Positions 1 to 35,557 of a stretch of 35,557 bases of DNA are shown piece by piece. The position numbers and the translations under genes are program-made. Every line of letters starts with the position of its first letter. Within the stretch, counting starts at the first letter, position 1. Source of the DNA: Anaerolineales bacterium. Its GTDB lineage: Bacteria; Chloroflexota; Anaerolineae; Anaerolineales; Villigracilaceae. The stretch covers positions 1 through 35,557 of the forward strand of contig JAEURI010000017.1 in NCBI GenBank assembly GCA_016789225.1, given 5' to 3'. The notes beneath the pieces are model-generated. The model saw nothing but the letters and a program-made list of their open reading frames with translations, did not search any database and was not told the DNA's origin.

Positions 1-3000
1 GTCGCTGCTGCAAGTCTCGCGCGCAGGCTTGCCGATGAATATGGCGAGAAGACAGGCCAGCCGCGTTTTGTCGCTGGCTCCATCGGCCCATCCGGCAAGT
101 TGCCGTCCACCAATGACCCCGAACTCTCGAATGTCAAATACGATGAACTCATCGACACCTTTTGCGAACAGGCCGTTGGTCTCATCAAAGGTGGCGTGGA
201 TGTTCTTTTAATTGAAACCTCTCAGGACATTCTCGAAGTCAAAGCCGCCATCACGGGCATTCACAAAGCTTTCAGCGAAACGAATGTCTACTTGCCGATC
301 CAGGCTCAAGTCACGTTGGATACGACCGGTCGCATGCTGCTCGGCACCGACATCAACGCATCCCTCACCATCCTCGAAGGCATGGGCATCGATGTCGTTG
401 GTCTCAATTGCTCCACCGGGCCCGAACACATGCGCGAGCCGATCCGTTTCCTTGGAGAAAATTCGACTCTGCCTGTTTCGTGCATTCCAAATGCCGGGTT
501 GCCGTTAAATGTCGATGGGCAGGCCGTGTATCCGCTTGAGCCCGAGCCGTATGCAAACGATATGTACGAGTTCGTGACCAAGCACAATGTCTCAGTGGTG
601 GGTGGATGTTGTGGGACGACTCCTGCTCATCTTAAGTTGCTTGTTGAAAAGCTGAATCATCATCCTCATCCCAAGCGACCGCATCACTCTACGCCTCAGC
701 TTGCTTCTGCCATGTCGGCCATTGCCATGCGACAGGACCCTGCCCCAACCCTGCTCGGCGAACGCTGCAACGCGCAGGGATCGCGCAAATTCAAACGCCT
801 CTTGCTCGAAGAAGATTACGACGGCATCCTCGACATTGCGCGTGAACAAGTGGCGGGCGGCGCGCATGCGCTTGATATTTCCGTCGCTGTCACCGAACGC
901 GCCGACGAAGGCGAGCAGATGCGCAAGGTCATCAAGAAATTGCAAATGGGTGTGGACGTTCCGCTTGTGATCGACACCACTGAAGTGGATGTGCTTGAGA
1001 TCGCATTGCAAACCGCGCCTGGACGTTGTTTGATCAACTCCACACATCTTGAATCTGGTCGAGAGAAAGCTGATAAGATCTTCGGTCTCGCCAAGAAATA
1101 CAACGCCGCTGTCATCGTTTTGACCATTGATGAGCAAGGCATGGCGAAGACCGCACAACGCAAATACGAAGTTGCCCAACGCATCTACGATATTGCCATC
1201 AACGATCACGGACTCAAACCCGAAGACCTCGTCTTCGACGACCTAACCTTCACTCTCGCTACAGGTGACGTTGAATTCGTTGACTCCGCCAAAGAGACCA
1301 TCGAAGGCATTCGCCTCATTAAACAAAAACTCCCCGGTGTAATGACTTCGCTCGGCGTAAGCAATCTCTCCTTCGGTCTAGCCCCGCAAGCCCGCCCGCC
1401 GCTCAACTCGGTCATGCTCTATCACTGCGTACAGGCTGGCTTGGATATGGCAATTGTTAACGCTGCACATGTAATGCCCTATGCTGAGATCGGCGCCGAA
1501 GAACGCGAACTCTGCGAAGACCTCATCTTCAACCGTCGCGAAGACGCACTTCAGCGATTCATTGAACATTTTGAGAATGTCGAAGTCACCACCGGCTCCA
1601 ATGTTGCCGACCCGACAGAAGGCATGACCCCTGAGCAACGCCTGCACTGGAAAATCCTGCACCGCTTCAAAGATGGTGTCGAAGCAGATATTGACGAGAT
1701 CATCAACCGCCCCGTAGGGATAGGGGCAAGCCCAGCCCCTACAAAACATGAAATTGCCGTTCACACATTAAACACGGTTCTCCTCCCCGCCATGAAAGAA
1801 GTGGGTGACAAGTTCGGTGCGGGTGAATTGATCCTGCCCTTTGTGCTTCAATCTGCCGAAGTAATGAAGAAGACCGTCTCTCACCTTGAAAATTACCTCG
1901 AAAAAGTGGAGGGTGTTACCAAGGGAACCGTCGTCATTGCCACCGTGTATGGCGATGTACATGACATCGGCAAAAACCTCGTCAAGACCATTCTTGCCAA
2001 TAACGGCTACACCGTCATTGACCTCGGCAAGCAAGTCCCTGCTGAGACGATCATTACCAAAGCTGTGGAAGCGAACGCAACCGCAATTGGTCTGTCTGCA
2101 TTGCTTGTATCCACTTCCAAGCAGATGCCGCTCATCGTCAACGAGATGCAGCGGCGCGGACATAAGATCCCGATCCTGATTGGCGGCGCCGCCATCAACC
2201 GCCGCTTCGGACGCCGCATACTCTTTACAGAAGGCGGCGAAGCCTATGAGCCGGGCGTCTTCTATTGCAAGGATGCCTTCGAAGGCCTGGATACAATGGA
2301 TCAGTTGATCGACCCCAAGCGCAAACCTGCCATGCTCGAACAACTCCGCAAAGACGCGGATATGGAAATGGGACGCGCCTCGCAAACTCCCGACTACCGT
2401 AAGACCGAGGGTACGCGTTCGAATGTTGTCCCTGCACCGATCGCCGTCCCTGCCAGGCTTGGTCAACGTATCGTCAAAGATATGCCGCTCGAAATGGTCT
2501 TGAAACATCTCAACATCAATGAACTGTATCGCCTCTCCTGGGGCGCAAAGAATACCCACGGTAAGGAATGGGAAAAACTCAAAGCTGATTTTGATGCCCG
2601 CCTCGCCAAGATGACCAAGGATGCGCTCAAAGATGGCTGGCTCAAACCGCAAGCTGTCTACGGCTACTTCGCCTGCCAGGCCGATGGCGATAACCTTATC
2701 ATTTATGAGAACGCAGAAGACAAAAAAGAAATTATGCGTTTCCACTTCCCGCGCCAGCCGTATGATGATCATCTGGCCCTTTCCGATTACTACGCCTCCA
2801 TCGAGTCCGGTCAAATGGATGTGGTGGCATTGCAGGTCGTCACAGTCGGTCAGGAGGCCAGCGACAAGTTTGACAAACTGCAAGCTGCCAACGACTACAC
2901 CGAAGCCTACTTCACCCACGGCCTCGCCGTCCAAACCGCTGAAGCGACCGCGAACTACCTGCACGAGCACATCCGTCGCGAACTCGGTCTCGCCGAGGAG

Positions 3001-3222
3001 CAGGGCAAGCGCTACTCATGGGGCTACCCTGCCATCCCTGAACTTGAAGACCATTTCAAAGTCTTCAAACTTTTACCAGCCGCTGAATCTGAACTCGGCA
3101 TGCAGCTCTCCACTTCAGGGCAGCTCATCCCTGAGCAGTCCACAGCCGCTATCATCGTCCACCACAAGGATGCGAAATATTATGCAGTGGGTGAGAGTCG
3201 TGTTGAACAATTGATGAAGTAG
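1..3222 (+). CDS. metH: Cobalamin-dependent methionine synthase, 5'-truncated by the window edge
   Basis: Transfers the methyl group of 5-methyltetrahydrofolate via cobalamin to homocysteine, giving methionine in the cytoplasm. The frame is open from base 1, so the true start lies upstream; 1073 residues are visible against roughly 1200 for the family. Domains in order: the end of the homocysteine-binding barrel with zinc ligands in GLNCSTGP (Cys codon 409-411) and VGGCCGTT (codons 607-612); the pterin-binding domain opening with LLGERCNAQGS near 750; the cobalamin cap domain; the B12 domain with DVHDIGKN (axial His codon 1960-1962); and the C-terminal activation domain with the AdoMet motif RYSWGYPA near 3010. 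Odd feature: the cap domain carries the residues GIGASPAPT, encoded by a palindromic repeat at 1714-1742. No sign of frameshift. Confidence 0.97.
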   Translation, partial: VAAASLARRLADEYGEKTGQPRFVAGSIGPSGKLPSTNDPELSNVKYDELIDTFCEQAVGLIKGGVDVLLIETSQDILEVKAAITGIHKAFSETNVYLPIQAQVTLDTTGRMLLGTDINASLTILEGMGIDVVGLNCSTGPEHMREPIRFLGENSTLPVSCIPNAGLPLNVDGQAVYPLEPEPYANDMYEFVTKHNVSVVGGCCGTTPAHLKLLVEKLNHHPHPKRPHHSTPQLASAMSAIAMRQDPAPTLLGERCNAQGSRKFKRLLLEEDYDGILDIAREQVAGGAHALDISVAVTERADEGEQMRKVIKKLQMGVDVPLVIDTTEVDVLEIALQTAPGRCLINSTHLESGREKADKIFGLAKKYNAAVIVLTIDEQGMAKTAQRKYEVAQRIYDIAINDHGLKPEDLVFDDLTFTLATGDVEFVDSAKETIEGIRLIKQKLPGVMTSLGVSNLSFGLAPQARPPLNSVMLYHCVQAGLDMAIVNAAHVMPYAEIGAEERELCEDLIFNRREDALQRFIEHFENVEVTTGSNVADPTEGMTPEQRLHWKILHRFKDGVEADIDEIINRPVGIGASPAPTKHEIAVHTLNTVLLPAMKEVGDKFGAGELILPFVLQSAEVMKKTVSHLENYLEKVEGVTKGTVVIATVYGDVHDIGKNLVKTILANNGYTVIDLGKQVPAETIITKAVEANATAIGLSALLVSTSKQMPLIVNEMQRRGHKIPILIGGAAINRRFGRRILFTEGGEAYEPGVFYCKDAFEGLDTMDQLIDPKRKPAMLEQLRKDADMEMGRASQTPDYRKTEGTRSNVVPAPIAVPARLGQRIVKDMPLEMVLKHLNINELYRLSWGAKNTHGKEWEKLKADFDARLAKMTKDALKDGWLKPQAVYGYFACQADGDNLIIYENAEDKKEIMRFHFPRQPYDDHLALSDYYASIESGQMDVVALQVVTVGQEASDKFDKLQAANDYTEAYFTHGLAVQTAEATANYLHEHIRRELGLAEEQGKRYSWGYPAIPELEDHFKVFKLLPAAESELGMQLSTSGQLIPEQSTAAIIVHHKDAKYYAVGESRVEQLMK
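1714..1742. repeat. Palindromic repeat translated in frame inside metH
   Basis: Outer arms GTAGGG and CCCCTAC bracket an inner GGGGC/GCCCC pair. The 29 bp are read through in frame and add GIGASPAP-type residues just after IDEIINRP in the cobalamin cap domain, at a loop before the helix AVHTLNTVLLPAMK. A related element lies at 11523-11571. Family membership is inferred from the shared arms and the AGGGGCAGGGCTTGCCCC-like core. Confidence 0.6.
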
Positions 3223-3241
3223 AAACTCGTATTTACAGACG

Positions 3242-3280
3242 CAGGGAAACACGTATACTAAGCGTGTTTCCCTGTCTTGT
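3242..3280 (+). terminator. Rho-independent terminator after metH
   Basis: A 12-bp perfect stem (CAGGGAAACACG at 3242-3253 with CGTGTTTCCCTG at 3263-3274) and a 9-nt loop are followed by a T-rich tract, TCTTGTTTT. The T tract runs straight into the ATG of the next gene at 3284. Confidence 0.8.
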
Positions 3281-3283
3281 TTT

Positions 3284-5788
3284 ATGTTGACTTACACTAC
3301 GAAATTCATCCGCTTTCTAGCATTTGAACTGATTGTCTCTGGATTGATCTCTGCCATCATCAGCGCCGTTCAGGGATATGAGTCGCTGTTGGCGCTGTCT
3401 GTATTTGTCATTGCCGTGGGCGGGGTCATCTTCTTAACCTCAAGCAATGCTTTCATCAGAAAACTTGTTGAAACCGCAGTCGCAAGCCGATTTGGAAGAT
3501 GGCTCGGTTTTATACCTCTCGTTCTTATCACGTTGTTCTTATTTGCTTATCAACCTGGGAAAGCTATCCTGTCTTCCTTGGGAGCGGTTCTATTTGCGTT
3601 TTGGTTGATCGGCGTGGAATTTCTTTGGTTCGCAAATCATCCGCGCAAGGGCACAACACAACGACCTGAATCAGAGCGTAGGCGGAGTACTGCATCGCTT
3701 CTTGCATTAATTCTCGCATTTGGGTTTTTGCTCATCCCGTCGCGCCTGCCATCCCTCCTTGGCGGCATCCCGATTGACCAGCCCATTGAATTTATTGTCT
3801 CTGCATTTTTGCTTCCACTTGTATGGATCATCGACAGATCTTTCTTTTCAAGAAGGTTTGTCATGGTTTCCCTGCTAATCCTGGTTGCCGCAAAGCTGAC
3901 ACTGTATTTGATCCTTCCCCAAAGCGGGTTTGGCGTGGGCGCATTTCGTACGGAGGATGTGTTTTCGATCAAGGAAAGCGAGCGAGGATACACCTCATGG
4001 CTTAATTCACCATACAGCGCTGTGATGGAGATGCCCTACACTAGCGTGCGTGAATTCCCAGTGGAATGGGTTAATGATCGTTTGGGCTACGATTTTGAGA
4101 AATTTCAGATATTGGTGGGGGTTGGCGGTTATGTCCGTGTGCGGGATGAAGGGAAAATAGTATTCATCGTCAAGGGCGCAAGATCGTATAGCGGGAATAT
4201 CGTCAATACTCAAACCTCCATTGTGCTGGACGATTATGCAGATTTGAACAAAGCGCTTTATGAAGAACTTCCTTCGGCAAAAGAATTCCAAATACGCGTT
4301 GAAACTTTTTATACAAAGTTCGGTGAAGCCCGCCTTGACCCTGTATTGCTTTATCCTGATGGTTCGTACAAATCCTTGTTTGAGAAGGCGGATGTGTGGA
4401 TGTCGAAGGAAGGATCGCTTTTGAGCGGGCAAACAACCTTGTTTCGATCGCTTCAGAATCTTCTTGCTTTGTTCTTCATGACAGGACTCATTTTCAGCGG
4501 GGCAAAAGGCTTGATGGGTTTGCTCAATCAAAATCGAATCTCCGAGGCGGATATTTATCTCGTGTTAACCGGCCTCCTTACATACTTCGTCGCCTTGCTC
4601 GTGGATAAACAGCAAATCCCATTGGTATTGATGGCATCCCTGGTTTTTACTGCTCTTGTGAAGATCATTGACTTCAAGTTGCGCCCGACCCGCCCGACCA
4701 TCCGCTCCTTTGTTTTGTTTGCAGGCGTTCTTTTTTTGTTCGGATATCTGGCTCTGGATATCAACAACCTGCGCTCCATCGCGAGCCTGCCCGAAGGACA
4801 GGATGGCCTGGAGTATCAGACCTTTGCGCGAAATATTTTTGTGAATGGCGATGAGTTCCTCGCACAGACTCCGCCGCGCGCGTACAAGATTTTGTTTCCG
4901 TATTTGGTTGGGTTGCTGCATGTTGGGTTCGGGCAGTCTGCTGCCGCACAGTTTTTCATGAATGCCTGGTGTGGCGTGTTATCTGCTGCATTGACGTTTG
5001 CACTTGCAAAATATTTTAAACTCTCGTTGACGGTCACGCTCCTGGCTTCCACGTCATTTTTGATGATTCTCTGCCTGCCATCATCGTTCATCTATTATTT
5101 TCGTTTTGGGTTGATCGAACCCGCTGCGGTTCTTTGCTTGATGTTGACCTTGTTCTTTGCGGCAAAACGGCGCAGGCTGGAAATGACCCTGGCGGCGATT
5201 CTGACCGTCCTCCTGCGCCTCGATTATCTTGGACTCGTCCTCGCCTCTTTCCTACTTTGGTCTGATCCTGTCACCGGTGGTTTTTCCTCCGCTTGGGCCT
5301 CGCTCTGGTCATGGACGATGCGCAATCTCAAACCATACTTTGCCTATGCTGCGCTCGTCATTCTACCGTCCTTGTTCATCATTTCGGCTTATTATGTGTT
5401 TGTCCCCAACTACATGCTCAGCGCCAGCGACGTGTCGCAATCGTCGTTCCTTTCCATGCTGGATGGATTCATGCGTGTGCTTCTGGGTGGAAATCTCAAC
5501 GATTTCCGCGAGAAGATTTCGCAAGGCTCGTTTGAGTTTTTGCTGATCGTCCTGCCGCTTGCATTGGGATTTCTGGTTTCGATGCTCTCGATTTTCCATC
5601 GCCGTGATATCTTTGCCAGAATAGACCTGCGCCTCGCGCTGCTAATTCCGGCAATTCTGCCAGCTTATATTGCCGTTCGCCCTGCCGCTTACTTTCCACG
5701 TTTCAGTTTCCCTCTTCTAGGATTGGATATTATCCTACTGGGGATGGTTTTTTATTTTGTGCTTTTAAGGCATAATAAATCTTCATAA
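3284..5788 (+). CDS. Large polytopic membrane protein, probable GT-C-type glycosyltransferase
   Basis: 834 residues. About four hydrophobic helices lie in residues 1-130 and more follow near 150-215. A soluble, probably extracytoplasmic part spans about 215-390, and a second long set of membrane segments runs from about 395 to the end. The stretch GLEYQTFARNIF...PPRAYKILFPYLVGLL after a hydrophobic helix (about 505-550) resembles the first outer loop and following helix of lipid-linked-sugar-dependent GT-C enzymes; this is a fold-level impression and no diagnostic motif is certain. The ATG at 3284 has no Shine-Dalgarno sequence because it abuts the metH terminator, so the true start could be later. 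It is the first of several membrane glycosyltransferase-like genes on this strand. Substrate unknown. Confidence 0.6.
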   Translation: MLTYTTKFIRFLAFELIVSGLISAIISAVQGYESLLALSVFVIAVGGVIFLTSSNAFIRKLVETAVASRFGRWLGFIPLVLITLFLFAYQPGKAILSSLGAVLFAFWLIGVEFLWFANHPRKGTTQRPESERRRSTASLLALILAFGFLLIPSRLPSLLGGIPIDQPIEFIVSAFLLPLVWIIDRSFFSRRFVMVSLLILVAAKLTLYLILPQSGFGVGAFRTEDVFSIKESERGYTSWLNSPYSAVMEMPYTSVREFPVEWVNDRLGYDFEKFQILVGVGGYVRVRDEGKIVFIVKGARSYSGNIVNTQTSIVLDDYADLNKALYEELPSAKEFQIRVETFYTKFGEARLDPVLLYPDGSYKSLFEKADVWMSKEGSLLSGQTTLFRSLQNLLALFFMTGLIFSGAKGLMGLLNQNRISEADIYLVLTGLLTYFVALLVDKQQIPLVLMASLVFTALVKIIDFKLRPTRPTIRSFVLFAGVLFLFGYLALDINNLRSIASLPEGQDGLEYQTFARNIFVNGDEFLAQTPPRAYKILFPYLVGLLHVGFGQSAAAQFFMNAWCGVLSAALTFALAKYFKLSLTVTLLASTSFLMILCLPSSFIYYFRFGLIEPAAVLCLMLTLFFAAKRRRLEMTLAAILTVLLRLDYLGLVLASFLLWSDPVTGGFSSAWASLWSWTMRNLKPYFAYAALVILPSLFIISAYYVFVPNYMLSASDVSQSSFLSMLDGFMRVLLGGNLNDFREKISQGSFEFLLIVLPLALGFLVSMLSIFHRRDIFARIDLRLALLIPAILPAYIAVRPAAYFPRFSFPLLGLDIILLGMVFYFVLLRHNKSS

Positions 5789-6059
5789 TGCCATTGGGAT
5801 TCTTCTAAGGTTTAATAGTTCTTCCTGTTTTGATCAATTTGATCACGGGGACTCTTGCTTGACCAATATGCTCAATATTGGGTGGAATCGGTAACCTCTT
5901 GGCAGGGGAACCCTGCCGCCGAATCACCACACTATTTGATCCGAAATGAGCGGCTATTCGTATTTTGTGCTTTATTTGGTAATGAGATGAAAGTGGGATG
6001 TCAAGTGCTGTTTTATAGGTGATAGCCGCATCGACCAGTAATGAAAAAGGACGTAATCA
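5789..6059. other. Intergenic region without a gene
   Basis: AT-rich 271-bp spacer. It contains a short hairpin, GGCAGGG/CCCTGCC at 5901-5917, with no T tract, and a small TGATCAA...TTGATCA dyad near 5832-5848. The ribosome binding site AAGGA precedes the ATG at 6060. No convincing promoter could be picked. Confidence 0.5.
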
Positions 6060-7610
6060 ATGAAAGCCCAAATTCGACCACAGCGCATTGCGCTCATGTT
6101 TGCCTTGTCTGTCGCTTTAATAGTCGGGTACTTTATAGTGCCGGATTATGGAGTAAGCTGGGACGAAATTCCCATATATCGTCATGCGGATCGAACCCTT
6201 GACGCCTATCAATACTTTTTTCATCCGGAGGATTATGCGGCCTATGACTCCGATACGCATTTAAATCTTTATGGCCCGGCGCACTTCATGCTTTCAGCGG
6301 CTCTCTCCCGAGTAATACTTGCCCTGCATCCGACCTGGTCACTGTTTACCGCATATCACTTTGTTTATTTTTTGAGCTTCTTATTCGGCGCTCTCTTTTT
6401 ATACCTTTTGGCAACGCGCTGGATGAGTGAATGGGCGGCATTTGGAATGACGCTGCTGTTTGTTACGCAACCACTCTTTTGGGGAAATGCGTTCATTAAT
6501 CCCAAAGATTTACCATTTATGACCTTTTTTATTGCCAGCCTTACCCTTGGCCTGCAAATGGTCGATGATTCTTCGAATTTTAAATGGTGGAAGATCCTCG
6601 CGGCTGGAGTTGTATTAGGGGTAACGACTTCAATCCGCTTATTGGGACCGATGGCAGGTGCATTTGTGATTTTATATGGTCTATGGAAATTTCCTCGTAA
6701 AACATTATCCATACTTCCCTATTATGTTCTCATTACGGGGATAACAACATACCTTACCTGGCCTTATCTGTGGAAGGGACCTGTTTCTAATTTTGTGGAA
6801 AGTTTGCAGGTCATGTATAGATTTCCAAACACGGGCGAGACCCTTTTCAACGGACAACTGTACGCTGCCAATCAGTTGCCGTGGATATATTTCCCAACCT
6901 TTATTGTTCTGCAATTGACAGAGCCTATGCTCATATTGATTGTAACTGGAGCAGCGCTTTCCGTATGGTTCTTTGTCACTGGCCGGAACAAAGAACCTGT
7001 TTTGCTGTTCATATTTTGGGGTTTATTGCCCGCTCTTTACATTGGCTCAGCCGAGAGTACGCTTTATGATAACGCCCGCCAGCTCATGTTCCTCATGCCG
7101 CCGCTTTTCATATTTGCGGGCATAGGTCTTGACGCACTTTGGGAACGTGTTAAAACCCATTTGCTGCGAATTGCACTGATATTGGCCATTTTCTTGCCTG
7201 GAGTGTATGCAAGCATCCAGCTTCATCCATATCAGTATATCTACTTTAACAGTTTGATTGGGGGAGCGGGTGGCGCCTTCCGAAAGTTTGACCTGGATTA
7301 TTCAGGCATCTCGTTCAAGGAGGCGCAGGAATACATCAATACAATTGCAGAGCCGGGAGTACAGATCGTCGTCATAGGGCCGCGGCAGAACGCCCGTGCC
7401 TATGCCCGTCCGGATCTTAAGAATAATTTCATCGGAACCCAGGATTTCATCGACCCCGAAGGCCTCGATTACTATTATGTTCTGTTTCTAACTCGTACCA
7501 ATGCGGACGAAAACCGCTGCATGGATGGCGAAATCATCTACACTGTCGAACGCGATGGCGGAGTATTGGCTTATATAAGAAAAGTGATCTCGAAGGAAAG
7601 ATGCTGGTAG
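6060..7610 (+). CDS. GT-C family membrane glycosyltransferase (paralogue of 9186-10970)
   Basis: 516 residues with about 11-12 membrane segments. Right after the first helix comes DYGVSWDE (residues 29-36), whose acidic pair fits the catalytic loop-1 position of GT-C enzymes that use polyprenyl-phosphate sugars. Other conserved blocks are FVTQPLFWGNAFINPKDLPF, TSIRLLGPMAG, LTWPYLWKGP and a C-terminal extracytoplasmic part starting LHPYQYIYFN. The same blocks occur in order in the protein at 9186-10970, so the two are paralogues; this copy lacks the roughly 120-residue insert of the other. Ribosome binding site AAGGA lies about 9 nt before the ATG. Likely role is transfer of a sugar to a glycan, lipid or protein outside the membrane; donor and acceptor cannot be told. 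Confidence 0.75.
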   Translation: MKAQIRPQRIALMFALSVALIVGYFIVPDYGVSWDEIPIYRHADRTLDAYQYFFHPEDYAAYDSDTHLNLYGPAHFMLSAALSRVILALHPTWSLFTAYHFVYFLSFLFGALFLYLLATRWMSEWAAFGMTLLFVTQPLFWGNAFINPKDLPFMTFFIASLTLGLQMVDDSSNFKWWKILAAGVVLGVTTSIRLLGPMAGAFVILYGLWKFPRKTLSILPYYVLITGITTYLTWPYLWKGPVSNFVESLQVMYRFPNTGETLFNGQLYAANQLPWIYFPTFIVLQLTEPMLILIVTGAALSVWFFVTGRNKEPVLLFIFWGLLPALYIGSAESTLYDNARQLMFLMPPLFIFAGIGLDALWERVKTHLLRIALILAIFLPGVYASIQLHPYQYIYFNSLIGGAGGAFRKFDLDYSGISFKEAQEYINTIAEPGVQIVVIGPRQNARAYARPDLKNNFIGTQDFIDPEGLDYYYVLFLTRTNADENRCMDGEIIYTVERDGGVLAYIRKVISKERCW

Positions 7611-7642
7611 GGTGGCTTTGACAGAATTTCCCAAAATATCCA

Positions 7643-7672
7643 GCCCAGTGCGCCGGGGACGGCGCACTGGGC
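7643..7672 (+). terminator. Strong hairpin after the first GT-C paralogue
   Basis: A 12-bp perfect GC-rich stem (GCCCAGTGCGCC with GGCGCACTGGGC) closes on a 6-nt loop 32 nt after the stop codon. There is no T run after it, so termination is possible but a repeat-type hairpin is equally likely. Confidence 0.45.
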
Positions 7673-7737
7673 AACTTATGCAAGTAGTCCATTAAAAAAG
7701 TAATATCATCATAAAAGAACTGGTAAGATGCTTATAT

Positions 7738-9102
7738 ATGAAAAAGCATTTGCGCCTCGCCTTGGCGTCCTGGTTTGTGGTTACATTTCTCGGCGTTGTA
7801 CAACTTGTTGCCATTTACCTGCGCAACGGCGTGGATGGACTCAACCTCTTCATTCAGGAATGGCCGCTTTCCAACCTTGCAGTGACTCTTGCTTCCACCT
7901 CCATCACCTGGCTATTGGCGGGTGCATTGCTGTATTTACTTGCCAACGAAAAAATTAACAAAGATAACCTCTGGCTCACTGCCGGATTCTTCCTCGTGAT
8001 GTTTGTGTATTTGCAGATCCTGCGCGAACGCTTCCGCTACGGTGATTATCACTATTACCTCGAAGCTGCCACCGCCCTCGCCAACGGACAGCCTCTCCCC
8101 GACACATACCTTTACCTGCCTCTTTGGGCAACCCTGCTGCAATTTATCGTATCCCTTGGCGACCAGGGCGTGATGATCGTTCTCTGGCTGGTTAACATCA
8201 TTGCCCTTTCCACTTTCTACTTTCTACTTATCCAAACCCTCGAACATTACGGCTTCTCTCATCACCTTTCCATTGCCATCACCATCCTCTTCCTCCTCGT
8301 CAACACCCCCTTAATGCGGACATTGGGTTTCATCCAAGTCAACCTCCTGACCTTGGATCTGATCCTTCTCGGCATTCTCGTGTATCCCAAAAACACTTTC
8401 GTCTCTGCGCTCGCGCTTGCGGTCGCTGTTCATCTCAAGACCTCTCCGGTCGTTATTGTGCTTGCTTTCCTTCTCGAATTCAACTGGCGTTGGATGTTCT
8501 GGTTCGCAGTCAGTTTCCTTGCCATTGGATTCTTGCCCATCGCCCTCAACGGTATGGATGTTTACTTCCAATATGTGAATAACGTAGTTCTCCTCACTCA
8601 AATTCCCGACACGAACTTCCACGACACCTCTTTTGACTCGTTCCTGCGCTTCTTAAATCCTTTCTTTGGGATTCAAATCGAACAAACCCGCCTGATGGCG
8701 CTCGGTGCGAAGGTACTCCTGCTGATAGCCACGCTGTACACGATGACACAGAATATCCGCACGCAATCCTTCTCCAAGGGGGATCGATTGCTCAACGCCG
8801 CACCTGCCTTGTTCGTTTTCATGACCCTCGGCTCGCCCATCGTTTGGGATCATCACGGCATCTTTGTCACACTGACCTTCCTGCTGATGTTCAAACGCAT
8901 TCAATCCCCAACGCATTGGATGATCTTTCTCGCCGCCTACTTCCTCGAGTTTATGCAGCCCTCCTTCGACTTCTTCCCGTGGTCGTATGGCCGACTTCTT
9001 GCTCCGATGATCGTCCTCTGGCTGATGTATGCCACATCCAAAAACGACGAGCCTTCTCCTTTCATCACCTCTGCAAACCAATGGCTTGCAAGATTGCAAT
9101 AA
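7738..9102 (+). CDS. GT87-like polyprenol-phosphate-mannose-dependent glycosyltransferase
   Basis: 454 residues with about ten membrane helices. The order of blocks fits the GT87/DUF2029 family: GDYHYYLEAATALANGQ in the first outer loop (about 100-116), PLWATLLQF, QVNLLTLDLILLGILV (about 200-215), then ALAVAVHLKTSPVVIVLAFL with the characteristic Lys-Thr-Pro-like position and the following RWMFWF helix. Family members transfer mannose or related sugars from a polyprenyl carrier on the outer face of the membrane. The ATG at 7738 has only a weak upstream GGTAAG. It sits between the two GT-C paralogues, so a shared glycan pathway is likely. Confidence 0.75.
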   Translation: MKKHLRLALASWFVVTFLGVVQLVAIYLRNGVDGLNLFIQEWPLSNLAVTLASTSITWLLAGALLYLLANEKINKDNLWLTAGFFLVMFVYLQILRERFRYGDYHYYLEAATALANGQPLPDTYLYLPLWATLLQFIVSLGDQGVMIVLWLVNIIALSTFYFLLIQTLEHYGFSHHLSIAITILFLLVNTPLMRTLGFIQVNLLTLDLILLGILVYPKNTFVSALALAVAVHLKTSPVVIVLAFLLEFNWRWMFWFAVSFLAIGFLPIALNGMDVYFQYVNNVVLLTQIPDTNFHDTSFDSFLRFLNPFFGIQIEQTRLMALGAKVLLLIATLYTMTQNIRTQSFSKGDRLLNAAPALFVFMTLGSPIVWDHHGIFVTLTFLLMFKRIQSPTHWMIFLAAYFLEFMQPSFDFFPWSYGRLLAPMIVLWLMYATSKNDEPSPFITSANQWLARLQ

Positions 9103-9104
9103 TC

Positions 9105-9168
9105 AACCACGAAGTATCACAAAGGGAGTTCTTGAAAACCTATGTGACCTTCGTCTCCTTTGTGGTTT
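9105..9168. repeat. Imperfect inverted-repeat element between glycosyltransferase genes
   Basis: Ends AACCAC and GTGGTT, with internal matching blocks ACAAAGG/CCTTTGT, ACGAAG/CTTCGT and TCAC/GTGA. It looks like a small non-coding mobile-type repeat filling the junction from the stop codon at 9102 to just before the next start. No second full copy is seen in the window, so the class is inferred. Confidence 0.45.
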
Positions 9169-9185
9169 AATGATTGCCATCAGCC

Positions 9186-10970
9186 ATGAAGAAATTTCTT
9201 CCCGCCATCATCCTCGCTTGTCTCTTTCTTGCAGGCTTGCTCACTTTCAACCGCTACGGTGAAAGCTGGGATGATCGCTCCCTCCAAAAGTACGCCGAGA
9301 AATCCATCTCTGCCTACACCACCTTTCCACAGGAGGGCGTGGTCAACATCGCGCGCGAAGACCTCGGCTATTACGGCCCTTTCTTCGTCATGTTCACCGA
9401 TTGGCTCTCAAGAACCCTCAGCGACTCACTCCCATACAGCCTGCCTGACCTTCGTCACCTCGTTTATTACCTCACTTATTTTGCAGGTGTGCTCGCTTTT
9501 CACGCCATCATCAAACGTTGGCTCAGCCCCATCCCTGCCCTTGGCGCAACCCTGCTCTTTGCCACGCAACCCGTCTTTTGGGGTCACGCCTTCATCAACC
9601 CTAAAGACACCCCCTTTCTCTCCCTCTTTCTTCTTTCCATTTCTTTGGGGATGCATGCCTTCGACAAGCTCGAACCGACTCTTCCCAGCGACCTTTCCCC
9701 CCGCTCCAAGCGGACTCTCACGCTTCTGACCGCGCTCTGGCTTGTTTCAGTCTTCGGGCTTTTTATTTTCACCCAGGCCATTCATACCTATATCGAAACC
9801 CTCGTCGTTTCTGCACAGGCGGGAAACAGCAACCTCTTTTCATTGATCGCCAAGGACATCAATGCCGTCCCTGCGGAGACGTACACCCAGCGTTACTTTG
9901 TCCTCTTCCTCCAACTCCGTACTTATTATTCATTGCTCGTTACCTTGCTTCTCCTCATCACCTGGTATCGTCTCCATCCCCAATTACCAATTGCCCTATT
10001 TACCGTTCTTCCCCCGGCCCTCATTCTGGGACTCGCCACCTCCACCCGCATCCTCGGACCCTTCGCTGGAGTCATCGTTGCATACTACGCACTTCGTACA
10101 AAAGGCAGGCAGGCTCTCCCTGTTCTTGCCATGTATCTCATTGTCGCCTTGATGAGTGTCTACTTCTCCTGGCCCTACTTGTGGATGAATCCAATTCCGC
10201 GCTTTTTCGAGAGCCTGCGTGAGATGTCGCTTTACCCCTGGCTGGGCGGCGTAATCTTCAATGGCACACTTTACCAATCTACGGATCTGCCCATCTCCTA
10301 TTTGCCCACCTTACTCGCCATTCAATTGACCGAACCAGTCTGGTTGTTGTCTATAGCCGGATGGGTTGTAGCAGTTCTCGACAAGGAAAAGAAGCGTACG
10401 CTCGTCCAAGTCGCGCTGTTGTGGTTCATCATCCCGTTGACGGCCTTCATCGGTTTGCGTGTCGCGTTGTACGATAATTTTCGCCAAGTTCTCTTCATCC
10501 TGCCGCCGATCTTCTTCATGGCAGGTGTTGCATTGGATGCCATAAAGAATGTAAAATGGCAGGCCGCGTTGATCGTGGTGAGTTTGCTGCCCGGTCTTTT
10601 AGGTATCATCTCGCTGCATCCGTATGAATATATTTACTACAATCAATTCGTCGGCGGTGTGCGTGGCGCGGCGGAGAGATTTGAAACCGATTATTGGGCA
10701 ACATCCTACCGGGAAGCCGCGGAATACTTGAACCGTGCGGCAACACCTGATGCAAACATTTGGGTGGAAGGACCGTCACAATTGGTGTCGCTGTTCACAC
10801 GGGAGGATTTGAACATCTACTCCTCCGGCGAAGTGGAACGCGCTGAGAATTATGAATACGTGGTAACCTTTACACGCTATAACTTTGATGAAACCGTGTA
10901 TCCAGATGCTGAGATCGTTTATCAAATTGAACGTGCTGGCGCGATATTGACTGTGATCAAAAGCCCTTGA
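9186..10970 (+). CDS. GT-C family membrane glycosyltransferase with extra insert
   Basis: 594 residues from the ATG at 9186, preferred over an in-frame TTG at 9174 because residues MKKFLPAIIL begin a clean signal-anchor helix. RYGESWDD (residues 23-30) supplies the loop-1 acidic pair, aspartate-aspartate here where the paralogue at 6060 has Asp-Glu. Shared blocks with that paralogue: FATQPVFWGHAFINPKDTPF, TSTRILGPFAG, FSWPYLWMNP, IQLTEPVWLL, LHPYEYIYYN. Between the second and third blocks it has about 120 extra residues with two or three more hydrophobic segments (about 165-285). A membrane enzyme using a polyprenyl-linked sugar is likely; the acceptor is unknown. Confidence 0.75.
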   Translation: MKKFLPAIILACLFLAGLLTFNRYGESWDDRSLQKYAEKSISAYTTFPQEGVVNIAREDLGYYGPFFVMFTDWLSRTLSDSLPYSLPDLRHLVYYLTYFAGVLAFHAIIKRWLSPIPALGATLLFATQPVFWGHAFINPKDTPFLSLFLLSISLGMHAFDKLEPTLPSDLSPRSKRTLTLLTALWLVSVFGLFIFTQAIHTYIETLVVSAQAGNSNLFSLIAKDINAVPAETYTQRYFVLFLQLRTYYSLLVTLLLLITWYRLHPQLPIALFTVLPPALILGLATSTRILGPFAGVIVAYYALRTKGRQALPVLAMYLIVALMSVYFSWPYLWMNPIPRFFESLREMSLYPWLGGVIFNGTLYQSTDLPISYLPTLLAIQLTEPVWLLSIAGWVVAVLDKEKKRTLVQVALLWFIIPLTAFIGLRVALYDNFRQVLFILPPIFFMAGVALDAIKNVKWQAALIVVSLLPGLLGIISLHPYEYIYYNQFVGGVRGAAERFETDYWATSYREAAEYLNRAATPDANIWVEGPSQLVSLFTREDLNIYSSGEVERAENYEYVVTFTRYNFDETVYPDAEIVYQIERAGAILTVIKSP

Positions 10971-10976
10971 TTATCT

Positions 10977-11007
10977 GGTGATGGTCACCTCCAAAGTGAC
11001 TATCACC
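10977..11007. repeat. Nested palindrome, copy 1 of a three-copy family
   Basis: Arms GGTGATGGTCAC and GTGACTATCACC flank a 7-nt centre; one position is a G.U pair in RNA. It begins 7 nt after the stop codon at 10970. Copies 2 and 3 are at 12911-12943 and 21540-21570. In the better copies each arm is itself a dyad (GTGAC-a-GTCAC). Confidence 0.8.
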
Positions 11008-11009
11008 TA

Positions 11010-11015
11010 TACAAT
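11010..11015 (+). promoter_or_regulatory. Possible -10 box for the YitJ-like gene
   Basis: TACAAT lies 2 nt after palindrome copy 1 and 12 nt before the ATG at 11028. The -35 region would fall inside the palindrome and matches no consensus. The same arrangement (palindrome then -10-like box) recurs at 12945-12950. Confidence 0.3.
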
Positions 11016-11027
11016 GAAAGAGAAACC

Positions 11028-12905
11028 ATGAATCTACTTGAGACTTTATCAAAAAAGACCCTGCTCGCCGATGGCGCGATGGGCACGATGCTTCACGCGC
11101 GAGGCATTGGCTTCGATAAATGCTTCGATGAATTAAACCTGACCAACCCCGCCTCTGTCGCGGATATTCACCGCGAATATATCGAAGCAGGCGCGGAGTT
11201 GATCATTACGAACACCTTCGGCGCGAATCGCTACAAACTGGCCAAACATGGTCTGCAAGATGACATGGCAGAGATCAACCGCTCTGGCGTGGAACTGGCC
11301 AGGCGAGTCGTTGCCGCGTCGTTCAAGAATGTGTTGATCGCAGGGGATGTCGGTCCGCTTGGAGTGAGGATCGCCCCGTATGGACGGGTCAAACTCGAGG
11401 AGGCGCGTGAGGCGTTTGCGGAGCAAATCAAGGCTCTTGCCGAAGCAGGTGCAGACCTGATCGTCATCGAGACCATGTCTGACCTGTACGAAATTCAGGA
11501 AGCCATCAAAGCCGCAAAAGAAGTAGGGGCAGGGCTTGCCCCTTTCCAGGGATCGCAAGGGTCGTCCCTACCGGTTGTTGCTTCTGTTACCTTTACCCGT
11601 GATGACCGCACTTTGCTCGGTGATGACCCGGCGAAGGTCGCCCATCGAATTGCCGCCGCAGGCGCGGACGTGATCGGTGTGAATTGCTCCGGCGGACCTT
11701 CACAGCTTTTGCGCATTCTCAAGCAAATGCGCCAGGCGGAACCGACTGCAAAGTTTTGGATCAAGCCGAACGCAGGCTGGCCCGAGCAAGTGAGCGGACG
11801 AATCATGTATCCTGCCGATGCCGATTACTTTGGCGAATATGCGCTTCAATTCCGTGAAGCAGGCGCGAACATTGTGGGCGGATGCTGCGGTACCACCCCC
11901 CAGCACATCGCCGCGATGAAAAAATCACTCGACGCTTCGCCTCCCATTGTTGTGGCAGAAGTAGCTACTTTGCCCGAAGATGAGATCACCGCTGAACCCG
12001 CTGACCAGCCCACCTATTTGGCGCAACGACTCGCAGACGGCAAATTTGCCATCTGCGTGGAGATGGACCCGCCGCGCGGACTCTCCACTCACAAACTTCT
12101 TGCGGGTGCATCGTTGCTTCACGACTCCGGCGCGGACATCATCAACGTGGCGGATAGCCCACTCGCGCGTATGCGCATGTCTGCCTGGGCGGTGTGTGAT
12201 GTCGTACAGCGCAAGATCGGTGTGGAAACCACATTACATTTTCCAACCCGCGGACGAAACCTTCTCCGTGTGCAGGGTGATTTGCTCGCAGCACATGCCA
12301 TCGGTTTGCGCAATGTCTTTGTTGTCATGGGCGACCCGACTTCCATCGGCGATTACCCCGAAGCGACGGATAATTATGACCTTGTGCCATCCGGCCTCAT
12401 CAAGCTGATCAAACAGGGTTTTAACATGGGCGTCGACCATTCCGGTACGAGCATCGGTCAACCCACCAACTTCTTCGTCGGCGCGGCGCTCAACCTTTGC
12501 CCGCAGGATATGGACACTGAGGTCAAGAACCTGCATCGCAAGATCAAAGCCGGTGCCGATTTTTTCCTCACCCAACCCATCTATCGTCCTGATGATGGCC
12601 CAAAACTCATCGAGGCCTACGAGGCCAAACACGGCAAACTCGAAAGGCCCATCCTCGCGGGCGTCCTGCCGCTGGTCAGCGCCAAACATGCCAACTTCCT
12701 GCACAACGAAGTTCCCGGCATCTCTATCCCTGATGAAGCCCGTGCCCGCATTGAGTCCGCTGGCGATGGCGCTGCCAAAGTCGGCGTGGAACTCGCTGTT
12801 GAATTAATTCAAGGCATCAAAGGCTGGGCAAGCGGCATCTACATGATGCCCCAGTTCCACCGTTATGACCAGGCCTCCGAAATCATCATGGCAGTGAAGG
12901 AATAA
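11028..12905 (+). CDS. Homocysteine S-methyltransferase / methylenetetrahydrofolate reductase fusion (YitJ-like)
   Basis: 625 residues, cytoplasmic. The N-terminal half (about 1-305) is a homocysteine methyltransferase barrel: LLADGAMGTML, ITNTFGANRYKL, and zinc ligands in GVNCSGGP and VGGCCGTTPQHI. The C-terminal half (about 335-625) is a MetF-type flavin domain that reduces methylene-tetrahydrofolate: FAICVEMDPPRG, VFVVMGDPTSIGDYP, GADFFLTQPIY. The order and length match the B. subtilis YitJ family. Together with metH it gives the cell a second homocysteine-methylating enzyme and the reductase that feeds it. A palindromic repeat at 11523-11571 adds residues GAGLAPFQGSQGSS in a loop between AAKEV and LPVVASVTF. 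The start is ATG 11028; a GAGAAA tract precedes it. Confidence 0.93.
   Translation: MNLLETLSKKTLLADGAMGTMLHARGIGFDKCFDELNLTNPASVADIHREYIEAGAELIITNTFGANRYKLAKHGLQDDMAEINRSGVELARRVVAASFKNVLIAGDVGPLGVRIAPYGRVKLEEAREAFAEQIKALAEAGADLIVIETMSDLYEIQEAIKAAKEVGAGLAPFQGSQGSSLPVVASVTFTRDDRTLLGDDPAKVAHRIAAAGADVIGVNCSGGPSQLLRILKQMRQAEPTAKFWIKPNAGWPEQVSGRIMYPADADYFGEYALQFREAGANIVGGCCGTTPQHIAAMKKSLDASPPIVVAEVATLPEDEITAEPADQPTYLAQRLADGKFAICVEMDPPRGLSTHKLLAGASLLHDSGADIINVADSPLARMRMSAWAVCDVVQRKIGVETTLHFPTRGRNLLRVQGDLLAAHAIGLRNVFVVMGDPTSIGDYPEATDNYDLVPSGLIKLIKQGFNMGVDHSGTSIGQPTNFFVGAALNLCPQDMDTEVKNLHRKIKAGADFFLTQPIYRPDDGPKLIEAYEAKHGKLERPILAGVLPLVSAKHANFLHNEVPGISIPDEARARIESAGDGAAKVGVELAVELIQGIKGWASGIYMMPQFHRYDQASEIIMAVKE
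11523..11571. repeat. Palindromic repeat translated in frame inside the YitJ-like gene
   Basis: 49 bp bounded by GTAGGG and CCCTAC, with an inner GGGGCAGGGCTTGCCCC dyad. It is read through in frame (GTA is the first codon) and adds about 14 residues in a loop of the barrel domain just before the strand LPVVASV. Same outer arms and a similar core as the metH element at 1714-1742. Confidence 0.65.
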
Positions 12906-12910
12906 AAATC

Positions 12911-12943
12911 AGGTGACAGTCACTTTCAAAGTGACTGTCACCT
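12911..12943. repeat. Nested palindrome, copy 2
   Basis: Perfect 16-bp arms (AGGTGACAGTCACTTT and its complement) around a single C. It starts 6 nt after the stop codon at 12905 and may end transcription of the YitJ-like gene, although the following TTTATAAT is short of a true U tract. Confidence 0.85.
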
Positions 12944-12944
12944 T

Positions 12945-12950
12945 TATAAT
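12945..12950 (+). promoter_or_regulatory. -10 box giving a probable leaderless mRNA
   Basis: TATAAT ends 6 nt before the ATG at 12957, the spacing expected if transcription starts at or next to the start codon. The -35 region overlaps palindrome copy 2 and has no consensus match. Confidence 0.4.
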
Positions 12951-12956
12951 TGGGGG

Positions 12957-14864
12957 ATGAAATTCTTCCGCGTCTTCTTCAGCATTTTGACAGGTCTCCT
13001 CACCAGCCTTTTCCTGGCTGTGACCTTTTTCCACTATTCGGATTTTTCCTCGCTGACAGACCGCCTCTTTCTCGTCCTCGTCCCGGCTCTCGCCTTTGGC
13101 ATTCTCTTCCACCAGGCCTTTCCTGCCATTTCCGCCTGGATGCGCAGTAGCCACCCTTCGGCTCGGCCCAGGGCAAGCTTTCTCCTCTCATTTCTCGTTA
13201 CTCTTAACTTAACTTACGGTGCCGTTGGCTTTCTACGTGAGGTCTTGCGTACTCCGTTTGGCATGTTCCTGTTCACATCCGCCTTGATGACGATTGGAAC
13301 AACCCTTGGCTATTTTCTGATCCAACGCGCCGCAGACTCATTCCGTAATGGTTTTCTCAGTAGGCCGCTCAACATCCTTCTTGTACTTTCCCTGCCTGTA
13401 TTTTGGATCGCTTTCATCGTTGCCGCTTCTCAATTCCCATCCATGTTCATCACGGACTATATCCGCGTCCCTCAGGAATGGCTGGGACTCTTCCTCCTCA
13501 CCGCGTTCGCTTCCATCGTTCTATCTCTCTTCCTCCTCACTCACCACTTACCACTTTCCACTCGCCTCTCCTCCTTCTTTCCTCTTTCCTATTTCATTCA
13601 CAACCTCCCCGGCCTCTACGCCGCCGGAATGTTCTTCCTGATCGAACTCATCATCTCGCGTTCCTTGAACCATCCCGCTCTCGAAACGAATACGGTCCTC
13701 TTCGAAGCGGACGCAGGCCCGTGGATGACCATCCTTGCCAGCCCGGAAAGTGCGCCCATCAACCGCTCGGTACATCCGTTGAGTCTCATTCTCATCCGTC
13801 CGTTGGTGCGGCTAGTCTCCGGCATGATGGGTGAACATTACGCCTTGGGCGGCATGATCGTCGTCTCTGCCATTGCGGCGTTGTGTGTCTTCATGACCTG
13901 GCTCTTTGTCAAACGTGCCACGAATTCAAAGACCTATGCCTTTCTATTCGCCGTGCTGCTTGGCTCAACTGCGACACACCTGCTCTTCGGCTCACTGGCA
14001 GAAAATTACATCTTCGGCGCAGCGGCTTTGATTTTCTTCTTCCTGCTCATTCAATCTGGCGAAACTCGTTTTTCATTTCTTGTCCCTGCGGGTTTGCTCC
14101 TCTTTGGCATCACCATCACCAATATCGCTCAGGGGATCATCGCGTTGTTTTTTCATAAATTTGGTCTTAAGCGCCTGGTTCAATATGCCCTTACCGTCCT
14201 TGCCCTGGGAATTTTGTTGACCGTCACGACAAACATCATCTACCCAAAGTTCATCACCTTCTTCTTTGTGCCGGAAGATATTGCCTTTGAATTCAATTTC
14301 GTCTCCTCTTCCGAAGGGACCTTATCCGATCCCATTCGTTTGTCTGAGCCTCAATCCATTACCCGCAAGTTGAACGTTGTTGCTCGTTCCGTCCTGCTCT
14401 ATGGGGTGGTCGGCCCGAACATCATCGAAGCCGTATCAGACAAACCGCCCTTCCCAACCATCGATCTCAAAACCTTCGATGTCCGCACCGGGGATCTCGC
14501 CTCCTACCGCGGACTATCGAACCTGCCGCTGGCCCTATGGTTGATATTATTTGCAGGCGCGTTTTTTATGTTCGCCAAAACCCTGCGGACATCGAAGCAC
14601 ACTCCATTAATGTTGGGGTTGTTAGGCGTATTGGGGTTCAACTTCCTTATGCACCTGTTCTACGGCACGGAACTCTTTCTTTACACAGCCTATTGGGTGT
14701 ATGCTCTTGTCTTGTTCATCGCCCTGGCATTCTCTGACCTTGCAGAGGCGGCCTGGGTTCAGTTTGGGCTTACCTTGGTTCTCTTTGCTCTGATGGTCAA
14801 TAACTTTAACTTCATTTATAGTATCTTTCACGCATTGGTACCTTTCTATACGGCAACGCCTTGA
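12957..14864 (+). CDS. Polytopic membrane protein, GT-C-like, function unknown
   Basis: 635 residues with about 13-15 hydrophobic segments. There are clusters at about 5-60, 75-130, 140-190 and 205-230. A loop of about 232-285 contains the acidic FEADAGPW followed by NRSVHPLSLILIRPL; then come more helices, an outer part at about 430-510, and a final block from about 520. The acidic loop followed by HP-rich residues and FGSLAENYIFGAAALIFFF recalls GT-C glycosyltransferases, but no diagnostic motif is certain. GGGGG before the ATG may act as ribosome binding site, or the message is leaderless from TATAAT at 12945. The residues SSHPSARPRASF are encoded by a short palindromic stretch at 13154-13173. 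Confidence 0.6.
   Translation: MKFFRVFFSILTGLLTSLFLAVTFFHYSDFSSLTDRLFLVLVPALAFGILFHQAFPAISAWMRSSHPSARPRASFLLSFLVTLNLTYGAVGFLREVLRTPFGMFLFTSALMTIGTTLGYFLIQRAADSFRNGFLSRPLNILLVLSLPVFWIAFIVAASQFPSMFITDYIRVPQEWLGLFLLTAFASIVLSLFLLTHHLPLSTRLSSFFPLSYFIHNLPGLYAAGMFFLIELIISRSLNHPALETNTVLFEADAGPWMTILASPESAPINRSVHPLSLILIRPLVRLVSGMMGEHYALGGMIVVSAIAALCVFMTWLFVKRATNSKTYAFLFAVLLGSTATHLLFGSLAENYIFGAAALIFFFLLIQSGETRFSFLVPAGLLLFGITITNIAQGIIALFFHKFGLKRLVQYALTVLALGILLTVTTNIIYPKFITFFFVPEDIAFEFNFVSSSEGTLSDPIRLSEPQSITRKLNVVARSVLLYGVVGPNIIEAVSDKPPFPTIDLKTFDVRTGDLASYRGLSNLPLALWLILFAGAFFMFAKTLRTSKHTPLMLGLLGVLGFNFLMHLFYGTELFLYTAYWVYALVLFIALAFSDLAEAAWVQFGLTLVLFALMVNNFNFIYSIFHALVPFYTATP
13154..13173. repeat. Short intragenic dyad in the 12957 gene
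   Basis: CCCT and AGGG arms bracket TCGGCTCGGCCC and the stretch is translated in frame in a cytoplasmic loop. It resembles the other in-frame palindromes of this window, but no second copy is visible here, so this is tentative. Confidence 0.3.
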
Positions 14865-14920
14865 TCTATTAACCATTCGCGATTAACCGAACCTCATAAA
14901 GAACGGAGTAAAATAAAAAT

Positions 14921-15685
14921 ATGCTCCTCACCATCGATATCGGCAATACCAATCTCACGCTCGGCTTGTACGAAGGCGACAAACTTGGCGCGCACTGGCG
15001 TCTCGCCACCGACCATAACCGTATGCCGGATGAATACGGCTTGCAGTTTTTGGGTTTGCTTCAAAATGCCGGGAAGACTCTCAGTGACATCCAGGGAATT
15101 TCCCTTGCTTCTGTCGTCCCGCCGTTGACTGGACGCGTGATCCAGGCTTGCCGCGAATATCTTAAGCAGGAGCCGCTTGTGGTGGATGCAGGCGTGAAGA
15201 CCGGCATCAAAGTTCGTTATGAAGACCCGAAAGCCGTCGGCGCAGACCGCATCTGTGATGCGGTGGCTGTGATGAAGCTGTATGGTGGTCCCGCCTGCGT
15301 GGTGGACTTTGGCACGGCGACCACATTCAACGCCGTCACCAGAGACGGTGAATACCTCGGCGGAGCCATCACTGCGGGGATCAATCTCGCCGCCGAAGCG
15401 CTCTATACGCGTGCCGCAAAACTCCCGCGCATTGACTTGCAAGTGCCCCCCTCTGTCATCGGGCGCAACACTGTCCATGCCATGCAGTCCGGACTCCTCT
15501 TCGGGTATGTGAGCATGGTCGAGGGGATGGTGAGCAGGTTCAGGGCGGAGTTGGGAGGCGATATGAAAGTCGTCGCTACCGGCGGGCTGGCAGAAGTCGT
15601 CGCGAAGGAAACCAAGGTCATCAACTTCATCTCCCCCTGGCTCACGCTCGAAGGGCTGCGCCTGATTTGGGAGCTTAATCAATAG
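14921..15685 (+). CDS. coaX: Type III pantothenate kinase
   Basis: Phosphorylates pantothenate, the first step of coenzyme A synthesis, in the cytoplasm. 254 residues, the usual family length. ASKHA-fold motifs are visible: DIGNTNLTLGLYEG at residues 5-18 (phosphate loop), the PPLTGRV region, GADRICDAV (about 107-115), the second phosphate motif DFGTATTFNAV (about 128-138) and GGAITAGINLAAEAL. The start is ATG 14921; GGAG lies 12 nt upstream. A terminator follows at 15727. Confidence 0.95.
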   Translation: MLLTIDIGNTNLTLGLYEGDKLGAHWRLATDHNRMPDEYGLQFLGLLQNAGKTLSDIQGISLASVVPPLTGRVIQACREYLKQEPLVVDAGVKTGIKVRYEDPKAVGADRICDAVAVMKLYGGPACVVDFGTATTFNAVTRDGEYLGGAITAGINLAAEALYTRAAKLPRIDLQVPPSVIGRNTVHAMQSGLLFGYVSMVEGMVSRFRAELGGDMKVVATGGLAEVVAKETKVINFISPWLTLEGLRLIWELNQ

Positions 15686-15726
15686 TTGATCGCAAATATC
15701 TTTTGATTAGCGGATTCCCCCTACTT

Positions 15727-15756
15727 AAGACCCATGACAACTGTCATGGGTCTTTA
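15727..15756 (+). terminator. Terminator after coaX, first copy of a duplicated cassette
   Basis: 12-bp stem AAGACCCATGAC/GTCATGGGTCTT with loop AACT and a short T-rich tail. Nearly identical to the terminator at 17172-17204. Confidence 0.75.
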
Positions 15757-15814
15757 TGATTCACCTCACCCTTATTTCAACGAAATGATGATTTCATACA
15801 CTCTCGTATCACCC

Positions 15815-15830
15815 TTTACATCCATACAAT
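15815..15830 (+). promoter_or_regulatory. Conserved motif upstream of the repeat lipoprotein
   Basis: TTTACATCCATACAAT is repeated exactly at 17261-17276. In both places it stands 63 nt after the terminator stem (counted from 15752 and 17198). TACAAT could be a -10 box, but no -35 fits; an alternative sigma factor or an operator is possible. Confidence 0.45.
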
Positions 15831-15859
15831 GGGGACAAGATCGAACACAAGGAGCGCAT

Positions 15860-15898
15860 ATGGAAAAATTTCAAAAGCCTCATCCCATTGCCCACTAA
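15860..15898 (+). CDS. Possible 12-residue leader peptide
   Basis: ATG preceded by AAGGAG at a normal distance, then MEKFQKPHPIAH and a stop codon. It lies between the conserved TTTACATCC motif and the lipoprotein start at 15947. Whether it is translated is unknown; chance is possible for so short a frame. Confidence 0.25.
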   Translation: MEKFQKPHPIAH

Positions 15899-15946
15899 CG
15901 ACAATCTGTCATAACCAATTACTTTTAATATAGAAAGGAAAATTAC

Positions 15947-17164
15947 ATGAAATTCAAACCGTACCTCCTCATATCCTGCGTTGCCCTGCTCGCCGTTTTC
16001 CTCAGCGCGTGCGGAGCCGCATCTGTCGATGCTCTTGCCCAGACCGGGTCTGGAGTTTCAGCATCCGTCGCCGATGTGCCTGCCAATACGGAATCAGAGA
16101 CTGTCTCAAATGCCCTCAATCAAGGCGGCCGTAATGGCGGAGAACGTGACCTGACCGTTGCAGCCGAAGCCCTTGGAGTCACCGTGGAAGAACTCCAGCA
16201 GGCCTTGCAGAATGCCAAACCTGCCGAGTGCACCACCGACCAGACCGCACAACCCGCGAATGGTGTGGATTGCCGTCCTGATCTTGATGCCGTTGCTGAA
16301 GCCCTGGGTGTGACCGTGGAAGAAGTACAGTCTGCCTTGGGCGGCTCTAAAGGTGAGCGCGACTTGACTGCTGCCGCTGAAACTTTGGGTGTAACCGTGG
16401 AAGAACTTCAACAGGCCTTACAAAACTCGCGCCCTGCTGAATGTGTTGCCCCTGCTGAAGGCACCGGGCAAAGCGAACGACCTGCCAACGGTGTGGATTG
16501 CCGTCCTGATTTTGAAGCCGCCGCTGAAACATTGGGTGTCACTGCGGAAGAACTCCAATCTGCACTAGGCGGACCGATGCAGGGTGGGCACGAGGGCGCT
16601 GGCCGCCTGGAAAACCTTGCCGAAACTCTAGGTGTGACCGTGGAAGAACTTCAACAGGCATTTCAGGATGCCCGCCCCGCTGAATGCCCTGCCCCCGGCG
16701 ATGCTCAAAGCGGACAGCCCGCCAGTGATGTGGACTGCCATCCTGATCTCGAAGCCGCGGCAGAATCCTTGGGTATCACTGCTGAAGAACTTGAAGCCGC
16801 CCTCGGTGATAATCGTCCGGGTGGTGGGTCTAATTTTGAGGATGCCTCTGAAGCTCTCGGCGTGACGGTGGAGGAACTCCAGCAGGCATTGCAGGATGCA
16901 CGTCCCGCCGAATGTGCGGCTCCCGCTGAAGGCAGCGAACAAAGCGGACAGCCGGGCCAGGGAACAGATTGCCGCCCGAACCTGGATGAAGCTGCGGAGT
17001 CACTGGGCATTACCACCGAGGAACTTCAATCCGCGCTCGGCAAACCGCCCAAAGGTGGTGATGGTCAGCACCAGCAGGATGGTCCCGGAAACGGTGGCCC
17101 CGGCAATGGAGGTCCTGGTAATGGTGGCCCAGGCGGGGGCGGACCTGGCGGCAACCAGCCGTAA
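15947..17164 (+). CDS. Lipoprotein with four tandem repeats of a paired-helix/cysteine unit
   Basis: 405 residues. Lipoprotein signal peptide with lipobox LSAC (Cys22), so exported and membrane-anchored. From about residue 65 to 370 there are four tandem units of about 75 residues. Each has LGVTVEELQQAL, then RPAEC (KPAEC in the first), a spacer of about 13-20 residues, DCRP or DCHP, then a second helix pair of the type LGITAEELQSALG. Each unit therefore carries two cysteines that could form a disulfide. The tail is Gly/Pro/Asn-rich (GPGNGGPGNGG type). Ribosome binding site AAGGAAAA. Similar LG-T-EEL repeats are known in secreted proteins of unknown role. It precedes the YHYH and peroxidase lipoproteins, suggesting a joint extracellular function. 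Confidence 0.85.
   Translation: MKFKPYLLISCVALLAVFLSACGAASVDALAQTGSGVSASVADVPANTESETVSNALNQGGRNGGERDLTVAAEALGVTVEELQQALQNAKPAECTTDQTAQPANGVDCRPDLDAVAEALGVTVEEVQSALGGSKGERDLTAAAETLGVTVEELQQALQNSRPAECVAPAEGTGQSERPANGVDCRPDFEAAAETLGVTAEELQSALGGPMQGGHEGAGRLENLAETLGVTVEELQQAFQDARPAECPAPGDAQSGQPASDVDCHPDLEAAAESLGITAEELEAALGDNRPGGGSNFEDASEALGVTVEELQQALQDARPAECAAPAEGSEQSGQPGQGTDCRPNLDEAAESLGITTEELQSALGKPPKGGDGQHQQDGPGNGGPGNGGPGNGGPGGGGPGGNQP
16145..17060 (+). repeat. Four direct repeats of about 225 bp within the lipoprotein gene
   Basis: Units start near 16148, 16361, 16607 and 16835; each encodes LGVTVEELQQA and later a second LG-T-EEL motif. Nucleotide conservation is highest over GTGACCGTGGAAGAACTTCA-like segments, so recombination between units is plausible. 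Confidence 0.7.
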
Positions 17165-17171
17165 CGAAAAT

Positions 17172-17204
17172 AAAGACCCATGACGCTCGTCATGGGTCTT
17201 TATG
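17172..17204 (+). terminator. Terminator after the repeat lipoprotein, second copy of the cassette
   Basis: 13-bp stem AAAGACCCATGAC/GTCATGGGTCTTT with loop GCTC, then TATGATTC. Same stem as at 15727, with a different loop. Confidence 0.75.
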
Positions 17205-17260
17205 ATTCATTGCATGCCAATTGTGGGGAAAGGATGATTTTACACACTCATTACATTCTT

Positions 17261-17276
17261 TTTACATCCATACAAT
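17261..17276 (+). promoter_or_regulatory. Conserved motif upstream of the YHYH lipoprotein
   Basis: Exact repeat of TTTACATCCATACAAT from 15815-15830, again 63 nt after the terminator stem. It lies 69 nt before the ATG at 17346. Confidence 0.45.
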
Positions 17277-17345
17277 CAGATCATCCCCATGGAATCCATC
17301 GGCTTGCCCAGGGACTCCATAAAAAACGACCAAAGGAGACTTAAC

Positions 17346-18587
17346 ATGAGCAGGAAAAATTTATTCGTATTGTTTGTAATCGTTTGTGTCATCCTTGCGT
17401 GTAACGCGCCTCTTCCTTCGGCTTCAACTGGTTCTGCCCCATTGAATGATTCCCAGCCGGGAGTGGATGTATCCCAAACCGAAGCCGCCGACGATCATAC
17501 CCATGAAGAGGGAACTGAGGATCATTCTCATACCTCCGATGTCGACCTGACGCATCTTGAGCTGGGGGATGGCAAATATTCCACCAGCCCGCAGGTGGGC
17601 TATGTCTATTCGTGCAATACCCAATTCAACGGCGGAGGCGCGACCGGCACCGGCGACTGGATGAACGGCGACGGAACCTGGGACGCCACAAAGAAAGCTG
17701 TGGTGGATGGCTCTGTGACCTGGCCCAGTAGTTTTGCCGTTACGTTGCAGGGAGATCAACGAGTCTTCACCGGCAATGACCTGCCGGATCACCCCACTGG
17801 AAATTTCCCGGTTGACCCCAGCGACGACGCCTATGCCGTTGACCGAAATCCCAATTCCATTCAGGAACAATCCATCACATTGAGCCTGCCTGCCAATCCA
17901 GCCGCTGCGGCTCAACCGAATTGTGTGGGCGGCGAAGTGGGCATCATGCTTTCGGGTGTGGTCATCTTCAGCGCCTTTGATGCAGAAGGACGTGATGCCG
18001 TGGCTCATGAAGTGCAGGATGCATGTGATGGGCATCCGCAAATGTCCGGCTTTTATCACTATCACAGCCTGAGTGACTGCATCGAAGATACCTCCACGAG
18101 CGGGCATTCCTCTTTGGTTGGGTATGCGTTCGATGGCTATGGCATCTATGGCTATTACGGCGAGGATGGAGGCGAAGTCACCAATGAAGACCTCGACGAA
18201 TGCCACGGTCATACGCATAGGGTCGAATGGGACGGCCAGATGGTGGAGATGTATCACTACCATGCCACGCACGAGTTCCCTTATGTGGTCGGTTGTTTTC
18301 ATGGAACGCCTGCTGTGCGCGCACTATCAGCGGAGGGCGGGCAGCAACCGGGTGCGGGGCAAACTCAGCCCAATGGACAGAATCAGCCGACAGGTCAGCC
18401 GGGAGGCGGGCAACAGGGACAAGGTCAACAGCCGCCGCAGGAAGCGATCAATGCCTGTATCGGTTTGAGCCTGGGTGCGGCCTGTTCAGTCAACACTCCG
18501 AATGGAACGGTCAGTGGAACCTGCTCCACGCCGCCCAATGCCAGCCAATTGACCTGTGTTCCCATTGGCGGTCCTCCCAATCCGTAG
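17346..18587 (+). CDS. YHYH-domain lipoprotein with C-terminal cysteine-rich module
   Basis: 413 residues from ATG 17346, chosen over an in-frame ATG at 17289 because AAGGAGA stands just before it and the lipoprotein signal starts there (lipid Cys19 in VILAC). Residues 51-65 are His-rich (HTHEEGTEDHSHTSD). The YHYH domain covers about 80-325, with GFYHYHS at about 235-241 and MYHYHATHEFPY at about 302-313, plus paired cysteines and HGHTH. These histidines suggest metal binding, but the family's function is unknown. A Gln/Gly-rich linker leads to a final module of about 45 residues with the pattern INAC-x8-C-x8-SGTC...LTCVP. The peroxidase 42 nt downstream ends with the same module, and the two are probably co-transcribed. 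Confidence 0.85.
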   Translation: MSRKNLFVLFVIVCVILACNAPLPSASTGSAPLNDSQPGVDVSQTEAADDHTHEEGTEDHSHTSDVDLTHLELGDGKYSTSPQVGYVYSCNTQFNGGGATGTGDWMNGDGTWDATKKAVVDGSVTWPSSFAVTLQGDQRVFTGNDLPDHPTGNFPVDPSDDAYAVDRNPNSIQEQSITLSLPANPAAAAQPNCVGGEVGIMLSGVVIFSAFDAEGRDAVAHEVQDACDGHPQMSGFYHYHSLSDCIEDTSTSGHSSLVGYAFDGYGIYGYYGEDGGEVTNEDLDECHGHTHRVEWDGQMVEMYHYHATHEFPYVVGCFHGTPAVRALSAEGGQQPGAGQTQPNGQNQPTGQPGGGQQGQGQQPPQEAINACIGLSLGAACSVNTPNGTVSGTCSTPPNASQLTCVPIGGPPNP

Positions 18588-18629
18588 CCCGGACGCGCCA
18601 TTTTATTAATTCAAAAAAGGAGAATCAAA

Positions 18630-20564
18630 ATGAAACGGATTTCAAGATTTGTGGTTTTTGTTGCAACGATTGTTGTTGTGGGATGTCAGTCGATATTGCC
18701 CCAACGGGCAGACATTTCGCTCGCGGTCTCGAATGACTTTGCCGCTCCGGCTCAGGGCGATGCCAGCAGCGAGGTCATCCCGCTCGACGGCAGGGGCAAC
18801 AATGCAGCCCACCCCGAATGGGGAAGTGTGAACCAGCATTTGCTGAGGCTTTCGCCTGTTGATTATGGTGATGGGATCAGCCGCCCGGCTGGAGCAGACC
18901 GCCCAAGCGCGCGCGCAGTGAGCAATACATTTTCTGCCAGCCCCGAAGATGGCATTCTCAATGACCGCGACTTCACTGCCTTCGTGTATGCCTGGGGACA
19001 GTTCCTCGACCATGATATTGACCTGACGGGAACTGCGGCTCCCGTCGAGCCTCTGCCTGTGATCGTCCCTTCGGGCGATGAATGGTTCGACCCCAACAGC
19101 ACAGGCGCAATGACGATCCTTTTCTCGCGCTCGCAGTATGACCCGGCAACGGGCACTTCCAAGACCAACCCGCGCGAACAGGTCAATGTCATTACGGCCT
19201 TTGTGGATGGTTCACAGGTGTACGGTGTGAATGCAGAGCGTGCCGCCGCCCTGCGCGAATTCAGTGGCGGACGTATGAAAGTGAGCGCCGGAAATTTGAT
19301 GCCGTTCAATACAGCTGGATTTGAGAACGCAAACGATGCGCACCGCGTGGATGACTCCCAGTTGTTCCTGGCGGGCGATGTGCGCGCGAACGAAAACCCG
19401 GAGTTGATGTCGCTGCATGTGCTCTTTTTGCGCGAGCACAACCGCATTGCGGATGAAACTGCACACCGCCACCCGGACTGGACGGATGAGGAACTCTATC
19501 AATATGCGCGCCGCGTTGTGATCGCAGAACTTCAAAAGATCACCTATGAAGAATTCCTGCCTGCCATCCTGGGTGAGAATGCCATGCCTGCCTACAGCGG
19601 ATACCGGGCGGATGTAAACCCCGGCATTGCCACCGAGTTTTCCACGGCGGCCTTCCGCGTGGGGCACAGCATGCTCGGCGATGACATCGAATTTCTGGAT
19701 AACGACGGCGAAGAGATCTTCGAAGCGATGGAACTACGCGCCTCCTTCTTTAACCCGACCGTGCTCAGCGAAACGGACATTGACCCACTCCTGAAATATC
19801 TGGCCTCCGACAATGCTCAGGAGATCGACCCGATCGTGGTGGACGATGTGCGTAACTTCCTCTTCGGTGAGCCGGGGCAGGGCGGCTTCGACCTGGCCTC
19901 GCTCAACATTCAACGCGGCAGGGATCATGGCATTGCGGATTACAATACCGTGCGTGAAGCGTATGGGTTGGGACGTATTACCAGCTTTGACCAGATCACT
20001 TCCGATAAAAAAATTCAAGCCTCGCTTGCGGCCACCTATGGAAATGTCGATAACATCGACTTGTGGATCGGCGGCCTGTCTGAAGATCATCTGCCCAATT
20101 CCAGCATGGGTGCAACCTTCACCGCCATTATCGTGGACCAATTCGTGCGCCTGCGCGATGGCGACCGCTTCTGGTATCAATCGTCTCTGCCGAATCGTCT
20201 GGTCAAAGAGATCCAAAATACCAGCCTGGCCGACATCATCCGTCGCAACACTGAATTGACCAAACTCCAGGAGAATGTGTTCTTCTTCAATGAAGAGACT
20301 GTGATGATCGACTCATCAGCCCAGCCGACCGCTGAGCCGCAGGATAAAAATGGCCCGGGGAATGGAAATAACGATCACAATGGAAACGGAAATGGGAAAG
20401 GCCGCCATGATCCGCCCCAGGCTGCGATCAACGCATGTGCTTCATTACAGGCGAATTCATCCTGTTCGTTCACAGGTCGAAATGGCAATCCCCAAAGCGG
20501 GACATGCCAGATCCCGCCAGGTTCGAGTCAACTGGCTTGCGTGCCTGTAGGCGGACGTCCATAA
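18630..20564 (+). CDS. Animal-type haem peroxidase, exported lipoprotein
   Basis: 644 residues. Lipoprotein signal with Cys19 in VVVGC. The An_peroxidase domain spans about 50-560. It has AWGQFLDHDIDLT (distal Gln124, Asp127, His128 as in myeloperoxidase), RANENPEL (Arg252 and Glu255, matching the catalytic RxxE), LREHNRIA (268-275), AFRVGHSMLG (proximal His346) and LNIQRGRDHGI. All key residues are present, so it is probably active on the outer face of the cell, oxidising halides, phenols or protein tyrosines; the substrate cannot be read from sequence. A linker NGPGNGNNDHNGNGNGKG leads to a 48-residue C-terminal module (597-644) with the spacing INAC-x8-C-x11-GTC...LACVP, shared with the preceding YHYH protein. 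Ribosome binding site AAGGAG. Confidence 0.93.
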   Translation: MKRISRFVVFVATIVVVGCQSILPQRADISLAVSNDFAAPAQGDASSEVIPLDGRGNNAAHPEWGSVNQHLLRLSPVDYGDGISRPAGADRPSARAVSNTFSASPEDGILNDRDFTAFVYAWGQFLDHDIDLTGTAAPVEPLPVIVPSGDEWFDPNSTGAMTILFSRSQYDPATGTSKTNPREQVNVITAFVDGSQVYGVNAERAAALREFSGGRMKVSAGNLMPFNTAGFENANDAHRVDDSQLFLAGDVRANENPELMSLHVLFLREHNRIADETAHRHPDWTDEELYQYARRVVIAELQKITYEEFLPAILGENAMPAYSGYRADVNPGIATEFSTAAFRVGHSMLGDDIEFLDNDGEEIFEAMELRASFFNPTVLSETDIDPLLKYLASDNAQEIDPIVVDDVRNFLFGEPGQGGFDLASLNIQRGRDHGIADYNTVREAYGLGRITSFDQITSDKKIQASLAATYGNVDNIDLWIGGLSEDHLPNSSMGATFTAIIVDQFVRLRDGDRFWYQSSLPNRLVKEIQNTSLADIIRRNTELTKLQENVFFFNEETVMIDSSAQPTAEPQDKNGPGNGNNDHNGNGNGKGRHDPPQAAINACASLQANSSCSFTGRNGNPQSGTCQIPPGSSQLACVPVGGRP

Positions 20565-20568
20565 ATGA

Positions 20569-20601
20569 AACAGCGGCGGTCGATTTTCGACCGCCGCTGT
20601 T
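20569..20601. terminator. Bidirectional terminator between the peroxidase and EamA genes
   Basis: Perfect 15-bp stem AACAGCGGCGGTCGA with a TTT loop. It sits between convergent stop codons (20564 and 20603). The plus side is followed by TCTTAGTTTCTG and the minus side by CATTTAT. Confidence 0.75.
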
Positions 20602-20602
20602 C

Positions 20603-21526
20603 TTAGTTTCTGTCGCCAACCCTCAACAAGAGCACACCGAATAACAAAAGCAGACTCCCGCCGAGTTGAACACCGTTCATCAACTCGCTCAAAAACAGGT
20701 AAGACCAAACCGCAGTGAAGACCGGCTCCAATGTGGCGACCAGATTGGAAACGGTCGGCGAGAGATAGCGGATGCTCAGAGTGTACAAGCCAAAGCCGCC
20801 CAATGTGGGCGCCACGCCGAGGAAGAACAACAAGCCCCAGCCCGGCAGTGAACTGCCAAGCCAGAGCATATTTGAGAACGCAGGTTGTTTGGTGATGAAC
20901 AGGTCACTGGCGAGGTTGAAGAAGAATAAAAAGAAAGTAGCCGAAGCGAAACTGTATAACAACGCCGTCCATGAGTCGATGTGACGGTCTCCCGCGGCTT
21001 TGCCTTGCAGGTTGTACACGGCAAACATCAAACCGGTCAACAGACCAAAGATAATTCCCAGCGGGTTCAACTTCCACGCGGCGGGGTTTGCAGCACCGGA
21101 AACCAGGATCGTCCCGGCAAAACTCAGGGCGATCGAGATGATCTTGATGCCGTTGAAGGTCTCTTTGAAAATGATGCGGCTTAGCACAGCGGTCATTGCC
21201 GGAGAGGAAAAGGCCAGGACGGTAGCAACCGCCGCCCCGTTGTATTGAACCGAGAATGTCCACATTGAGTTGAAGACCGCCAGCGAGAATCCATACCAGA
21301 TCATGAAGCCCCAATGTTTGCGGTCGAGCGCAAAACGCCCGCGGCTGAAAGCCAGCAACCCGACTAGCATGCCGAACGCTACGAACAGGTCGCGCCAGAA
21401 GGCGAGCACCAGCGAAGGCAGGGCATAGGTCTTGCTTAAATAACTGATGAACGGCCCGGTCGTAGACCAAATGATCGTGGCGATGAGTGCAATGATGAAT
21501 CCGCGTGAAGAGGTGGGTGAGGACAT
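20603..21526 (-). CDS. EamA/DMT-family transporter
   Basis: 307 residues with ten predicted membrane helices in two five-helix EamA repeats. Repeat one starts GFIIALIATIIWSTTGPF (about 9-26) and repeat two starts near NPLGIIFGLLTGLMFAVYNL (about 174-193). Typical closing helices are PTVSNLVATLEPVFTAVWSYLFLSE and a final short hydrophobic segment. Members export or import small metabolites; the substrate is not predictable. The start ATG at 21526 has GGAG 5 nt upstream. A terminator-like palindrome (21540-21570) separates it from tRNA-Glu, so it is probably transcribed on its own or by read-through. Confidence 0.9.
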   Translation of the reverse strand: MSSPTSSRGFIIALIATIIWSTTGPFISYLSKTYALPSLVLAFWRDLFVAFGMLVGLLAFSRGRFALDRKHWGFMIWYGFSLAVFNSMWTFSVQYNGAAVATVLAFSSPAMTAVLSRIIFKETFNGIKIISIALSFAGTILVSGAANPAAWKLNPLGIIFGLLTGLMFAVYNLQGKAAGDRHIDSWTALLYSFASATFFLFFFNLASDLFITKQPAFSNMLWLGSSLPGWGLLFFLGVAPTLGGFGLYTLSIRYLSPTVSNLVATLEPVFTAVWSYLFLSELMNGVQLGGSLLLLFGVLLLRVGDRN

Positions 21527-21539
21527 GGGTCTCCAAAAA

Positions 21540-21570
21540 AGTGACAGTCACCTCCGAGGTGACTGTCACT
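21540..21570 (-). terminator. Nested palindrome copy 3, terminator of tRNA-Glu
   Basis: Perfect 15-bp arms (AGTGACAGTCACCTC and its complement) around one base, 6 nt beyond the tRNA-Glu 3' end. On the minus strand it is followed by TTTTTT, which makes it a good intrinsic terminator. Same repeat family as 10977-11007 and 12911-12943. Confidence 0.75.
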
Positions 21571-21576
21571 TGGTAG

Positions 21577-21649
21577 TGCCCCCACGGAGACTCGAACTCC
21601 GGTTTAAGCCTTGAGAGGGCTTCGTCCTGGGCCGCTAGACGATGGGGGC
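21577..21649 (-). tRNA. tRNA-Glu (anticodon CTC)
   Basis: 73 nt. Acceptor GCCCCCA pairs with TGGGGGC and the discriminator is A. D arm TCTAGCGGCC; anticodon stem AAGCC/GGCTT with loop CTCTCAA; T arm CGGAG-TTCGAGT-CTCCG. CCA is not encoded. Confidence 0.95.
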
Positions 21650-21703
21650 GTTTAGCGGGCTGTATTCTATCACCCGCGTTTTGAATCGTCAAACGTGGCG
21701 CAA

Positions 21704-23713
21704 TTAATTTTGCGCTACAAACACGTGTAGCTCTTTCGGGCCATGCACGCCGATGGTCAACGTCATCTCGATATCCGCTGTGCGCGAAGGCCCGGTGATG
21801 AAGACCGCATTTTTGCCTTTTACCACTTGCATGGCATCGGGCAGTGACGGAAGAATGTCCTTTGACCTTAATACCGTGATGTGGACTTCAGGCAGCAACG
21901 ACCCGTACAGTTCCTCATCCGCTTCCAACACGGACCCGGTATCTGCCAGCCCCACCCAGGCCTTCGTCACACCGACGCTGAGTGTCGGGTCGGGGTCGTG
22001 GGTGAAGTCGATGCCTGCCTGGCGCAAAAGAGATTCATCGAGCACGTTTGGTTGAAGGTAAATTCTTTTGACGTTCTTCGATACTAGATATTCGATAATG
22101 GATTGCGTTGGGTTGTTTGTTTGATACACATTGCCGGAGAGGGCGGTGAGTTCGGTGGTGAATTGGTCGTTCATATTATGGAGTGCAGGAGCTAAGTGCC
22201 CCGAAGGGGTATACTCCTGCATGGGTTGAAGATCGATAGGGTTGTTAAATTCCTTTTCAACATTTATCGCCGACAGCTTGCTGTCGGATTCCATAAAGCG
22301 CTCTCTAAACGTCTTCCCTGCAAATCGCGGCATATCCTTGCTGTAGCCCCAGCCGGTAAACGCGGGCAGGCGCATCCACTGCGAGCGGGGCGAGAGGAGA
22401 TGCGTTCCCAGCGCAGCGAATTTTTGAGAGAGGGCAAACAACTTCGGCCGAGTCGCGAGTCGGGCGAATGCCTTGAGGAAAAATCTCGTTGACCAAGCCA
22501 GACTCGCTCCATAGTCCATCGTCTGTCGTCCATCGTCTTTAGGACTTTGCCCTGCCCGAACTCTTGTAAGCAACTTCGGCAGGTCAATATCCACCGGGCA
22601 GGCTTCCTTGCATGCGCCGCATAATGACGAGGCTTGTGCAAGTTGAAAATAATTTTCTCCGAACAATCCAGGCGAGATGACACTTCCAATGGGACCGGGA
22701 TACGGCGCAATCGAAAGATCGCGCCCGATGTAAGCATGGCCGCTCAACTCGCGGAAGACGGGGCAGGCATTAAGACACGCGCCGCAGCGAATGCAATAAA
22801 GTGACTCTTTGAGAGGCGAGTTGCGCAGGCGGCTTCGTCCGTTATCGAGCAGGATGATGTAACGTTGCTGCCCGGGCATGGGTTTGTGAAGCAATTGGGT
22901 GTAGACCGAGAGCTTTTGCCCGGTGGCAGAGCGCGGCAGGAGTGAAAGCATGAGCGCGAGGTCATCGAGATTGGGGACGAGGCGTTCCATGCCCATGAGC
23001 GCAATATGTGTTTTGGGGATGGTCGTGACCATGCGCCCGTTGCCCTCATTGGTGACGATACACATGCCGCCTGTATCTGCCACGCCAAAGTTGACTCCGC
23101 TGATGCCGATGTCGGCGGTGAGGAAGACTTCACGCAAAACTTTTCTTGCCGTTGCGGTAAGGGTCGGAATGTCTTCGGTGTAGGGAATGCCGAGCTTTTC
23201 GTGAAAGAGTTGGGCCACCTGTTCCTTCTTGAGATGTGCCGCCGGTGTGATGATGTGACTCGGTTTCTCATGCCGCAATTGCACAATGTATTCGCCGAGG
23301 TCGGTTTCGACGACATCAATGCCGTGCTGTTCGAGTACATGGTTAAGTTCGATCTCTTCACTGACCATGCTTTTGGATTTGGCGATGAGGGTTTTTGGTG
23401 ATCGGTACTTTGTAATTGATCTGCTGATTTCCAGAATAATGTTGATGGCTTCTTTGGCATCCTTTGCGTGGTGGACGATGATGCCGTTGGCTTCGGCGTT
23501 GGCAATAAATTGGTTGAGGTAAGCATCGAGATGGTCGATCACATCCGCGCGGACGCGATGCGCACGCTGACGCCTCTCGCGCCAGTCGGGAATCGATTCG
23601 AAGGCGGCGGCCTTGCCTTTGAGTCGGCGTTCGGTGTTGTTATCCAATGCGGTTTGGAGGGTTTTATTTTGGATGGATTCGCGGATGCGCGCGCGGAAGG
23701 TCTGGTTGCTCAT
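21704..23713 (-). CDS. LutB-LutC fusion: iron-sulfur LUD-domain protein of lactate oxidation
   Basis: 669 residues. The N-terminal 460 residues match LutB: LUD domain (about 60-300) with ISGVNFGVADTGG, then CIRCGACLNACP (Cys 307, 310, 313, 317) and CGACKEACP (Cys 365, 368, 372) for [4Fe-4S] clusters. Residues about 513-669 match LutC (SIIEYLVSKNVKRIYL, VGLADTGSV, FITGPSRTADIEMTLTIGVHGP). LutABC oxidises L-lactate to pyruvate in B. subtilis, where B and C are separate proteins. The fusion linker carries residues from two palindromic repeats (22185-22220 and 22270-22287), and another loop carries a 7-bp tandem repeat (22509-22536). The ATG overlaps the upstream methyltransferase stop codon (ATGA), so translation is probably coupled. 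The LutA partner is at 27644-28399. Confidence 0.88.
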   Translation of the reverse strand: MSNQTFRARIRESIQNKTLQTALDNNTERRLKGKAAAFESIPDWRERRQRAHRVRADVIDHLDAYLNQFIANAEANGIIVHHAKDAKEAINIILEISRSITKYRSPKTLIAKSKSMVSEEIELNHVLEQHGIDVVETDLGEYIVQLRHEKPSHIITPAAHLKKEQVAQLFHEKLGIPYTEDIPTLTATARKVLREVFLTADIGISGVNFGVADTGGMCIVTNEGNGRMVTTIPKTHIALMGMERLVPNLDDLALMLSLLPRSATGQKLSVYTQLLHKPMPGQQRYIILLDNGRSRLRNSPLKESLYCIRCGACLNACPVFRELSGHAYIGRDLSIAPYPGPIGSVISPGLFGENYFQLAQASSLCGACKEACPVDIDLPKLLTRVRAGQSPKDDGRQTMDYGASLAWSTRFFLKAFARLATRPKLFALSQKFAALGTHLLSPRSQWMRLPAFTGWGYSKDMPRFAGKTFRERFMESDSKLSAINVEKEFNNPIDLQPMQEYTPSGHLAPALHNMNDQFTTELTALSGNVYQTNNPTQSIIEYLVSKNVKRIYLQPNVLDESLLRQAGIDFTHDPDPTLSVGVTKAWVGLADTGSVLEADEELYGSLLPEVHITVLRSKDILPSLPDAMQVVKGKNAVFITGPSRTADIEMTLTIGVHGPKELHVFVAQN
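22185..22220. repeat. Palindromic repeat with GCTAAGTGCCC core, translated in lutBC
   Basis: Arms GCAGGAG/CTCCTGC, inner CCCC/GGGG. Translated in frame as QEYTPSGHLAPAL in the linker between the LutB and LutC parts. A second copy of the core with different but matching arms lies at 33002-33036. Confidence 0.7.
22270..22287. repeat. Perfect palindrome CCGACAGC/GCTGTCGG in the lutBC linker
   Basis: 8-bp arms around TT, translated as ESDSKLSA on the minus strand, about 50 nt from the previous element and in the same interdomain linker. Confidence 0.6.
22509..22536. repeat. Heptanucleotide tandem repeat in lutBC
   Basis: Four 7-bp units: CCATAGT, CCATCGT, CTGTCGT, CCATCGT. Read on the minus strand as part of KDDGRQTMDYG, just after the second Fe-S motif region. 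Confidence 0.7.
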
Positions 23714-24417
23714 GCTTTTATCCCGATATACAAGCCGCGCCCGTCCAGGCCTTGCGGGTCGTGAAAGGTTTTCAGGCCTGCCAGTCGAAATGCGTTTAGA
23801 TAATCTTTTTTGTTGAACAAGCCGAGTTCGAGGATTTCCTTCTCATGTTCAATACCTTTTGAAGTACCGATCAAGTATTGGAATTCGATGATGGAAATAT
23901 TTCCCCTGCGACGGCTGTAGCTCATGCGAAAGATTTTTGTATCGGGCTTGCTGGACAAAGTGGTAAAGGAACGCCCTGTGTGCCATTGACTGGGCGTGAA
24001 CCATGGTTCGATCAGTAAAACCCCGCCAGTATTAAGGTGGCTTGCCATGGTCTTTATGGCTTTGTGAAGGCGCGGCTTTGTTTTGACGTACCCGATGGCG
24101 CTGAATAGGCAAACAATGACGTCGAAAGTGTTTTCCAACCTGAAATCCACCATATCCCCTTGATGAAAGCGAATGCCGGGATGGTTCCGCCGCGCTTCAT
24201 GCAGCATATATGGGTCAATGTCCAGCCCTTCGACCTGGTAATGTTTTCTCAATAAATTTACGTGAATGCCTGTACCGCAGCCGACATCCAACAGAGAGTT
24301 TCCGCTGGATATTTTGTATTGTTGAATGATCTGATGCGTTAGACCCGCTTCGGCAGGATAATCCTTGCTGTTGGCAGCGTAGATGTCATCGTAATATTTT
24401 GCGGATTTTGAACCCAT
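23710..24417 (-). CDS. Class I SAM-dependent methyltransferase
   Basis: 235 residues from ATG 24417. This start is preferred because AGGAGA lies about 10 nt upstream and it avoids overlap with the phosphatase gene; an in-frame upstream ATG at 24474 lies inside that gene. Rossmann methyltransferase motifs: LLDVGCGTGIHVNLL (motif I, AdoMet binding), VEGLDIDPYML (acidic end of strand 2), IRFHQGDMVDF and FDVIVCLFSAIGYV (motif IV region), then GGVLLIEPWF. The substrate is not evident; closest in style to small-molecule methyltransferases. Its stop overlaps the lutBC start by 4 nt, and it follows the phosphatase by 11 nt, so the three minus-strand genes form one operon. Confidence 0.85.
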   Translation of the reverse strand: MGSKSAKYYDDIYAANSKDYPAEAGLTHQIIQQYKISSGNSLLDVGCGTGIHVNLLRKHYQVEGLDIDPYMLHEARRNHPGIRFHQGDMVDFRLENTFDVIVCLFSAIGYVKTKPRLHKAIKTMASHLNTGGVLLIEPWFTPSQWHTGRSFTTLSSKPDTKIFRMSYSRRRGNISIIEFQYLIGTSKGIEHEKEILELGLFNKKDYLNAFRLAGLKTFHDPQGLDGRGLYIGIKA

Positions 24418-24428
24418 ATTCCCTTCTC

Positions 24429-24965
24429 CTACGGAATAAACTGACGGATGAAGCTTCGGATGGAATTGATCCACGATCTATTCTTTTGCACGACCTGTCT
24501 TGCATTTTCATCGCCCCAGCGCATTCGCTTTTCCATCATACCATCGGCGGTCTCCTTGCGCATTTGGCTGATGAGTTTCATCGCCTCAACACGTTCCAGG
24601 CCCCGCCAGCGGAGTAATCCATACGCCACGGTTCCGGTGCGATGAATACCTGCCGAGCAGTGAATGAGCAGGGACCTGCCATCATCCAGCAGTTGCGAGA
24701 GGTTGGGCATGGCGGCCAGCAAGCGTTTGTGGACTTCGCCTTCGGGGTGGTCACCGTTTGGGATGGGCAACCAGACCCAAACCATGTTGGAGGCGAGAGT
24801 CAGGGTGCGCATCTGCCCGGCGTTTTCACTTTCCTTCAATAAGGTCACAACATGCGTGCAGCCGGACTCGCGCAGATGTGGAAAATCCACGCCGCGCGGA
24901 CGATGATTGAGGGCCAGCCTTCCATGGCCGATTTTCACAAAGTTATAGTGGGAGGTCTCTTTCAT
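24429..24965 (-). CDS. Dual-specificity / tyrosine protein phosphatase
   Basis: 178 residues from the ATG at 24965. An in-frame ATG at 24983 would add six residues but overlaps a -10-like TATAAT, so the later start is favoured. The catalytic P-loop HCSAGIHRTG is intact (nucleophile Cys103 and Arg109 in this numbering), and PNGDHP about 30 residues before it can supply the general-acid aspartate. The fold is that of cysteine-based phosphatases in the DSP/PTP group. Targets are unknown; a phosphoprotein or phosphoinositide-like compound is possible. First gene of a probable operon with the methyltransferase and lutBC. Confidence 0.85.
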   Translation of the reverse strand: MKETSHYNFVKIGHGRLALNHRPRGVDFPHLRESGCTHVVTLLKESENAGQMRTLTLASNMVWVWLPIPNGDHPEGEVHKRLLAAMPNLSQLLDDGRSLLIHCSAGIHRTGTVAYGLLRWRGLERVEAMKLISQMRKETADGMMEKRMRWGDENARQVVQKNRSWINSIRSFIRQFIP

Positions 24966-24981
24966 GGGCAATTTTGAATCC

Positions 24982-24991
24982 ATTATATAAT
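24982..24991. promoter_or_regulatory. Overlapping divergent -10 boxes
   Basis: The 10-bp stretch ATTATATAAT reads TATAAT on the plus strand (24986-24991) and TATAAT on the minus strand (24987-24982). The plus-strand box ends 7 nt before ATG 24999, fitting a leaderless mRNA for the permease; the minus-strand box serves the phosphatase. No good -35 was found on either side. Confidence 0.45.
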
Positions 24992-24998
24992 TAACTTG

Positions 24999-27629
24999 AT
25001 GATCAGCGATCCGACATCCGTCAGCGAAACTGAATACAAACTTCCAAACGTACGGGCCTTTACAATTAAATCCCTTTGGCGCATTGGTGGGTACGCTCTT
25101 ATGCGTGCCCTGTCGCTTTTTATCACGGTTGCCATTGCCGTGTATCTTACTATTCTCATCGCCAACATGGGCGGCTATGTGGATGAGATCATGCGCGGGC
25201 TGATTGAAGAGAATATCAGCGGAATGTTGCGCGGCGGCTGGTTAAAGGATGTGCCTATCGAAGACCGTCTGCGGCTGATCGAAGAGGGGCGTCAGGCCAT
25301 GTATGAAGAAAAGGGGCTCAACGAGCCTTTCCTGTTGCGGACTTTTATCTGGCTCAAGAATGGCATGACCTTCAACCTGGGTGAAGCCAGCGTCATGGCA
25401 AGCCGCCGCTATGGCATCGACAGCAACCTCGTCAGGGATATTTTGCTCGATAACCTGCCAAACACACTGCTGCTTTTTGCCACGGCAAACCTGCTTCTAT
25501 TTTTTGTAAGTGTTTGGGTGGCATTGGTCATCTCACACAAACATGGCGGCTGGCTGGATGTATTGACGGTGACGCTCTCGCCTCTTTCCTCGGCCCCGTC
25601 CTGGTTCTACGGCGTGGTCTTGATCTTCGTCTTTGCCGCTCAAATGCGCTGGCTTCCGTTCGGGGGCATGTATGGTACTGACCCTGTGGAGAACGCCGCG
25701 AATGGGCCGGTGTTGACCATCCTTAAGCATATGATCCTGCCGGTGGGAGCCATCTTCCTCGGCTCGTTCTTTCAAAGCGTTTATGCCTGGCGGACCTTCT
25801 TTCTCATCTATTCTCATGACGATTATGTGGAGATGGCGCGTGCGCGCGGACTTCCCCGCCGGATTATTGATACGCAATATCTTCTGCGCCCGGCTCTGCC
25901 CAGTTTGTTGACGAATTTCTCGTTCCTGCTTATCAGCAGTTGGTCGGGCTCGGTATTGCTCGAATTGGTCTTCGACTGGCCCGGTTTGGGGTTGATCTTC
26001 TTCAATGCCATCATGCTTTTCGATACGCCGGTCATTGTCGGTTTCACTATCGTTTATGCCTACATGATCGCGATGACAGTACTGATCCTGGATATTGCCT
26101 ACGCCGTCCTTGATCCGCGCGTAAAGATCGACCTGAGCGGCAGGGTCTCCTCCAATGTCAGCGGCGGTTTTTTTGAATTTGTGCGCAGCCTTTTCATCCC
26201 TAGAAAAAAAGCCGTCAAGACAAGATCGACCACATCGGTGCGTTTTAAATTCTCGCATTTTATTGCCAGTCTGCAGGATTCGTGGGCGTCATCGAAGTCT
26301 GCTGCGCGCGAGATCGGGCGGTATCCTTCGGCAGTCATCGGCTTGTTGTTGATCCTGGTTTTGATCGGCGCGGCCATTTATATTTCTGCGACCACCTCGT
26401 CTGAAACCGCCATCCGCATCTGGCGCGGACAGGACTACGACTGGACAGAGAATCCTCAGCTCGTGCCGCCCGCGTGGATCAACTATTTCCGCAAGGACAA
26501 GCTCCCTGAAACGCTGATTCTCGACAGTCGCGAGGGAGGCGCGGAGGAAACGCTCAAGCCGCAGGATGGAGGCTTGTTCCTTCAGCAGTTGAGTTTCCCG
26601 CTCGATTACCCATACTACATTGATTTCCCGCAGGATCTGCTGGTTGCGTTGGAACCGTCTTTCGAATCCAAACCACCGCTGGTCTCGCTCACGCTGGTCT
26701 CGCCAAATGGAGTCGAGACTTCGCTGGAATCCTTCATTTTGCAGGACCCGAAATCCTATTACCTTTCGCAGGACGATATCCTTCAAAGAAAGCTCAAAAC
26801 ACTTTACCCGCAGCAATTCTTGTTCAGCAATGGCAGCCTTGAAAACCCTAAGCCATACCCGGGCCAATATCACCTGTTGGTGGATGTGGTTCACTTCGAA
26901 CCGAATGCCACAATGGAAGCGCGTGTGGTCTTATATGGAAAAGTGTACGGCTGGGCGGGGACAGATCTATACCGCCGTGACCTTGCCATGCCGCTTGTGT
27001 GGGGCTTGCCCATCGCGTTGATGTTCGGTCTGCTTGCCGTCACCGGCTCGACCATCACCACGATGATCATTGCAGCCATCGGCACCTGGTTTGGCGGCTG
27101 GGTGGACGCGCTCATTCAACGCCTGACCGAAGTCAATATGATCCTGCCGCTTTTCCCCGTGCTTGCGATGGTGGCGGCGCTTTACGAACGCAACATCTGG
27201 CTCATCCTGGGTGTGACCATCCTGTTGAGCATCTTTGGCAATGCCATCAAAAGTTATCGCGCCATCTTTTTGCAGTTCCGCGAGCTTCCGTATATCGAAG
27301 CGGCGCAATCCTATGGCGCGGGCAACTGGCGCATTATCTTCCGTTATCTTGTGCCGCGCATTTTGCCCACACTCATTCCGCAAATGGTGACTCTCGTCCC
27401 CGGCTATGTATTCCTTGAAGCCTCGCTGGCCTTGATGGGATTAAGCGATCCGCGCCTGCCTACCTGGGGAAAAATATTGCGCGATGCCTTCGACGGAAAT
27501 GCGCTTCTCGGCGGACATTATCACTGGGTGCTGGAACCCCTGGCCTTTCTCCTGCTGACAGGGTTTGGCTTCGCCCTCCTCGGCTTTGCGCTGGACCGGA
27601 TCTTCAACCCCCGTTTAAGGGAGCAATGA
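24999..27629 (+). CDS. Fused DppB-DppC-type ABC transporter permease
   Basis: 876 residues from ATG 24999; the TTG at 24996 is less likely. The first half is a DppB-like permease (residues about 1-375) with EAA loop DDYVEMARARGLPRR near 275 and the closing helices typical of the family. The second half (about 430-876) is DppC-like with a clear EAA loop, PYIEAAQSYGAGNWR, near 762, followed by PGYVFLEASLALMGL. Each half normally is a separate subunit of peptide or nickel importers. Between the first and second helix of the DppC half sits a soluble insert of about 195 residues (about 462-655), probably outside the membrane. No ATPase or binding protein is adjacent, so partners must be encoded elsewhere. 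Convergent with the LutA-like gene. Confidence 0.88.
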   Translation: MISDPTSVSETEYKLPNVRAFTIKSLWRIGGYALMRALSLFITVAIAVYLTILIANMGGYVDEIMRGLIEENISGMLRGGWLKDVPIEDRLRLIEEGRQAMYEEKGLNEPFLLRTFIWLKNGMTFNLGEASVMASRRYGIDSNLVRDILLDNLPNTLLLFATANLLLFFVSVWVALVISHKHGGWLDVLTVTLSPLSSAPSWFYGVVLIFVFAAQMRWLPFGGMYGTDPVENAANGPVLTILKHMILPVGAIFLGSFFQSVYAWRTFFLIYSHDDYVEMARARGLPRRIIDTQYLLRPALPSLLTNFSFLLISSWSGSVLLELVFDWPGLGLIFFNAIMLFDTPVIVGFTIVYAYMIAMTVLILDIAYAVLDPRVKIDLSGRVSSNVSGGFFEFVRSLFIPRKKAVKTRSTTSVRFKFSHFIASLQDSWASSKSAAREIGRYPSAVIGLLLILVLIGAAIYISATTSSETAIRIWRGQDYDWTENPQLVPPAWINYFRKDKLPETLILDSREGGAEETLKPQDGGLFLQQLSFPLDYPYYIDFPQDLLVALEPSFESKPPLVSLTLVSPNGVETSLESFILQDPKSYYLSQDDILQRKLKTLYPQQFLFSNGSLENPKPYPGQYHLLVDVVHFEPNATMEARVVLYGKVYGWAGTDLYRRDLAMPLVWGLPIALMFGLLAVTGSTITTMIIAAIGTWFGGWVDALIQRLTEVNMILPLFPVLAMVAALYERNIWLILGVTILLSIFGNAIKSYRAIFLQFRELPYIEAAQSYGAGNWRIIFRYLVPRILPTLIPQMVTLVPGYVFLEASLALMGLSDPRLPTWGKILRDAFDGNALLGGHYHWVLEPLAFLLLTGFGFALLGFALDRIFNPRLREQ

Positions 27630-27632
27630 GAG

Positions 27633-27658
27633 GGAGGGCAACATTAATGTCGCCCTCC
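27633..27658. terminator. Hairpin between convergent permease and LutA-like genes
   Basis: GGAGGGC/GCCCTCC stem extended by ACATT/AATGT across one mismatch. The lutA stop codon lies in the upper stem. There is no T run on either side, so the terminator role is tentative. Confidence 0.4.
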
Positions 27659-28399
27659 AAGCACTTCTGCAATATGAACTACTTTTTGCGTTTTGCCCTG
27701 TCGATGCAGTCCGCCCATGATGTGCATCAGACAGCCTGCATCGGTGACCACTAGAGTGGGGGAATTTGAAGATTCGAGATTGGAGATTTTGCGCTTCAAC
27801 CACTCTGCCGATAGCTCCGGGTGCTCGACGGACATCACGCCGCCGAAGCCGCAGCATTCTTCTGCGTTAGGCAAGTCGACGAGAGTCGCCCCTTTGACGT
27901 TTTGCAGTAACATGCGCGGCTGCCTGTCCACATTGATTCCGCGCAGGGTGTGGCAGGAGGGGTGATAGGTGAGCAAGCCATTCCATGTTGCGCCGAGGTC
28001 GGTGACGTGGAGTTTATCCACGAGGTATTCAGTGAATTCATATACCCGTTTGCTCAATGCCTCCGCACGCGGATACCATTCCGCGTCGCCTTCGAAGAGT
28101 TCCAAAAAATTATGTCTGAAGTGATGGGCACATGAGCCGGAAGGGGTGATGATATCCGGCAAGACCTCCGAGGTCTTAAGAGACCTTAGAGGTTTCTCAA
28201 ATACTCGTATCGTATGCTTGGCAATCTCTTTTGCATCCTTGCGCAGACCGGCGTTGAATTGCGGCTGTCCACAGCAGGTTTGGTCTTGCGGGAAATCCAC
28301 GTCAAGGCCGAGGCTTTGGAGAATCTCTACGACGGCTTCACCAGTTTTCGGGAAGAAGGAGTCGGTCAGGCAGGTGATGAAGAGCTGGACGGTGGGCAT
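27644..28399 (-). CDS. LutA-like CCG-domain iron-sulfur oxidoreductase subunit
   Basis: 251 residues from ATG 28399, preferred over 28432 because MPTVQLFITCLTD is the normal LutA/GlpC-type beginning. Two cysteine-rich CCG domains: QTCCGQPQFNAG and SCAHHF in the first, HPSCHT and EECCGFGGVMSV in the second, with DAGCLMHI near the end. LutA works with LutB and LutC in oxidising lactate to pyruvate and may bind a cluster through these motifs. It lies 3.9 kb from lutBC on the same strand, separated by a permease gene in the other direction. It contains residues from a palindrome (28161-28177) and a heptanucleotide repeat (27761-27788). Confidence 0.85.
   Translation of the reverse strand: MPTVQLFITCLTDSFFPKTGEAVVEILQSLGLDVDFPQDQTCCGQPQFNAGLRKDAKEIAKHTIRVFEKPLRSLKTSEVLPDIITPSGSCAHHFRHNFLELFEGDAEWYPRAEALSKRVYEFTEYLVDKLHVTDLGATWNGLLTYHPSCHTLRGINVDRQPRMLLQNVKGATLVDLPNAEECCGFGGVMSVEHPELSAEWLKRKISNLESSNSPTLVVTDAGCLMHIMGGLHRQGKTQKVVHIAEVLGGRH
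27761..27788. repeat. Heptanucleotide tandem repeat in lutA
   Basis: Four 7-bp units GGAATTT, GAAGATT, CGAGATT, GGAGATT. Translated on the minus strand as NLESSNSP between two conserved blocks. Confidence 0.6.
28161..28196. repeat. Palindromic repeat translated in lutA
   Basis: AAGACCTC/GAGGTCTT perfect 8-bp arms (28161-28177), followed by a degenerate second half AGACCTTAGAGGTTTCTC. It encodes EKPLRSLKTSEVLPD between the helix HTIRVF and the conserved strand IITPSGSCA. Confidence 0.6.
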
Positions 28400-28435
28400 G
28401 GTCAGATTATACGACCAGTGATGAGGCGGCATGAA

Positions 28436-28473
28436 TATGAAAAACCCCTGAAAGACGCAAGACCTTCAGGGGC
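28436..28473 (-). terminator. Terminator after the cohesin/dockerin gene
   Basis: On the minus strand CCCCTGAA and TTCAGGGG form an 8-bp stem with a 12-nt loop and are followed by TTTTTCAT. Confidence 0.75.
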
Positions 28474-28511
28474 AAACTACAAGACCAGCCGATTGCTTGA
28501 CCAGGAAAATA

Positions 28512-29969
28512 TCACTGCCAAACAACCGGACCTGTTTTGCGATAGTGTTGGGCCAGGAGTTCCAGATCGAGGGCATTAATGATACCGTCGTTGTTCAGGT
28601 CAGCGCCGGGAGGCTGGGAAAGCCCGTAGTTAAAGCCGATGGTCATGGCATCGAATTGGTCAATCGAATTGTCGTCGTCGATATCCCCGGCGGGCAGGGA
28701 GATTACGGGCATGGATTGAGCGCCGCCTGTAAGTGTGACCGTCCCTTGCGCGCGGAGAAATCCATTGGCAGTGGCGACGATCGAATAGGTTCCGGGGGGC
28801 ACCTCGAACAGGAAACTTCCATCCGGGTTGGCATTGACTGCGGCGACCAGGCTTTGGTCCGGGTTGTATAAACGCACGGTGACCACCTTGCTGGCGATGA
28901 CCTGCCCGTAAAGAGTCGTTTTGGGGATGTTGGTTGCTGTGGGTGAGGCAGTTGGGGTGAAGATGAAGGTAGGCGTGGGAGTGGGGATCAGTTCCAGCCA
29001 TTGAGAATAGGTTGAAACGATCTGCCCAAAGACAATCGACTCAGCGGCTTCATCAAATAGAGGCGGCGGGGTGGGGAAGACACCCGGGTTGATGATGTTG
29101 AAAATAAAATCCAGGCTGATGCAGGCATTATTGTGGGTTGTGGAATATGCTATCCATTTGTGAAGATGACCAGCCGAACCATCCTCCCCGGTCTCTTTCA
29201 AAAAGGGAATGCCGTTGATGACGACGGCTTCCGACGTCATGAGCATGGAGTTGGTGGCCAGGGGACTTTGGCAGAGACTCACATTCTCCGCGACGATGAC
29301 CTCCAGATATTTCTCGCTCAGGTTCGTACCTGGAACGAACGGCAGGTTGATGCGGGCGTAGTTATCTGTGTTGCCGCTTAATAGCTGACCTTGTGACGGG
29401 TACTTGAACTCAAAGCCATATTTAAGATTTCTGAAGATAACCCAGTTTGGAGTCTCGGTCGGGGTGGGCGTTGGGCTGAGGATGGTGAGACCAGCCCCAG
29501 TTGAGGGCAGAGGCGTGAGGACGTCGATCCCGGTGGAGACGCGCACAGTACATTCGACCGTCGTCTGTGCCTGAATCAGACCTTTTACATTGAAAGTGAA
29601 CGCAGCTCCGCTTGTGGTGGCTTTATTTCCATTACTGCCCGCAATGGCGACAATGAATGTTCCGGCCTGCGGTAGGTTGACCGCAACGACAGCGTCAGCT
29701 CCGAACAAGCTGGTCGTTAGCACGTTTCCAGTTTCCACAGCGGAAGGGTCATAGACACAAACGAACTCGGCGCCTGTATAGCCTTCCGCAGGGACGTTGT
29801 TCAAGCTGACCGTGGCAGTTGCGCTTTCGCTCACACTTATGCTTGCCGGATTAATGCTCGTGGAAACGGTGGGCGTATCGGTGCGGGCTGCCGCAGACCG
29901 TCCTGCGCCCATTGGATTGAAGGATAGTACGACCACGGCAATGATTTGAAATAGGAATCTGGTTTTCAT
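28512..29969 (-). CDS. Secreted protein with cohesin-like and dockerin-like domains
   Basis: 485 residues from ATG 29969, preceded by AAGGTG; an ATG at 29993 is in frame but the ribosome binding site favours the later one. Order: signal peptide (about 1-28); cohesin-like beta domain (about 35-160: VSVSESATATVSLNNV-type opening, GAEFVCVYDP, AFTFNVKG); Pro/Thr linker PTPTPTETP; unrecognised domain about 172-325; second linker PTPTPTFIFTPTASPTAT; carboxypeptidase-regulatory-like beta domain about 350-420 (DGSFLFEVPPGTYSIVATA); then a dockerin-like pair of calcium loops, DIDDDNSIDQFD and DLNNDGIINALD (about 425-475). Cohesin-dockerin pairs hold extracellular complexes together, so this protein may link to itself or to partners at the cell surface. 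No glycosidase domain is seen. Confidence 0.8.
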   Translation of the reverse strand: MKTRFLFQIIAVVVLSFNPMGAGRSAAARTDTPTVSTSINPASISVSESATATVSLNNVPAEGYTGAEFVCVYDPSAVETGNVLTTSLFGADAVVAVNLPQAGTFIVAIAGSNGNKATTSGAAFTFNVKGLIQAQTTVECTVRVSTGIDVLTPLPSTGAGLTILSPTPTPTETPNWVIFRNLKYGFEFKYPSQGQLLSGNTDNYARINLPFVPGTNLSEKYLEVIVAENVSLCQSPLATNSMLMTSEAVVINGIPFLKETGEDGSAGHLHKWIAYSTTHNNACISLDFIFNIINPGVFPTPPPLFDEAAESIVFGQIVSTYSQWLELIPTPTPTFIFTPTASPTATNIPKTTLYGQVIASKVVTVRLYNPDQSLVAAVNANPDGSFLFEVPPGTYSIVATANGFLRAQGTVTLTGGAQSMPVISLPAGDIDDDNSIDQFDAMTIGFNYGLSQPPGADLNNDGIINALDLELLAQHYRKTGPVVWQ

Positions 29970-30086
29970 AGGTACACCTTGACTCCTATTCATTGTATGC
30001 TCACTGGTTGGCTTTCGAGTCGCGGCGGCATTGCAGAAGAATTACAAATCCAACGCGGAGGCTGTTTTTTTTTCGGGTAAAAATAA

Positions 30087-30144
30087 CTCACCTTACGATT
30101 CCCTGAGGCAGCGTAGAGGTTCTCACCGCACTGCGTAAAGTGAG
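30087..30144. repeat. Palindromic element between leuS and the cohesin/dockerin gene
   Basis: Arms CTCACCTTACG (30087-30097) and CGTAAAGTGAG (30134-30144) differ at one wobble position. An inner related block CTCACCGCACTGCG suggests a composite repeat. Non-coding; it lies upstream of the cohesin/dockerin start. Confidence 0.5.
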
Positions 30145-30150
30145 TAAATA

Positions 30151-30187
30151 AAAAATCCCTGCAGGTCACGAACCTTCAGGGATTTTT
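30151..30187 (-). terminator. Terminator after leuS
   Basis: AAAAATCCCTG/CAGGGATTTTT 11-bp stem with inner AGGT/ACCT. On the minus strand the stem ends in TTTTTT, 16 nt beyond the leuS stop codon. Confidence 0.8.
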
Positions 30188-30202
30188 CCATTCGGTGTGC
30201 GG

Positions 30203-32935
30203 TTAAACCACCAAACTTACCAACTTGCCTTTGACCACGATCACCTTTCGCGGCTCTTTCCCTTCCAAATGCTTTTGGACGGCTTCACTCGCCATGACCG
30301 CAGACTTGATCTCATCCTCGCTCGCATCGGCAGGGACAGTGATGCGGTCACGCACTTTGCCGTTGACCTGGACAGGGATCTCGATCACATCATCTTTAGC
30401 GGCGGCTTCATCTACTTGCGCCCAACGCTGTTGGTGAATGGAGTAGGGCTTGCCCAGATGTTCCGTCCATAATTCCTCAGTGATGTGCGGAGCGACAGGT
30501 GCCATCATCTTTAAGTAAATTTCCTGAGTCTCTTTCCACTCAGGGGAACCAGCGGCTCCGGCTTCGCGTGCCTTGTACATCTCGTTCAACAACTCCATCA
30601 ATGAAGAGACGACGGTATTGAACTCGAAGTTCTCGAAATCACGAGTCACGCGTTTCAAGGTCTGGTGAACTTTTCGGCGTAGATTCTTTTTCGTCTCGTC
30701 AGAGGCAGTTCCCGGCGTGGAGGAGGGGTCAGTGAACAGAGTCCACACGCGGCGGATCCAGCGGGCTGTCCCTTCGATGCCATGCGAGTCCCAGGGAGCG
30801 CCCTGCTGCCAGCGCGCGAAGAACATCAAATAGGCACGCACGGTGTCAGCGCCATATTTCTGCACCAACACATCCGGCGCGACCACATTGCCCTTGCTCT
30901 TAGACATCTTGCTGTTGTCCTCTGCCAGCACCATGCCCTGATTGCGTAATTGCATCACTGGCTCAGGGCCCTCTGTGATACCCATATCACGCAGCGCCTT
31001 ATGGAAAAAACGGAAGTAAAGCAAATGCATGTTGGCGTGTTCACTACCGCCTGTGTAGGTGTCAACGGGCATCCAGTAATTGTATTCCGCATCATCGAAC
31101 GGAGCCTTGTCATTTTTCGGCGACAGATAGCGCATGTGATACCACGACGAACACATGAACGTATCCATCGTGTCGGTTTCGCGCATGGCATATCCGCCGC
31201 AGACGGGACAAGTGGAGTCCTTCCAGGTCGGGTGGAACTTCAAAGGCGATTCGCCGGTCGGTTTCCATTCGGTGATATCGTCAGGCAACAACACAGGCAG
31301 TTGATCATCGGGCACAGGATTCCAACCGTGGGTTTCGCAATACACCATCGGGATCGGCGCGCCCCAGAAGCGCTGGCGCGAGATCAACCAGTCGCGGTAC
31401 CGATAATTGACATCCATCTTGCCGATGCCTTTTTGTTCCAGCCATTCGACCACAGCTTTGATGGCGGGATTCTTCACGCCTTTGTCGTTCGTGGCGCGTG
31501 TCCCATTGAATGGACCTGAGTTGACCATCACACCTTCATGCGGATACGCAGTTTCCATTGTGTCGCCGTTTAATTCAACGCCTTCAGGCTGGATGACAGG
31601 GATCACCTTCAACCCGAACTTGCGCGCAAATTCAAAGTCGCGTTCATCGTGCGCAGGCACCGCCATGATCGCACCCGTACCGTACGACATCAACACATAA
31701 TCCGCCACCCAAATGGGGATGCGTTCTTCATTGACCGGATTGATGGCATACCCGCCCGTGAAGACACCGGTCTTCTCTTTATCTTTCGCCTCGCGCTGGA
31801 TGTCGGTCTGTTTCGCCGCTTGCGCCTTATACTCGCTGACAGCTTCTCTGTTCTCCGCAGTGGTGATCTTTTCCACCAGCGGATGCTCCGGCGACATGAC
31901 CATGAAGGTCGCGCCCCACAGCGTATCCGGGCGGGTGGTAAAGATCTCAATGGGGTCACCAGACTCCGTTTTGAAGATGACCGAAGCGCCCTCACTGCGA
32001 CCGATCCAATTCGTTTGCGATGTCTTGATGTAATCGGGCCAGTCAATGCCTTCGAAGCTCAGCAATTCATCGGCATATTTTGTTGCCTTGAAGAACCACT
32101 GTTCCAGTTCCTTTTTGATCACCGGCGTACCACAGCGATCACACACCCGGTCATCACCCTTGACCTGCTCGCGCGCCAAGGTCGTGTTGTCCTTCGGGCA
32201 CCAATCCACAGCAGATTTCTTGCGATATGCCAATCCGTGTTTGTATAACTGGATGAAGAACCACTCCGTCCATTTGTAATATTCGGGGTCGGCAGAGACG
32301 GCCTCGCGTTCCCAATCGAACATCGCACCCATCGTGCGCATTTGCACCCGCATCCGCTCGATGTTTTGATATGTCCATATTTTCGGATGGATATTGTGCT
32401 TGATCGCCGCGCCTTCCGCAGGCAGACCGAACGCATCGAATCCCATCGGGAACATGACGTTGTATCCCTGCATGCGTTTGAATCTTGCGCGCGCATCTGG
32501 CGGCGTCATAGAGAACCAGTGGCCGATGTGCAGGTCGCCGCTGGGGTAGGGCAGCATGGTCAAGGCATAATGTTTCGGCTTGCTATTGTCAATGACCGCG
32601 CGGTACAACTTGTCCGCTTCCCATTTCGCCTGCCATTTTTTCTCGATGTTTCCAGGGTTGTAAGACAGGTCTTTCATCTTCTTCTCCTCTTTCGCTTTTG
32701 CTGGGATGATTGCCTTTGGCTTCTCGGTCACTGGTGTGATGGCAGCCTTCGGCGCAGGGATGATCGCCTTGGATTTAACCACCGCCTCTTTCTTAACTTT
32801 AGGCTGGCTCGCCTTCTTGACCGGTTTCTTCGCTGTGGGTTTGGTTGCTTTTTTCACAGCGGGCTTCGTTACTTTCTTCGCCGCCGGTTTCTTGACAGCT
32901 GTCTTTTTAGTAACTTTCTTTTTTGGAGTCGTCAT
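30203..32935 (-). CDS. leuS: Leucyl-tRNA synthetase with lysine-rich N-terminal tail
   Basis: Charges tRNA-Leu with leucine. 910 residues. Residues 87-910 are a normal bacterial LeuRS: NPGNIEKKWQ, HIGH motif 136-139 in GDLHIGHW, editing domain with TTRPDTLWGATFMV and GTGAIMAVPAHDERD, zinc-type CPVCGG, KMSKS motif 676-680, anticodon-binding and C-terminal domains ending VNGKVRDRI...KLVSLVV. Residues 1-86 are an extra tail of Lys, Ala, Pro and Thr (TKKTAVKKPAAKKVTKPAVK type), like histone H1 or bacterial H1-like tails. GAGGT precedes the ATG at 32935, so the long form looks translated. A second strong ribosome binding site, GAGGAGAAGAAG, stands directly before the internal ATG at 32677 (residue 87). 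Regulated by the T-box upstream. Confidence 0.97.
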   Translation of the reverse strand: MTTPKKKVTKKTAVKKPAAKKVTKPAVKKATKPTAKKPVKKASQPKVKKEAVVKSKAIIPAPKAAITPVTEKPKAIIPAKAKEEKKMKDLSYNPGNIEKKWQAKWEADKLYRAVIDNSKPKHYALTMLPYPSGDLHIGHWFSMTPPDARARFKRMQGYNVMFPMGFDAFGLPAEGAAIKHNIHPKIWTYQNIERMRVQMRTMGAMFDWEREAVSADPEYYKWTEWFFIQLYKHGLAYRKKSAVDWCPKDNTTLAREQVKGDDRVCDRCGTPVIKKELEQWFFKATKYADELLSFEGIDWPDYIKTSQTNWIGRSEGASVIFKTESGDPIEIFTTRPDTLWGATFMVMSPEHPLVEKITTAENREAVSEYKAQAAKQTDIQREAKDKEKTGVFTGGYAINPVNEERIPIWVADYVLMSYGTGAIMAVPAHDERDFEFARKFGLKVIPVIQPEGVELNGDTMETAYPHEGVMVNSGPFNGTRATNDKGVKNPAIKAVVEWLEQKGIGKMDVNYRYRDWLISRQRFWGAPIPMVYCETHGWNPVPDDQLPVLLPDDITEWKPTGESPLKFHPTWKDSTCPVCGGYAMRETDTMDTFMCSSWYHMRYLSPKNDKAPFDDAEYNYWMPVDTYTGGSEHANMHLLYFRFFHKALRDMGITEGPEPVMQLRNQGMVLAEDNSKMSKSKGNVVAPDVLVQKYGADTVRAYLMFFARWQQGAPWDSHGIEGTARWIRRVWTLFTDPSSTPGTASDETKKNLRRKVHQTLKRVTRDFENFEFNTVVSSLMELLNEMYKAREAGAAGSPEWKETQEIYLKMMAPVAPHITEELWTEHLGKPYSIHQQRWAQVDEAAAKDDVIEIPVQVNGKVRDRITVPADASEDEIKSAVMASEAVQKHLEGKEPRKVIVVKGKLVSLVV
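32666..32690 (-). promoter_or_regulatory. Internal ribosome binding site and alternative leuS start
   Basis: On the minus strand GAGGAG lies about 7 nt before ATG 32677, exactly where the conserved LeuRS sequence begins (MKDLSYNPG). It could produce an 824-residue enzyme without the lysine-rich tail. The same bases also encode KEEKK, so the match could be a side effect of lysine/glutamate codons. Confidence 0.5.
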
Positions 32936-33001
32936 TCTTACCTCATAATTATTTTCGTAGGACGGGTTAGAAACCCGCCAAGTGTTTGTTATTGAAAATC
33001 C

Positions 33002-33036
33002 GTCAGGCTACATACCCTACGGGCACTTAGCCTGAC
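33002..33036. repeat. Palindromic repeat with GCTAAGTGCCC core in the leuS leader
   Basis: 9-bp perfect arms GTCAGGCTA/TAGCCTGAC; on the minus strand the loop starts AGTGCCCGTAGGGTAT. It shares its core with the copy in lutBC at 22185-22220 while the arms differ in compensating ways. It begins right at the stop codon of the 23-residue ORF and is followed by GGATTTTC. Confidence 0.7.
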
Positions 33037-33108
33037 CTATAGGACACAGCCTAGAAGAAGACCCGCAAGCAAGGGCCCCTGTTTCCAGAAATTCCTTTTG
33101 ATGTTCAT
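33037..33108 (-). CDS. Leu-rich 23-residue mini-ORF in the leuS leader
   Basis: ATG 33108 has a perfect AGGAGG five bases upstream. The peptide is MNIKRNFWKQGP followed by LLAGLLLGCVL and a TAG stop. Six of its last eleven residues are leucine. It lies between the T-box terminator and leuS and ends one base before the hairpin at 33002-33036. It may be a leader peptide sensing Leu-tRNA or ribosome stalling. It could also be the remnant of a small lipoprotein or membrane protein (LLLGC looks like a lipobox). Confidence 0.45.
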   Translation of the reverse strand: MNIKRNFWKQGPLLAGLLLGCVL

Positions 33109-33133
33109 GCGTGCCTCCTTTCATGGTTTTCAT

Positions 33134-33210
33134 GTCATTGCGAGGGCTGGTGGTCGAGTAGAGCAAGTGCTTTTCTCGCTCGTATCGAGACCCAGCCCGA
33201 AGCAATCTCC
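33134..33210. repeat. Inverted repeat element in the leuS leader
   Basis: Ends ATTGCGAGGGCTGG and CCAGCCCGAAGCAAT pair around an inner imperfect dyad (GGTCGAG near one end, ATCGAGAC near the other). It resembles the widespread ATTGCGAG...GAAGCAATCTCC repeats of bacterial genomes (recognised from memory). It separates the T-box terminator from the mini-ORF. Confidence 0.55.
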
Positions 33211-33216
33211 AACTTA

Positions 33217-33475
33217 AACAAAAAAACCTTCATCCACATCAGGGACGAAGGTTTTCCTCCGCGGTACCACCCGGTTTGTACCGCAAGATTAATCTTGCGA
33301 TACCACTTTGCATGCAATAACGGGCAAACCCGGCGCAGACTACTTTCCACTTTCCATGGAATTTCACCAGCGCAGTCGCCCTTGCGGGCAGTCAGGCGAG
33401 TTCGGTCTTTATAAGTGCCCCGCGGACACTGGTGTTGGGCTTCCACCTCACTCTCCCAACTCGCTGACGGGATGA
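33217..33475 (-). promoter_or_regulatory. T-box leader controlling leuS
   Basis: A T-box reads uncharged tRNA and prevents termination when the amino acid is short. On the minus strand: Stem I base GTCAGCGAGTT (33468-33458) pairs with AACTCGCCTGAC (33402-33391); Stem III-like CGCAAGATT/AATCTTGCG (33299-33282); then the T-box core GGGTGGTACCGCGG (33273-33260), with the UGGU bulge that pairs to ACCA of an A73 tRNA such as tRNA-Leu; then the terminator at 33223-33255. The expected specifier side of Stem I contains CACTTATAAAGACC, in which both CTT and TTA are leucine codons; which one is read cannot be fixed by eye. Confidence 0.9.
33220..33255 (-). terminator. T-box terminator stem
   Basis: On the minus strand AAAACCTTC and GAAGGTTTT form the stem, followed by TTTTTTTG. 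It competes with the antiterminator that includes the GGTACCGCGG region. Confidence 0.85.
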
Positions 33476-33502
33476 CCTACTACTCCTGCTTTGACTTTTG
33501 TT

Positions 33503-33528
33503 GTACATCAAACTTACGTTTGATGTAC
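33503..33528. repeat. 11-bp stem between tRNA-Ala(GGC) and the T-box
   Basis: GTACATCAAAC/GTTTGATGTAC with a TTAC loop, 10 nt past the tRNA 3' end. There is no U run on the minus strand, so it is a poor terminator. It could aid tRNA 3' processing or be another repeat. Confidence 0.5.
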
Positions 33529-33537
33529 TGTTTTGTG

Positions 33538-33610
33538 TGGACCCAGGGGGATTCGAACCCCCGACCTTCTCAATGCCATTGAGACGCGCTCCCAACTGCG
33601 CTATGGGCCC
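33538..33610 (-). tRNA. tRNA-Ala (anticodon GGC)
   Basis: 73 nt. Acceptor GGGCCCA with TGGGTCC includes the alanine identity pair G3:U70; discriminator A. Anticodon stem TCTCA/TGAGA with loop ATGGCAT. T arm GGGGG-TTCGAAT-CCCCC. CCA is not encoded. Confidence 0.95.
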
Positions 33611-33635
33611 GGGTAAATAATTTTTCTGAACATAG

Positions 33636-33708
33636 TGGACCTGAGGGGATTCGAACCCCTGACCTTCTCAGTGCGATTGAGACGCGCTCCCAACTGCGCT
33701 ACAGGCCC
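33636..33708 (-). tRNA. tRNA-Ala (anticodon CGC)
   Basis: 73 nt. Acceptor GGGCCTG with CAGGTCC, again G3:U70; loop ATCGCAC. The D and anticodon arms are almost identical to tRNA-Ala(GGC) 25 nt away, pointing to a duplication followed by anticodon change. Confidence 0.95.
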
Positions 33709-33780
33709 ATCGTTCAAAAGGCGACGGCTATTCTACCTGAGGGAGGGGGGAATGTCAATGAAGAGACGAGGATAACCGGG

Positions 33781-35055
33781 CTACTCTTTTGCGCCCGGCA
33801 GCATCACCTTGAAGGTTGTGCCCTGGCCTTTTCCTTCGGATTCAGCCCAGATCCGCCCGTCCTGTGCTTCGATCAGGCCCTTGGCAATGGTGAGACCAAT
33901 GCCCAACCCGCCATGATGACGTGTGTTCGGAGGCTCGATCTGATAGAACTCTTCGAAGACCTTGTGCAGTTTATCTACAGGGATTCCGATGCCGTGGTCC
34001 TGTACCCAGGCCAGCACCTGACTGCCCTGGCTGACCGCTCCGATGATGATCTCACTTTTATCTGGCGAAAATCGAATGGCGTTGTTGAGCAGGTTGACGA
34101 AGGCCAGGCTGGTCTTCTCGGGGTCGACATTCACGAGGATGGGCTCGTCCTGGAATGCAAAGACCAGCTGCATGTCGTGCCGTGCGGCGGAGTATTTGAT
34201 CTCATCAATGGCAAAGTTCAATACATCCTGAATGGAGATCTTCATCAGGCGCATTTCCATCTCGTCGGCCTGCAGCAAGGTCAGGTTGTTCATCTGGTCG
34301 AGGAGCTGGCGCATTTGAGTGGCGGCGCCGAGTACCTGGTTGGCATGTTCGGTCGAGTCACCCCGGGCCGATTCCTGCAGGAAGGTGGCGTATCCGATGA
34401 CAATGCCCAGCGGAGTGCGCAGTTCGTGGGAAGCCAGCGAAAGGAAATTGCTTTTGATCTGGTTGGTAACCCTCACCTTTTCCAGGGCCTGTTGTGCGGC
34501 ACGCAGCAGACGCGCGTTGTTGATGGCGATCGCGGCATGTGCGGCGATGACCGAGAGGATGGCTACGTCGCTGTCGGTAAATCCGCCTTCACGTTTGTTG
34601 ACCGCTTCCAGAACACCCATGGTCTGGTCTTTGATGGGCATGGGCACACCAAGCAGGGTCTTGGTTTTGAACTTGATGTGGTCGGCAACGAGGGCGTAAT
34701 GGCGCGGGTCCTGTTCGGCGTTGTTGAGGATGAGTGGCTTGTTCGTGCGGAAGATCGTCCCAGCCAGGCTGCTGTCGATAGGCACCGGGATTTCGGCCAG
34801 CTTCGCAGGGTCCGAGCCGGTGGCGGCGGCGAAGAAGAGGCGCGGATTTTTTTCGTCGTACAGCAAAATCGACGCAGCTTCACATTCCAGCAATTCAGTG
34901 GCGGTGGCGGTGATCAACTGGAGCAATTCTTCAAGGTCGAGCGTGGAGTTTAACGTCACGCTTAATTCCACGAGGCGCAACAATAGTTTGTGACGCCCTT
35001 CGAGTTCCTTGAGTTGGCCGGTCTTGGAAAGGTTTGGCATAGGGACAGTGTACAT
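33781..35055 (-). CDS. GAF-domain sensor histidine kinase, cytoplasmic
   Basis: 424 residues, or 419 if ATG 35040 is the start. No membrane segment. A short coiled N-terminus is followed by a GAF domain (about 37-180: LEELLQLITATATELL, LGVPMPIKDQTMGVLEAVN), a HisKA dimerisation helix with H-box SLASHELRTPLG (phospho-accepting His210), and a HATPase domain: N-box NLLNNAIRFSP (321-331), G1 DHGIGIP (353-359), G2 GGLGIGL (382-388). All key residues are present. The GAF domain probably senses a small ligand or redox state inside the cell. No response regulator is adjacent, so the partner is elsewhere (orphan kinase). It reads towards the two tRNA-Ala genes. Confidence 0.93.
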   Translation of the reverse strand: MYTVPMPNLSKTGQLKELEGRHKLLLRLVELSVTLNSTLDLEELLQLITATATELLECEAASILLYDEKNPRLFFAAATGSDPAKLAEIPVPIDSSLAGTIFRTNKPLILNNAEQDPRHYALVADHIKFKTKTLLGVPMPIKDQTMGVLEAVNKREGGFTDSDVAILSVIAAHAAIAINNARLLRAAQQALEKVRVTNQIKSNFLSLASHELRTPLGIVIGYATFLQESARGDSTEHANQVLGAATQMRQLLDQMNNLTLLQADEMEMRLMKISIQDVLNFAIDEIKYSAARHDMQLVFAFQDEPILVNVDPEKTSLAFVNLLNNAIRFSPDKSEIIIGAVSQGSQVLAWVQDHGIGIPVDKLHKVFEEFYQIEPPNTRHHGGLGIGLTIAKGLIEAQDGRIWAESEGKGQGTTFKVMLPGAKE

Positions 35056-35286
35056 TTATTTACGGGGGAATTCAAGGCCCATTGGTCATAAAATTTGAGG
35101 CTGACTCTTTTCCAGCCTTGCAATTTCATCGACTCAATCGTTTGTGTGGAATGTCACTTGACCCTCTTATTTGAACACCCTACAATCCTATTGTAAGTAG
35201 TGGTCTGAAAGAGTTTATAAAATCTATTTCGACCGACTACTTAACAACGAATAAAAGGATTGGGATTTATTGTGATTGGAGGAAAT

Positions 35287-35557
35287 ATGATGAAACTTTT
35301 TCGTTTATGGTGGATAGGTATCCTTATCTTTGCAGGCTGCCTGCCCGCTTCCTCGCCACCGGAGATTGCAACACCCACCCTGGCCTTTGTTTCACCGATA
35401 CCTATTCCAACCAAGACGCTGACAGTGGTGCCGCCAACCTCGACTCCTGAATCTTCCGGTCTGATCATCAACGAGTATTTGCTGTCTAAACCTCCAAGAG
35501 CAAGTGAGCAATTGGTGTTCATATTTGCAGACGATAATAAAAAAGAGGTTCTTGCAG
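35287..35557 (+). CDS. Lipoprotein, 3'-truncated by the window edge
   Basis: ATG 35287 (a second ATG at 35290 is equally possible) follows GGAGG. The first residues MMKLFRLWWIGILIFAGC are a lipoprotein signal with lipobox FAGC, then a Pro/Thr/Ser-rich stretch (PIPIPTKTLTVVPPTSTPES) and NEYLLSKPP. 90 residues are visible and the frame is open to the window end. Function unknown. The upstream region 35056-35286 is AT-rich; a TTGTAA and a TTATAA 18 nt apart may be a promoter, but this is weak. Confidence 0.75.
   Translation, partial: MMKLFRLWWIGILIFAGCLPASSPPEIATPTLAFVSPIPIPTKTLTVVPPTSTPESSGLIINEYLLSKPPRASEQLVFIFADDNKKEVLA

What the first reader, a model, noticed from the sequence alone, without database searches (positions are those of the whole stretch)
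32676..32935. LeuRS with a histone-H1-like tail and a second strong start just before the normal protein
Seen: 86 residues rich in Lys, Ala, Pro and Thr precede the conserved MKDLSYNPG start, in one frame, with a good ribosome binding site for the long form. GAGGAG also lies about 7 nt before the internal ATG 32677. Known: bacterial LeuRS normally begins at about this internal position, and Lys/Ala-rich tails bind nucleic acids. Inference: the cell may make two LeuRS forms, a tailed one that binds tRNA, ribosomes or DNA and an untailed one.
Basis: partly seen in the sequence, partly recalled or inferred. Interest (0 to 1): 0.75.

Follow-up and report, generated by a model that had tools for sequence, protein, structure and literature searches.

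The report
Lysine-tailed leucyl-tRNA synthetase, one start
In most sampled members of one family of Chloroflexota bacteria, the enzyme that loads leucine onto tRNA carries a conserved lysine-rich tail, predicted to be floppy and likely to grip RNA by charge, as reported for some eukaryotic synthetases; the proposed second, tail-free form is not supported by relatives.

Summary
The tail is real. LeuRS (30203-32935, minus strand, 910 aa) has 86 residues before the bacterial core: net charge +25, no Leu or aromatic residue, predicted disordered. In the same GTDB genus 25 of 33 assessable species have such a tail. On a tree of 121 LeuRS cores the label changes 10 times, which I read as one gain in this clade, four nested losses and five separate gains. 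The lysine arm shows purifying selection (dN/dS 0.11-0.40 in five measurable pairs; core 0.05-0.09). A linker follows it, with a repeated [AESD][IV]xP[VA] motif spaced 8 or 10 residues that is absent from ten other lysine-rich tail regions. The long start is the conserved one: GAGG precedes its ATG in 36 of 36 tailed and 9 of 10 untailed clade members. The internal start is not: ATG at that codon in 5 of 42 tailed enzymes, the well-spaced GAGGAG in the window only, and 61% of synonymous recodings give an equally long ribosome-binding-like word. Similar tails sit on unrelated proteins of the genus (isocitrate dehydrogenase, GyrA, RpoD, by eye PPDK); that of isocitrate dehydrogenase comes and goes independently of the LeuRS tail. 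Likely role: non-specific RNA/tRNA binding, untested.

The parts
30203..32935 (-). leuS, leucine--tRNA ligase with N-terminal tail, 910 aa
   Evidence: TIGR00396 leuS_bact 985.6 bits, residues 92-910; one full LeuRS in its genome, which is 71.6% complete
32678..32935 (-). lysine-rich N-terminal tail, residues 1-86
   Evidence: net +25; pLDDT under 50 at residues 1-86 only
32774..32935 (-). Lys/Ala/Pro/Thr/Val arm, residues 1-54 (boundary drawn by eye)
32699..32767 (-). linker with three [AESD][IV]xP[VA] motifs (AIIPA, AITPV, AIIPA; residues 57-79, spaced 8 and 10)
   Evidence: positions; 55 motifs in the last 60 residues of 36 clade tails versus mean 1.2 in shuffles; none in 752 residues of ten other lysine-rich tail regions
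32936..32944 (-). ribosome-binding region GAGGTAAGA of the long form
   Evidence: GAGG 4-6 nt before the ATG in 36 of 36 tailed and 9 of 10 untailed clade members (sequences)
32675..32677 (-). internal ATG (codon 87) proposed as a second start
   Evidence: ATG at this codon in 5 of 42 tailed LeuRS
32684..32689 (-). GAGGAG before the internal ATG, encoding Glu-Glu; SD-like by composition
   Evidence: not shared by the four relatives that have the internal ATG; a match this long is expected in 61% of synonymous recodings
30203..32674 (-). LeuRS core from codon 88, stop included

Best explanation
In most sampled species of this Anaerolineales family leucyl-tRNA synthetase carries, ahead of its catalytic core, a conserved lysine-rich arm and a short repeat-bearing linker, which are predicted to be disordered, are probably made in every copy of the enzyme from one conserved start site, and likely bind tRNA or other RNA by charge. 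Shown: the tail, its frame, its conservation with nested absences, its composition, its two-part build, the conserved long-form start region and the lack of conservation of the internal start. Predicted: disorder (AlphaFold pLDDT under 50 for residues 1-86 only). Inferred: the tail, with a median net charge of +31 in the clade, makes weak sequence-independent contacts with RNA and keeps the enzyme near tRNA, ribosomes or nucleoid, as lysine-rich extensions of eukaryotic synthetases are reported to do; the linker repeat sets reach or docks to the core or to a partner. Because similar tails sit on unrelated proteins of the genus, the arm is likely a general polyanion-binding tag and not specific for tRNA-Leu. 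Its absence from several nested species suggests that it is dispensable for growth.
For: 25 of 33 assessable same-genus species are tailed. A 46-row clade has 36 tailed members, the 10 untailed ones lying inside it as at least four losses by my reading. Clade tails: 58-190 aa, median 122; net charge +5 to +48, median +31; K 27.9%. Arm dN/dS 0.11-0.40 in five pairs with measurable dS, for example 0.14 and 0.11 in L007-L008 and L007-L010 with core 0.08 and 0.09. Motif: 55 occurrences in 31 of 36 tails, 19 neighbouring pairs spaced 8 or 10, versus shuffle means 1.2 and 0.0015. Start-site leader shared by tailed and untailed members. pLDDT under 50 only at residues 1-86. Precedents, passages read: the human LysRS N-terminal domain binds nucleic acids non-specifically (PMC6213541); the yeast AspRS lysine-rich N-extension improves charging by contacting the anticodon stem (PMC9976931).
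Against: No binding data exist. The same kind of tail is on proteins without a nucleic-acid substrate (isocitrate dehydrogenase, NuoE/F, peptidase M3, by eye PPDK), which weakens a tRNA-specific role. Several lineages in the clade lack the tail. Net charge is only +5 in L033, +8 in L026 and +11 in L018. Arm and linker are less constrained than the core: last-35-codon dN/dS ranges from 0.03 to 0.65 in seven pairs, and alignment of low-complexity tails biases dN down. Starts were picked partly by an upstream ribosome-binding-like word, so the leader count is partly circular. Low pLDDT may reflect the few tailed rows in alignment A3.
Confidence: 0.55

Rival explanations
1. Two LeuRS forms: tailed from the long start, untailed from internal ATG 32677.
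For: ATG at codon 87 with GAGGAG 6 nt upstream; four close relatives also have ATG there, two of them with AAGGA 10 nt and two with AAGGA 13 nt upstream; five more tailed LeuRS have GTG there; a public protein from the contig of one of these relatives has the length of the short form (824 aa, P0058).
Against: 5 of 42 tailed LeuRS have the ATG; 22 of 42 have no start codon near it; the SD-like word is expected from the peptide. A database start is usually a gene caller's choice.
Confidence: 0.1
2. The tail is a general polyanion tag of this lineage (nucleoid, RNA, polyphosphate or condensate) unrelated to LeuRS catalysis.
For: 12 gene-like frames with lysine-rich stretches in 2.36 Mb (54%) of relative G025, on RpoD, GyrA, isocitrate dehydrogenase, peptidase M3, NuoE/F, MobA-like and amylase-like proteins among others; an isocitrate dehydrogenase tail in 13 of 29 assessable genomes, present or absent independently of the LeuRS tail.
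Against: The LeuRS tail has its own repeat linker, absent from ten other tail regions, and is N-terminal while 8 of the 12 are C-terminal.
Confidence: 0.3
3. Nearly neutral low-complexity growth, tolerated but without function.
For: Tail length varies from 58 to 190 aa and whole tails are missing in nested lineages; the arm changes fast between near relatives (L009-L063, L023-L033, L016-L018).
Against: dN/dS well under 1 in the arm, positive net charge in 36 of 36 clade tails, recurring linker motif, tail in 36 of 46 clade members; no tandem DNA repeat found in the window tail.
Confidence: 0.1

Closest known systems
Lysine-rich N-terminal extensions of eukaryotic synthetases (human LysRS, yeast AspRS)
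   Same: Lysine-rich, N-terminal, disordered or predicted so; the known ones bind tRNA, human LysRS's non-specifically (PMC6213541, PMC9976931; passages read)
   Different: Those are eukaryotic class II enzymes; this is a bacterial class I LeuRS with a Lys/Ala/Pro arm and a repeat linker; binding untested
Histone H1-like Lys/Ala/Pro tails (Pfam PF07382; the name HC2 is recalled)
   Same: Composition; three relatives' LeuRS carry a precomputed PF07382 match (P0061, P0075, P0076)
   Different: The window tail has no Pfam match at E up to 1; it is fused to an enzyme
Lysine-rich low-complexity regions of bacterial nucleic-acid proteins (topoisomerases and others; PMC6821194, passages read)
   Same: Low complexity, lysine-rich, on housekeeping proteins; held to bind nucleic acid
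   Different: That paper's main text has no occurrence of 'synthetase'
Bacterial leucyl-tRNA synthetase (TIGR00396)
   Same: Whole core, residues 92-910
   Different: 79 of the 121 cores compared here have no such tail

Membership tests
Bacterial LeuRS (TIGR00396) | score above the curated cut-off over the full model | tested here: met
   985.6 bits against cut-off 548.4, model positions 1-842 of 843
Eukaryotic-type lysine-rich appended domain of class II synthetases | class II synthetase of a eukaryote | tested here: not met
   Pfam class I tRNA-synt_1 and LeuRS editing domain; bacterial relatives
Eukaryotic-type lysine-rich appended domain of class II synthetases | binds tRNA or other nucleic acid | not testable with these tools
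   charge and composition only
Histone H1-like HC2 (PF07382) | Pfam match | tested here: not met
   tail scanned alone, 0 families at E up to 1
Gene with two in-frame translation starts | internal start codon and ribosome-binding site conserved in relatives | tested here: not met
   ATG in 5 of 42 tailed LeuRS; well-spaced GAGGAG in the window alone
Gene with two in-frame translation starts | two N-termini detected in cells | not testable with these tools
   no proteomic or profiling data available here
Intrinsically disordered region | no predicted stable structure | tested here: met
   pLDDT under 50 at residues 1-86 only, 62-row alignment; few rows are tailed, so a prediction only

The most novel reading that the evidence does not exclude
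This bacterial lineage plugs polycationic arms onto unrelated housekeeping enzymes and unplugs them again, as a modular tag that holds translation, transcription and central metabolism on a shared polyanion scaffold (RNA, nucleoid or polyphosphate). LeuRS is one carrier, kept in most species examined, and it has an extra, LeuRS-specific docking linker of AIxPV repeats. It would be a bacterial counterpart, independently evolved in a class I enzyme, of the lysine-rich appended domains of eukaryotic synthetases.
Probability: 0.25. Interest if true: 0.72.

Novelty: new variant of a known kind. Interest (0 to 1): 0.5.

Why it matters
The human LysRS paper (passages read) describes the N-terminal appended domain as absent from prokaryotic counterparts (PMC6213541). 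A selected basic tail on a bacterial class I synthetase, lost several times in its clade and seemingly gained again elsewhere in the class, gives natural tail-less enzymes up to 87% identical to the window's, in which the effect of such a tail on charging, fidelity and localisation can be measured. That unrelated proteins of the same genus carry similar tails asks a broader question: why bacteria attach histone-like arms to ordinary enzymes.

Tried and rejected
Two-form model: tested on 42 tailed LeuRS and by synonymous recoding; not supported. Tandem DNA repeat in the window tail: none found. Tail elsewhere in the window's own genome: one further match, E 0.23, with stops inside, judged noise. 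First AlphaFold job, with 26 near relatives, was poor (mean pLDDT 43.5); the second, with 62 more diverse rows, gave 83.8. The linker motif elsewhere in seven genomes: the five strong hits (E under 1e-7) are LeuRS; weak hits (E 0.06 and 0.10) in G017 and G031 lie in frames that look by eye like molybdenum hydroxylase-type proteins; not pursued. Joint loss of tails across proteins: rejected, since G014 and G021 lack the LeuRS tail but have the isocitrate dehydrogenase tail, and G000, G017, G020, G024, G029 and G033 among others are the reverse. Leucine avoidance in LeuRS tails (22 Leu against 683 Ile+Val; 11 against 74 in ten other tails; Fisher p 0.0003 with non-independent rows): a lead only, because the core is full of Leu. 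Literature: ten searches listed no paper that by title or abstract start describes a lysine-rich tail on a bacterial LeuRS; only open-licence papers are held, and I read passages of three papers, none whole. In one search two frames printed as 'non-LeuRS' (L090, L131) are LeuRS that my filter missed, so the true count is 0; at G025's density about 1.3 would be expected in those 281 kb, so this is no contrast.

Full report
What is there. On the minus strand one frame, 30203-32935, encodes a 910-residue LeuRS. Residues 92-910 match the bacterial LeuRS model at 985.6 bits. The 86 residues before codon 87 form the tail; scanned alone it matches no Pfam family at E up to 1. The own genome (71.6% complete) has one full LeuRS.

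Conservation. I read the N-termini of LeuRS in same-genus and same-order genomes and in 80 named contigs, mostly titled Anaerolineales, Anaerolineae or Chloroflexi, one of them Candidatus Villigracilaceae; places under 45% identity over the first 150 core residues were dropped. A tail was scored as at least 30 residues with K+R over 20%, counted from the first ATG with a ribosome-binding-like word. Of the 37 same-genus genomes, 33 were assessable: in G003, G010 and G023 the match begins at residue 334 or later, and G016 is frameshifted. 25 of the 33 are tailed. From 136 loci, 11 duplicates were collapsed and four left out (L040, L095, L134, L137); 121 cores remained, 42 of them tailed. On the core tree (quick method) the label needs 10 changes, all forced by starred branches. 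My reading of it: one gain at a 46-row clade (36 tailed), four losses inside it, and five further gains (L044; L055/L056; L057; L059; L060); L057 and L059 could also be one gain with losses. L060 and L051 are long branches, so their places are unsure.

Wider sample. In a phylum sample of 151 genomes, 142 had a match at E up to 1e-60. In 9 of 12 genomes of the window's family the match extends into the tail. Eight of the 12 N-termini were read (five tailed, three not); G000, G020, G025 and G032 had been read before. Of the 130 other genomes with a match I read 12, chosen because the alignment ran early or the frame was long, and G048 earlier. None has this kind of tail; three of one family (f40) have an acidic Glu/Ala tail, and G153 has a milder basic one. 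Basic tails that do not align could have been missed.

Selection and build. In eight pairs the lysine arm gave dN/dS 0.11, 0.12, 0.14, 0.29 and 0.40, with three saturated; the last 35 codons gave 0.03-0.65 in seven pairs, two of these on six or fewer changes, with one saturated; the core gave 0.05-0.09. So the tail is constrained, less than the core, and protein alignment of a low-complexity stretch biases dN down. Thirty-six clade tails have 27.9% Lys, 17.6% Ala, 11.9% Val, 10.3% Pro and 9.2% Thr. The first 60% holds 34% Lys; the last 40% holds 19% Lys with more Pro, Ile and Glu. The last part carries a motif [AESD][IV][VIMTQ]P[VA]: 55 occurrences in 31 of 36 tails, with 19 neighbouring pairs exactly 8 or 10 residues apart; 2000 shuffles gave a mean of 1.2 occurrences, at most 7, and at most 1 such pair. 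I chose the motif after seeing the tails, so the shuffle test is partly circular; its absence from 752 residues of ten other lysine-rich tail regions of G025 does not share that fault. AlphaFold with a 62-row alignment gives pLDDT under 50 at residues 1-86 and in no other segment of 3 or more residues; few rows are tailed, so this predicts disorder and does not prove it.

Starts. GAGG 4-6 nt before the long ATG is present in 36 of 36 tailed and 9 of 10 untailed clade members, and GAGGTAAGAATG exactly in 21 and 1 (for L032 the start was moved by hand to its MATAKKK). Because starts were picked partly by an upstream ribosome-binding-like word the count is partly circular, but in several members (such as L007, L010, L016) the frame opens only three codons before this ATG. 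Untailed enzymes thus appear to start at the same site with the tail removed; L019 keeps short pieces resembling both tail ends (MAETKKEKEEKP). The internal ATG is present in 5 of 42 tailed LeuRS (window, L006, L007, L008, L010); GTG stands at that codon in five more (L009, L063, L070, L075, L080) and in untailed L019; 22 of 42 have no ATG, GTG or TTG from -8 to +3 codons. The well-spaced GAGGAG is the window's alone; L006 and L007 have AAGGA 10 nt upstream, L008 and L010 13 nt. Synonymous recoding of the last eight residues with core codon usage gives a match of at least 5 nt in 61% of 20,000 trials. Public records differ in start: by their lengths, the protein of L008's contig (P0058, 824 aa) begins at the internal Met and that of L022's contig (P0064, 872 aa) inside the tail.

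Lineage setting. In 2.36 Mb (54%) of complete relative G025, 13 frames hold a stretch with at least 13 Lys in 40 residues and at most 4 acidic; one (85 aa) looks spurious. The twelve others: LeuRS, an RpoD-type sigma factor and an orphan with N-terminal tails; an orphan with an internal stretch; and C-terminal tails on isocitrate dehydrogenase, a peptidase M3, GyrA, a MobA-like transferase, a NuoE/F fusion, an amylase-like protein, an orphan (Pfam) and a Lon-like protein (my reading by eye). A protein that I read by eye as PPDK has one in G017, G028 and G061. The isocitrate dehydrogenase tail is present in 13 of 29 assessable genomes (30 loci cut of 35 genomes with a match; one contig ends early) and is independent of the LeuRS tail. 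PPDK alignments reach at least residue 937 of 949 in 28 of 34 genomes with a match, some read through stops, judged by alignment ends only; they include G008, G015 and G021, which lack the LeuRS tail. Flanks of the 80 named loci (281 kb around 23 loci of the window's clade, 633 kb around 57 others) hold no lysine-rich frame other than LeuRS, too little sequence for a contrast. CysRS (by eye), the only other class I synthetase found by HIGH/KMSKS motifs in the G025 sample, has no tail.

Recombination. L015 and L021 share leader and tail (dS 0.24 in the arm, 0.08 in the last 35 codons) but differ in the core (dS 1.19), while L009 and L063 share the core (dS 0.19) but differ in leader and arm. 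The stretch around the tail thus looks like an exchange point; I ran no formal recombination test.

Mechanism. The best-supported reading is a basic, disordered tether on what is probably the only form of LeuRS. Basis: charge, predicted disorder, constraint on the tail, and precedents read in passages. Human LysRS's N-terminal domain binds nucleic acids non-specifically through clustered positive residues (PMC6213541). Yeast AspRS's lysine-rich extension improves charging by contacting the anticodon stem, at a cost in specificity (PMC9976931). Lysine-rich low-complexity regions in prokaryotes go with DNA binding and have been linked to RNA binding (PMC6821194). The other tailed proteins argue for a general polyanion tag over a tRNA-specific device. 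Binding, localisation and benefit are untested.

Noticed in passing
L209 (G176), L210 (G095), L211 (G138); phylum family f40: LeuRS with an acidic Glu/Ala/Thr N-terminal tail, the opposite charge, in another Chloroflexota family.
   Followed up: partly
L234, L240, L244, L247, L271, L174, L195 (G025); L143-L145: Lysine-rich tails on isocitrate dehydrogenase, peptidase M3, RpoD, GyrA, amylase-like, MobA-like and NuoE/F proteins and (by eye) PPDK of the same genus.
   Followed up: partly
L015 versus L021; L009 versus L063: Mosaic leuS genes whose divergence changes near the tail.
   Followed up: partly
P0058 (contig of L008), P0064 (contig of L022): By their lengths, public protein records start at the end of the tail or inside it, so the tail is lost from annotation.
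   Followed up: no
the 36 clade tails: Leucine is rare in LeuRS tails (22 of 4315 residues), also relative to Ile and Val in other lysine-rich tails.
   Followed up: partly
window 33037-33108 (-): Short frame MNIKRNFWKQGPLLAGLLLGCVL then stop: looks by eye like a lipoprotein signal cut off, upstream of leuS.
   Followed up: no
window 32963-32979 (-): Palindrome-like GGCGGGTTTCTAACCCG just upstream of leuS, one copy in the window at up to 3 mismatches.
   Followed up: no
G016 (L040): LeuRS split between frames near the start of the core in a two-contig assembly, perhaps a sequencing error.
   Followed up: no
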